From Eutypa lata (taxonomy: Eukaryota; Ascomycota; Sordariomycetes; Xylariales; Diatrypaceae), in assembly GCA_022661535.1 (NCBI GenBank), contig JAKULF010000011.1, forward strand, positions 2,480,001-2,544,000: a DNA stretch of 64,000 nt. Reading direction: 5' to 3'. Shown here one piece after another: positions 1-64,000 of this stretch (position 1 is the stretch's first letter; each line of letters opens with the position of its first letter). Made by a program: the position numbers and the translations under genes. Under the pieces are notes generated by a model that made no database searches, was not told the origin of the DNA, and saw only the letters and a list, made by a program, of their open reading frames with translations.

Positions 1-33
1 ATCATTGACGACGCCGTCGCCTCGACATCTTAA
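1..33 (+). CDS. possible last codons of an upstream gene
   Basis: Frame 1 is open from the window edge and reads ten residues (IIDDAVASTS) before a TAA at 31-33. A T-rich, UTR-like stretch follows. This fits the 3' end of a plus-strand gene that starts outside the window, but ten codons prove nothing. Confidence 0.15.
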   Translation: MIDDAVASTS

Positions 34-932
34 GCGTTCATTCACTGGCCTGGCGTCAACGTATGATGGTGATGAGAATAGATTCTTTTCTTTTCCCTTT
101 TTATTTCTGGAAATAAGTAAGGCGTCTCGGGTATATTGTTATTATATGCATTGTCCTGCCTTGTCTTCCGTTTCCCCCGTGTTATGGTCTTCTTCTCACG
201 CGTATGAAACGATACCCTACGATTGCCCTCGAGTTTTTTTGAGTTTTCTTTTTTCAGTTTAGGACATGGTGTGTTTAGATATGTATGTATAACTTGCACG
301 ATGCTTAATTTATATCATGATAGTCACCCCCATGCCAATTCATCGTACCATGTGAATGGAGTGATGAAATAACAACGCCATGAGGTTGGATGGTTCGTCA
401 GCAAGGTGTTTTGACACTGTAAGCAATTATTAACGTCATACTAAAACCCCGCATCCGTCTCCCCCCCACTCAACATGCATGATTCTCGGCCGACCCGGGA
501 TGCACGCCTTTCTTTGCCTACTGATTTAATAATGCAGTAATGGTAGTCTCATCACATACGACGTTGTCTACATGTAGTGTTGGTTAGACCTTGTGAAACA
601 CTGAAATTAGGAACTTACCTTCCTAGTTAAATGGTCTCCCCGTTTCCTCGCGCTCCGTCCCTTGTATGTCCGCCCCTAAATTCCGGTCGCTCTTTACGCA
701 CCCTCCTCCTCCTATTTCATTAGGGACGAACATCCCGAAGCAGCGATTTATAGTCCTCCGTGTATTTCACCAGTCTCATCACACTACTTCCCTTCCACTT
801 CCTCATCCTCCATTTTTCAATAACAATCTCGCCATCCCTATCTTCCTCTACCACTACCACTACAACAACCACCACCACTACTCTTACATCCACACCGGTC
901 CAACTACCACACGCAACCATCCTACCGACAAC
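34..932. other. intergenic region upstream of the GST gene
   Basis: No convincing coding sequence. The last 300 bases before the GST start codon are pyrimidine-rich with CCACCA/ACAACC runs, as often seen in fungal promoters and 5' leaders. The short open frames here are low-complexity. Confidence 0.5.
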
Positions 933-2363
933 ATGGCCACCTCCGACACCTACTCGCTAATCTACTGGCCGGGCATCCCCGGCCGCGGGGAACACGTGCG
1001 CCTAGCGCTCGAAGAAGGCGGGGCCGCCTACACCGACACGGCGCACACGCCGGAAGCCGCGATACGGGATGTCACCGCGCAGATCGCCGACGACAACCTC
1101 GGCGATGACGTGAACCCGCCTCCGCTCGCGCCGCCTATCTGTATGCTAAGCCAAACTTCTACTAATGAAGTTATTTCTTTTTCCCCCCTTCTTCAAGCCC
1201 CCTGTATAATCTAAGTAGCTTGTCGTGTTCCGGGCGCACTTCCTTTTTTTTTTTTTTCTTTTTCGGAACTGTTCAGTTAAGAAGTCATCCATTGGGGGCG
1301 GTTCTCGGTTCACAAGATATGACATGACTTCGGACTCGGGGATCATCTCTAGATCTTAGATACATACAAGGGAAAAAAGACTAACCCCAGTTGTTGCAGT
1401 GCGCCACGGCGACCTGCTGCTCTCGCAGACCCCCGCCATCCTGGCGTACCTCGGCCCCAGGCTCGGTCTGGTTCCCGATGGTGATCCCAATGGTGCCTGG
1501 CGCGTACATGCGCTCGCGCTCACGGCGCTGGATGGGTTGAGTAATGAGGTTCATAATTGCCATCATCCGATTGCGAGTGGACGTGAGTTTCTGGAGTTCT
1601 CGTCTTCTTTTTCTTTCACCCTGTTCCCCGTATCATTTTCTTGTCCTCACCTCATCTCGCCTCACTGTTCTTTCCCGATTCATTTTACTCGTCGGTTTGT
1701 TCCCAATCGAGAATGCTCCTTTTTTCCTTCTTCATTGGTCTTTGCATTTACACACCAGTCAGATATCGAAATTCGACCGGTTTGTTATTGGTTCATAGAT
1801 AGATGGCTGACTGACTGGCTGGCTCACTACCGCTTTGTGTGATTTACAGTCTACTACGAAGACCAGAAAGTGGAAAGTCTACGCAAGAGCAAGGACTTCG
1901 TCGCGAACCGCCTGCCTAAGTTCCTCGGCTACTTCGAGCGCGTGCTCAAGGGCAAGGCGAGCGGTGACGGCCCGTGGCTTTACGGCGGGAAGTTGACGTA
2001 CGCGGATCTAGTCCTGTTCCAGGTGAGTTCCACTTACTTACCCCCTTTTCTACTTCACATATAGCTAGCTAGCTAGCTATATACTTGCTGTGTCGTGATG
2101 TGCAGATGGAGAGAGAAAGGAAACCACTGCAGAACGAAGTTACTGATCTGAACCCGAAGTGTCTCGATGGAACCAAGTTCATGTTCCGAAAGGCGACGCA
2201 GTCGGCGGAGAAGTCGGGCAAGTATGCACGAGTCTTTGAACTCTACGATGCCGTGAAGACGCGGCCGAAGATCAAGGCGTATCTGGCAAGTGACAAGAGA
2301 CAGGAGTACTCATTGGGTCTCTACCGTTATTACCCTGAACTCGATGTTGAGGATGATGTGTAA
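933..2363 (+). CDS. glutathione S-transferase (sigma-like, four exons)
   Basis: Cytosolic glutathione transferase, expected to conjugate glutathione to electrophiles. Start is the ATG at 933. Exons by eye: 933-1140, about 1391 or 1400-1582, 1850-2022 and 2160-2363, giving 255-258 residues, a normal GST size. The N-terminal thioredoxin-like domain begins YWPGIPGRGEHVRLALEEGG and carries the SQTPAI segment that precedes the glutathione-contacting helix. The C-terminal helical domain includes GLYYEDQK, WLYGGKLTYADLVLFQ and YRYYPELD. Joining exon 2 to exon 3 gives the family-typical ASGLYYEDQK. The acceptor of intron 1 is ambiguous between CAG at 1388-1390 (adds FVA) and CAG at 1397-1399; both keep frame. 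The other two joins are clear. The physiological substrate is unknown. Confidence 0.88.
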
Positions 2364-3761
2364 TGAGCTCGTCATGATGCAAGCATATTTCTCAACGGCT
2401 AGGAGACAAGTTTAGAATATCATAGTATGTTAGGATCTAAGTTGGACGCTTATCATAGCAAAGTTGAACTCAGTGCCAGGACTTCAACCACAAGTTGAAA
2501 CGAAGCATTCCTATGAAACCCGCAAAGAATTTGTGGCGATAATATAAACCTTTCTGACTAATGTAGAATCACAAGCTGGAATCCCCCTCAAGATACAGAA
2601 ATGCTTTCATATTCCACGGAGGAAACCCCTGAGAGCTCATTTCTGACTTGCCGCCCATTGCTTGTCCCATTTCTCCAGCCCCTTCTTGATGCGGACAGGT
2701 CTGTTCACCTTGTCCATCTTCGAATGAGATTTGACAGCTATATGTTCTGTGGCGGTGATGGGGTCTTGCTGTATAAATCTCACGACCATTGGCGCGAGAT
2801 TTGGTTGGGTTCGTGTGCTATACGACACATTAGACGAGTTACACATACAAATATATCATAACTTACGCGTCTTGGCGGCAAGAGGATGCTGACATATTGA
2901 TCTTTATAGTCTCCTACTTGAATGGTATGATTTCTGTGGATTGAATAAGGGGTTTAAAGTCAAATTGCTGGTGCAGATACATTGTTCTGAGATGGCTACA
3001 TGATGATTTCGTCGATTATTATATTGCATCGTGGATTATTCGATGGTGTTTAGGCAGCTTCATGATCATACAATTGATTCAACTCATGATTTCAAATATG
3101 ATCATCATCATGATCGTAATTGTAGCAAACATTTGAAGGAGAATAGAAATGATTTCCGGTGATACACACATAATTAAGAGAAGGTCTTGATGCCAAGAAC
3201 TATGGGCTGAGTCCGAACGACCAATTAGCGTCTGATGCAACACAACCCCCTTTTGGAATCATGGCCATGATCATTCGAAAATGAGCGTTACAGTAAGCGT
3301 TGGCGTAGGTTCATCTAGAGCCCTAGACCCCACCGTCCGATAAGTAGGCACTATGAAACTGTCTCTAACATACTGGTATACAATGAGTGGCAGTTTACTT
3401 AGACGAAATGTCCAAACAACGATTCCTTACCCGAATAATAGCACGGCCGAAGTCGGTACTGTGACAGGGACATATGTACGCCCAGCCTTATGACCTGGAC
3501 AGGTCAATTGATGATGTCACACGCTGGAATTGTGTAAGCGTTCGCGACTACGACATATCTGTTTTCTGTTTTGTAGCCAAAACATAACGAACCAAATAGC
3601 TAACCTAGCTATAGTCGGATTGTGGATCGGGCAATAACTCCCACGTTTACGACATCTACTGCCCATTTTGCTTTAAACCAAGAAGTATCGACTCTTTTTA
3701 CTGGAGGACAGAACCAGCCCATAGACCATGGTACCAAGCCCAGTCTACGTGCCGTAGTACT
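2364..3761. other. intergenic region, no gene seen
   Basis: About 1.4 kb with only short frames that show no family features. It has moderate AT content and some ATCATGATCAT-type palindromic runs near 3090-3120. Nothing supports a gene. Confidence 0.5.
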
Positions 3762-5750
3762 TTGAATCAACGTTCACCGAGGCCAAGGCCGCGGAATCAA
3801 CTAGTGGACCCAAGTCTAAGGCATCTTTCAGACACTACTCCAATACTGGGCCACACTTCTTACACAGACAGCAATTGCGAACCGGAAAGTACCCGCTATG
3901 CCCACAATGTCTATTATCTTAATGGTGTTTCTTTCCAACCGACGTCCGAGGCTATAGAGACAGGGGATCAAAAGGCATTATTGAGTCTTTCCGGCTATGT
4001 GGACCCACGGCATACATTCTTATCCTCTTCTCCCAAAGGGCCCCTGGACTCAACCGAGAAAAGCCCAATTTTCGAAGTCGAGAATAAGGACAAGGACAAC
4101 TACTCGACTCAGGAACACCTTCCTGCCCAAGGCGAAAATATCACTACAGGCAACAGAGATGGGCTAGTAATTAAGGTCGATGAGGATGGTGAACCATCTA
4201 CGGCATCTACGACGTCTGCAATATCCCATGGCATTGAAATAACCAGTAATGAATGGCTCTTACCAATGCGAAACCATCCATCATTTCCGGAAATACTTCA
4301 ATGTTGGAATGACTTTATTCGACAAGTTGCATCACATGGAAACCGAGAAGCTTCGAAAGCCCCCAGCTCTTCTACGGACTTGTCATCCCAGCGCCAGGGC
4401 TTCTCATCTTCGAATCATAGCAAGAGAAAAAGGGCAACCGATGAGGGTGTTGATGATGAGTTACGGCCAACAAAGCAACAAGTCCGGAAATCATCTAGGC
4501 CTGGGTCAGAGGAAGAAAAGCGCTTCGCGTGTCACTACTTCAAGCTGGATGAAAACATGTATAGTCAATGCTTTTTGTCCAAGTTCAAAGATGTGCGCAC
4601 CGCCACACAGCATTTGCACAATAAGCACCATGTTACCCAAGATACGCTCCCGAATCGGTTAGGTCGAGGAAAATCTGAGCACGACCAATGGTACTTAGTC
4701 TGGGAAACACTATTCCCTGGCAAACGCCGGCCAAAATCTCCTTATGCAAATGGGCGCGAAGACATAGTCTTCGCATTTGTTGACTACCTTAGAGTTTCTG
4801 AGCCTCGTATTCATCCCTTAGTGAATGATGTGCTACGGCACGCTATCACCTTTTTAGCACCCAGAAGTGAAGCAACTACTACCATACAGGTGGCGACATC
4901 TACCATACAGATGGCAACCCCAATATCCGGTGTGGCTGATGAACATCCGCCCGTCTCTCCGGGGGATCTGGATATAACTCCAAGACCGAATGCTATGACA
5001 TCCCCTTCGGAAAGGGGTACAGCTATGTCATCGACAACTAGGTCCAGTTCTCCGACTCCTACAATATTGGCCAACCCAGCAGAGTTGCTCGCCCCCCATT
5101 ATATTGAGGACGGGAACTCTGCAGGAAGTCAGCAACTCTCTCAAAATTCGCAGTTCCGTACAGGTGAAAGAGTTCGGACCACAAATACCCAGAGGAGTCT
5201 CAACCCACTACGTTATGCTGCAAGTATCGACGGGGCTTTTGACGTTACTTCAGCAGATAGCCTCGATCTAAATGGAACAACTCAATCCACAAACCCCCAG
5301 GTTTTCTCAATATGGAACTTACCAAACTCTTCTGACGACGGTGTATTATCAAATTGGTTCTCTTCAAGGAGCGCCGATATAACTATGAATGAATCATTGA
5401 ACCATGGAACTTCCCAGCAATCCTTAATGCCTGACGAGCCTGGAACACAAATCACACCGCGCCAATCTGCGGTGTCTGACAGCCCATTTGGCTGGGAACC
5501 TATGTTAACTAATAATAGTACGACGAACGTTGACCTTGAGTTTTTTAATAACGATGATCCAGAACCTGTACCCAACTACTGGCTACAGCCTTATGGTGGA
5601 ACGGGTGGCGGTATCACTCATATGGTAGACGGGATACCCCACGTGATAGAGAGGACTCCAAACGCCTCTACGTTTGTCGGTCTGGGAGGGGTTTCATTCG
5701 ACCTGACGGGCGAAGAGACCCCCGCAGCAGAATCTGAGAGTATTCAATAA
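3762..5750 (+). CDS. hypothetical protein with degenerate fungal C2H2-like finger
   Basis: A 660-codon open frame with an unresolved start. The first codon of the quoted frame is TTG, the frame stays open further upstream, and the first in-frame ATG lies about 168 codons in. A short 5' exon or a later start is possible. Around residues 253-289 is a pattern common in fungal zinc-finger-like proteins: FACHYFKLDENMYSQC, then HLHNKHH. About 30 residues later comes WETLFPGKRRPKSPY, which matches the W-LFP-PSPY motif that usually follows such fingers. The rest is low-complexity and rich in Ser, Thr and Asn, with a putative basic nuclear signal (SKRKRATDEG). Function is unknown; a nuclear or immune-related role is only a guess. 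It stands alone between spacers. Confidence 0.55.
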   Translation: MNQRSPRPRPRNQLVDPSLRHLSDTTPILGHTSYTDSNCEPESTRYAHNVYYLNGVSFQPTSEAIETGDQKALLSLSGYVDPRHTFLSSSPKGPLDSTEKSPIFEVENKDKDNYSTQEHLPAQGENITTGNRDGLVIKVDEDGEPSTASTTSAISHGIEITSNEWLLPMRNHPSFPEILQCWNDFIRQVASHGNREASKAPSSSTDLSSQRQGFSSSNHSKRKRATDEGVDDELRPTKQQVRKSSRPGSEEEKRFACHYFKLDENMYSQCFLSKFKDVRTATQHLHNKHHVTQDTLPNRLGRGKSEHDQWYLVWETLFPGKRRPKSPYANGREDIVFAFVDYLRVSEPRIHPLVNDVLRHAITFLAPRSEATTTIQVATSTIQMATPISGVADEHPPVSPGDLDITPRPNAMTSPSERGTAMSSTTRSSSPTPTILANPAELLAPHYIEDGNSAGSQQLSQNSQFRTGERVRTTNTQRSLNPLRYAASIDGAFDVTSADSLDLNGTTQSTNPQVFSIWNLPNSSDDGVLSNWFSSRSADITMNESLNHGTSQQSLMPDEPGTQITPRQSAVSDSPFGWEPMLTNNSTTNVDLEFFNNDDPEPVPNYWLQPYGGTGGGITHMVDGIPHVIERTPNASTFVGLGGVSFDLTGEETPAAESESIQ

Positions 5751-6676
5751 ATGAATAAAATACGCCTTGCCTAGCGGCACATGTGACATGTATATACGCG
5801 CGCGCGCGTGTGTGTATGTTATTAATCACCACGTCGTCTCTACCCAACTTTGGGCCGTATTGCTGGCTCATGGTGATCATTGGTGATATCAAACGGTTAT
5901 GAACACCGCACTGATACCCCAGCTTCAGCATTGCTCTGTTTAAAAGAAATTTGAAAGAAACATTTCGGGTATTATTGAGATAAACATGAATAAAACACTA
6001 TATGTATCTAATCCATGGCGAAAGTAAAGAATGTGCACGCACACGAATACTACGCCGAATATTCTCAATTAAGTATACAATGTGCTAATAATATGCTTCT
6101 AGTCAAAGATCCCGCTATATTGAAGTGCGTAACTTATACAGTGCTGGGGAGATTTCATGTTCTCTTTGCATGTTCGACGCAGTAGATTAATTTTGCTTCT
6201 GTATTTACCTGATAACTCAGATATTCACTCTCCCCGCCACTTGTGTTCTCGTCAACGCCACAAACAGTCCAACGTCAGTCATGGTATACTTTAGATTTCT
6301 CCCCAGATCTAATGACTTAGACCATGCCGCAGGCTACTATATTGTTACTACGACTTAAGGTGCTGCTTTCTTAATACGGGGTTTGGATATTTACCTACTT
6401 AACATATATGGGAACTATAGTCTTCGACATTGATGAAACTATTGAGTGGTCAAATATAAATTCGTTGGAAGCATTATACATGAATTAAAACCCCCTTAAA
6501 TCGCCCAATGCCGGTTTTGGAATGACCACAATACTCCCAACTTATCAAATATTGTCACAAAATTCAAGATATATACATATTTAAGTATTTACACAAGCTC
6601 CCCGTATATGAATACGTTAGTATATCCCCAGGTCTAGTCTAAAGTACCAATTGGCGTCAACATGCACCACTCTGCT
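5751..6676. other. AT-rich intergenic region
   Basis: No gene seen. It contains a short alternating CG/TG tract at about 5795-5815, a possible Z-DNA-forming run, just after the preceding gene. The remainder is AT-rich spacer and the 3' side of the esterase gene. Confidence 0.5.
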
Positions 6677-7503
6677 TTACTGCACAGGCTGAAGGTAGCC
6701 GCGGTTGGAAGCATCAGCGATGGCGTTGTACCAGATGTTGGACATCAACTGGCAGCCCTGGTCGTTGGGGTGGGTGCCGTCGGGGATGAGGTCCAGGCCG
6801 GGGCTGCCGTCACCCTGCATATCAGCAAGTACGATGCGACGGCCCTGGTTCTGCCAGTCCCAGACGAGACCCCTAATCTGCTCGTTGTACTGGCTGACCT
6901 GGTCGGGGGCCGCGCCGTTGCGGAGCAGGGTCGACATGACGATGGTAGCGGTCGGCGAGCCAGCCCAGACGGCGTCCATGAGGCGGGCGACGCGCACGCC
7001 GACGTTGGGGATGTCGATGTTGCGCGTGCAGTCGTTGGTGCCGGCGTTGATGAGGACGAGGTTGGGCCTCATGTTGCCGACGTTGGCCTCGGCCTTGCCC
7101 TTGACCTCGTCGACGATGAAGCCCGGCCAGCCCTCGTTCTCCGGGTTCGACATGTCGCCCCCCGGGTTGCTGCCCACGTACGTCACGTCGTTGCCGTTGC
7201 CGTTGAGCCGGTCGCGCAGGAACGCCCGGTACCCGTTCCCGGTGCTGGAGCCGACGCCGTGCGTGATGGACGCCCCCAGCGGCATGATCCGCAGGAAGAG
7301 GCCGTTGGCGAAGCTGCGCTCCTCGAGCGCGGTTTCATCGCGGGTTTCGGCTGGCACGGCGAGTCCTGGTTCATGATGTTAGGATGGATGCGGATCGTAG
7401 TCGTAAGTTGGGTGGGAGATTGGGTTGTAATTAAGTACTTACCATTGACGACGGACAATGCGCACGTCACCACGGTGCCGAGGACGGCCTTGTTGAAGAA
7501 CAT
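6677..7503 (-). CDS. secreted SGNH/GDSL hydrolase (CE3-like esterase)
   Basis: Predicted extracellular serine esterase of the SGNH fold, most like CE3-type carbohydrate esterases that deacetylate plant cell-wall polysaccharides. Two exons: 7503-7443 and 7365-6677, with a 77-nt GTAAGT intron, giving 249 residues. Exon 1 and the join supply a signal peptide (MFFNKAVLGTVVTCALSVVNG). Block I is MPLGASITHG, with the nucleophilic Ser near residue 52. Block III is INAGTNDC near 128. Block V is DGTHPND near 217, giving the catalytic Asp and His. Length fits single-domain CE3 enzymes; there is no carbohydrate-binding module. The substrate is inferred from family only. A TATA-like box lies about 135 bases upstream. 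Confidence 0.88.
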
Positions 7504-7633
7504 TGTTGTAGGGAAGATATTATTAATGAACGAATAAAGCTAGTAATGAAAATGAGGGTATTCTCGAATGTTGGTGGGATTTGCGATGATCTACACTTCA
7601 ACTTACCTGTTCCTGTCGAGGGGCCAGGAACCA

Positions 7634-7643
7634 GCTTTATATA
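7634..7643 (-). promoter_or_regulatory. TATA-like box of the SGNH esterase gene
   Basis: On the minus strand the sequence reads TATATAAAG about 135 bases before the esterase ATG, a plausible core promoter position for a fungal gene. Based on sequence only. Confidence 0.4.
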
Positions 7644-10600
7644 CATACCCAAGAGACCGGAGCACGCCATGAACATCATGACATGGGGAGGTATTGCACC
7701 GTATTGGGAAGGTAGCAGGAAGCTTCAAAGATATCAAGGGCTCCGGATCAGACGGGTCTATGGCCCTGTCTATTATTGGGTTAATGTGAGGAACCATAAT
7801 TCGCGGATAATAGATATTGCTCTATTCAACCTGAGTAGAGGTCGGACAATGCGGCCGAAGCTACTTTGCAGACCTGTTTATGCTTAATGATCTTACTGCA
7901 ATCATAAGAGAGCTGAAGGGGTTTCGATGTTGAGGTAAGCAACTAGTCAAAATTCCTAGGCGACAGGGGGGTTAGTGAGGCACGGTCAATGGACCGATAT
8001 AACCAGCACCTACCGGAAATGGCAATACACCTCCCCAAATGGCATTAGCAATTAAAGGAAAGGGCATCGAGAAAGGCTGCTGATGCACTGCGCTCTTTGG
8101 CCAGAAATGGCTATTTTGCGATCGCTTGCCTCTTATGGAATACCATACAGACTTTCCCTTCTTATAAGTCTTCGCAACCTGTTTAACTTGTCGGCCTGGC
8201 AAATCAAAGGGTTTCTTGGCGACACTGCTTTCGGGTATTGTAGAATGACCGCAGCACCTGAGCTGGGTGCGCGACACTAGCACATATAGTAAGCTCGCCC
8301 GCAAGCAAGGCATTAGGCCCGTGAGTGTGATCCTTATAAGTAATCAATGAAATTAATAAAACAGGCGACGGTATTTAAAGCGCTGCTTATAGAAAAGTCC
8401 CACACTATGCACAGTCCAAACTGCTTAGTATAACCCTAGTTCTATAAGCTTCATTCCCTATATCTGTCATCGAATACCTATCTTAGTTTTCGCTGATTTT
8501 GGATTAAGTGGGTAAGAGAGATTCTATCTAAATTCTCACGATGCACCAAGGGAAAGGCGACCGGTCACGGTTTTTAAATGGAGATAGGTCCTTTTCTTCT
8601 CTTCCGAGTCGGCCGCTCAAGGAAGTCGAGGAGAGAGGCAAGGTAGAGGACTTTGTGTCAGCAGGACATCACGATATACTAAATGGTGACATCGTAGTAG
8701 CAATCTGCCCACTGCGTGTCTCAAAAGGGCCGGAGAAGCCCACTCAGGCCGGAGTTAAATAATACACCGATAGATAGCATGACCATAATATAGATGACAA
8801 TCTATCTCCCCACAGAGTGGTGACCGAATTTCGCTTCCCTTGCATGTAGGACTTAGACGATGGAAATAAAGTCCCATCTCAGAAACAACTTTCAAAAATC
8901 AAGCCGCGGGGGTTCTCATCGCTTCGGCCTCACCGAATAACCAAAGAAACCCTTATTCATCTGTTTCACAATTAAACAAATCGAAATATATGTCTATACG
9001 TTGCGCTGTCATGGCGGTTGATGTAAGTAGGGATGTCGAATGGTTGGTTTTGATAACCCGTTAAAAAGAAACGTGGCAACACTAGAAGGAATATCGGAAT
9101 AAGACACCTGGCCCTTCAAATATCTTTCGTGCAAGTGTGTTCAATTCTAGGAGCAAAATCTACCCCTGTAGAGACAGATAGTCAACAACAACTGATTGGC
9201 CTTAGAAGACGAGCGATTGACATGATGGGTTTGTTTTAAACGTGTCTGATTCAACTTATATAAGTGATAAAGGGCTTCAGTCTACCTGCCAGGAAAGCTA
9301 CTGTATCCCGCAACAAACTAGGATATATAACAGCATGAAAAGATTCCAACACAAGTTAAGACTTGGCCATCTGGTGAGGAGAAGAGAGCTACTTGTTTCA
9401 TAGTCTCTTATCAATGTTCCTTACTATTGCAGAGTTATAAGGAGCCCCATGTCGTAAGTTGTTGGGCACCGAGCATTAAGCTGTGTAGAGATCCTATTAG
9501 GGAGCTTTCGACTCTACAGTATTGAATATATAGAAAGTTATTTATTTCGGGACATCCCCGTTTCAACAAAGATGTATATAATTATGTAGATAATAACCTC
9601 GAATAATTTAGGAATTGCAGGGTACAACTGCACGAGTTATTTATGGTGGTTCATTCGAATTTGTGTTCAAGTCTGTTATTAATACCGACGGAATTTAACC
9701 CCTATCTGACAATGTACGGGCCATTCTTTTCACATGCGATTAGTGTCAAGGTGACATCTTTCAAGAAAGCACAGTTGAATGATATTTTATCTCGAAATTA
9801 GTTGTTACCATATGCCTTGATAGATATGAATTTCCAACTGGACATTTCCCTGACGGGTAAGGCCAAGTGCATTTTAATATTGATATATATCGTAAATGAT
9901 ACTTGAAGCTACCAAGGCAGTAGTAGTATTAAGATGTAGTCTATAGAAGCTGTGTCCATAACGCCACTTAACTGAGTTTAAACCCGTATCGTCCATCGAA
10001 CACGAAAATACCCCGGGACAAAAAGTAGATATAATTTTTAACCAGGTAGATTGCAAGGTGATAAGTAATAAGGCATCTCCGTTCTATAATAGTATCATGC
10101 CATGGATGATCAAGAATAGATCATTCCAATATATTTCCCGTAATAAGTGATCCCCTATAAATGGATAAGAGACACAATAACCTCCCATTGAATGCAAGGT
10201 TCCAACAGAGGTTTTGATGCGTCAATCTTTCATTTGGTTCAAGACTCGAGAGCTTAGTTGCAATAATAGTAAACCAACGCGCTCCCCGACGGCGGCCTGT
10301 GTAACGCAGGCAAGTCAAGTTTTACCTTCGCCATGATTTTATGAAGAGCTACGGCAACCCATTTCTAAGGATCAACAAAATGATCAACGGAACTATCGTT
10401 TATAAACAGGGCTCCTGCTTGCCCTTTTGTAACCCCACCAAGTATACCCCCAATAGTTTGGCAATAAGTATCTGGGGAAGAGTACATATGTATAATTGAT
10501 TCAGACCCATTTTTACAAGATTAAAGGCTGAGAGAAGTGAAGCTAAACTTACTATAGCTGAGCCGGTTCACTAAACATCTTGAAGCGCGCTAATTATGAT

Positions 10601-12832
10601 GTCAAGGCTTTCAACCTGCACTTATAGCGATTAATTAGTGACACAATGTTAGTTGATCGAGATGAAGATAGCATATGAATTTTTAGAGCGTCCATAGCTC
10701 TAGCCCAGAGAAGAGATACATCGCATTCAGAACTGGCCTTGTATTCCATTTGACATAACTCTAAGGAAGAAAGGAAGAAAGGAAAGGGGACAAGCTCCTA
10801 GGACCGTGGGGGGTGATCCCACCCTTATATACACCTAGGTGGAAGAGCCACTCCACCCCCTAAACTAGGGTCCTGCTACTGTGACAATGTAATAGAAGGA
10901 GACGGCATGATTTGAATTTTAAAGGTCGGTCTGGTGAATCGTCTTTCTAGTTCCAATATAATGGTAGGTTAGTTCACATCTCCCAATACAGGTACACTCA
11001 AATAGGTTGAATCATCGTCTGAATTATATTCTACACCTAGAGGCGATGATCTTAGGGCCTAGACTTACTGAGAGCTGCAAAAATTACATGATAGTTTATA
11101 GGTTTCTTCGAGATCTTCAGTGAATTTAGTCTAGCCATTGAGACCTCACACCTCGGTTTGTTGATGAAATATATATGTAACTGGTAAGTATTATGCGCTA
11201 GGCTCGCTTTAAATCTTTATAGACTGTATACGAGCAGCTAGTTGAAGATCTAGAAGGGTAATGGTTCATATTTTATACGGCTAAAAATTCTATAGAGCTG
11301 GTCGGAAGCAACATATCGGCCCTTGGTTATGTAATATCGTGTTCACATGCTAATTACTCAGAATCATAGAACCCACAAGAGTGAGTGGTTTCTGAGGTGT
11401 TACGTAAGTATTTAACCAACTTGCTAGTTAGAGAGTAGCTCTAAGCGGATGAAGGGCATACCCCTATCTTGTAGGAAGAGTTTGTTCTGCAATTTATTGT
11501 GAAACCCAATGCTTGAGCATTGATCGATATGATAAGTTATATTAGCCGACGTCCTATATCGGCAATAACATCAAGATTATGTGTTTGGTAGATGCACCTG
11601 TGCGACTGATTTCCAGGATTATATGCTCTTACAAAGCCGTGTAACGTCGTGCAACATAGGTTCGTTGATTTAAAAATAAAAAATAAATATGGCAGAACGA
11701 ACGTTTCTGCGTACCTATTTAGTTGAATGTCTTGCCGATGTCACGATGTGAAACATACAAATCAGTGTGACCAGTCGCGACTTGCAGGGCCTCGGGTGTG
11801 ACACTGACAAACACCCCGTGACGCATATGCAGACACGGGAGGTAAGGTTCAGCTAGGTATTACATAGGGAATTCTGATTGGCCAATAGTCCCGGAGAAAC
11901 CCGACAGGCTACCGGCTTCAGCTTCCTGTTGGGGCTGCCGACAACCCACTGAAACCTGGAATCGAGTCGCTAGTAGTAAATACACGGCTGAATGCAGGTG
12001 GGCAGAATTTTCTTGTTCGCAATCGTGAGAATAATTGGTAACTATATCATAACTAAAGAAGGATTGTGCCTAGGTACGCTAAAACCGAAAAAAAAAAAGA
12101 AAAAAAAAGAAGACGAAAACACCATGGCGCTGCTCGTTCTAGAATTGAAGTTTACCTATAAATATCGTCTTCCCTAGTTAACTACTTAGTGGAGCAAACC
12201 CTTATTTGTGCTGCCGTCGCATCGCAAGTGGGACTCACCTATGTAATGCAAGTTAAGCTACATACCCAAGCGCCTGGTTGAGATTTTAATGCTAGTCAGA
12301 CTTAGATCTTACATCTTCGTCACTATTATAATAAGTGCTTTTGCATACTATAAAGTAGATACTGAAGCAAGATCCAAGATCCAAGATCCAAGTTTCCACC
12401 TTTGAGTTAACTATTTGTGTAGATCTGGTGCTTGGATCCAGTCCGTCGTCTCTCTGCAAGGAAATCACTCTACGTATCACAGGCCAAATTGCTAACCGAG
12501 CGAGACCGGTCTGTCAATCTTTTGGGTCGTGCGATCTCGGTGGGTGGTGTGGTGTATTTTTAGCTTTCCATTAGTTAAAGCGGTGCCCATGAAGTCTATG
12601 GTATGTAGGTAATAAAAGTTAACTAGGTTCGAGATCAAGTCGGGGAGGTCTGGATGTCTAGCCCAGATCAGGCAGGATATCTAGTGCTGCTCTTGGCGAT
12701 ATTTGGTAGGCGATTTAAAACGGGGGCCTATAGGACCATTATTAGATAAAAAATTACTGCAATGGGCATAGACGCATCTAATCAATCAGATAAGATCAAG
12801 CTTAACGGACTAGAGGGCTATAAATACGGTCG
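7644..12832. other. gene-poor region of about 5 kb
   Basis: Only short, unconvincing frames were found on both strands. AT content is higher than in the flanking genes. It holds an LTR-like relic near 10.65-10.89 kb, an A-rich run near 12090-12112 and a short GATCCAA-type tandem near 12368-12392. The region looks like decayed repeat and spacer DNA. Confidence 0.5.
10640..10886 (-). repeat. possible solo LTR relic
   Basis: Read on the minus strand from 10886, the sequence begins TGTCACAGTAGCAGGACCCT, an LTR-like 5' terminus. A TATA-like TATATAAGGGTGGG follows about 50 bases later, and then a TTCC/TTTC pyrimidine tract. This order (TG terminus, promoter, pyrimidine tract) resembles a fungal retrotransposon LTR. 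I could not find a matching second LTR, a clear CA terminus or a target-site duplication, so the lower boundary is approximate. Confidence 0.35.
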
Positions 12833-12868
12833 GCCACAGGGTTGACTGTGACATGGGCACTTTTTTAC
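12833..12868 (+). repeat. left terminal inverted repeat
   Basis: 36 bp, the exact reverse complement of 13992-14027. It ends in a T-run followed by AC. It marks the left edge of the TIR element. Confidence 0.9.
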
Positions 12869-13173
12869 AGTATGGGCTTACCCTAGTGTAAGTTTAGTAA
12901 AATATTTATACAATTAAGCCAAAATACGGTATTTCTATAATAAAAGTATGCATTTAAAGATTAATTCAACTTAAAAGCTATTGTTATTTTCTTTATACCT
13001 TACACTTTACCTTAGCTGTTATTACCGAAATTACTATTACTTAAGCTTTTATTATAAAACGTAAAAATTTATACTTATTACGAAGCAAAAAAAAAAAAAA
13101 AAACCTTCGCTTTATACCCATTATAAATGACCTTGACATATTGACATTAATCGGTTTAATTAACTTCATGTTA

Positions 13174-13258
13174 CAGGTGGGATTCGAACCTAAGAGCTTA
13201 GTGATACAGATTTTACGGCTACAAATTTACCTACACACTTAACCACTACACTACAAGC
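13174..13258 (-). other. tRNA-like sequence (SINE or tRNA relic)
   Basis: On the minus strand there is a perfect RNA polymerase III B box, GGTTCGAATCC (13180-13190). About 50 bases upstream is an A-box-like GTAGTGGTTAAGTG. The stems do not pair well (for example the T-stem), and no clean anticodon arm can be drawn, so this is not a functional tRNA. A tRNA-derived SINE head or a mutated tRNA captured in the TIR element would explain it. Confidence 0.5.
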
Positions 13259-13551
13259 TACACTAGTCGCATTAGTATTATCCATTCTATCTACAAAGGG
13301 TACCGTTTTATCCACATATATATAAGTAATTCTGCGCCAGCACTTAGGACTTTAGCCGACCTATAGCCGAGCTAGGTGGTCAAAGCTGCCACCACCTTAC
13401 GTAGAAATCTTTAAGTGGTCCATGCACCACCACTTAGGTCAAAAGCCTCACTTCGCTACCTACTTAAGTTATCAACAGCTAGGTCTTCAAAAGAATCACC
13501 ACTTAGGTTATCAACAGCTTCATTACAATTACAGACTTATACAAACCTATA

Positions 13552-13599
13552 CAGACCTACAGACCTACAGACCTACAGACCTACAGACCTACAGACCTA
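13552..13599 (+). repeat. 8-bp tandem repeat, six copies
   Basis: CAGACCTA is repeated six times without interruption inside the TIR element. Imperfect copies just upstream (acttatac, aaacctatac) suggest it grew by slippage. Confidence 0.9.
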
Positions 13600-13991
13600 G
13601 GTGGTCAAAGCTCAAAGGTGCTCCCACCTAACCTGCCACCACTTTAGCAATCCTTAAGTGGTCAGTGCACCACCACCTAGGTCGTCAACAGCCACCACTT
13701 AGGTTATCAACAGCTTCAAAGGCTAGGTAGGTCGTCGAAAGCCTTCAAAGCTAGGTCAAAACTAAGTCAAAGCTAGGTGGTCAAAGCGAAATCAACAGCT
13801 ATCTAGGCCTTCAAAAGCTAGGTGGTAGCAGCTTAGGTGGCTAGTGTAAGTGGCTAATGGGTAAGTGGCTAATGTATACGGCAATTTAGGTGTATGTAAA
13901 TAAGTAATTAAAGGGTTGGTTTAATGCATATTGACGATTACCTTAATTGCATACGCTAAAATTAGTGTAGGGTGCACCCATTAAAAAAAAA

Positions 13992-14027
13992 GTAAAAAAG
14001 TGCCCATGTCACAGTCAACCCTGTGGC
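13992..14027 (-). repeat. right terminal inverted repeat
   Basis: 36 bp, the exact reverse complement of 12833-12868. It forms the right edge of the TIR element, about 400 bases upstream of the MFS transporter start. Confidence 0.9.
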
Positions 14028-14426
14028 TACCCCTATATAAACAGTAAGCCGACTGGAAGACAAGGGGCCGTACAGAAATTTTTCTCCTCTTGAAAATTGG
14101 AGCTATGGACCTAGGCGAAAAAAAGGTGCCCTCATATGTACGCGTCGTCGCATTGGTCTTCGCAACCCATAATAAGAGGGAAGATGGCCTCCTCCATCAT
14201 CCGCTTCTCTTTTCCCCCCTCCGTTAAGCTTCAATGTGGTGAATTTCAACCTTAACGACACACACCACCTCGGTCGTCCTGAACTCTAATTCGAATAATC
14301 CGTATTATCCGTTTTCGAATTGCTCGTCCATATTGTAAGTGGATGGAGTTTTTTCATATTTATTTATAGAAATAATCATTTATTGTTTGAATCCCCGCCA
14401 TATTTAGTGTATATATACACGACGCT
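14028..14426. other. upstream region of the siderophore transporter gene
   Basis: About 400 bases between the TIR element and the transporter ATG. A TATATATA run sits within 20 bases of the ATG. I saw no cluster of GATA-factor sites (HGATAR) that would point directly to iron regulation. Confidence 0.4.
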
Positions 14427-16181
14427 ATGGATGTCGAACAGCAAGATAAGGGCCAAGGCTCCGAGAAGCGGTCGCATGTCACCTCGGGCGACGAGCATAG
14501 CTTCGAATCCGGGTCCGATGTCCACGCCCAGGGTGTCGAGCGGATTGCCGCCATCTCCGCGGCCTTCAACACCCCGCTCAAGGTCGTCCTATTCATCGGC
14601 ATCTTCCTGGTCGCCTACTGCTACGGCCTCGACGCCACCGTCCGGTTCACCTACCAGACGTACGCCACCAACAGCTACAGCCAGCACTCGCTACTGGGGA
14701 CCATGAACACGGTGCGCGCGATCCTCGCCGCCGCCATCCAGCCGCCCTACGCCCGCGTGGCCGACAAGTTCGGCCGCGTCGAGCTCCTGCTGTTCTCCGT
14801 CGTCTTCTACGTCGTCGGCACCATCGTGGCGGCCTCCTCGGACGGCGTCGAGGCCTTCACCGCCGGCCAGCTGCTCTACCAGATCGGGTACACCGGCCTC
14901 ATGCTCCTGATCGAGGTCCTCATCGCCGACGTCACGTCCCTGCAGAGCCGCGTCTTGTTCTCCTTCGTCCCCGCCCTGCCCTTCCTCATCAACACCTGGG
15001 TCTCGGGCGACATCGCCCAGGCCGTCATGGACAACGCCGGCTGGCGGTGGGGTCTGGCCATGTGGTGCATCGTCCTGCCCGTCTGCGCCCTCGCGCTCTT
15101 CACGCCCATCGTCCTGGCGAAGAGGCGCGCCGCCAGCCAGGGCAAGCTCCCGCCCCGCCGCCTCGTCAAGGACGACCGCACCGTGGGTCGCCAGATCTAC
15201 GAGCTCACCGAGGAGATCGACCTGGTCGGCATGATCCTGCTCAGCGCCATGCTCACGCTCATCCTGCTGCCCCTCACCCTCGCCGGCGGCACCACCCAGA
15301 GCTGGCAGTCGGCCCGCATCATCGTGATGCTGGTGATCGGCGTCGTCATCTGCATCCCCGCCTTCGTCGTCTGGGAGATGAAGTTCGCCAAGTACCCCTG
15401 CGTGCCGTTCAGCGCGCTGACGGACCGCACCATCCTCGCCGGCCTCACTATCGCCGTCGGCCTGAACATGTCGTGGTACCTGCAGGGCGACTTCCTGTAC
15501 ACGACGCTCATGGTCAGCTTCGACCAGAGCATCCTGTCGGCCACGCGCATCACGTCGCTGTACTCGTTCTGCTCGGTGCTCTCGGGCGTCACGACGGGCT
15601 TCCTCGTGCGCAAGTTCAAGCGCGTCAAGCCGTTCGCCATGGCCGGCACGCTCGTCTTCATCCTGGCGATGGGCCTGCTTATTAAGTATCGGAACGGGGA
15701 CGCCGGCGTGAAGGGCATGATCGGGAGCCAGGTCGTGCTCGGCATCGGAGGTGGTCTGTTCTCGTACCCGGTCCAGGCCCTCGTCCAGGCCGCGTCGAGC
15801 CACGAGCACATGGCCACCATGACCGCTCTGTACTTGGCCTTCTACCAGATCGGTTCCGCGCTGGGCAATGCCATCAGCACCGCCATCTGGACCCAGGTCC
15901 TTCCCACGTCGCTATTGGAGCAGATCGGCGATGCCGACCTCGCTGCCAGTGCCTACTCCGAACCCCTGACTTTCATCCTGACCTACACTGTTGGTACTCC
16001 GGAACGGACAGCCATGGTCGCTGCTTACAGCCACGTGCAGAGGTATCTGGCCATCACGGGTCTCTGCCTGTCCTGCATCACGTTCGCTGCTTCCCTGGTC
16101 CTGCGGAACTTCCGCGTAGATGGTAGACAGAGTCTGACGGCGGAGGAGAGGAAGGGCAGAACGCCTTCAATCATCCGCTAA
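14427..16181 (+). CDS. MFS siderophore-iron transporter (SIT/ARN family)
   Basis: Plasma-membrane or vesicle transporter expected to import ferric siderophores by proton symport. It is intronless, 584 residues, with start at the ATG at 14427. A hydrophilic N-terminal tail of about 50 residues precedes the first membrane segment (about 51-70, PLKVVLFIGIFLVAYCYGLD). SIT-family features include TYQTYATNSYSQHSLLGT, the loop RVADKFGRVE near 110-120 and the WRWG segment after the sixth helix. Length and about 14 hydrophobic stretches match the 14-helix SIT family rather than 12-helix sugar porters. Codon use is strongly GC-rich compared with the surrounding spacer. No siderophore synthetase is visible nearby, so it probably takes up exogenous siderophores. 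The substrate is not predictable from sequence. Confidence 0.9.
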   Translation: MDVEQQDKGQGSEKRSHVTSGDEHSFESGSDVHAQGVERIAAISAAFNTPLKVVLFIGIFLVAYCYGLDATVRFTYQTYATNSYSQHSLLGTMNTVRAILAAAIQPPYARVADKFGRVELLLFSVVFYVVGTIVAASSDGVEAFTAGQLLYQIGYTGLMLLIEVLIADVTSLQSRVLFSFVPALPFLINTWVSGDIAQAVMDNAGWRWGLAMWCIVLPVCALALFTPIVLAKRRAASQGKLPPRRLVKDDRTVGRQIYELTEEIDLVGMILLSAMLTLILLPLTLAGGTTQSWQSARIIVMLVIGVVICIPAFVVWEMKFAKYPCVPFSALTDRTILAGLTIAVGLNMSWYLQGDFLYTTLMVSFDQSILSATRITSLYSFCSVLSGVTTGFLVRKFKRVKPFAMAGTLVFILAMGLLIKYRNGDAGVKGMIGSQVVLGIGGGLFSYPVQALVQAASSHEHMATMTALYLAFYQIGSALGNAISTAIWTQVLPTSLLEQIGDADLAASAYSEPLTFILTYTVGTPERTAMVAAYSHVQRYLAITGLCLSCITFAASLVLRNFRVDGRQSLTAEERKGRTPSIIR

Positions 16182-17655
16182 TGCCCTGACCAGACTGGGT
16201 GTGTGGTGGTTGTGTATGCCGGGGATATCGCGGTCGAAAGATGTAATGTAATGAATGTTTATAGGATAATAATGTACGCTGAAAGCTTGGAGCCTTGGAT
16301 AAATGAATACCCACACATACATACCCACATGCAAACATATGTTCATAGGGAGCTAGAAATATAGTCTGCAATATATGTTCATTAGCACTAGATTTGGCGT
16401 GTTTATTCCGCGATAGCTGTATACTGTGTTGAAGCCAGCTGAGTCTCTAACGCAATACCACATTTGCCAGCGTTCGAGAGTACCGGTCTTTCTATGGGAG
16501 GGACTTAATTACCGCGGCGACCTATTCCTCGACAAATTGGTAGACATCGATTGTAGTCAACAAAGTAGAACTGGACATGGACTTTGAGTTGCTTACGTTT
16601 GCCAAGGATATGATGACATGAGTTACACAAACTGCCTAGACTTTGATGAGGTGGCTATACGTCATCCTGGTGATGTCACGTCTTCGCGAGTGGATTATTT
16701 CGGGGGCCCTAGGATGGAATCTGATGGTACTGTATCCGTATATGGAATGTAATATTGTTATCAACTGCTTAGGTGGCGGGTCACAGCCAAAGGCTGCATG
16801 CAACATTATCAATGGGTTGCTCGTTGAACATAGTTCGTATGTGAGTGTTTTTTCTTTTCAAGTACATGTCGTGTAAGGGCGTTTTGAATGAGCCCCATCA
16901 AGTGATGTGTATTTTTAAGTAAGCCTTTGTCCATTTTGAGTGTCAATGTCTTACATCTGTTTGTGGTAAGTGCATTGAGTAACTACGATGGAAGTGAAAA
17001 GGAGATGAAAATCTGCCCCTCCCCTCCCCCTTCTTTAGTAAAGGGAAGTTTTCCAGGGGACTGGGCATGCGTCAAGCCACTATGATCTGAAGAAAGTTGC
17101 AGAGCTGTCAATATACATGATGTGTGTCTGAATTACACCCCAGACATAGGTACCCATCTGCTGAAGACCACAAACTGTATTCTTTTCATTATTTCCTGAT
17201 ATCCCGTAACTATCCAATGTTATACAAAAGCCTATAATATTTAACAAAAAGAAATTTATTAAACAAAATTTTTTTCCCAAATTGTATTGAACAGGTGACC
17301 TTCAAAAATGATACCTAAATGTAACAGCTCGGGACCGACCGCAGATTGCCATATTAGGACTTCTAATCAATGCACATCAGGCCCACACGAGTCCGTTATT
17401 TTACCACTCTACCAACTGTTCAGATGTGGTTTGTTGAATTAACACATTATTATTATTATTTATATACCCAATTGCATTCCAGCACCCCTTTTTTCCTAGC
17501 ACACAGTTATCTTAGATATGGTTTCTCGCACCAACACAAGCGACTATAATACAATCTACAACACTTCATACAGCGACCTGCAACGTTTGGCATCCCCTTT
17601 TCCTTCCCCCTATATAAGCTATAGTGCGTCCTCGAAAGAACCACGCTCATGTACA
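16182..17655. other. intergenic region
   Basis: 1.5 kb without a convincing gene; short frames lack family features. A tRNA-like stretch lies at about 17327-17421 (minus strand). The last 130 bases are the 3' flank of the DNA glycosylase gene. Confidence 0.5.
17327..17421 (-). other. weak tRNA-like sequence
   Basis: On the minus strand CAGTTGGTAGAGTGG resembles a tRNA D-arm/A box. GGACT and AGTCC, 29 bases apart, could pair as an anticodon stem with a long insertion, and GGTCGGTCCC weakly resembles a T-arm. The T-stem does not pair and position 33 is not a clear T. It is probably a relic or chance. Confidence 0.2.
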
Positions 17656-18918
17656 TTACGCCGCCTGCTCGACAGCATGTGCGATAGCAACCCGATCTGT
17701 CTTGACGGCCTGATCCTCCTTCTTGATATGCTCGATCTCCTCAAGTTTCATATCCTCACCAGCCAGACCAGCAACCTTACCGCCTCTAAACGCCTTCCTC
17801 AACTCGCACTTCCCGACATTCTTGCCGCCCGCCTTGCACTCCTCGCACACCTTACCGTGGCTCACGAGCAGGACATGCAAGCCGTACTTATCCTCATCCG
17901 GAACGCGCGCATTCAAATGCGCATGCGCCTCATCGCGACTGCACCCGGGCGGCCGCCAGCCCAACAGGCCCGTGATCCGGTGCACGTGGGTATCGACAGC
18001 GAAGCTCTCGCGGCGGAGGCAGAAAAGCAACACGCAGCTCGCGGTCTTGGGGCCGACGCCCTGAAACGCGAGCATCTCGCGCATAGCATCGTCGTCGGAC
18101 GCGCCAAACAGGTGATCCAGCGAGTACGCGCCGTACTTCTCGCGCGCCTGGTCCAAGATCGAAACGATAACGCGGCTCTTGATGGCGGCCAGCCCCCCGC
18201 TCGCGATCGCCTCCTGCAGCTTCGCCTGCCCGCCCGCCGCGATCGCCTCCCACCGGTCGCTGCCGCCGTACACGGCGTCCATGCTCCGCTTCGCGCGCGC
18301 GCTGTTCTTGTCGCTCGTGTTCTGGCTCAGGATCGTGCGCACCAGCGCGTCCAGCACCGACGGCGACGCCCCGCACCCGGCCGCGTCCCGCGGCGCCGCC
18401 GCGGCGCCGTCCGGTCGCGCGCGCGCCCCGTGCACCCGCGCTAGGATGCCGTGCGCGAGCTTGCACTCGGCGGGCGTCGGCCGCGCGAAGTCCGGGAATG
18501 GCGTCGTCGTGGCGTGTTGCGCGTACGCGCGCAGCTTCTTGGCTTGTAGCTCGGCTGCTTTGGCTTCTTTGCTCTTGGTGGTGGGAGGGGGGCTGCTGCT
18601 GCTGCTGCTGCTGCTGTTATCTGTCGTGTCTGGTTTGCGTTTTGTTCTTGGTTTTCCCGCCGGCGGCGGCGGCGGTGGTGGTGGTGGTGGTGGTGGTGTT
18701 GATGGCGATGGCGAGTAGAGTACCGGGTTCGCATCTTCTTCGACTTTCACGCGCTTGCTTCGCCGACCTGAGGTCGCGGATGTCGCGGACTTCCGCTTGG
18801 GAGCTTTTCGCTGTGTAGTTGGCGCCTCTTCCTGCTTTATTGACTGGGCCTCCTTCTCCCTGTTGACGATTCTTGCGCTGCGACGGCGCGTGCTAAGTGG
18901 TTCAGCTGTAGTAGCCAT
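17656..18918 (-). CDS. HhH-GPD base-excision DNA glycosylase (endonuclease III-like)
   Basis: Nuclear base-excision repair enzyme; the exact damaged base is not predictable. Start is the ATG at 18918, giving 420 residues and no intron. The N-terminal 150 residues are disordered, with basic nuclear-signal-like segments (KRKSATSATSGRRSKRVK), a proline run and a serine run. The catalytic domain contains LDALVRTILSQNTSDKNSAR and the helix-hairpin-helix FQGVGPKTASCVL (about 285-298), whose Lys aligns with the Schiff-base Lys of endonuclease III. AVDTHVHRI near 305-312 holds the catalytic Asp. The Lys suggests a bifunctional glycosylase/lyase. The C-terminal Cys region (VCEEC, then GKC) lacks the four-cysteine Fe-S loop of classical Nth. 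Fungal and plant homologues of this subgroup may also lack the cluster. Confidence 0.85.
   Translation of the reverse strand: MATTAEPLSTRRRSARIVNREKEAQSIKQEEAPTTQRKAPKRKSATSATSGRRSKRVKVEEDANPVLYSPSPSTPPPPPPPPPPPPAGKPRTKRKPDTTDNSSSSSSSSPPPTTKSKEAKAAELQAKKLRAYAQHATTTPFPDFARPTPAECKLAHGILARVHGARARPDGAAAAPRDAAGCGASPSVLDALVRTILSQNTSDKNSARAKRSMDAVYGGSDRWEAIAAGGQAKLQEAIASGGLAAIKSRVIVSILDQAREKYGAYSLDHLFGASDDDAMREMLAFQGVGPKTASCVLLFCLRRESFAVDTHVHRITGLLGWRPPGCSRDEAHAHLNARVPDEDKYGLHVLLVSHGKVCEECKAGGKNVGKCELRKAFRGGKVAGLAGEDMKLEEIEHIKKEDQAVKTDRVAIAHAVEQAA
18593..18616 (+). repeat. CTG trinucleotide repeat, eight copies
   Basis: Lies in the glycosylase coding region, where it encodes a polyserine run on the minus strand. 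It is a potentially length-variable marker and does not disturb the frame. Confidence 0.9.
18661..18698 (+). repeat. GGC/GGT trinucleotide repeat
   Basis: About twelve GGC/GGT triplets in the glycosylase gene, encoding a polyproline run in the disordered N-terminal tail on the minus strand. Confidence 0.9.
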
Positions 18919-19615
18919 GGTAGGTAGCACCTAGTATTCGAGACGTTTCTATACACAAAATGGAACGAAGCATGAAATATGCAAATGCCTGCTATCAAAC
19001 ATATTCCTGGGATACCGCTTCCCAATGCTCTGGTACCTAGTTAGTCTGGTAGTTAGAAGTGATGATGATGAGATGCAATCCCGCTGACAGCTGAGTGGTG
19101 ATGTCGAGGCGTTCCTGCGCTAGTGGCGTCGATCCCTGATCCTTGTAAATAAGTCCCTGCGTCAAAGAAACAGAATGGGTCCACAAAGGACCGTTGTGAA
19201 TCCAACGGCCGGAAGCGATGAAGCTGAGGTTCCTCCGTGTAGTTACTTGTTAGTAGACATGAATCGTAATATCGGTCCCTTAGAGCTTTTCAGAGAGATT
19301 GAATCCAACCTTTGGATCAAAGGTGTTTCTTGATATGTCGGTAATTGGAATTAACATGTATTCTGTTTTGAGGATACATAGTTGTCTTAGCAGCCAGATG
19401 TATGTAGGTGTATGAATGTACATACAACCTTCCTAATTCAAATCGTCAATTACAAGACTCGTCATTACGAAAACATATACTCATAGCTATTATACAACAT
19501 TGTTATTATTGATGATATCTAATACAATTCCTACATATCTATCCTAATCTTGCCAGCAGAAATGACGTTTGTTGCCCTCTGTTCGTCATCTTGGTTCATC
19601 CCACCAGACACGATA
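18919..19615. other. intergenic region
   Basis: About 700 bases: 5' flank of the glycosylase gene on one side and 3' flank of the Hsp70-like gene on the other (both on the minus strand). No gene was seen. Confidence 0.5.
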
Positions 19616-21918
19616 TCAGTATGTCGCCTGTACTGCAGAGTACTCTTGCCCACCAACTTCAACGGAGAATTTCATCAAACCAGATGGTAGGTTTTCGATG
19701 ATAATATTATGCGTGATTTCCGTAAATAATACCCCGTTGGTCTCTCTTCTTACGAAGAACCTCTTGGGTATTTGTGACAAGTCTGTCTCAAGTGTACAGT
19801 TGGTGACGATATCTACGGATAGCATGAGTTACTAGACCATATTACTTCTTTTCTTTTACAACCACTTACTCTTATTCGGGTGTGTCGGGGCTACCACCGC
19901 AGAAGAATGAACAAGCTTATCTATAAATTTGAGATCAATTGGAGTTGGGTGATAACCCGCAACCCTCCGAGAGAACGTGTAACTATACTTTTTGCCTCTG
20001 ACAAGTTCGTCGTCCTTCTCCCTAGTAAGTCTCACCTCTAAGTTGTATGCGAGAACATATTTCATTGACTAACCTTGTATATATACCACTTCATCAAGTC
20101 ACACATGTCCTTGGCGTAAAACTGAACCCGTTTCTTAGGCTGATCCCTGTCCCTGAATAAATCCCATTCTGACTGACAATCAACTCCATAGTGCTTAGTG
20201 GCTTTCGTTGATATGACGGTAGGATTATTCAATCCTCTCGTTAGTTTGCTAATTACAGCACCTCTAAGAAGTTATAAGTATCAAGAATAATATTGACGAT
20301 AAGAAAGTTCCCATACTTGACAATAGCGGACCACCTAAACCTCTGTTAGCATCGAACTCGTAATTCCAACAAGGACAGATAAACTCACGCCTCCTTAGGC
20401 TGTAGGACCATGATATTAGGATTTGACGCTTGTATCCTTCCTTTCAGGAACTCGCTTGCCCCAAAACCACCAACGAGGAATATGGCCTATCCTAAGTTAA
20501 CTTTAATACGTAGCCTTCACGCGTCCAAGTTACAGACCTTTACAGGAGAACGGCCCCAATGGTCAATTCGTTGGATCTGAACACTTTTTACTTGGTCGCT
20601 AACTAGGTTGTCGATCTCCTTTATAATGGGGTCAAAAATTCGGAACATAGTCTGCCTGTTCATAGTTGATTAGCAATTACATGTGGAAGTGCGCAGCTCA
20701 TGAAAGCACCACATACCCGGTTAAGGTCATCGAGTTCTTAACCAAGCCTTTTGCTTGGTTATCTTTCAGATTGGCCATTGGGAAGCTAACATATCTATCA
20801 GCATCGCTTGGTCCTCGAAACGAGAGCTTATGGACAAGGTCGAATTCTCGCATAGCACTTTGGTACCCAGGTGTCTTCTTCAAATTACGGAATGCATCTC
20901 CGCCGACGATTTGCCTTACATCCCTCTCAAAGGATTTGTTAAGCATCAATGACCCATGTGCTCCGCCTAAGATATGTTAGTTGTCTACACCTTCGCGGGT
21001 ATTAGCGTAATGAAGTAGACTGACCGGACGGTGTCGTTAAAGCCTTAACGTGAAATGGACTGTGTGAGACAATTTCGTACGAAATCAAATCAGCTGTACC
21101 CCCACCAGCATCGCAGATGATAATAACATCACCATCCTAGGTATTGTTAGCGGCTGTAGCTCACAATATAAGCATATCATAAAGCTCACATTGAGCCCCT
21201 TCTCTTTCATGGACTGCAGTGTATACAGAGCCGCTGCCTCTGGTTCTGTAATCATATCTACCGGTGATATCCCAGCGTTGCGTGCCGCCTGGTGCAAAGT
21301 CAGAAAGCTAATCCACTAAATTTGCACAATAATGAAGAGTATACCCGTTCAGTTAGCGCCTTAGCTGCATCAGACCACACTGCGGAGACAGTAAGAATAT
21401 ACTGTTTCTTGAAACCACTTATGAAGCCCGGGAAGTATCCTTTCTCTATCTCTTTTAAGGCATGCTGAAAAATGGATCGGATGTAGTCTGATGCAATTTC
21501 AACCATAGGCTTTGGAAGCTGCTCAATCTCGGTCTGGGTGTCGGCTGGGATCTGGTAAGGACAATTCTGATCGAGATCCAGCAGCAGCTTCAGCCCAACA
21601 ATCTTCTCCTCGTTGCTTTGGTCCAGCTGGTAACCCCATTTGAATTTGGTAATCGAATCATGTTCATATTGAAGGGTTGTTGGTGTCTTAGGGACGATGC
21701 GGTCGTCCGCACCAGGCCAAGTGTCGACAGTATAGATCTTCTCATGGTCGTTCGTGAATGCATATGCTACTCTACGACATGCGTTAGCCTTTTAGTTAAT
21801 GAGTTTCTATACGGGTTATCTACCCGCTAAAGGTCGTCCCGAAATCAAGGGCGAGGATCAAACGGTCTTCATCTAAAGTTGTTCCAATGCTTGGGTCGAA
21901 TCCCCCCGGAAGAACTTT
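19616..21918 (-). CDS. Hsp70-like ATPase (Hsp12A-type), 11 exons
   Basis: Actin/Hsp70-fold ATPase of the large fungal Hsp70-like family related to animal HSPA12. The client is unknown. I could thread eleven exons joined by ten GT-AG introns in one open frame. They include phosphate-1 motif LALDFGTTFSG, GADDRIVPKTPTTLQYE, SDYIRSIFQHALKEIEKGYF, TEPEAAALYT, phosphate-2 motif DAGGGTADLISYEI, the adenosine motif LVGGFGASEFLK and QPKEAWSAIVKGAV. The C-terminal beta region ends at TGA 19616-19618. First coding exon begins at 21918, just after an AG; the initiating exon upstream is not resolved. No stop or frameshift is needed, so the gene looks intact. It is divergent from the coiled-coil gene at 22878. 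Confidence 0.82.
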
Positions 21919-22877
21919 CTATGTTGTACATTTTAGTGCATTCGATTATCTTTTATGAAGAGTAAATTTTAAAATGAGGCCGGTTGAGAATATAATAATT
22001 GATGTTCGAGTTGAAATGACAAATATATCTGGAGACTAAATTGAGTGAGATCTTACGTCCAAATTATGGAGAAAAGCACATATTTTATAATAAAACCATC
22101 ACAAATGGGAGATTATACTTTCTCTTTGTGACCTGCCTGGGTAGGCGTCAGAAGCCTGTCTTAGACACGGCATGTTGCTCGAAAGGAATGGGGTACTTCT
22201 ATGCAAGGGTTGGAATCTTGTGGGAGATGAAGGAGAGGCTTCCTGCAGGAAGAATCTGGTGAAGGCAAGGCTCCATAGCAAAAGTAATCTTAACACCGAT
22301 CCATGTCTTCTGACAAATACTTGCAAGAAGTCACCATACATCACCATTTATGTGCTATGAATTAGATTTATAGAATCTTGTGGTCGGTACAGTCTTTGTA
22401 GGTGTCTGATCTCCATGCTGTTACACTTTGGTGATCCAATTGGCTATCATGAGAAGGGCTGGGATAACATGAACTGGCCTAGTTAATAGGATTCACCTGA
22501 AAGAACAGAATGGATAGATCTAGAGCACAATTTCAAAGTCAGAAATTAGCGAAACATCCCTGTATGCTATATTTCCTTTATTAGACGTGAATTAGGGCTG
22601 TGAAGGCTTTCTTGCAACGTGGATCAATGATAGCACGAACGTTCACGAAGCTACCTGTTATTCTTCATAGCCATATAACATTCTCAACTGTACGGGAAGG
22701 ATCCCTCTTCTCCCTGCTACTACCAAGACCCAAGAATATGTTTATTTCCAGAAAGAATATTAAAATATTTGTTACCTGAAATTATATATATCAAGTCATA
22801 GGCCATGATTGCTAGTCTACCTCCTTGAAGACAATTACAACTTTTTACACAAATTCCACTACTGAGTTCTCACTGAA
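21919..22877. other. divergent intergenic region
   Basis: About 960 bases between the first recognised Hsp70-like exon (minus) and the coiled-coil gene (plus). It probably hides the missing 5' exon of the Hsp70-like gene. A donor-like GTAAGA lies near 22055, but I could not place a start codon in frame. Confidence 0.4.
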
Positions 22878-24124
22878 ATGTCTCAAAAGCCTAGTAATAC
22901 GACCACTGATCACCAACCACGGATTAGTATCTCCCCAAATTCTGTTGTCGACAACCTCCAAGCAATCAATGGCAGTGACGGAAAGACAAATGTATTTATC
23001 CAGTTGAGACTCCAAAGTTTGCAACCCGCCCTAGTAAGTCTCTCCTTTTCTGTCTTCTCTGCAGCTGTTGCTATTGAACCTTTAAGGCTAATCAATGCAA
23101 ACTGTATTCAGCAATATGTAATTCCAGCTGGCCTTTACGAAGAGAAGCGGGTCCTCAAAGCGAGGGTTGAGGACCTCAACATCGCATTAGAAGAAAATAC
23201 AAAACGCTACGATAATGAAATACACAGATTTAAAAAGATGGTCAAGGAGAAAGATCAAAGTATCAGTAACCTTAACACGATGATCCTAAAGTTACACCGG
23301 AGAGATTTTGTCCACACTGACGCAGAAATCGCCAACAAGTTCATAAAGCTTAGAAGTAGCATTCTTGAGTTCTGTAAAACTCATCTTCCGGGGGGGATTA
23401 AGTTTCCACGCGAACTGAATGTTCTCCCCGAGATGAGTGAGCTCGCCATGCGTGCTGAGGTAGCATACCAGTTATACTTTGCATTTTTCAATCCTTCACT
23501 CCAACTCTTTGGGCATTTGGATGATTCGTATTCTGCGCGTGCCTCTAAAGGGCGTGGTGGGATTGGATTATCAGTTGGCTATCGAGTCATTGAGAATCAT
23601 ATAATGACATCATCGAACCCTGAAATGACAGGTGAGATTAGAGATTATAAAGACTACATTTCTCAATGCTAATGAGACTGAATACAGAAAATGAGTTGAG
23701 GGAGTGGCGTGCCATGACGGTCAAGCTCACAAGGAAGATTGCCCCTGACCAGGACGGATACCCTCGGGTAGAAGCTGACCGCATTTGGAATCAGCACTTA
23801 GGAAAATATGGGGCTGCAAAGACAAAGACTCCAGGTGATTTTATCCAAATTTGCAAAACCGCTTACCATCTTGCCCTCCTCTTTCGGTCATCGCGGGTGG
23901 ATTATGAATGGCAACAGGTTATTAATCCCTCCCATCTCCCGTCTCAAGACCTCGATATTCTTGGCACCCTTGGGCCTTCACAGAAGCAGCCATTTATAGC
24001 TACGGATATCGTCTTCGGAGGGGTGGTTAGGGGCAACCGAGATACTGGGAAATTGCGGGACGGTGCAACTACCATTCTGCCACATTCTGTGGTGATTGGT
24101 TATCTGAATGCCAATAAATGTTGA
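22878..24124 (+). CDS. coiled-coil protein of unknown function
   Basis: Two open frames are one gene: a 56-nt intron (23632-23687) with donor GTGAGA, branch-like GCTAATG and acceptor ATACAG joins them in frame. The join reads EMTENELREWRAMTVKLTRK. The product is 396 residues from the ATG at 22878. Residues about 88-140 are rich in charged heptads (VLKARVEDLNIALEENTKRY), a probable coiled coil. The C-terminal half carries conserved-looking MRAEVAYQLYFAFFNPSLQL and LREWRAMTVKLTRKI segments, which resemble an uncharacterised fungal family. No enzyme motif, signal peptide or membrane helix is seen. Its divergent neighbour is an Hsp70-like ATPase. Confidence 0.7.
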
Positions 24125-24834
24125 CTAGTAGGGAGGGAGACTAGGATGTGGCATCTCATATTACAATATTTCTGTTCCATGTAGTATGAATCAAATATGA
24201 ATTATCGTCGCTATGGGGAAGCTGTGTGAGATTGCGCAGTTGATGAGCTGGGATCACGGACGCCTGCGAGGACGGTCGTTTGTGGATGTTGAAAGTAGTG
24301 AGATACTAGACCACAGCCAATGCCACAGTTGTGAGCTGCAACGAGACAATTTTGAGACCGGGCAACCATGGTGAAGTTATAGTGAAAAGACTGATTATGT
24401 TAGGACAGGGTATACTAATCGTGCTTAACATTAGGACGAGTGAAGTGTGGAGAGCATTCTATAGAGTTATTCCCCAGAATTCCAACAGATTTACCCGAGT
24501 ACCCATTACATTACATCAGTTGATCCTCGCCTTTCGGACTTAAATTCAAATTGTCATCCGGCGTGGTTCGCCATCCATATCAGGCGCTAAGTTGAAGGTA
24601 GTATTCCTAGTTTCCATCATTATCGTGAGCGAGTTTATAATCATTAAGACTATGTTTACTCTGGTGTACAAATAAAGCGAGTAATGATTCGACAGCTCCG
24701 GCTCTGACTAATTATTGATGTTTACTCCAACTACTATCTTACGATGCTAAGAGCTGCCAATTAAGCTAACAGCTCTTTCGTCCAAATCTCCACTGAGGCT
24801 TATTCATGGAAGTTATATTGTTGCCCAACCAAGT
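24125..24834. other. intergenic region
   Basis: No gene was seen. The missing 5' part of the decayed oxidase might lie here; a WFAIHIRR stretch near 24570 weakly recalls the FA(I/V)RSGGH motif of that family but ends at a stop codon. Confidence 0.4.
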
Positions 24835-26348
24835 ATGGACTTCTCGAACAAGCTCGCCACCATCGGTGTTGGTCAGACCTGGGCTCAAGTAGCCAGGTTC
24901 ATGGAAGAAACAGACCCGGAATATTGTGGTACGTAGAGGAGTCTAGAGTACAATTCCGGGAATATAGATGCACTAACAGCTGGTTATAGTCGCCGTGGCC
25001 AGAACCCCCTCGATCGGCGTTGGCGGCACGCTCCTCAGCGGCGGCTTCTCTTGGCTATCAACAGAGTGCGGCTGCATCTCAGACCCCATCAACTTCGTCG
25101 ACGCAGAAGTTGTCAAGTATGATGGGTCCGTCATCATGGCGTCTCAGGAACCGGAACTACTATGGGCTCTACGTGGTGCGGGTGGAGGATTTGGCAGTGA
25201 GTGCTGCAATTTACTCGCCTTATACCGACCCCAGCTAGCTGACAAAAGTCTGCAGTTATGACCAAAGTCATCCTGCGTGCACACTACTATCCGACCGATA
25301 TCTGGTCTGGGCTCGTGTTCGTCGACCGCAAGTGGCTGCCGGATCTCACGCGCGACATCGAGGCCTTCGTCGCTAGCGCCCCGCACCCGCGAATCAACTT
25401 CTTCCTATACCACATGCCCAAGCGGCTTCTCGATCTTGTGCACGAGGCACCCGAGCCCGATGCTGGCGATATAATCGCGCTGCATGTCTACGATGCCTTT
25501 GGAGAGGCGCACGGTCGAGAGGCGTTCAAATAGGCGCTCGAGAAACCTGGTAGACTTGACAGGACTAGAGTGACTAACATGAGAGGTATCCTGGATATGA
25601 AACGTAAGGCCATTTTTATGTTTGTTATATCTTGTATACATACTGTTCTTAACGTGGTACTTTTAGACACCAGCGACTCCATGCGCGGCACGCAAAACAT
25701 TGTTTACGCCCCTATGGCCGTAGCGGAATTACCCCAGGAGACCGTATCCCGCACCATTGAATGGTATGAGAGCATCGAGGATCAGGAGATCCAAAAAAAT
25801 ACCTTTATAGCTTTCGAGTACTTCCTGAACGTACTTCTCCCCTTTATGTTCTTCCTGCAAGACCCGAACCCACACCTACCAATTCCCATTATCCTAATCT
25901 GTAGTACCTCGGTCGGCTAACACTTGATTTCTCAAACAACAGACAGACTGCCTAAGCGGCAACGTCTCCATTGCCTGGCCGCGTCCGCGAGGTTTCAAGC
26001 ACCTAATGCTACTGATGGTGGGGGCGCCTGCTCCTGGTTCTCCGGCACAGCTGCAGACGCAACGGGAACTCACGATCTCAGCACCTAGTCAGATCTTGGG
26101 TAGCAAGGCACGCGCCAACGAGGTGACGCCTAATCCCGCGGGGTTAGAGAATTATCACAACAAACGCGCTGTATGTGTTTTCTTTTCCTTCTTTTCGGTT
26201 TATTCCTTCTAGCTCCTATTTAGACTTAGGTTTGAGTTAGATTTCTTCACTGACAAATTATTTGTAGGTGTACGGTGAGCACTATGATAGGCTGGTGGCT
26301 CTGCGGAAGCAGTACGACCCTTCTAACAAGTTCAAAGGCCCCCTATAA
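24835..26348 (+). pseudogene. FAD-linked oxidoreductase (PCMH/BBE type), truncated and interrupted
   Basis: Remnant of a berberine-bridge-like oxidase, usually secreted and often found in secondary metabolism. What remains starts inside the FAD-binding PCMH domain (KLATIGVGQTWAQVARFME). It continues with PSIGVGGTLLSGGFSW and LLWALRGAGGGFGS, and ends with the BBE-domain signature YDPSNKFKGPL at a TAA, 26346-26348. At least four introns can be joined in frame. Two defects are visible. The N-terminal signal peptide and first FAD-binding segment, including the flavin-linking His motif, are missing. An in-frame TAG at 25531-25533 cuts a segment otherwise open on both sides (GREAFK then ALEKPGRLDRTRVTN). 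It borders the AT-rich block, so point mutation by RIP is a plausible cause. Confidence 0.75.
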
Positions 26349-26659
26349 GGGGTGAGTTGGCAAGGAGAAATTTAGGGAAGAGGAGAATGAGCTTTGAGGA
26401 GCATGTTTTAGTGGTTAGGTTAGGTCGCAAAGAAATATATTTCCTCTTTACTACACACAAAGGACATCTCTCTACGGGGCGGCTTTGGGAATATGTTATT
26501 AAGACACGGGAATAGCATGTATGATGTGGTGAACATCCGTTTCGTCTATAAACCTTCGAAGTTATGGTACCCAGACTTCCTAAAGGGGGCGATGAGTGAA
26601 TATCTCAATGATCATTCAAATTTGTTGAATCAGATGCCTCCCAGGTACCTGTTGTAAGG

Positions 26660-26745
26660 CAAACCCCCCCTCACGGACCACCCCCCTCACGGACCACTTA
26701 AGGTGGACCACCCCCCAACGCACCAACCCCCCTACGCACCACCAT
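26660..26745. repeat. C-rich direct repeats at the edge of the AT-rich block
   Basis: CCCCTCACGGACCAC occurs twice in tandem. A palindromic CCACTTAAGGTGG and then CAACGCACC/CTACGCACC repeats follow. Short C-rich iterations of this kind are typical of transposon termini (Tc1/mariner-like) in filamentous fungi. No partner was seen on the right side of the block. Confidence 0.45.
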
Positions 26746-26759
26746 TTCTCCATACAAAT

Positions 26760-28621
26760 CATCAAAAACACTACATTTTCCATTCACGTTTAAAATGTGA
26801 ATTTAAATCGTAAAATTATAAACTTTTCGGATTTATAATAAGGATTATAAACGGTTTATTTTTATATAAATTAATAAAATCTAACAAAATTCCTTTATAT
26901 AAAGTTTTAAACATAAAGATAACTGTAAAGTTTTACACCTTAAATTAAGCTTTTTTAACTTTTTAAATAACTTTACGAATCTTATATATATTTAAATGAT
27001 ATTTTATATTTACCTTTATTAAAATACTATTTATATACAACAACTTTAAAATCTTTAAAAAGTAATTTCGTTGTTGTTTTATTTATAAAAATATAAAAAT
27101 ATCTTTAAATTTTTAATATAATTACGTTATAACGTTATAACTTTATATAAATATAATTATATTTATATGTTTTATTATTATATAATACATTATACTTAAA
27201 GATATATAAATATAAAATCCGTTTATTTTTTCGATTTTTATATAAAAAGTTATTTAAATGTTAATAAATTAATAATTTTATATATACTTTATATATAAAA
27301 TTATTAAGTAAATAATATTTCATTTTAAATGTTATTTTAACCCTTTTAATTTAAATATTAACTTTTATAACTTTAGTTATTATTATATTTTAAGTTATAT
27401 TTTATATTAAAAAAATATATATTATTATAAATATTTTTATTAATTAATAAATTTATATAATTTTAATAATTTTATATAAAAAATAATAATACGTAAAAAA
27501 GTATTTTACTTTATATAAATATTTTTTAAAAATAAATAACAAATCGAATAAAATTCTTAAAAATAAATGATTTATAAATTTAAATAATTAAATAAAACAT
27601 TTAATATTTATATAAAATATATATTATGATATATATTATATTATAATTAATTAAATAAATTACATTATTTATATTTTATTATATATATTAATTTTATTAT
27701 AAAATAAAAACGTTATATAAATATTATAATTATAAATATATATATAATAAAAAAATTAAAATAAAACCTTTATGCTTTTATATATATTAATTAATAAACT
27801 TTAAAAGTAAATAAAATATTAAAATTAAAATTATAATATATAATTTTATTATAATTTTAAATTAAAATTAATAAAACATTTTAAAATAAAACTTAATATA
27901 ATATATAATAATAATTATTTTATTTTATTATTAAAATTAATTTTTTAATTATTTTATATATATTTCTTAAATATATTTCGTTTAAATTAAATATTTAAAA
28001 TATATTATAATACGTATTATATAAAATAAAAAGTATATTAATTATAAATATAATATTATAATAATAAAATAAAAAAACTTATATTTTTAATATTTTTATA
28101 AAATTAATTATATTAAAAAACGTTAAATACATTTTAAAAAAATAAATGCATTTTTAAAAGTAAATAAATATTTTAATATTTAAAACGTAATTAATTAAAA
28201 AGAATATATATAAATATATTTTCTTTTTAAATATAAATTATAATATATTATTATAAAGCTTTATATATTTAACGTTATTTTAAAAGTTTAACTTTTTATT
28301 ATTATATTATATATAATATTTATTTAAACGTTAAAAATTAAAAATAATTACTTTTAATTAAGAAAGATAATTTATTATTATAATGTAATTATTCGTATAT
28401 TTATATATAATTCCTTTAATTTATTATTAAACTTTAAAACTTAAATTAAAATATTTTAAAAATTAATTTTTAATTTTTAATTTTTATAATTTTTAATTAT
28501 TTTTTATTAATTATTTTAAAATTCTTTATATTATTATATAACATTATAAAACGTAAAATTATTATATTATATTTAAAAAGTATTTTATTTAATTAAATAT
28601 ATAATATAATATTTATTTATA

Positions 28622-28653
<32 letters not shown>

Positions 28654-31600
28654 ATTATATAATAAAGTATTTTTTAAAAAAAACTTTTCGTTAATAAATA
28701 TAATAATAAACTTAATATCGTTAATCGTTTATTATTTTAAATTTTATTTTATTTATTATTTATTAATTTATATATTAAATAAATTAATTAATTAAAGTTT
28801 AATTAACGAATAATATTAAAACTTTATTAATATTATAATTAAATTATTATTTTATTAATAAATTATTAATAAAATTTTAATTTTTTTTAACTTTTATACG
28901 AAATAATAAATATAATAAATAAATTAAAATTATATAAATCGTTTTAAAATAATATATTATAAAAAAATTAAATATAATAATATAATTTAATATGTATAAC
29001 TTTTTAATAACTTTATAATTTCTCTTTTTAATATCGTAATTTCGTTATTATCGTTATATTTTTTTTTAATTATATTTATAAATAATCGTCGTTATATATA
29101 ATTAAAGAAATTATCGTTACTTTTTTAATTTATAAATTATTTATTAAAGATAATATAAATATTAAAAAATAATTTATAAAGCGACGAAAAAGTTATATAA
29201 TAAATTCGTTATATTTATATATTCGTTTATTTTTTCGATAATAAATAAAAAATAAAATTATTATAAATAATTAAAAGCTTGATTTAATTTTTTTTTTAAA
29301 AAGCGCGAGCTTTTTTAATATTAATATAAACGTATTATATAATAATAAAATCGAAAATAAATTATCGTTTATTTTATTATTTTATTTTAAAATATTTTTT
29401 AAAATATAATTTATTTTTTAAAAATAACTTTTTTTCGTTATTAAATTAATATTTATATTATTTATTAATTTTTATTAAATATATTTAAATAAAGTTATAA
29501 TTTATTAATTTAAAGTTATTTTTAAATCGTTTTTAATAAATAATAATAAATTTTTAAAAATAATATATTTTAAAAAGTATTATTTTAAATAATAATAATA
29601 ATATAATAAAACGATTTTAATTACGTTTTTTTAATTATTTAACTTTTTTTTTATTTTAAAAAACTTTTAATATAATATTTTATATTTTAAAAGTTTACTT
29701 TTATTACGTTTTAAAGTTTTTATAATAATGTTTTTTTATTTTTTTTTAAATTAAACGTAAATAAAAACGTTATTATTAATATTAAATATTTAACGTTTAA
29801 ATTTTTATAAATATATTAATAATACGTTTTTTTATAATATTTTAAAAGATTCGAAAATATTTTTAAAAGATAATTATAATGTTAAAGTATATTTTAAAAT
29901 TTCGAATATTTTTTAAAATATTTTCGAATAATAAATTTTTTATTATATTTAATTATTATTTAATAATCGTTATTTTACTTTATAAAATATTATTTTTTTA
30001 ATTTTAAAAAAAATAAAAAAAAAATTTAATTAATAATTTATTAATGCATTTTTTTAAATATAATTTTAAGCTTTAATAAATAAGTTTTAATTTTTATAAA
30101 AGCATTTTAAATACATTAAAATTAAAAAGCGTTATTTTTATTTAATTATTATTTTTTTTAAAAATTAACTTTTTAAAAATTAAACTTTTTTTTTTCGTAT
30201 AACTTTTTATATCGTATTTTATTAATACGCTTTAATTTATTAATAAATATTAACATTAAACGATTAAAAAAAATACGAAAAATAAAAAAAAAACTTAAAA
30301 AAAATAATATTAAAATATTTATAATATTATAAAAAATTAAAATCTTTATAAATATAAAAGTTATTTATAAATAATAAACGATATTTCTTTATTATTATTA
30401 AGTTATTAACTTTTTTTTTATATTATTAATTTAATTTTTCTTTTAAATTAAATAAAAATAAATAATTAAATTTATTTTTAATTTTTTTTTTAAAAAACGA
30501 ATTTATTTTAAATAAATATTTATTTTAATAATAAAGTTATTAAAAAATATAATAATTATTAAAAAGGTTATTTTTAATAATTATAATAATAATATTTAAA
30601 TTAAATTAATTTTTTATTTAAATAATATAATTTTTTAAAAACGTTTTTATTAAAAAAATAATTATTAAAAATATTATTTTTCCTTTAATATTATCGATAT
30701 TTATAATAATATAATGTTTTTTATTATTAAAATTAAAAATTATTTTTTATATAATTTATTAATTAATAAAAAAATTAATAATTAATTAAAAATTTATCGT
30801 TTTTTTACGTTTTTAACGAATAATAATAACTTTTAACGCGTTTTATAAAAAAGTTATTAAAAAAATATTAAGTTTTTTTATTATTATAATAAACTTTTTA
30901 AATTATTTATTAATTTAATTAATTATTATTTTAATTAAATATTTTTTTATAAAAAAATATTTAATTTTAAATTTAAAAAACTTTAAATATTTTCGTTTTT
31001 ACGTAATAATTTAATTAATTAAAATTAATTTAATTAAAATAATACGTTATATATATAAATAATTAATATATATAATTAATATAATCGTCGTAAACGAAAA
31101 CGTATTATAATTATAAATTTAAATAAATTAATTAAAAATAATATCTTTAATATTTAAAAAAATTAATCGTAAATTTTTAAATATATATTTTAAAATAAAA
31201 AGCTTACGTTTTTAATATAAATAATATTTTTTTATAATTAAAGTTTTTATTTTAAATTTTATAATAATTATTATTATTAAAAATACGCATTACGTTTAAT
31301 ACGTTTAATAATAAATATAACGTTATTAAAGTTATTATTATATAATTTAATTAACTTTTTTAATAATATTAACGTTATATTTAAATATTATAATTAATTA
31401 ATCGTTTAAAAAAATTATATTATAAAATAATATTATAATTTTAAATTTTTATTTATAATTATATTTAATTATTTTTACGAAAATTAAAAAAATAAAAATT
31501 TATTAATAAAATAATAATTTAATTATAATATTAATAAATTTATAATATTATTTATTAATTAAATTTTAATTAATTAATTTATTTAATATATAAATTAATA

Positions 31601-31750
31601 TTTATTTATTTTTAAATATATTTATATAAATAAATCGTAAAAAAAATAATTCGTAAAAGAAAAGTTTATTTTATTTAAAAATTAAACGATATTAAAATAT
31701 ACGAAAGTTTAAGCGTTAATTATTAATTAATTTATATATAGCTTTTATAA
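26760..31750. mobile_element. AT-rich block, probably RIP-destroyed repeats
   Basis: Nearly 5 kb made almost only of A and T, with no frame longer than 60 codons on either strand. Borders are fairly sharp (about 26760 and 31750). By eye most remaining C residues are in CpG or CpT (AAG on the other strand); CpA and CpC are rare. That bias points to repeat-induced point mutation. No transposase or reverse-transcriptase motif is recoverable, so the original element is unknown. A centromere-like AT island is the alternative. Confidence 0.75.
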
Positions 31751-32394
31751 TACGCGTTTAATAGCTTTTGCACTTTTATCTTATTATAAGCTTATTAAAT
31801 TTATAAGGGTTATAAGGCTTAACTCATTAATTCTTAAGTAGGGTATAACAGGTAGTAAGCTTAATGCCATGCCGCTATATAAGGGCTTACCGGGGCTTTA
31901 AATACAGTGCTTAATAAGGGCCCGAAACTACTTTTTACGGTATTCGCTGTATGTGGGTCAGTTAATAATTGACGCCCGGACCTTCGTATGTATCAGCCAA
32001 TAACACCGTATATGTTGCCTCATCACTCAGGCCTCTCTCCGTAAGGTGGCTACGCCACCGCAGCTGCGGCGGTGCAGCTGCGCTGCGGCTCGTGATGCTG
32101 TACCAAATGTACCCACTAAACTCAATTCGGAAGCAGACCCACAAAAGCCACAAAGCCGACGTAGCTCGAGTTCTATCCCTGTCCTCTGATTGGTCGGAAT
32201 TTTAGTGGGAAATCGGTACTTAAAGCTACGGCGGTCTGAGAACTGAGGCAACGTATATGAACCAACAGAGCAGCACTGAACTATTGTAAGACTTTACACC
32301 TGATTGCAAAAGACATCATTGGATTTATCTCAGGATAGGCATCGGACATTTGCTGTTATATATAGAAAGAGTCTTTGAGAATATGCTGACCTCT
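31751..32394. other. transition region with GC-rich palindromes
   Basis: Base composition returns to normal within about 200 bases of the AT-rich block. A GC-rich palindromic cluster lies at 32045-32081. No gene was seen; short frames on both strands lack family features. Confidence 0.45.
32045..32081. repeat. cluster of GC-rich palindromes
   Basis: GGTGGC-TAC-GCCACC (32045-32059), the 12-bp perfect palindrome CCGCAGCTGCGG (32058-32069) nested in a CACCGC/GCGGTG stem (32056-32074), then GCAGCTGC. It may be the terminus of a DNA transposon or a hairpin; function unknown. Confidence 0.7.
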
Positions 32395-33256
32395 TTACCA
32401 AGGTTCCTCCTTGCCCTCGTAAGACCAGAACCTGGCACCTGACAACTGTTTAGTTGCCTCGTTGATTAACTTGAACGAGCCGTCACAAGAATCCTTCGCA
32501 GTTACAGATGCCTGATCAAAGCCATATGATTTGGCAGAGAACTCAACCATATCAGTCTGAACCCATCTGAATACATGATCAGTAAAGTTTTCTTGTATTA
32601 ACAGTGAGTTGCTTTCGCTTACCCGGGGTTGAGGGCGAAAGAGGTGATATTTTCTTACTCACCATCGATTCTTTTATATATCTAATGTATCGTAGCTTTC
32701 GTCGGGCCATACAATGCATTAGGGACTGGTGCTGGGGGTTGGTTCTGCAAGGCTTAATTCAGTCGACTCTAGTTTAGAGAGAATAGGTCGCCCTCTTACT
32801 ACAACAGATCCTGCCCCGGAACATATGATAACAAATTTTGGGCTAGTAGCCTTTCTTAATAGTTATATAGTAGCCTGAAACAATCGCACTAGGTATGCCG
32901 TAGACATTGATATTCATGTAGTGTTCTAGACCGTCAATTGAGACATCTACGACCCTCGGAAATGCGTCAAGAATAGCGGTATTGGCGATGACGATGCCCA
33001 GATGCTCGATCCCCCCCCCCCCCCGGAGCTCATCAACAGCGCCAAGCGCGTCCGACCGACCTGCAGAGTCAACCTTAACTATTATCAGGCTGCTTCCCAG
33101 TGCCTTAGGTAGGTTGCCGAGATGCTTCGAGGTGAAGTGTTCCGGGTTTCGGTTGGCTGCGATTACCGTGTAGTTGGGCGTAGCGAGATGCCGCTCAAGG
33201 AACCCCTTTCCCAGCCCTCGATTGGCGCCAGTGATTAACATGATTGTGGGAGGCAT
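32395..33256 (-). pseudogene. short-chain dehydrogenase/reductase, frameshifted
   Basis: Related to norsolorinic-acid-ketoreductase-like SDRs that reduce polyketide or other carbonyls with NADPH. From ATG 33256 the cofactor motif TGANRGLGKGFLERHL is intact. Conserved segments then continue in shifted frames: LFQATI-stop-LLRKATSPKF, later NALYGPTKAT with the catalytic YxxxK pattern, and finally WVQTDM and FWSYEGKEEPW before a TAA (32395-32397). Keeping homology needs a frameshift near 32890, an in-frame TAA just after it and another shift near 32725. No plausible intron absorbs these. A 14-C run at 33011-33024 encodes glycines and may add length variation. Its neighbour is the RIP-like block, so decay in a mutational hot spot is likely. 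Confidence 0.78.
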
Positions 33257-34095
33257 GTGTGACCGATCAGACAGTACAAATACGGAGACAGAAAAAAAAA
33301 AAGTCGATGACTGAGATATATGGAGAATTGGTGATGAGTAATGAATATCCATTGCCAGTTCATCCTCCGTAAATATTATGAGACATTGAAGGTGAATTTA
33401 TACGTGTTCTGTGGTGGATGGGGGTATAGATTAATGGATGCTTAAGGTGATGTGTAGTTATGCTGTACGATATATTAAGGGAAAGGCTGCGCCACAAAGA
33501 TCCCAGGTAGTAGCAGTGGTATTATTGTAAAGTATTGACTTATGAATAGGGCCGAATTGGAATTACATAATCCATGGCGATTCATACTGAGGGTGTTTCG
33601 GACGCGGTCGTATATTCGTTGCTTACCTCCTTAATATGTCCAATATTTCCAGCAAAGATGGAAAGCATTAAATTATTAGTTAGGATGCCATCATGGTAAT
33701 AATTATGATAGGCAGTAACATTGTATATACGTTAGTATCTTGCTATGAAATATAAATCCAATTCCTTATTTCCTGTAGCCAACAAGCAACGTGGATATGG
33801 GATAAACTTGGATTTACCTTATGTTACGATATTAACCTCATAGTAACCATTATTAAACTCCAATTGATAAAGCAAAATAGCGGTAGAGAGTTATAGGATA
33901 CAGGCAGCTGAAAATGCCCAATGAACTGTTAATGATATCAGAGCCTTTTATTCGCTGCCTTACGCCGCTCGTTATATCACGCATGCTGTGTGACGACTGG
34001 TTAGTACCCCGCTTTCACATTTGCGGCTGAAGGCAACAAACTTGAAGAGGTTCATCTCTTCAACACGTATTGGTAGTCGTTCTGAGTCATCCACA
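33257..34095. other. intergenic region upstream of the gasdermin-like gene
   Basis: About 840 bases, moderately AT-rich, no gene seen. It contains the 5' flanks of the broken dehydrogenase (minus) and the gasdermin-like gene (plus). Confidence 0.5.
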
Positions 34096-35059
34096 ATGGC
34101 AAACACCAACTTCTTCTTCTACTTCGCCCCGTCATGGGATTGGCCTCCAGAAGGGCCTATCCAGTTAGGCAATGTTCTAACGACAGTAAAAAGACCAGAA
34201 CAGCCGCTATACACCGCACCACCGCCAACATCTTCCCAGGTGTTTTCGTCAGAAAAGACTGAGGTTGAGTACTCGAAAGAAAAGCTTAGAGAGGGGAGTT
34301 TTTCGATCTTGACAACGTTCTTGAGTATCCTTGGTGTCGGAGTCGATGTTAGTGCCGATTTGGAGAACAGGTATGTGCACAGTGTGCTGGTTATCTGTAG
34401 TTCTGTCATGAAGCCCTATCGTCTACCTTGAGAACACCTTTGGGACAGGGTAGTTACTGATCCATGTTAATAGTGAGGGGGAGGTGTACTCCTTCAAACG
34501 GATAGAGACCACGCAGTTCATTCCGACAGAGGACTATATACAGAAATGCATCGAAACCGAGGCGGTGCGACGCTTCCTGGAAAGATGTCGTTACCGAAAG
34601 GCCGTTTACGTCATTACTGGTCTCAAGGTAGTTTACGGGGCGAAGGCCAAGTCGTATACGTCGCGAGCACACGGTGGTGCCGCCGCGGTCGCAGTCGACG
34701 GCACAATATGGAGTGGCGGTGCTGCTCCCGTCAGCGTTGAGCCTGGTGTCGAGGGTAGATTGGAGACTAGCAAGGGCACAGCGTGGGAAGGAAGTAGTGA
34801 CTTCATATTCGCTTTTCGAGTTCGCAAGGTCCATGTGAGTAAGCAGACTTCCTTAGTGGACCGTAACGAAGACTATACCAAGGGTGCAATGCTGGGAGAC
34901 AATTTTGAAGAGATTGCGAAAGACCTCCCAGAGCTCTCCATCTCGTCCCAAGAAGATCCAAGCCCGGAGGATGAAGGGTACAGCGAGGAGAATTTGAGGG
35001 AAGGGGAGACAGTAGTTGCTTGCGCGATTCCACGGGTTGATGATTCTGAGGTAGAATAA
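34096..35059 (+). CDS. fungal gasdermin-like pore-forming protein
   Basis: Proposed member of the fungal gasdermin family (RCD-1/HET-Q1), whose N-terminal domain inserts into the plasma membrane and kills the cell. Two exons, 34096-34370 and 34474-35059, give 286 residues, close to HET-Q1 length. The N-terminus is NFFFYFAPSWDWPPEGPI. Residues 66-92 (SFSILTTFLSILGVGVDVS) are hydrophobic. A conserved-looking RYRKAVYVITGLKVVYGAKA follows at 131-150, then a Gly/Ala-rich region at 159-200 and GSSDFIFAFRVRKVHVSK at 198-215. The tail after about 236 is strongly acidic and could be the cleavable inhibitory end. The key support is context: the next gene, convergent 148 bases away, encodes a subtilisin-like protease, the usual partner. 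Identification rests on remembered family patterns, not a search. No signal peptide is seen. Confidence 0.72.
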
Positions 35060-35207
35060 GGGGGAACACATCTTGGGAGACAACATTGCTAGTTGTAATT
35101 TCAATCGTAATTTCAGTCGTCGATATACGGAAGGTAGTTATGTCATGAATGTTCGTACTATCATACACGAATCCCATATTGCCGGGATAGAAATGTCACC
35201 TCCCTTT

Positions 35208-38205
35208 CTAACCCATTAGTAACTGACTAAGCGTTGCATCAATAAATTCCTTGTTTTTTCCAAAAAGGTTATCCTGGAACAAACTCAATGAGACATAATC
35301 GTAACCATCTCGAGTAACTGATTTCTGAGTCTTCTCTGCTACCTTCAGTAGTACATCTTTCATCTTAGATTGGCGCTTTAATAGGTGTGCTTGGTCCCCT
35401 AGATGGATCCTGGCGTATTGCAACAAAAATGCCGCAATACCTACCATAATGGGGGTCGCGTATGAGGTCCCAGATTTGCATTGGAGGCAGTCCTGGTTCA
35501 ATTTGGCGTCGCAGAGATGAACTGGCCATGCTGATTCGACTGATTCTCCTATGGTAGCTATATTGAGGTCATGGGTGAGCGCTGTAGGGCTAAACTTTGA
35601 ACGATTGCCATCTGAGTCAGTGGAATGGATGCAGATGACATGCGGGTCGCGAGCAGGGTATGCCCGGTCTAGATTTGCACCGCTATTAGAAGCAGCGGCA
35701 AACATCAGGACATTCTTCGAATGTGCATATAGAATCGCCTCTTCGAGTTTGTCATAACCTTCTATTTGCCTCGATGGATACCCAAAGGACATAGATATGA
35801 TATCGACACTCCAGTCATCCACAGCAAATCTTAAGGCCTGTTATGAGGGTTAGTTGACAAATTGCTGAGAGTCTTTATCGGAGGTCACAGTCATCATACT
35901 TCTGCAATTATTTCTGGGGAAGACGGTTCTTTCTCGGCAATCTTAGCTATATATAATTCGGCGTCGGGTGCGTATTCTGCAACTAAACTGGCGGTGAAAG
36001 TTCCATGTCCGTCAGAGTCATGAACGGCCTTTTTGAATCTTTTATTAACCCAATTGCGTTTGTGCTTGATCTGTCCAGTATCCAAAAGGTTGTGGGTTTC
36101 GTCGACCCCAGTGTCGAGGACCGCAATTTTCACAGGAGATTGGAGACGATGGTCTAGATGCGATTTGGCAAACTTCTCGTAGACCTTCATGTATTTAGTT
36201 TTCCACCCCAAATATTTTTGGAGCCTGCAGATTTGAAGTTAGAAGTTTAGACATTGGTAAGAGGGAAATGATTACACGTGAAACTTGGCACAATAAAAGA
36301 GGCAGATAGGTAGGAGTGAAGCTTAAAACCAAAGACTCACTGCACCTGGGAGTTAGGCCCCGATATTGCCTCATCATCGTAAAACTTCAGAGACGCGTGC
36401 TCTAATCCCGATGTGAGGGAAGGAGGGGGAGATTCTCCAATATTCTGATGCTGTTGAGGATTATGAACCAGGGATCCATCACTAGGCAGAGTGGGATATG
36501 CTTTTGAGTAAGCATCTAGGTCATGATCCTGGTTGACCTGCCACCAGCTAGCTACGTCCATCATATTGGCATATTCATCAAGCTCTTCAATTTTGAACAG
36601 TTTCATGGACCCATCGCGTAGATAATCCTCTAGTGGCCGAATGATCTCCTCATATACCTTAGGTCTTAGCACCTCATTATCAAACTGCTGGCCCCCCTCA
36701 CCCTCCCAAGACTCTGCATCCAGGCACTTTTCTATGGCATGGCAAAGTTGAGAGTCTCGAGGAATGTCATTCTGATATTCCTCAAAAACTGAGGCAACGT
36801 CTATGTGTCTCATACGACGTTCCTTGTCGTCTAGTATAACAACATTACGATTTCTCGCCAGTTCGTCGAACGGTGCCAGGAAGTATAGTTCCATTAAGAT
36901 AATGGCGAGGGTAACTAAGCTCGGAAAAGGGTGTTGAAAATCATCTGGGTCTAATTCAGTTGTGCTCAAATCGTCAGGATCGACATCATCTCTGTCAAGT
37001 GTGCTGAAGCTATAATCAGTAGAGGAATAGGTGGCTTCCTTCGTCTTCTCGGTGTCACAGAGTTCGGCTTGAATAAATGGTCTCAAAGGAATTCCGAAGG
37101 AAGTTGTTTGGAAAAATAATATTTTCGATGAATCCCACGTAGATTGGAGCCAGGTAGTGCCGTGAAGATGTAGAATTGCATAGCTTATTTGCACAGCAAG
37201 GATCCTCCTGATCTTCTCCGTAATATACGGCGCCCCTTTTGCGATGAGTCTCTGCAGCGACACAGGGGGCCTTTCCCTATCAATCTGAAAAGTACTCTTT
37301 TCAGATCGTAGTTTCCAAAGCTGACCACTTTCAACCTTTAATTCCAGACGCAGGGAAGGTGTTTCCTGCATTTTATGTATCTGCTCGCACATTCTTTTGA
37401 CCAACATTGGCTGGTATTTCGGTTGCTGAGGCACAGTCCTAGTAACTGTAGTTAAGGCAAATCGCACGACGGTATCTCTGACAGTACACACACGAACCTC
37501 CTGAGACATATGCTGTAAGGATAGAAACATATGGAACTCGTTGTTCTCAAGTGAGTCAGGGTCAACCGAGTCAGGATTCCGGTATGTGCCTAGGCAAAGC
37601 TTGGCATCAAATTCGTTAGGATGGCACTCGCATTTAGTGCAACATGTGAGAGCGTCGAATACGGACTGTGCTGCACTCCATACGGTATAAGATGGTTCAG
37701 CCCTAATTTCCGTCGCTGTAGACCAGTCTTCACTGTTTTCGCGGTAGTGAGAGATGACATCATCTTCCCATCTCATAATATCTTGCTGATAACGCGACCC
37801 AGTAACCTCTTCGAGAAGTAGGCATTGATCGATGAATTTAAATCGAACATCCCCGCTATGGTGTTTTAAGTCTTTCCAGCGCTGATTAAGAGCATGTTGT
37901 TTTGGATATGTGGTTGTTAACTCCCCATGTACTCCAAGTGTTCTATATGGAGCAACAATACTCTCAAAAAGATGCAGAATTCGACCTATTAGCTCATGGC
38001 CAGGGCCTAGAGTAGTTTGGATGCGATTTATATGGTCCGAAACAAAGATGCAATGCGCGGTAAGCTGACGATATGAGACAACGAGCTTCACATCTGTTTC
38101 TTGGTCCTTGAGGAGCAGAGAGATCTGCAGGATTGATTTGGATGTTCTCCACGCCAATTTCACATTCTCATGGTCGTAGGACTTGATGCCGAAGCACTCG
38201 GCCAT
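35208..38205 (-). CDS. subtilisin-like protease with large N-terminal regulatory region
   Basis: Intracellular S8 serine protease, the candidate activator of the adjacent gasdermin-like protein. Three exons (38205-36341, 36224-35900, 35837-35208) join cleanly into 939 residues from ATG 38205. Residues 1-600 match the DUF7580-like helical region often placed before NLR-type or protease domains in fungi. It includes RRILAVQISYAILHLHGTTW and a charged stretch near 390-420. The C-terminal subtilase has all catalytic positions: Asp in AVLDTGVDETH (about 659), His in DSDGHGTFTAS (about 695), the oxyanion Asn in AAASNSGAN (about 781) and Ser in SGTSYATP (about 855). There is no signal peptide and no propeptide, unlike secreted subtilases, which fits a cytoplasmic sensor-protease. 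It differs from many relatives in lacking C-terminal repeats such as ankyrin or TPR. Confidence 0.85.
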
Positions 38206-38927
38206 GATAGGGGTCTAAGTATGTAACATTACCCCGCCAGTACTCTCCAAGGCAGATTGTTGGACATAAAACCACAGCACTCCGGATGGGTTGCGGATGA
38301 AACCAAGCCGCCAGAATCAGCTAAGATAAGCTAGGTACTTTTAATGCCCGTTGAAAATAGTTAGTCGTATTATCCACTAATTGTTTTATAGGAGAACGTA
38401 TTGGTGTGGAACAAGAACGCCTGATGAAATCATCTCCTGGATCCAGGCCCCGCCAATAAAACCCCAGGTAACATCCAGCCTCGAGAAAACGACGCAGGAG
38501 CACGTGCAGCGATGAGTTACGTAGTACAACTGGTGAATACTTACCTACATACGTACTTGTATGAAACGTCTCCTAGGCCGCTCTCCAGATAAGGTCACAT
38601 GACCTAGTGGCCCCACTTACTACTCAAACGTGGGGCGCCTAACTACCTAATGTAGGTACTGCCCAAAAATACCGGTCGCTAAGGTATGTATGTAGATCTA
38701 GCTTAGAACAACAACAATGTTGCAAAGAACCACCGAATTGACACGCAAGTTCTTTGACACATAGAGCTCGTGTTTGACCTAGTATCAAGTGTAATGAGTA
38801 GCTAGACGAAACCATTCATTTGGGTTACATTATATTTCTGAGGATCCTACTACTAGGTGCACTTTGGACGAGGCTCATACTTTTGTGGTCAAGCCTGACA
38901 TATCTTCCATCGCCACCACGCTACGCG
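38206..38927. promoter_or_regulatory. divergent promoter region, protease and zinc-finger/reductase genes
   Basis: 722 bases separate the start codons of two divergent genes, so both promoters must lie here. I saw no strong TATA box or repeated operator-like motif. Shared regulation is possible but not shown by sequence. Confidence 0.45.
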
Positions 38928-41900
38928 ATGTCTGACAGAAGCGAAAGAGAAAGCGCAATATCGCAACACCAGGAAACTATAGCTGGTATCGCGGGACAAT
39001 GCCTCCACTCATTTCTGCAATGCCTTCAATCAGCGGCTGTCGTCCACCCGCGGGAGTTTTCGCTGGTGGAAGACCAGCTTGCCAGGTTCTCTACTTGGAC
39101 AGCGAATACCGGCGTCTTCGCTCAAGGGAAATCTTCCATGGTAAGCTCTCGGGGCCCTTTATTTCCCTTTTGAGCCTGTATCCAGCCCTCTTTGTCTCTG
39201 GTAATATTACCATTTGAGTGTTGCCCAGACTCTAGACAGTGCTGCAAGCTCCCGAAACATACTAAGAAGGGTATTTTACTAACTTCGAGGGTTGGGAAGG
39301 ATCACCGCCTTAGAGAGGCACACGATATCCACAGTGCTGTTGCAGCTCTATTAGGATCTGTGGTCATTAACACCCAACATTGTACGTGCATTTTATGTTT
39401 GTTCATCTGGTCATGAGTCATGCTAGTATTGGTATTTTTCCTAAAACAGCAAATACCTAAGAGAGTCTTATTTTGTTTTGCGAAATTTTGTTTCATTGTG
39501 TACTAGAATGCAAACATCTCTAGTCATGAGAATAATCATTCTTCCCGCGCCGGCTACTTAAGTTGAATATCGACGCTAATCTGGTTATCCTTGCTGTAGG
39601 TTCGGAAATTCTAGATGACATCGCAGAATCCAGGCAGAATAAAGCTGAAGACAGCTCGAGGGCCACATATGACGATTTAACGGACTCTTTGGACACTATC
39701 GCTTATGAGATACGTCTGCTAAACATAATCTCAGACACTATTCGAAGAGCTGGGAAGGAAGCACAATGTCCCAAGGAGATGAGATCATACCGTATTCAAG
39801 ATGATGAGGGGAACGATGCAGAGCCATTGTTGCACCAAATATTTGCCAACTTCATTGTTGGACGATTTCCAAGTATTCGAGATAGTCTTCGAGAACGTCT
39901 CACCTCCTCGATGGTGCTACGACACAAGAGAATTTTATACAACAGGTCTCGCTACAAAAACACTCCCATAAAGATTAGGAAGACGATATCACAACCAGAC
40001 ATCAAGCTCCCCCTGGCTCCAGGTCAAAATGCATTTGGAATAGAACCACAAACTGTAGAAGCCCTGTCATCCACGAACATGGCCCATGCCGGGAGCATCC
40101 GGGAGTCCTTCGCAGTTAGTGCCCCCACCGTAACCACAGAAGATTGCAGAAAGGCTTCGACTCCATCTATGATTTCAGCTACCAAGACTGTACCTCTAAG
40201 CAATCACGAAGATGTCGTTTTCCCCCCACCCCCAGACGGAAAAATCCGGCGAAGATACAAGAAAATCAAAAGGCAACGAGTGCAGGAGCACCATGCCTAT
40301 GTCAAATCGATCTTCAGTCCTTCTCAGTACGAAAAGTATCTTACTCTGGAGTCTCCTACATCTGTCCCTCACACGAAAGTCCTCGAGTTGGTTGGCATCA
40401 CTACAGAATTATATCAGAAGGCTTTCGATGATAATATGAAGCTCCAGACTACCTTGGAATTAGATTGGATTAACTGTAGCAAAGCGGTGGCAGAAGCTAT
40501 GTGTCCATTTTGTTTCTACTCACTCCCCGGTTTACTGGTAGGCGATGAAAAGAAATGGCGGTATGTAGTCAGTAATTTCTTTGGCATAGCCTCGAAGGAG
40601 ATGACCAAGCAAATGCTCAGCGTGTACTAATTATATTCTAGGGACCATGTGATGGACGACCTCGATGCGTACGTGTGTCTATTCGACGATTGTGACAACC
40701 CGGAGGAACTATATAACCATAGTCGCAATTGGTTGAAACACATGAGTAAGCATACCTTGCGTTGGCGATGCAAAGCAAAATCCCATGGCATACTTTCTTT
40801 TGTCACGGGGGGAGAGTATGTAGAACATATGAAAGAGAAGCATCCCCGGGCTTTCAGCGAACCACAGCTCCGCGTGCTAGCTAAATATCATGGTCGTTCT
40901 ATCAAACCCATGTTTGGACTCTGCCCAATCTGTGGTAACAATGAGGTCACCGGCAATCTAGAAGACCATATCATAGGTCACTTACGGTCTCTTGCATTGA
41001 AGTCCCTTCCTCCCTATGATGATGGGGGATCAGAGGATTCTTCAAGCGATCAGGGCTGCTCGAATACTTCGAAACCCATGAGCAGGTCCACGATCCAGGA
41101 AGATCCGGCGAGATATGCAGAATTAGCTTTCGAGGATGTCGGTGATGCTTCGATGTGGGGATATAATGGCGACCCTGTTGTAACAAGCCCACGCCTCCAA
41201 CTTTCCACCCCACCAGAAATTGAAGGTGTTGATGAGAGCGAAGGGTCATTGTTGTGGCACAAAGATCCTTCAATAGATCTTATCGAGCTTTCGTTATTCG
41301 ATGGAATATCGACCAAAGATCGGAGAATGTTTGAATGGGGGTTTCTCACTGAAAGGACTGATAGACGGCTTGAATCCGCTGAAAACGACCCAACTATTCA
41401 GTCCATCCTGGAGTACAACATCTCAAACAATACGAAAAGAGAAGCTCTAGAATCACAGCATCACAACTCGGGGACACAGGATCAATCAACATCAACACGC
41501 GTCACAGCGCAAACGATCGATAATCTGAGAATGGAGATAGTAAGGAAGTCATCAGGGGACCTCGAACTTCTGAGGAAAAACGGAAATACTAATGGTCCAA
41601 TTTTACTTGTTGGCGCTAGTGTTGGTGTCGCTCCATTTCGCAGCTTTCTAAAACGAAGATTGGAAAATCTTACCAACGACAATACTATTTGGGTGCTTCG
41701 GAATACTGATGACTCGATCATTAACGAGATCTATAGCAATCAGTGGGGTATCCCCGAGGATAGACTGAAGAATATTATCCAGGATCTCGCTGTCTCTATG
41801 AAACCCATTCAAGAACTGGTGCGTACGAAGGCCCACATGGTATGGTATATTATCAACTCGGTCAACGGTTGTATTTGGACTTGCAGTGATTCTCGGAGAA

Positions 41901-42295
41901 GGAAAGGCTCTATTGAGAAGGCTCTCGTTGATGTGGCCATCAAGCAAGGAAACCTAAGGGAGGAGGAGGCTCAGACGTTCTGGTCGTTGAAGGCAGAAAT
42001 AGGGCAATATATTTTTCACGCCCCTAGGCAGGAATCCATCTTGCCTTCGATTACAATGGCCGACGAAATTGAAACCGATGAGGATAAATCCGACGAAACC
42101 GAAACCGATGAGACTCATTCCGACGATACTGAACCTGCCGACAACGACGTCACCTGCCGGTATATGAATGTGACAGATGCGTTATACCACTGCTGTCGTT
42201 GTGGTTACGAAAGCCATTTTTTGTACAATGATGACAAAATCGATTGTCCCCAATGCTTCCACAGAAACGAGACCGGCTGCTGTGTCGAGGTTTGA
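38928..42295 (+). CDS. zinc-finger protein fused to a reductase NADP-binding module
   Basis: Four exons (38928-39140, 39300-39381, 39600-40560, 40642-42295) give 969 residues. Two of the introns show TACTAAC-like branch points. The N-terminal region (QCLHSFLQCLQ, YDDLTDSLDTIAYEIRLLN, MCPFCFYSLPG, YVCLFDDCDNPEELY, GLCPICGNNEV, HIIGHLRSLAL) matches the common fungal protein class with degenerate C2H2-like fingers (acuF-like). Around 735-890 the chain reads GPILLVGASVGVAPFRSFL, then a Trp-Val segment and EEEAQTFWSLKAEIGQYIF. That pattern is the C-terminal NADP-binding half of cytochrome P450 reductase-type flavoproteins. The FMN and FAD domains are absent, and the usual CGSS-GMG motif has become CSDSRRRKGS. 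After an acidic ETDE/SDDTE repeat the C-terminus has CCRCGYES and CPQC, a zinc ribbon. Function is unknown. Confidence 0.75.
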
Positions 42296-44482
42296 GATTG
42301 CCATCGATAAACGGATTTAAAGAGAGTAGATTGCTCACTTTAACCACATCGTGATTAAGGAAGATGGCAAACACGACCCTTTTAAGGGCTCAATAAGTCT
42401 GTACATTATAACTCTTTTATAGATATTAACACTAGATAAGAACGAGGAATGAATCCATATTAAAAACCTGGCCCGAAAGGCAAGGATGTTCACATCACAA
42501 CATACCTCTTGGCGCGACTAGAGTGTCATTTCGAAAATTTGAGCCTCATTATTGTGGTTTATATAACCGCACTCGGAAAAATGCAAGCACGAAGGTTATA
42601 CAGACATTTGCGAAGGCTAACTTAACATAGGCTATTAACGGAAGTACCCATGAGTCGTAATGCGACAGATGGATTGGCTTGCCATTTACTTTTATGAAAA
42701 TCTTATTGTTACATTTATAGAACGGTAGTTTGAAAAGAAACTTCAGGTTAATGGCTTTTATCGGCGGAAGTATGGACGACTGGGACGGCCAAATAAAAGC
42801 ATCAAGCGAGACGTCTAGAGTCTAAACACGACCGCATGCTCGAGAAAAAGAGCCTGCGCTAATCGATGTCTGCATAAACCGATGCAATAAACAACTGGAG
42901 ATTATGATGGTGCCCTAAGACCTTGTTTCTTTTCTTCTTTTCCTCTTTTTTCCTCCTCCGGGGCGTTGCCTTTTTTCCCTTCCGCTTTGGATTCTACAAC
43001 TCAAGTAGGGTTCTCTTGACTATGTCAAACGTCCACTATAGCCAAATAACAATCTAATTGTCGTTATATACTTGCTGCGTGATGACAATCTACAGGCCGC
43101 CTCGTCACACTCTCTGTAGAATGACTTCTGCTACTCATGAGGTAGCTGACAAGAATGTAGGCCTTGCATTACCAATTTATGTCTTGTCATATTGCATTCT
43201 GCGCATTTCCCAGGCTTCCCACAGCCCTTGTTCAACGTTATAACTCCCGGGCACTCCTTGAATACGTTCATTTATGGTACCTAATCCACGAATCATTACG
43301 TTGAATCACCAAGTACTTACACATGTTATTTTGGGATATAGCTGTACGAAGTAGAGTCACATCAACCAGCAGATAGGCTAACCCATGAAGGGTTTGCGAG
43401 AGGGTTTGGGTAGGTTAAAGAGAGCGGGGTAGTGCTCTTGGCGGGCATAAATGTGAATAGCTGTAGGTAATACAGCATTAAGCCACTGCATGAGAGCCCC
43501 GGTTATGACGGTCAATCTCACCAGATCAGTGGACTGGATATAATGTATGTTCTTCTTCAAAAGACTGTGCGACCTTTTTTCTATGTCGGTTATATGACTT
43601 GCTGTGGTATTGACTGAGAGAGACACCCTATATAGATTATAGTATAGTGCCCCCATTGCCCTATTCCTGAACTGCTACCACAATACCACACACGAGAGAT
43701 CAAAAATAGAATTACGAAGTAGGGACGGAGACTAGAAAATGATCTTAAATGGAATCGAGATCGCGAATACTGCATGCCTCTTGCCGAACTGCTTAAAATA
43801 CTCGCATTATATATGGTCGCGATGGCGGTGGGGAAGGGAAGAAATCGACAGGGGAGCAGGTGTAAGTAATCCTACCAGTACTACTTAGCCGTCCTTAGTC
43901 ATGCTGTCATGCAAGTCAGACGAACAAATGCAACTCAAGACTGCACCCTCTTCTTCAATTCGTCCGAAAAGACCAACATGCGTCCGACCTTTGGGGGCTA
44001 TCCGAACCAAATGTGTCTGGACACCAAGTTCATTGGTCCGAAGGACCTTTTCTCCGAACACGATGGGTATCGTTATAGTGGAAGGGCTCGCTGGTCTAGG
44101 CGCTTCCGTGCACTTCGCCTCCATGTTGGCGAAAGCAACACACCCTTCGAAGATGTTATGGCTGTTGCAGATAATGGTGACATCGTATGATGAGCCACAC
44201 TTTACTTCGGCTGTTGGACCCCCCACCAACACGCGCGGCGCCTGCAAGCTAAGAGCGATCTGACTCTGATTTTGGCTAGATCCCTCCCTCGATCGCAAAT
44301 GTCTAAGTTCGCTTACATTTGTGTTCAGATCTTGTTTTCTCGATAGCTGACATCAAAACTCGATGGTCAATCGAAGCTGAGATATCTAACCCGAGATATC
44401 TAACCCGAAATATCTAACCCGAGATATCTAACCCGAGATGTTTGATTGATGTTGTGGTTGATGTTAGAGTTAGGCGTACAAT
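42296..44482. other. intergenic region of 2.2 kb
   Basis: No convincing gene. A 137-codon minus-strand frame (43885-44298) and overlapping plus-strand frames at 43.9-44.3 kb are noted; they have no recognisable motif, and which strand (if any) is coding cannot be decided. A 14-bp tandem repeat lies at 44379-44434. Confidence 0.45.
44379..44434 (+). repeat. 14-bp tandem repeat, four copies, before a start codon
   Basis: The unit GAGATATCTAACCC is repeated four times (one copy has an A for G) and followed by a partial fifth copy. It sits 50-105 bases upstream of the DUF3433 protein ATG. The reverse complement contains GGGTTAG, telomere-like. It could be a promoter-binding array or a slippage product. 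Confidence 0.85.
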
Positions 44483-47400
44483 ATGCATCGCGCGGCGACC
44501 GGTTGGGTGCGGCGAGCCGGAGGTAATTTTGCGGAGGTGCCGCAGACGGATGCCGAGGAAGATCGCAGCCAGTCGTCACGGCAGTCGTCCAGGTTGTCGT
44601 CGCACGAGAAGCGGACGTCGGATCAGTTCCGGCAACATGTCCAGAACCTTCTCCAACAAGGAAACATCGAGGACGGCCTAGAGGCGCAAAGCCTCCATAG
44701 CTCACCAGCGTTGTCAGATCACACGTTAGTCAGTGGAGATTATCTCGAAGTTCACGGCAATGAATACCGCGAGGTGGATATCAGCAACTATGCTGAATAC
44801 GGGGACTATTACGGACCCCAGCCTACCAATGTTTCGCCTACGAAGAGCTTAAAGGCCGGGCTGGGAATTGAGGTTCGCCACATGTCGACCGGCTCTGACC
44901 TAACAATTGACGAGGGACTCTTTATGGACGATCCCCTAGCCGACATCAGTTACAAGGGATCCGAGGGAAATATTGAGCAGCAGGTACCAGGTGAAACTCC
45001 GAATTACAAGCCGTTGATCCTGAAAAAGCGATTCTTGCTCGTCCTCTTAGTGACCTTAGTCATCTTGTTGGCCCTTACAGAGCTTACGGTGCACTTGCTA
45101 CCGGAAGATACAAATGGCCTTCTGAATGAAGACGATGATAACTCGACCGAATCACAGCTTCGCAGTCGCTCATTGGATTATGTAGAGAAGTTTGACGGCG
45201 AATGGTCGTTTTCGCTGCTTCGGGAACGCAAAAACCATCCAGGGGGCGGTAACGGGGTCATCAATGCTTCTCCCACAATATCCTCGGTTGAAGTTCCTGT
45301 TACTGTTTCTACCGATATTCCCACTGGCGCGACACCGACGACGACTTCACAAATTAAGGTGACTACTACTACTGGACTGACAAAAGAACCGACGAGCACG
45401 CAGAATAGTATGACGATTCTACCCATATCAAACACGCCAAGTACAACAACCACAATAATAGAGGTTCCTACTACCCCACAGGCCCCTCCTACGACAAGCG
45501 TTCCTATCACTACAGATATCACAACTAGTATCACGTCAACTAGTCCGTCGGCTCCGTCTACCATAGACACAACAACTACTCAGAAGGAAGAGACAACAAA
45601 GCATTCTACCCCGTCGGGACCCATGAATATCCAGACTACCCTTCCTAGTCCATCTCCTACAGAACCTGACCAGGGGGGGACAGAGCCGACTCCAACCAGC
45701 ACCCCAATTGCCACCAGCGCACCAACGGAGACACCACCAACGGAAACACCACCAACGGAAACACCACCAACAGAGAGACCAACAATTCAGACACATACCA
45801 ACACTCCCGGTCCTCAACCATCCGATGATCCAAAGACCACTACAGATCCTCAAGTCACCAATACCAAACCCCCGGGTCAGAATCCGGGAACCACAGGAGA
45901 TGATCCCACCAAAACTAAGCCTCCAGTAGAGACACATTCTCCTATACCTACTACCCCTGAGAAGCCCCCGGAACATATTTCAACTACAGAACACACGGCA
46001 GTACCTGGACCCTCTGACATATTAAGCATTTTACCCATTGATATCCCGACAACTTCGCATGAAATGACTATCCTACCAATTGATATATCGACCGCTTCAG
46101 ATATATTTACCATTTTACCCATTGACACAGGAATGCCACCTCCGACACCATCATCAGACCCTCCAGCACCCACAAGCCTTCCTCCTACGAGTCAGCCACC
46201 ACCAGGCCCGTCGCCAGATCCACCAACACCTACAAGCCATCATAGTACAGATTTACCCCCCACAGGCTTACCAACACAACCACCTCATACTCTCCCTACA
46301 GAAACACCAACGAATCGGCCCACAGACCTGCCACCAAAGACATCCCCTGTGGAAAAGCCTTCCCCAGATCAGCCTGCTCAGACGCAGACTCCCCTACAAC
46401 CTACCAAAGGAGACCCCACCAAGGGACAACCCACACATGATGAACCTACTCAGGGGCAACCAACAGCAACATTACCTACCTCCACTGAAATCAGCTCCAT
46501 AACAACACCTCCACCTCCGCCTACAAGCAAGACAACCATAGTCCCTGTGCCACAATCTCCCAAAGTGTCACCTTCAGTGGCAAAATCCCCATCCCCGGAG
46601 TCCCCATCCCCGGAGTCCCCATCCCTAGAGTCCCCGTCCCCAACCTCGGCACCGTCATCACCACCAAGCTCTCCTCATGTTGCCAATACCTTGTTGAGCA
46701 CCCTAACTCTGTCTCCAACAAGTGTTGTAACCAAGTCTTCAAGCCAAACAAGTAGCATTCTTTCAACGTCAAAGCCTGGCCTGGTTCACATACAAGATCC
46801 ATCATCGGATGTGTCTGGATTTTCCACAAAAACCTCCCAATCCACCCCCAATAAGATACAGGATGAAGATGAGAATCCATTCTCCACATTAGTACCTTTC
46901 ACCACATTAATCCTGACTGAAGCCACATCTACGCGACACCCATCCCCAACGCCCACATTGGATCCTTCGGCATCAGACTACCGTAACTTCACAGACGAGT
47001 TTGGTCTTGGGCAGAAATTCCTCGAGTCGGCGTTAACATTCTACACGCCTGTAGATGGCGGTGGACATACCAAAGCTCCGTTCTGGGCCCTGCAGAACGT
47101 GATCACGGCAGTAGAGACGGATGCTCGTGGGAAGCCCACGAAGACGCAGACCCAGGCGATACTCTACGGTGCACGGACGACTGTACTCACGGATTACCAA
47201 GGGGTCCCTACCAAAACAGTGACTTACTACGTCATTCCGTACACGACGACACTGCGCGACGGAAATGGTAAGGCGACAGCCACGAGGACGGGCGAGGTTT
47301 CCAAAGTACCCGTGACGAATACCCTGACGGACGAAAACGGCGTAGCAACGAGTACTGTCACGGATTTAATACCCATGTCGTCGTCCACCGTCGTTCGTGT

Positions 47401-48967
47401 CGTGACGGCGACTCCTACCGCATCGGCTAATTCTAGTAGTATCGAACAGAAGACTGCCATGCGCGTTACGGATGCGCAATACTTTGGTGTCCTTATGCTG
47501 CCCACGTTACTTGCGATCGCCTTAGCCATCCCGATCCGCATACTCGATCGGACCGCTAAGCTGTACCAACCATTCCATGCCATGACGTTACCCAACGGTG
47601 CTCCCGCCTCCGAATCGCTATGTCTTGAAACGAGCGGGGCGCGGAGTCTCCTCACTGCCTTCTACTCCGCCATGAATGGACAGTATCTACTCATTTTGAC
47701 CGGGGTATTAGTTCTAGCTAGTGCCGTTCTTATCCCCTTGAGCGGTGAAGTGATGCGCATTGCATTCCGAGGTCCCAACTGTATTATGTTAGACGGGAAC
47801 CCTATCAACTGCGCCATGGGTGTTGCGGTCCTTCCCCACATAGCGAGGGCTGTGGTAGGGGTTCTCGCGTTCATGACGGTCCTCATATGCATTACCGCCG
47901 CCGTACTCTGGAGGTGGATGACGGGCGTTGCTCGGCCGTGGAGTCTCAACTACATGGCGCACCTGGCTACCAACGACGACATCCGGGTGCTATTACAGCG
48001 CGCTCGGAAGAAGGATGGAAAGGTTACAGCGGATAGAATCAACAAACAATTCAGGGATAAGTCATTCGTCCTCGATTATTGGAAGGACAACGCGACACTC
48101 AAATACGGGATCCTCGTCTTGCCCACGATAGAACAACCCCTGAAAAGGGAGAGGAAATTCGTAACCTTCGGTGAACCACCCAAGCAGAGCAGCGCGAAAC
48201 CTCAGGCGATGCCCTTCTTCCTCCTCACGTTTGCCGGCAGGCTGATTTTCCTCTCGTTCCTGTTAGCAGTGTTGATTTTCGTTCTGGTATACCACGTCAC
48301 GGGCGAACGGCGCATAGGTTGGATCATGGTTGGCGAATCGCTCGGCGTTCGGATTTTGTTTACGGTTCTTGGGGTCTTGATTACCTTTGCTTGGGAGTCT
48401 TTCTTTTACGGTAAGTGTGGCAGTCAAGTCCTCATTATGTTCTTCCGTGACGAGTCGGTCTTTTTTGCATGCCCCCCCGGCCAAGTACTTAACTAACACG
48501 TCTCTACATTTGTAGCTGTCGTATTCCTTAGTCCCTTCCGATTCCTAAATAGGAAGAGGTCTTCCTACAATCGCGAAGCACAACTCATGACGCCTCCGAC
48601 CAACGTCTTCAGCGGCGTATGGTACGCGCTCGTCCGCCGACCCCGAGACGTGTATCTCGGCGTCGTAGCGATAGCCGGGATCTTCGCCCAGCTTCTCCCT
48701 CTGCTTCTAAGCAATGTTCCGTTCGAGGCACTCCACTCCTACCCGGGCTTTGAGCCCTCCACCTGGATCTCGGTCATGATCCTCTGCGTGATGATGTTCG
48801 TCATTATCGGGTCTTTCTTGATAAGGTGGCCGCATATGCCCATCGATCCAACGACGGTAGCTGGAGCTATGCATTACGCGACAGACCCAACCGGGTCGTC
48901 AAGTGTGACGGGGACGAGTCCTTCGGCTGGGCTACTGCATGGGGGAGTTAATACGGGTCTTGTGTAG
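44483..48967 (+). CDS. DUF3433-family multi-pass membrane protein with STP-rich ectodomain
   Basis: Large fungal integral membrane protein of unknown role, probably at the plasma membrane. Two exons (44483-48410, 48516-48967) give 1459 residues. There is a cytosolic N-terminal tail of about 190 residues and a first hydrophobic helix (FLLVLLVTLVILLALTELTV). About 600 residues of Ser/Thr/Pro-rich, repeat-containing sequence follow (for example tandem TETPPTETPPTE, and SPSPESPSPESPSLESPSP), probably O-mannosylated and cell-wall facing. The C-terminal part holds the family core with about eight further helices, including DAQYFGVLMLPTLLAIALAI and TAAVLWRWMTG. The ectodomain and pairs of helices are typical of DUF3433 proteins. 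The intron, GTAAGT to TGTAG, restores frame with SPFRFLNRKR. No known reaction. Confidence 0.82.
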
Positions 48968-49214
48968 AAGTTTCCAGAATACGTAGAGAACTAATATATC
49001 TATATCTCTCAACACAGTTCCATATATCGTCACATTCATACCACTTAATTCGTTTGTAATCCTTAGTACACATTTGCGCATATATCGCACTCGACAAATC
49101 ACACGCAATATCGAGGAGAATGTAGTATCATAATAGCCGAGTTAGTTGCCATGATATGTAGGTATCGCCATAAAAGCTTTAGTGCAGGTTCTGATCATTG
49201 AGGCCGAGTCCCTT

Positions 49215-50246
49215 TTAAACCCCTTTCGCAAAACTCGCACCACCAACCTTCTTATCGAACTCGGTGCAGGCACTCAACCCACACAACTCAAACACATCCC
49301 TCACACCCCCATCAATCTCCCCATCCTCCGTGTACCTCTCCTTGATCTCCCCCGTGGTCTTCAGCTCGCGACACACCTCACGCATAGCAATATACGCGCT
49401 CGTCAGTCCAGCCAGTGGCCAAATAACGACTTTGTATCCTAACCGCCGCGCCTCGTCCGTATTCAGCAGGGGAGTAACCCCACCAGCAACCATATTAAGC
49501 AGGCATGGCGTGGGCGCCATATCCTTCGTAATGCGCGCCATGTCCTCCTTGGTCCGCACGCCCTCCAGGAACGCCATATCAGCACCAGCCTCCACCGCAG
49601 CCCGCAGTCGCGCCAAGGCCCCCTCGTAGCCTAGCGACTGCAGCGCGTCGGTGCGCGCAATGATAACGGTATCGCTACCCATGCGCTCGCGGGCCGCGGC
49701 CGCCGCTCGGATGCGCGAAGCGAAGGTGTTGGTGTCGACGAGCTCCTTGCCCAGCAGGTGTCCGCACCGCTTCGTCGTGACCTGGTCTTCGATGTGGAAT
49801 GCCGCCACGCCCTGCAGGATGTACTTCTCGGTCGTGCGCGCGACCATCACGGGCCCGCCGAACCCGGTGTCCGCGTCGGCGATGACGGGGATGGATCGGT
49901 CGAGTCCCGCGATCATGCCTGCGTTCGAGGCCATGTCGTCGACGGTGGTTAAGCCGAGGTCGGGTTGTCCAAGGCGGGAGGCTGCTGTGCCTGCTCCGGT
50001 CTATGGAGATGTTGCCATGTTGTGTTAGTTTACTGCGAATTACGATTACGATCTCAGGGGAGACAAGGAAAAAAGGCGTGTAGACTTGGCGAAGGGGTTA
50101 CCGTTAGATACCATATAAAGAGCGTCGAATCCGACGTGCAGCGCCATTCGTGCCGTCAGGCCATCGTGGACTCCGGGGCATACGGTGATCTTGTCCGGCT
50201 CGGCGAGCATCTGCCGGAGCTTGTTTGCCGCTTTCAGCTGCGCCAT
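49215..50246 (-). CDS. PEP mutase/isocitrate lyase superfamily enzyme
   Basis: TIM-barrel enzyme that cleaves or forms C-C or C-P bonds of small acids; closest in pattern to 2-methylisocitrate or dimethylmalate lyase-like fungal proteins. Exons 50246-50112 and 50000-49215 join to FDALYMTGAGTAASRLG, the family sequence, giving 306 residues from the ATG at 50246. The Mg2+-binding segment is PVIADADTGFGGP (about 78-90). The catalytic loop KRCGHLLGKELV (about 120-131) contains the conserved Cys/His. A downstream MVAGGVTPLLN region follows. No mitochondrial targeting sequence is evident, unlike PrpB-type methylisocitrate lyase of fungi, which is longer. Exact substrate unknown; it could be involved in propionate, oxaloacetate or secondary metabolism. 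Neighbours give no operon-like hint. Confidence 0.85.
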
Positions 50247-50748
50247 GGTGGGGTGAGGGGAACGGGTTCAAAGCTTGGGATATCTTGGAATCAACCCTAA
50301 CGATTTTTGTAGGACGATTATCGTGCAACGATATCCTCGATTTGCTAAAAGTCTTGGAAAATCTACTACCAGGCGCTTTTCCAAATGCGAATAGTTTCTA
50401 TGTTTTATACCGAAGCTACGGTAGCTTCGGGAGCTTCTAGCTGAACCAAGTCGCTTGGGTACTCCGTTCTCGGACTCAAATTAGTGTCGGCAGTTCACCG
50501 CATAAGTGATGTCAAGAAGGTATGAAAGCCAGCTAAATTTACTAGTTTATTAGTAGGCGTGGAGCTATAAGTGGAAAAGGGGGAAGGGAAAACACTAATT
50601 AGCGCTCCCACTCCCTTCATCAATGTCGCCTGTCGTGTAACTTGGTGTTTTAAGGGTAGAAGATTAAAAACAATGAAATGTTCCTCAAGATTTTGTTATT
50701 AGTGAGCGTCTGTTCATCGACTGCTGCATATCACAGCTGGATTGTCTA
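50247..50748. other. intergenic region with perfect hairpin
   Basis: About 500 bases between the start of the PEP-mutase-like gene and the 3' end of the HET gene. It holds an inverted repeat at 50410-50430. No gene was seen. Confidence 0.5.
50410..50430. repeat. 21-bp palindrome (10-bp stems, 1-nt centre)
   Basis: CCGAAGCTAC, then G, then GTAGCTTCGG. It may bind a dimeric regulator near the PEP-mutase-like gene start, or form a cruciform. It is too far from the HET stop to be an obvious terminator. Confidence 0.7.
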
Positions 50749-52692
50749 TCAAAACAGAGTAAAATATTCAAACTTCCCCACACTTTCTCTTACCTCCAAT
50801 ATTTCCCACAGAGTCTCTATTACGTCCTTACCAGTGAAAATACTCTGGGGGTCGGTAAATGTAATTGTTTCTTTCGTTGCCATAGGTCCTACTATATGAT
50901 CGGAATAGCCTCCATCTGGTGTGGCAGGGCCAATATATCGATATTGTGGCACATCTGACTCTAGACCAAACTCTGATAGCCGAAGTAGCAGTGGCGCCCA
51001 TGCACCCTCGACGGCGACCAAAATATCTCCATAGCAGGCCGTCTCAGGTACTTGCCATGGGAGAAAGGGGGAGCTGAGAACCCTTGACCATTTCTCCGAA
51101 ACTGACGAGGGTGTGGACTTGTCTTGTCCCAGGATGTGATATAGAGCAGATGTCAAAATTACTGGTTTGAACAATAGGTCTATTGACCAGCCAGTTTCCG
51201 CGGTCCTTTCTCCTTTTTCTCCTCCTATGAGCGAACCCACCCGAATCCCCCTGAGTCGAAGACCCCCATAGGGAACTTCCTCAAAGGAGTCAGGAAAGGT
51301 TGGGCTTAGACAAATCGGAAATACCCCCGTTATCTTTTCCATGACGAGGTTCCCAAGTAGGCGCCGCCAGTCAGGTGTCCAGGACGGTAGTCTCAAATCC
51401 TCATGCTCATCAGTAGGTGCTGGTCTGTAAATCAAGTCTCTAAAATTGAGCAACGTGAGGCACTGGTCACGCTTGATAAGGTACATAGCTAGCTTGCGGA
51501 ACAGAACAGCCACCGGTTGCTGGTACGATATGACGAGAGGATAATAAGTGTCCATGTTTCCGTTCTCGGATTGGAGCCCGACCGTGGTCATACCTAGGAT
51601 TCCGTAGATTCGGTCGTGGGCAAACGAGTAATTACATCCCTGCGACCGACGAAGAACATTGACGATATCCCACGCGTGGTAGTCACTTGTCAAATAGCGT
51701 GGGTTCTGTTTATCCGACGTTGGGACTAGCTGAAGGTTTTGACCACTGTTGATTAGACGTTTATCAATCTCTTCCATTTTTGTCACGTTTGTAGTCAGCA
51801 TCCGCATATCGGATGGGGGGAATTTCTTATGATTGAGTTTCAACATGTGGTTGCACCTCGCAAATGCACCCCAGCTGAAAGATACGTCACCGCAGTGAAC
51901 GAGTATATTGCGTGCGGCCCAGACTTCCTGTATAACCCAGACCCTCCCGAACCAAGGGCGGGACACAAGATCATGTAACCCAGAGAGCAGCTTTCTCCTA
52001 TGATAACAGGGCACCGGGGTTATGAAAGTAGATTTATTTAACCTTGTTATTGCCTCAAAAGGTGTGCTCTCAATTATCGAGGTTGGGTCGCCAGTGGATG
52101 TCATATCGGCCAAGACCTGCAAGAATAGGCATGCGAGTCTTGTGTAGCCACTATGCTCTTCGAGCCAAACATGCACGCAATCGGCCATTCTGTAGATGTT
52201 GATCATCAAAGGAATCTGCAAAGACCTTTCTAAATCGTCATATTGGTTGATACAAATAGCATCGATCCATATATGCACCGACTGGCTGGGAGATCGGAGG
52301 TCTTGCAGGGCTCGGTAGGCCTCGATGGTGATAGGTAAGTCCTCATCGTTGCAGCGTAGTAGCCAGCGCGGTCTTTGGTCCAGACCCCAACAGTATGATA
52401 GGGCATCATATTGGACTCGGGTCGACCCCTCGTTTTCCGACATCGACGGGGCCGCAATGTCGATAATTTTAAGGGATGCAATTAAGGGCTCACCGAATGT
52501 ACCGGGATGAAGACATACTATGCGGGTTTGGTCTTTATGCAGCTTTGTATATATTATTTTTGCGGCATCCGCAGGATTGACATCCTCGCAGAGCATCTCG
52601 TGCCCCGGGGAGTTGTCGACATCTTTGACGGGTTGAAATGGACAACTGGGGAGGCAAGGATTTTTACTCCACCAGTTGATTTTTCCCCCCAT
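50749..52692 (-). CDS. HET-domain protein
   Basis: Heterokaryon-incompatibility type protein; HET domains are linked to TIR-like folds and regulated cell death after non-self recognition. One exon of 647 residues from the ATG at 52692. The longer open frame upstream starts with a TTG codon and is not needed. HET signature blocks: VQYDALSYCWGLDQRP (about 94-109), VHIWIDAICINQYDDLERSL (about 136-155) and IYRMADCVHVWLEEHSG (about 160-176). RPWFGRVWVIQEVW, a usual fourth block, lies near 250. No NACHT, WD40 or ankyrin partner domain follows; the C-terminal 350 residues resemble the common HET-only (HET-6-like) architecture. It lies 8-16 kb from the gasdermin/protease genes; functional connection unproven. 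Confidence 0.9.
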   Translation of the reverse strand: MGGKINWWSKNPCLPSCPFQPVKDVDNSPGHEMLCEDVNPADAAKIIYTKLHKDQTRIVCLHPGTFGEPLIASLKIIDIAAPSMSENEGSTRVQYDALSYCWGLDQRPRWLLRCNDEDLPITIEAYRALQDLRSPSQSVHIWIDAICINQYDDLERSLQIPLMINIYRMADCVHVWLEEHSGYTRLACLFLQVLADMTSTGDPTSIIESTPFEAITRLNKSTFITPVPCYHRRKLLSGLHDLVSRPWFGRVWVIQEVWAARNILVHCGDVSFSWGAFARCNHMLKLNHKKFPPSDMRMLTTNVTKMEEIDKRLINSGQNLQLVPTSDKQNPRYLTSDYHAWDIVNVLRRSQGCNYSFAHDRIYGILGMTTVGLQSENGNMDTYYPLVISYQQPVAVLFRKLAMYLIKRDQCLTLLNFRDLIYRPAPTDEHEDLRLPSWTPDWRRLLGNLVMEKITGVFPICLSPTFPDSFEEVPYGGLRLRGIRVGSLIGGEKGERTAETGWSIDLLFKPVILTSALYHILGQDKSTPSSVSEKWSRVLSSPFLPWQVPETACYGDILVAVEGAWAPLLLRLSEFGLESDVPQYRYIGPATPDGGYSDHIVGPMATKETITFTDPQSIFTGKDVIETLWEILEVRESVGKFEYFTLF

Positions 52693-53183
52693 ATCTTCGT
52701 TCTTTATGTTCACAGTGTGTTGGTTATATTTTTGCAACCTCTGCGTGTCGGATATTGATAGCGTAATAAAGTGAGCGCTAATAACTAATTATCTTTTGTC
52801 CATATGGCGCAGTGACTTATTCACTTATGTAACACTGCGGTTAGTGCATTATAATGGTGGATGATTCTTAGAAAAATTAAATAGAGAATGATGGGTGATA
52901 ATTCTAAGACAGCCTTGGGATCGGTTATGCGGGGCTTTGAGTTACCAACATATAAGTCAAGCGTTTAAACGTCACGTCGAATATAAGCCGGCACAGGGTA
53001 TTTTGATTCGCCGTATCACATGAAGCCAAGGCGAGCGGATGCACCCAGGATTAAAGAGCAAACAATAACCGACCCATATTCAGTGTTCTATTCTACACTA
53101 TATACAATCCTATCCATTTCCTAAAGAGCGAGCTGTCTATTCAACCGACCACATTTCGTTCTCTTATCTTAAGAGTAATGGAT
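52693..53183. other. intergenic region
   Basis: About 490 bases: 5' flank of the HET gene and 3' flank of the CoA-transferase gene. No gene or regulatory motif recognised. Confidence 0.5.
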
Positions 53184-54994
53184 TTACCACGCCTTGACCT
53201 TCCGCATGCTACCCTCCTCAACAAGCGCCTTATGCATATCGAAGCTGTTGAAGAGCAGATGGGGCTCGTGTCCCATACCCTTGCGGAGACACTCGTACTC
53301 AGCCTTGTCGAAGTAGTCTCTCAGGATAGGCTTGTACAGATCATGAGCGCACTTCTCGATAATGACTCTGGCTCTCTCGCGGGGGCTTAGACCCCGCACG
53401 TCGGCGAGACCCGTCTCGGTGACGATGACATCGAGATCGTGCTCGGTCTGGTCAACGTGCGTGCACATGGGCACGATGCACGAAACACCGTGAGGATCGG
53501 TCTTGGACGGGCGCGTGGACGGCGTGTGCATGATGCTGTACTTGCTGCTGCGCAGGAAGTCGGCGGACCCGCCGAGCCCGTTCAGCATGCGGCTGCCCAT
53601 GACGTTGGTGCTGTTGGCGTGGGCGTAGATGTCGACCTCGACGGGGGTGTTCATGCCGATGACGCCGAGGCGGCGGATGATCTCGGGCGAGTTGGACACC
53701 TGCTGCGAGCGCAGCAGCAGCTTGTTGTGGTAGCTCTCCCAGTTGTCGTAGAAGCGCTTGAAGCCGTCGGGCGAGAAGCGCACGCTGGTGGCCGTGGCGA
53801 AGTCGAGCCGCCCCGAGTCGAAGAGGTCCAGGAACGTGTCCTGGATCACCTCGGTCCACACCTTCAGGTTCCAGAAGTTCGACTCGCTGAGGCCCCCGAT
53901 CACCGCGTTCGCGATGTTGCCGATGCCCGACTGCAGCGGGAGCAGCGACTTGGGCATGCGCCCGTGCTTCACCTCGTGCTCGAAGAACTCGATCAGGTTC
54001 TGGGCGATGGCGCGCGAGGAGTCGTCCGCTGGCGCGTTGGGCGCCGTCTGGTCCGGGTAGTCGGACTCGAGGACGCCTACCACCTTCTCCGGGTCTATGG
54101 GGATCGAAGTTGTGCCGATCCGGTCTTCGACACCCATGATCAGGTAAGGCTTCCTGCGCGGTGGCAAATCCGTCATAGTGATGTCGTGGAGACCCTCAAA
54201 GCTGGGGATTGATGTGTTGACTTCGATGATGATCTAGACGTGGTGTTAGATGAGTGGTCCCATATACGGATGAACTGGACAAGCAAGGAAATAACGGCAA
54301 GGGGGAGTCTCTTGTTACCTTGTCAGCTAGCTGGATAAGTTCGGGCGTAGCACCCACGGAAGCACCGGGAATAATGCTACCATCTTCCTTGATGTCAGAG
54401 GCCTCAACGACTACGACATCAATGTTCTGGTTAGGCCGGTCCTTAGTGTAGTATCCCTATTATCATGTTGTTAGCAACTCCTGTGAGAGGTTCTAGATAT
54501 CCCTTAGATTTCCAAGAAAATGCTTACGTAGACTAGATCAACTGGAAACATGGACAAGTGCTTGTCAAAGAACTTGATCCGCCCCTCATTGATACCCTTC
54601 GCAATGGCCTTGCCGACCTGGTGGGGACTCCGCCGCTCGATCATATCGAGCTCGGCCCACCGGTTCTCCGTCTCCGCGCCGGACGAGGCGCCGACGAACA
54701 AGCTGTACCTCAGCTTGCTCTGCAGGTTGTTCTTCTCGACGTGGTCAGCCAAGTAAGTTGGCATCTTCCTGTGTCGTGTGTCAGTCTCTCCATACGTTTG
54801 TAGGACGACTATTTTTGTGGGTAAGGATTCAGAGCTACGAACTTAGGATATCCGACACCGGTGAAACCCGACCAGCCGATGTAGGCACCATTGGGGAAGT
54901 GGTGCAGCAAATCCTCTGGCCGACACAGCTTCTTCAGCATCGACGGCCGCCGGATGCGAGCCTTCAAGGCTGCAGACGCGACTGGGGACGCCAT
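53184..54994 (-). CDS. ACH1: acetyl-CoA hydrolase / succinyl-CoA:acetate CoA-transferase
   Basis: Mitochondrial class I CoA-transferase that moves CoA between succinyl-CoA, propionyl-CoA and acetate; in yeasts and moulds it handles acetate and propionyl-CoA detoxification. Four exons (54994-54843, 54768-54528, 54456-54319, 54233-53184) give 526 residues, the same length as yeast Ach1. Segments visible: [56 protein letters not shown], the [20 protein letters not shown] join, [13 protein letters not shown], the glycine-rich [20 protein letters not shown] and [19 protein letters not shown]. The short N-terminus probably includes a mitochondrial-import sequence. Presence near a methylisocitrate-lyase-like gene (49.2 kb) is suggestive of propionate metabolism but not proof. 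Confidence 0.93.
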
Positions 54995-56034
54995 GGTATC
55001 ACACTGGCTCTCTCTCGGATTCGGAAATTCTCTCACTCGTCTTAAGGGACACCAAACTGAGGTTGTACGAAGAAGGTGGGCGTAAAAGAAGAGAGCGGAG
55101 GAAACGCTCAATGGGTAGCAACAACAAACGACGTCGGCCCTATAAACAGTACCCACGCCAGATGAAAGGGAAAGAGGAGGGGAGAGGTTCCAATTGATAG
55201 AGAAAGAGAGAGAGAAATCACACGAGGAAGTTCAATGTTCACACTATTCCGGAGCTTAGGAACCTTATACGTAATAACGTGGTGGGGTCTTTTGGCCCAA
55301 TTTTCCCTTCACGACTAAGTAAGTTAGCCACTAAAAACACGCGATAGATTTCACCAAGGGGGCCCCGATATCAATAAAAAAGAGCAAAAGCGCCCGTCCG
55401 GTGCCGTGCCGTATCGTACCGTATCGTATCGTATCGTACGATCTCAATCAAAAAAAGACGACGCTGGGTGCAAGCTTTTCAATTACTACAAGTTCCTCAA
55501 CGTTCACTTATATATTCGTAGACGTCAATTGATATTCAAACAATCCCTGTCGATTTCAACTCCTTCTTAATCTAATCACTCTCATTCGTTACAACTTCTT
55601 ATCGTGACCTCGAAATGACGCTATTCTTATATAATCATGAGGCTTGTCGGTGTTTCGGTGCGTTGTCATATTAAGTCTAGACCGTGGCTCGGGCCGAGCT
55701 CCATGAGCCTCCCTTTGGTCCGAAAAACACAGGTACCCGTTTAAGGGGTAGAGGTTGGAAACCGGCGCCGGCGGTTCATTAATACACGGGCTATTTCGCT
55801 ATTACGTCGGAGAGCATATCCGTTAAGAAGATTATCTAGAGGATGACACCCACATGCTGCGAATACAATTCAGAATGCCACCAAGGGCAACAGAGGCAAA
55901 CCACAGGTCATAATTGCAACCTATGGAAAATTTTGTTCGGACGGCATTTGACGGTATTTGAAATGTGACAGGTTGCAAAGAACAACCACTACTAGCTTTA
56001 GGTAACTACATACTTATATAACATAGGAAGGTCG
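54995..56034. other. intergenic region, promoter side of ACH1
   Basis: About 1 kb; the near half is the ACH1 upstream region. A short GTATC-type degenerate repeat lies at about 55402-55440. No gene was seen. Confidence 0.5.
55402..55440 (+). repeat. CGTAT-type pentanucleotide repeat, degenerate
   Basis: Seven tandem pentamers of CGTAT or a one- to two-base variant (CGTGC, CGTAC) end in CGTACG. They lie upstream of ACH1. A slippage product or weak regulatory array. Confidence 0.7.
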
Positions 56035-57627
56035 TCAACCGAATAAATCCCGCCACATCTCTTTAAACCCATAATGCGGTGCCTTAGACTCGTACACTTT
56101 CGCGCTTTGTCCCCCAAACCGATCCAAGACACTTGCTTGCTGTCGGCCTTCCAAAGTCTGCAAGATCGTTTTCGCCGGCGTGGTGGCCCGGTCTTTGATG
56201 ACATTCGCTAGCTGCGGCGCAACGTCGGCATAGCAGCTGTTCAGCTCCCGCTCGAGCGAGAAGTACGGCTTCTTCGCAAGCTCGGGCGCCATGAGATTGT
56301 AGGATCGCGTTAGGGTGTTGAGGTTGTCAATCGACAGGTTCATGTATGCTTGTTCTGTCCTCAACCACGTGGGATCTCGGAATGGTCCAGGTAACGGCTC
56401 GTCCTGCACCGTGGCTTCACTTTCATCCACTGTAGGGCTCGGCGCTCTGTCAGGTGCCGGTGTTGTTTGCTGCCGTATCTTCACCATGACAGGATCATCC
56501 GTCGAATTGGTCGGCACCGCAATCTGATCGACGTTCCGCTTGCGCGGGTTACGCAATTCCTCAGCCTTCGCGTACCGTCTAGCCCTACCCATCTGCTCCG
56601 CCAGCGAACCCCCCTTACTCGCAATCATGCGGGCAGCGTGCCTCTTCCAATCGTTGCGCAGCCGCGTCCGGAAGACATGCGCCTGCTTGACCAGCTCCTG
56701 CTGCTTCTCGATCCAGGGCGGCACGATATCCTGGCGCTTGATCATCTTGTTCATGATGTACTCGGTCGTGTCGATGAAGGGGTTGTCGGATCTCGAGTCG
56801 CGCTCCACGCCCTTGCCGCGCGGTATGTTCTTGAACTGGCCCCGCGCGATCGCGTCCTCGATCCGCTCGTTCGCCAGCGACGCGAGGCCCGTCAGCGTGG
56901 CCGGCATCGTGCGCCCGGCGGGCTTGAACCTCTCGCGGAACTCCTGCCGCATCGCTTCTTTCTCCTCGGGGGTGAGGCCCTTCTCTAGCTCTTTCAGGCC
57001 CATGCCCGAGTACACGGATGCCTTGTCCCTTGCGCTCGCGGCTCGCCTTCCGGGGCTCAATTTCGGGTCTTGTCGTATCCGTGTATCGATTGGTTGGAGG
57101 TCGGGCATTTTCGGCTTGCCGCGCAGTTCCCGGTTCAAAGGCTTGTGGGCATCGCTCAGCATTCGCAGGACGGCGTCTTCGGTGGTCTCGGTTCCCGTCC
57201 ATGCCTGGCTGGTAGCTGTGATCCGCGTTCCCTGGCCCGCCGACTCGGGCATGCCGGCTTCGGCAAACGCGGCGGCATTCTCGGATCGGAACTGGGCGTC
57301 CTTAACTTTTGCGAATAGGCGCTCTTTCAACTCTTCGGAAAAGCCCGCATCTTCGACGGCACGTCGACCGGCTCTTCCGCCTGTGAACAATGCTTCTTCG
57401 GTCGCTTCTTCAAGGCGGCGTGCCATAGGTCCTGGTTCGGATGACGGTGTCTTAGAATTAGTAGGTCCATTTTCAGGGTTACTCATGCTGGGGTTCTCAT
57501 CGGATCCGGTCGAGTAATATCTCCTCCATTGTCCTTGGTTCGAATATGGAGGGGTATTTATTCTTAGTAGTCTTACTACGCATCGTGCGCATATATGTGG
57601 CAACGTGACGTTTCTAGCCATTTCCAT
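56035..57627 (-). CDS. DNAJC28-like mitochondrial protein (DnaJ homologue C28 conserved domain)
   Basis: Protein of unknown biochemical role that shares the conserved domain of DNAJC28 but has no J domain. One exon, 530 residues, start at ATG 57627 (MEMARNVTL). The first 45 residues are basic and hydroxylated (VRLLRINTPPYSNQGQWRRY), typical of mitochondrial import. The DNAJC28 domain lies about 250-325: NERIEDAIARGQFKNIPRGK followed by DNPFIDTTEYIMNKMIKRQD and PPWIEKQQELVKQA. A C-terminal region (WLRTEQAYMNLSIDNLNTLT, YGFKEMWRDLFG) is found in fungal orthologues. Earlier residues (SGMGLKELEKGLTPEEKEAM) are charged and probably helical. No odd features. A mitochondrial membrane or ribosome-related role is guesswork. 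Confidence 0.85.
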   Translation of the reverse strand: MEMARNVTLPHICARCVVRLLRINTPPYSNQGQWRRYYSTGSDENPSMSNPENGPTNSKTPSSEPGPMARRLEEATEEALFTGGRAGRRAVEDAGFSEELKERLFAKVKDAQFRSENAAAFAEAGMPESAGQGTRITATSQAWTGTETTEDAVLRMLSDAHKPLNRELRGKPKMPDLQPIDTRIRQDPKLSPGRRAASARDKASVYSGMGLKELEKGLTPEEKEAMRQEFRERFKPAGRTMPATLTGLASLANERIEDAIARGQFKNIPRGKGVERDSRSDNPFIDTTEYIMNKMIKRQDIVPPWIEKQQELVKQAHVFRTRLRNDWKRHAARMIASKGGSLAEQMGRARRYAKAEELRNPRKRNVDQIAVPTNSTDDPVMVKIRQQTTPAPDRAPSPTVDESEATVQDEPLPGPFRDPTWLRTEQAYMNLSIDNLNTLTRSYNLMAPELAKKPYFSLERELNSCYADVAPQLANVIKDRATTPAKTILQTLEGRQQASVLDRFGGQSAKVYESKAPHYGFKEMWRDLFG

Positions 57628-58183
57628 CTTTCACCAAAACAACCATCTCGGAATATACCATTGTAGTATATCTAAATAAGAAGGGGGGTGGAAGGAAGAA
57701 GTTATGTTGAGGGAAAACACCACCTAAGCAAGTGGCGAGGAAAGATCGGGGGTCGGAGATAAGGTCAATCAATTCCTTCATCTTTTATGACGACTTCACT
57801 ATAATTTCTCCGATGTTATACCGACTCTATTCAGACGATTTGATCTGATAGATAACACGGCACCATTCCCGTGTCGCTCAATCTCTTTTATTTGTTTCTC
57901 ATTGCATCAGCATATTCGAGCTCCCACAATGGAGTATATAGCAAACTATAACTATTCGGCGACTAGGTACAGTTACAAGACCTGACGAATGGGATCGGTA
58001 CAATTATCGAGAATTTCTGCTCTGCCACATCAATTGACAGTATCATCTCCTTGGCACCACCGTAGTTCACAAGCATCAATTCTTTCATTCCAATGAGACG
58101 TCCCACTCAGTACACACACACACACACACACACACACGTACGCATGGAGGCATATATACACCCCAACTGCCTACTTAAAATGC
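57628..58183. other. intergenic region with CA repeat
   Basis: About 550 bases, no gene. It holds the upstream region of the DNAJC28-like gene and the 3' side of the DUF8021-like gene. Confidence 0.5.
58112..58137 (+). repeat. (AC)13 microsatellite
   Basis: Thirteen uninterrupted AC dinucleotides just downstream of the DUF8021-like gene; a candidate polymorphic marker. Confidence 0.95.
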
Positions 58184-59198
58184 CTAACCAAACAAATTGT
58201 TCGTCCCTCTAATCCTCGGCATCTCCGCCGCCGCGCGAGGCACTATAGGGAAGTCACTCGGCGCTAGCGTCATCGTATGGATGTACCGGACCATGCCGTT
58301 CTCGAGGCGGAACTCGTGGCTGTCGGGCGCGTTGCCGAGGTGCTCGAAGATGCAGAGCACGCTGATAACGCCCATCGACTCGTCGATCACGTACCGTCGC
58401 GCCGAGTTGGGCGCCTGGTTGTGGTTCGTCGGGATTCCTGGCTTGCACGAGTCGTTCGGTCCCCCGTTGCCCGTGTACACGGATCCTTCGAGACGCGCAC
58501 ACGGTGTGCCCCAGCTATCGTGGTAGGTCGCATTAGTCAATTGTGGCTTACTGACTAGGACATAGGCAGGTAAAGCAAAGGGGATAGGGAAGTTAGATGT
58601 TTGCTTTAGGAACTTCTACTTACGGCACGGCATCGGCGGCGGTGGCATTGTCCCACATGCTAAGGTAGGCGTCGGCAGCCGCCTTGATATACTCGCGAGA
58701 GTCGCGCGCCTCCTCGGGGATGGGATCCCAGGTCTCCTGCTTGACCCAGTACAGCGTGCCCGTCGCATTGAAGAGCCAGTTGCCCGTAGTCGAGACAATC
58801 GAATCGATCAGGTACACGCTCAGGTCCTCCTGGTTATGGCGGATCTGGCTGCCGATGACGTAGGGGGCCTCAGCGCCCTCGGCGTCGTGCGTCACGACCA
58901 GCTCGGTGAAGGTCGCGCAGTCGATCGTGTCGACGACGGTGCGCCGGTGGTCGATCGTCAGCGCCTTGGTGAAAATCCCCGCCCCGATCTCCGCCGTCTG
59001 GTTGTTCTCCACGTACGTGAAGTCCTCGGCGAGGCTCTCCTCGAGGTCAGCCGCTTGCCCGTTCTCCTGCGCTGCCACGTACGTGTCTGCGAATTGGACG
59101 AGCGCGTCTCGGTCGCAATCTGCTGACACGCCGGTGGATAGCAGCAATGCACCAGCTGCTGCTACGGCCAGGAGACCGGAAGCTTGGTGACGCATCAT
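58184..59198 (-). CDS. secreted protein, DUF8021-like
   Basis: Extracellular protein of unknown function. Two exons, 59198-58624 and 58550-58184, join as VPKPQLTNATYHDSWG, giving 313 residues. A signal peptide is clear (MMRHQASGLLAVAAAGALLL, with cleavage after SADC-like). N-glycosylation sequons include NQT, NAT and NAT, and Cys residues are spread through the mature protein. Conserved features remembered from the fungal family: CDRDALVQFADTYVAAQENG near the N-terminus, SYI-like YVENNQTAEIGAG, HEFRLENGMVRYIHTMT and a C-terminal RGTNNLFG. An SnoaL-like or lipocalin-like fold is possible but not provable by eye. Two ATG codons start the frame; the first is taken. Confidence 0.7.
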
Positions 59199-61934
59199 GA
59201 TCTTCGACTTATATAGTATCTCGCTGCTGTAGACCCGGAGAAAGTGATGATGAGTATTAGCTTCGCGCGCTCGCTGGAGGTTATGGAGTGAGTGATGCGA
59301 GCATCTCGAGGATATAGCGAGTGAGAGGGAGAGCTAGGTTTTAACAATAACCATATCCCAATGGGGTATGTGAGCGGATTTGCCGCTTCGTTAATATATC
59401 TTGTGGTGCACCGCACCGGTAGAATGGGCGGAAAAGGTCATCTACATGGGGTAAGATCTGCAATTATACACGACAAGACCTCATGATTGGGCGTGAGAAC
59501 CGGCAGTTGAAACTAAAGTGCAGTATATCCCACAGGAAGAGGACGCATTTGTCTATATCGAAATGAAACATCGGCAGACTATCTAAATGCCCTGTGAATA
59601 TCTGTTCAAGGCGAGAAGCTGTGTGATGGATGAATATTTCCGTGAACTTACGCCTCCTGCGTTGTATCACCCCCGGTCGAATTATGTATTACTAGTAATT
59701 CATCATTCGCATTTACTAGCTTAACTCATGTCACTAGCTATTCCGTGGCAAGATTCGCATTGGCCGTTTTCTCAACATTCTGTTGTGGGACAGCCATGAA
59801 TTCCGCCCTGATATTATCCATACGCTTCAGTCTTGGAGCTTCCAAACCTTTCTCTTTTCGTGATTATGTAGAAGAGCTCGGCCTGTTTGGTAAAATTTTG
59901 AATCAATGTCGCCATTTCCATCTCCAGATCATTTATAACACCATCCAAATACCTCCGTGCAACCCATCTTTCATACTCTTAGGGCCCAAGGTAGATGTAG
60001 AGGGCCATGATAACTTTGAATTGGGTTCTGGGATTGGTGGCATCGGGTGGGGAGGCGAGCTGAAGAGTCCTGCGCGTGGAGTTTGATGATAAATGTCTTT
60101 TTGCTCTTTGTCCGAAGCTGTGCATGTTCCGCCGTAAACGAAGTCGCGGAAAGGCGCGATGGTGCGATACTCCTTGGTGTTCCATTCCTTTTCAAGCATG
60201 AGCTCTTCTGCGGTCTTGGGAGCGCCGATGTTCTCACTTGGCGCGCCATTATGTTGGAGACGGTCCGGAGTACGTTGTCCATATTCGAATCCTACGTGCT
60301 TATGGCCATGGGATTCAGTCATTATTCCGTAATAAATAAATGTAAACACATGATTATTCCAATTGTAAGATTCTAAATACTTTATAATATCCGAGAATTC
60401 ACTTACGGATCTCAGAGGATAGGCTAGCGACGTATGAATTGATTGTAGAACTGAGATTGCTCAAATATGGCGAACCGTGCCCTTCTGTCCGCAAACGCGA
60501 CGAATGTTGGTAGAGAGATCCTCTGTTTTGAGGTGAGCAAGGGTATGCCTGTAAAGACACCGATGGCACTTATGCCATGCCATATTTTCTTTACCGGCTC
60601 ATCCACTATACTTGCCTTTGGTATTGAAAAGGGCTGCCTTGTGTAGACCAATTTATCTCTTATGATCTTGGCATCATACTAGATAGTTGAGCCATTCCTT
60701 GTTTTTATAAAACTCCAGACGGTCGAGAGCTTGGATCAGGGGAGGCAGGGAAAACGCCGAATACATCAAGGAAAGGACGGTAAAGCATCTTCCGGCCGAG
60801 TAATTATAAAATGAATGCTATCTGCAGCTTTTGGCGCAAGGCGAGTTGGCAAGGCTTGGCGTTGACGTGTTCATATTCACAGATCCTCTAAACGATCTTA
60901 CGCGACGACGCACCACTGTGCATGATGGAAGTATGTATGTATAGTTAGGTGATGTCAGCTGCAGTATGTGTAGTCGAACGTAAATATGTATAAGTATCTT
61001 CCAGGGTAAGAATCAGTTTCCCAAACTTTGGGACCAGCCTGTCACCAGCGAGTAGAAGTACTTCTAATTGAAAGTATTAATGTATGCTAGTTGTGAAATA
61101 AGATTCTAATGGCGGTAAGTTACTGTACTATTAACACAAAAGCAAACATAGGACATAATTACTGTAAAATAATGATACTCTATACTTTCATGAGAGTATA
61201 AGTAGTTTCGCGTCACTGCCACGAGACTTAACCGCTCACGACGCAGCCTTGGCATGACATGATTTGCCAGCCTTGTTACGTTTCATGTATGAAAGCTATC
61301 AGACAAATGTATGTATGAACGAGGCAAATAAATGCCGAAATATAATTCTACCATACAAGGACTAAGTGGGTGCCAAAACAACTCGGTATCATAGGTCAAG
61401 TCGTTGTTATTATAGAGAGCTGAAAGAAGTTAAGAGAATGGATCAAAGTATTCGAATCTCGGAACTAGATGCTCCTCGGAAGACGAGCATCACACACAAG
61501 ATGGTTTCTCATCCTACACAAGAGACATTCCTAGCTATTATTATAAGCTACAACTCAGCGGACTCCAAGCTATGTGGCATAAAGATTAGGCCAATAGGCA
61601 TACGGAGCACGCAAGGGCAGGCAAACAACTCTGGTAAGATATACGGCGAAAGGCCCATGTGAAAGGTAGCACATCTATACCATCGTGTACTGAATTCTAC
61701 CATACTCCATACGAAATTCCAAGAGGTACATGGGCTATCAGGCCTCGACGGAAGATCATGCCCTTGATAGTAGCAGTAATCTTTGGAATAAAAGGTAACG
61801 CCACATATGACTCCGCTCGATGCAGATGACGTTCTGTCGGAGAAAGGGTATCTTAGGCCACACTAATAAATGAACGAGCTAATATAGCGACATTGTCTAG
61901 GGTATAATGTATTACAAAGATATATGACACTCAA
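59199..61934. other. intergenic region of 2.7 kb
   Basis: No gene recognised with confidence. A weak minus-strand frame at 59933-60322 is listed separately; a second one (60424-60651) lacks motifs. The rest is AT-rich spacer. Confidence 0.45.
59933..60322 (-). CDS. hypothetical short open frame
   Basis: 129 codons from an ATG at 60322 (MTESHGHKHVGFEYGQRTPD), ending at a TAG. The composition is plausible for protein (polar start, EWNTKEYRTIAPFRDFVYGG) but I recognise no family. Plus-strand frames overlap the same bases. It may be part of a spliced or decayed gene. Confidence 0.2.
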   Translation of the reverse strand: MTESHGHKHVGFEYGQRTPDRLQHNGAPSENIGAPKTAEELMLEKEWNTKEYRTIAPFRDFVYGGTCTASDKEQKDIYHQTPRAGLFSSPPHPMPPIPEPNSKLSWPSTSTLGPKSMKDGLHGGIWMVL

Positions 61935-63876
61935 TTAGTGCACAGCAGTTGCTAGCTGAGAAACATCTGATAAACTACCCCGTGCGTGATCTATAGATTG
62001 GGTATTGGCACCCCTATTGATTGACGAAGAGGCAGATGTCTCGGTGAACTTCTTAACGGCTTCTAAGGATGCCTTCACAATATCATAACCATAGTTGAAA
62101 TGTAGTATTTCGGCGGGATTAGCTAAGAGAGTCTGTTACTGTTATGTCGCGAGAAGGGATGGGGGATAATTATGCGTACTGGGAATGTCGGGCTCAGCCA
62201 AAAATTCCTTCAGATCTTCGTAGACAAGGCTGCACTGATCCGATCCGACATTGCTAAGTATTTGTATAGCGCTAGCTCTATCCTGGCGAATCTTCTGGTA
62301 GAGGTCGAGACGCCCTTCTATTTCGTCGGGCGTTGATACTCCTTGAAGGACAATGCCTAGAGCAACAGCGTCCTCCATTCCTTGGGCCCCGCCTTGTCCT
62401 TGATCTGTCCATGGTTAGGTAGGGTTTGGTTGGAAAGGGACGAGATGTCACGAACGTGGAAGCATCGAATGTGCAGCATCACCGACCAAGACTAACCTGC
62501 CCTTCCTCCACGTAGGAATAGGGGGTCTATAAAGTAACGGCCAGCGTCGAATATCGGTTGCTTTGCTATGGTGAAAGTAAGCCGGAGAAAGATCCCGTAG
62601 CACACAATGAAATAGAAAAATGAATACACTAACTTAACGACTGCGAGTATGCTAGGATGATAGCCCGAGAATCGCTCTAAAACTTCCGACTTGTCTACGG
62701 TAGCGAGATAGTCTGAGATTGATTAGATAGACAGGTCTACTTGGCTTGCTACTAACTAGGAAGCACCCACCTTCCTTCTTCACCGACGCAATCGGATCAT
62801 CATAATAGAGACCAACAAAGTTGTGTATCGTGTTACTTGTGAGTCAAGTCAGGTCATGTCACCCCTACGTCCACGTTTCCGAATATCGAGATACCATGTA
62901 ACACGGGCACGGACTTACTCGCGACACACGTACGCCACCAACCTCCGCCCCTTTTCGTTGTCGGCAAAGATGCGGGATTTCCCCTCGGAGCCCACGTTCC
63001 AGAAGCGCGTGTCCGGGTCCGCCTCCAAGACAGAGGCGGGAATCAGGAACCGGTAGCAGTAGTTGTAGTGCGCGGGCGTGACGGCCTCGTTCTCGTAGCC
63101 CAGCACGGCCTCCGACGCGATCGAGTGGATGCCATCCGCGCCAATCACGACGTCGGCCTCGACTATTTCTCCACTAGCGAGAGTTATGGACGGCACGTCG
63201 GGGTCCTCCACGGCGATAACGAGCGCGTTAGCATGGTAGGAGGAAAGCAGGCAAGCAAGCCACATCCCCTGCAGAGTTCGGGCCGAGGGCGCTTTTTTGG
63301 GAGGCGGGCAGGCAGGGGCCGTCTAGGTAGTGTAGTACATAGGGAAGCAAGGGAGACGGAACTGCGAAAACAAACAAGTACGCAGAACAGAACATGACAG
63401 AATAGACATACATAACGCACAACTTGCGCATTGGGGTGAATAGTAACTGGAGGAGCGGCTGGAACCATATCACCATCATCGGCCGCCTGCGTCGCGAGAC
63501 GTCTCAGCGCCGCATGCAAATCGACGCGATGTGCCAGCCAGAGCTCAGCACCGTACCGCGCGGCGTTGTTTGCGTGAGACAACAAGATCGTTGCCCCCGA
63601 CTCTGATGGTGGTTTGGCCGCCGCCGTCGTGAAGGGGTCGCACCACTCCAGCGTCGTTGCTTTCACGAACCGGCTACGCACCGGGTCGAGTCCCCAGCTA
63701 CCCGTGCCGTGGCCTACTAGAAACCGTGCCGCGTTCGGCGGCACGTTGATCGCCGCCCCGACCTCGTTGTCGAGCTGCGTCTTCTCGTACACGTGCACGA
63801 TGTGCCCGGCGCGGCGGAGCGATACGCTGGCCGAGAGGCCGGCGATCCCGCCTCCTACTACGATGGCGCGGAGCAT
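61935..63876 (-). CDS. FAD-dependent monooxygenase (salicylate hydroxylase-like)
   Basis: Class A flavoprotein hydroxylase using NAD(P)H and FAD on an aromatic or related substrate. Start is ATG 63876. Motifs in order: Rossmann [18 protein letters not shown] (about 8-25), [20 protein letters not shown] (DG motif) and [13 protein letters not shown] (GD motif), followed by [20 protein letters not shown]. About six introns separate the exons; most join cleanly, for example [20 protein letters not shown] and [20 protein letters not shown]. The last exon ends at TAA 61935-61937. The intron near 63.2-63.45 kb has uncertain edges. No stop or shift is needed, so it looks intact. No polyketide synthase or transporter is visible nearby; the substrate is unknown. 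Confidence 0.85.
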
Positions 63877-64000
63877 AAGGGCCCGGTTTGGTGCTGTAAT
63901 AAGAGGCTAGGTACGGCGAATAGGGTCTTGTGTACCGTAGCTTGAATTTGAGAAAGTGAACTATTTATTTAATTGGGTGCAGGTAGTTAGATGATCCATG

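Follow-up and report, generated by a model that had tools for sequence, protein, structure and literature searches.

The closest described systems are HET-Q1/HET-Q2 of Podospora anserina, RCD-1 of Neurospora crassa and the gasdermin–protease gene clusters found widely in fungi, summarized here from the available portions of the sources. HET-Q1 is a gasdermin of 278 aa and HET-Q2 a protease of 388 aa (PMC10989679), with het-Q1 and het-Q2 being idiomorphs of one locus (PMC10989679, PMC12881547). Protease genes are reported to cluster with more than 80 % of fungal gasdermin genes, those of family S8 with about 63 % (PMC12881547, PMC10197012). As far as the available text of the reviews goes, gasdermin clusters of two or three genes are described and no C2H2 gene of the kind reported below is named (PMC12881547, PMC10197012). 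The zf-C2H2_AcuF family (PF26082) has been listed beside HET among the most overdispersed families of N. crassa, in the part of the source available (PMC13412767). Which stimuli activate fungal death sensors is called a major open question in a 2025 review (PMC12881547).

Pairing of gasdermin and S8 genes is already known. A trio in which a kinase-like switch is joined by a modular sensor on a gene of its own, and for which we infer the order of signalling, would be a new arrangement. No description of the third gene was found in the literature searched; an earlier mention is possible in the primary gasdermin–protease paper, which lay outside the search.

The gasdermin–protease pair

The locus lies in a stretch of 64,000 nucleotides of Eutypa lata DNA, called the window below; the coordinates of its features are collected in Table 1. 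The first gene has a single GT-AG intron, and an alternative in-frame join would give 294 aa. Its product matches RCD-1-1 at 8.4e-9 as a single sequence and at 4.7e-17 as a profile, and HET-Q1 at 4.7e-6 over profile positions 13-227. A fold search confirmed the gasdermin fold for a homologue of the window protein. By profile, and by fold as modelled for this homologue, the small protein encoded at 34.1-35.1 kb is a fungal gasdermin of the RCD-1/HET-Q1 family. Compared with the E. lata strain UCREL1 it shows 262 identities and 3 mismatches over 265 aligned residues, with one 21-residue gap.

Table 1. Positions of the predicted features of the locus, numbered from the first letter of the window
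Feature	Position	Strand	Details
Predicted fungal gasdermin gene	34096-35059	+	exons 34096-34370 and 34474-35059; 286 aa
Gasdermin linker and acidic C-terminal tail	34787-35056	+	residues ~197-286
Gasdermin tail behind presumed cut region	34892-35056	+	residues 232-286; cut region after residue 231
Predicted protease gene	35208-38205	-	exons 38205-36341, 36224-35900 and 35837-35208; 939 aa
Predicted protease domains			helical N-terminus ~1-170; DUF7580 174-530; S8 subtilase 653-900
Upstream region common to protease (-) and third gene (+)	38206-38927	.	722 bp
Predicted third gene	38928-42295	+	exons 38928-39140, 39300-39381, 39600-40560 and 40642-42295; 969 aa
Reductase-like piece (FNR NADPH lobe)	41597-42025	+	third-protein residues ~735-877

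Behind the gasdermin core, a short acidic tail of 55 residues is predicted to follow a low-confidence linker, an anatomy in which inhibition by the tail is putative. In the model of the homologue, pLDDT is below 50 at residues 218-242, after which come tail strands at 246-278. Residues 232-286 of the window protein carry a net charge of -15; in the family the tail charge is -5 or lower in 63 of the 66 gasdermin rows that have the core-end motif (80 rows in total). The window core, residues 1-231, has a net charge of -1 against a family median of +5.

Tail to tail with this gene, across a gap of 148 bases (35060-35207), lies a gene whose product is, by sequence, a subtilase of family S8 with an intact triad. 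Catalytic Asp659, His695 and Ser855 and the oxyanion Asn781 are all present in the S8 fold. When the window protease was aligned with 119 listed homologues (P0112-P0230), the Asp was kept in 120/120 rows and the Asn in 119/120, while the His was kept in 119/119 and the Ser in 117/118 of the rows with a letter at that position. One database entry matches the first 622 residues of the protease with 618 identities. A domain scan found no repeat domain in the window protease. An earlier note, made from the letters alone, had drawn the 286-residue gasdermin gene with its exon joins, the tail-to-tail subtilase gene 148 bases away and all four catalytic residues, and each of these was borne out; the profile and fold checks that it proposed both place the small protein among fungal gasdermins.

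The same note read the locus as being of HET-Q1/HET-Q2 type, which holds in part. The two systems share, so far as the available portions of the sources describe HET-Q1/HET-Q2, a gasdermin of similar length (278 aa there, 286 aa here) that ends in a short tail, and an S8 protease that presumably activates it. The genes of the P. anserina system are idiomorphs, whereas here both sit side by side in one haplotype and assembly; moreover, HET-Q2 has 388 aa, as opposed to 939 aa including a DUF7580 domain here, and a third gene is present here. Because the two genes share a haplotype and the protease is a 939-aa protein with DUF7580, the locus contains a gasdermin–S8 pair and is not a copy of HET-Q1/HET-Q2. 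RCD-1 differs in that an antagonistic allele, not a protease, activates it, and its chains of 244-257 aa come, in the available text, without the tail of the window gasdermin (PMC12881547). The published gasdermin–protease clusters with Q2L proteases likewise have adjacent gasdermin and S8 genes, and kinase-like fusions are mentioned (PMC12881547, PMC10197012); the available scheme places repeats on the protease, whereas here repeats or baits are on a separate C2H2 protein.

The pairing is more than chance, because an S8 gene adjoins 3/3 gasdermin loci in the window genome (54.5 Mb, 29 contigs) and because gasdermin and protease carry consecutive locus tags in 12/14 of the assemblies that list both with positional tags; chance pairing was rejected on these counts. 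The other two gasdermin loci of this genome (C11:1149893-1150573 and C5:1830375-1831166) each adjoin a DUF7580-S8 gene; the C11 pair is convergent, the C5 pair head to head. For other species, synteny was read from locus tags and contig sizes in protein listings, the genome search being of the window genome, and was tallied by hand from 110 gasdermin matches and the best 120 of 225 protease matches. Consecutive tags were found in QQX98, AK830, PFICI, JDV02, Hte, G7Y89, DL767, MRS44, FSARC, ACHAPJ, DL766 and PG985; the tags are not consecutive in the other two (DNG_04526/02418 and G7Z17_g6987/g3625). G7Z17_g3625 is predicted to encode a protein (P0112) that includes a gasdermin besides DUF7580 and S8, and the predicted protein P0110 joins a gasdermin end to a C2H2 piece. 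Both are probably merged gene models and serve as signs of adjacency only. Conservation of the pair in related species, which the earlier note had suggested checking, was found.

A third gene beside the pair

Outside the interval of the earlier note lies a third gene, which is head to head with that of the protease. Five first acceptors are possible for it, of which the one chosen gives the most family-like product. The predicted protein consists of a C2H2 platform (about residues 1-560) and a variable C-terminus, which here holds a reductase lobe followed by a zinc-ribbon-like tail. Against 36 homologues the platform shows 36-50 % identity, partly over platform fragments. PF26082 is given for 9 of the 38 matches in the third-gene search, which comprise the window's own protein, a lobe-only enzyme, 35 named entries and 1 further entry.

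The lobe matches sulfite reductase 1ddg (9.5e-7), is 48.6 % identical over 142 aa to the enzyme P0268 and is 48 % identical to an enzyme frame of 634 codons at another place in this genome; a lobe of this type was found in none of the 36 platform homologues compared. A working reductase is unlikely, because the NADPH lobe alone was found, no FAD-binding part was recognised and the RSGEGRYVQ stretch, present in two intact relatives, is lost. We take this stretch to be one that binds NADPH. A merged gene model as the source of the odd C-terminus was rejected, as fingers and lobe lie in one 554-codon frame; merged models were likewise rejected for the loci L021, L023 and L030 of the same genome and are possible for some models from other species. 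A scan of pieces of the window third protein found no NB-ARC or NACHT domain with repeats.

All three gasdermin loci of the window genome are neighboured by DUF7580-S8 and C2H2 genes. In other species, the tags of the third gene and the protease are within two of each other in 7/8 comparable assemblies (G7Y89, AK830, PFICI, JDV02, G7Z17, N7481 and N7451), and at least 17 of the 35 named third-gene matches have a protease from the best 120 of 225 on a contig of equal size. In Neonectria punicea (QQX98) the tags do not put the third gene beside the gasdermin–protease pair. Where all three genes are tagged, the order gasdermin–protease–third gene is kept in 4/4 assemblies (AK830, G7Y89, PFICI and JDV02). 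The trio is a well-supported conserved arrangement. The two-gene reading of the earlier note was not wrong but incomplete: it described a real pair, and what it missed is the helical N-terminus and DUF7580 part of the protease and the conserved third gene. Some 8.5 kb past the third gene there is a HET-domain gene. An Rfam search of the whole window gave no match at gathering scores.

C-terminal turnover of the C2H2 proteins

The C-termini of the C2H2 proteins differ widely between loci. At C11 the third protein ends in ankyrin repeats within one 788-codon frame (Ank_2, 1.4e-66). At C5, NB-ARC (6.1e-7) and TPR (2.2e-63) lie in the next reading frame after that of the platform; an intron with a GTAAGT donor would serve as the join, among 19 in-frame GT-AG options, and NB-ARC-TPR is probably the C-terminus of this protein if the join holds. 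Other C-termini in the genome are ULD_2 (L021), ARID with FHA (L023) and extra zinc fingers (L030). L025 has a PH-like domain barely above the cut-off and in the next frame, and L027 has sub-threshold ubiquitin and BAG matches; the Pfam scan gave no convincing C-terminal domain for L024, L028, L029 and L033. In other species, 12 of 17 scanned third proteins have a C-terminal Pfam domain and the remaining five have no convincing one. The domains include annexin, WD40, PP1-type phosphatase, EF-hand, PAH with a PAN3-type finger, ankyrin, TPR, Myb with PHD and DUFs.

Turnover was compared among the window protein and 35 homologues, dropping pairs with fewer than 250 aligned platform residues. At least half of the shorter C-terminus is shared by 25/28 pairs at a platform identity of 60 % or more, by 6/53 at 50-60 %, by 4/285 at 40-50 % and by 0/201 under 40 %. 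The C-terminus turns over faster than the platform. C-termini such as ankyrin, NB-ARC with TPR, and WD40 are, by their domain matches, of types typical of sensors, and the third gene appears to combine a constant platform with exchangeable host-protein-like domains, as in integrated-decoy receptors. This constancy of the platform beside a changing C-terminus is, short of proof, what would be expected of a receptor whose baits can be exchanged. NLRs of plants and fungi that carry integrated domains, as described in the available sources, similarly join a constant signalling part to exchangeable host-protein-like domains; they differ in that the constant part here is the C2H2 platform, with a nucleotide-binding domain beside it at the C5 locus only.

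The DUF7580 part of the protease

The DUF7580 domain is probably kinase-like, as judged from profile comparisons with weak scores, and would then probably be a dead kinase-like domain (pseudokinase). With the paralogue L034 left out, the DUF7580 profile had no PDB matches at E≤10 beyond two kinase chains, both weak (0.018 and 0.31). With L034, the most kinase-like paralogue, included, the kinase match reached 3.1e-4; L034 alone matches Pkinase at 4.1e-6, yet under the curated cut-off. In fold searches with a DUF7580-containing protein, subtilisins filled the results, and a viral library gave a kinase at E 0.057. Most of 120 aligned rows have a W-L-Q-(S/P)-x-W-like loop that, given the kinase assignment, by eye takes the place of HRD.

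A proposed cell-death module and its alternatives

We lean, by a narrow measure of confidence, towards reading the trio as a regulated cell-death module made up of a C2H2 sensor, a pseudokinase–protease switch and a gasdermin executioner. The acidic, partly structured C-terminal tail would keep the gasdermin silent, and the probably dead kinase-like DUF7580 domain, together with the helical N-terminus, would restrain the S8 protease inside its larger protein. The third gene is the likelier sensor: its variable C-terminus, here a degenerate reductase piece, may meet or mimic whatever is watched, and the C2H2 platform would then act on the DUF7580 part so that the protease is freed. The freed protease would cut within the gasdermin linker, past about residue 231, and the released core would form membrane pores and kill the hyphal compartment. 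The sensing function, the direction in which the signal runs, the cut in the gasdermin and the killing are inferences.

A plain two-gene cluster of HET-Q1/HET-Q2 type, in which the protease senses through its own kinase-like part while the C2H2 gene, though often nearby, is separate in function, seems to us rather unlikely. Reviews, in their available portions, do describe gasdermin-linked proteases as multidomain sensors, some with kinase-like fusions (PMC12881547), and 7 of the 20 C2H2-platform loci in the window genome (a count that omits three matches covering lobe or tail only) have no DUF7580 match within 5 kb, the sequence around two of the seven having been retrieved. Against this stand the gene order kept in the fully tagged assemblies, the repeat domains found on third proteins and not on the protease, and the pairing of C2H2 and DUF7580 genes, also at loci that have no gasdermin. 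DUF7580 has 22 matches at 21 loci, 13 of which lie within 5 kb of a platform locus, 10 of these 13 without a gasdermin. Random placement, with the genome taken as one piece, put at most 3 DUF7580 loci near C2H2 in 20,000 trials. One of the 13 pairs, L033, is based on weak platform matches (3.6e-5 and 6.8e-4). Judged by ORF positions rather than full gene models, 11 of the 13 pairs stand directly head to head; of the others, L014 has a gasdermin in between and L023 is on the same strand. The DUF7580 side starts MSGxEVxG-like in 8 of the 10 pairs without gasdermin (the exceptions being L023 and L033). At 8/21 DUF7580 loci, no C2H2 platform was found in the retrieved 10 kb.

The locus might also be an allorecognition (het) locus whose natural trigger is strain fusion and not infection or damage, a reading that we hold to be improbable and that is compatible with the three-gene module. 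RCD-1 and HET-Q1/HET-Q2, the two fungal gasdermin systems that have been characterised, act in allorecognition according to the available text (PMC12881547), and a HET-domain gene is in the vicinity; the gasdermin differs from that of UCREL1 at 3/265 aligned residues, a comparison in which one other strain is too few to reveal balanced alleles. Quite improbable is that the C2H2 protein is a transcription factor controlling the head-to-head protease gene and not a sensor: it has C2H2-like fingers (A3) and the common upstream region, and some copies carry ARID, Myb or PHD domains, but the C-terminal domains differ between copies and most others are protein-interaction or enzyme-derived (WD40, ankyrin, TPR, annexin, PP1, reductase lobe, NB-ARC).

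A possible receptor class with two outputs

Beyond the three-gene module, we put forward tentatively, as a possibility that we would not yet favour, that C2H2-platform proteins may form a class of fungal immune receptors that has so far gone undescribed and whose baits are exchangeable. They would be head to head with a kinase-like DUF7580 switch, which would drive either a helical, possibly HeLo-like membrane-active N-terminus or an S8 protease firing the adjacent gasdermin. If this is true, one sensor chassis would feed necroptosis-like and pyroptosis-like pathways, and two fungal death pathways would be linked by a chassis that serves both helical (HeLo-like) and gasdermin outputs. Additionally, a separate modular sensor gene beside protease–gasdermin pairs would open the question of the stimulus to testing, since each swapped C-terminal domain is a candidate bait.

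MLKL and the fungal HeLo/HELL kinase-like proteins resemble the DUF7580 proteins in having a helical N-terminus followed by a kinase-like domain, a weakly supported likeness; they differ in that the gasdermin-linked DUF7580 branch ends in an S8 protease. The helical N-termini of DUF7580 proteins had no significant PDB match (best 0.081), and that of L024 has a sub-threshold HeLo match (0.013). In a DUF7580 tree of 33 rows, with long branches and with 14 S8 rows derived from a search using the window protein, a single branch separates the 17 S8-linked rows from the others (92/90; 96 % of bootstraps). One DUF7580 paralogue, L037, which has no C2H2 neighbour in its 10 kb, carries a HeLo domain above the cut-off (5.4e-9).

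Possibly related loci elsewhere in the genome, and proteins of other fungi

Weak S8-like exons (best 1.4e-5) are located near a C2H2-platform gene at L039 (C10:5634000-5643900), and matches to both DUF7580 and gasdermin are absent from this region; the locus is perhaps a decayed relative of the gasdermin, protease and third-gene trio. DUF7580 is also found joined to other domains within single proteins. Frames at two loci, L032 and L035, combine it with Pkinase (2.9e-23 and 3.4e-31, respectively). One frame at a further DUF7580 locus, L037 (C11:368500-378400), carries HeLo (5.4e-9) together with DUF7580 (3.6e-6), a layout similar to that of MLKL, with no C2H2 neighbour found within the 10 kb region examined.

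Among predicted proteins of other fungi, P0112 contains DUF7580, S8 and gasdermin, and P0110 pairs a gasdermin end with a C2H2-platform piece. Both are probably merged gene models.

Flanking sequence and genes

Upstream genes are separated from the gasdermin gene by a block of approximately 5 kb (26800-31900) with a G+C content of 5-10% in 500-base windows, possibly a heavily mutated repeat. Downstream, the DUF3433 frames are next to the third gene, and a HET-domain frame is located approximately 8.5 kb past it.

Frames in the window beyond the third gene
Feature	Position	Strand	Domain match (E)
Two adjoining DUF3433 frames	44474-48964	+	9.6e-17; 2.5e-5 (second under cut-off)
HET (heterokaryon incompatibility) domain frame	50752-52788	-	1.4e-25
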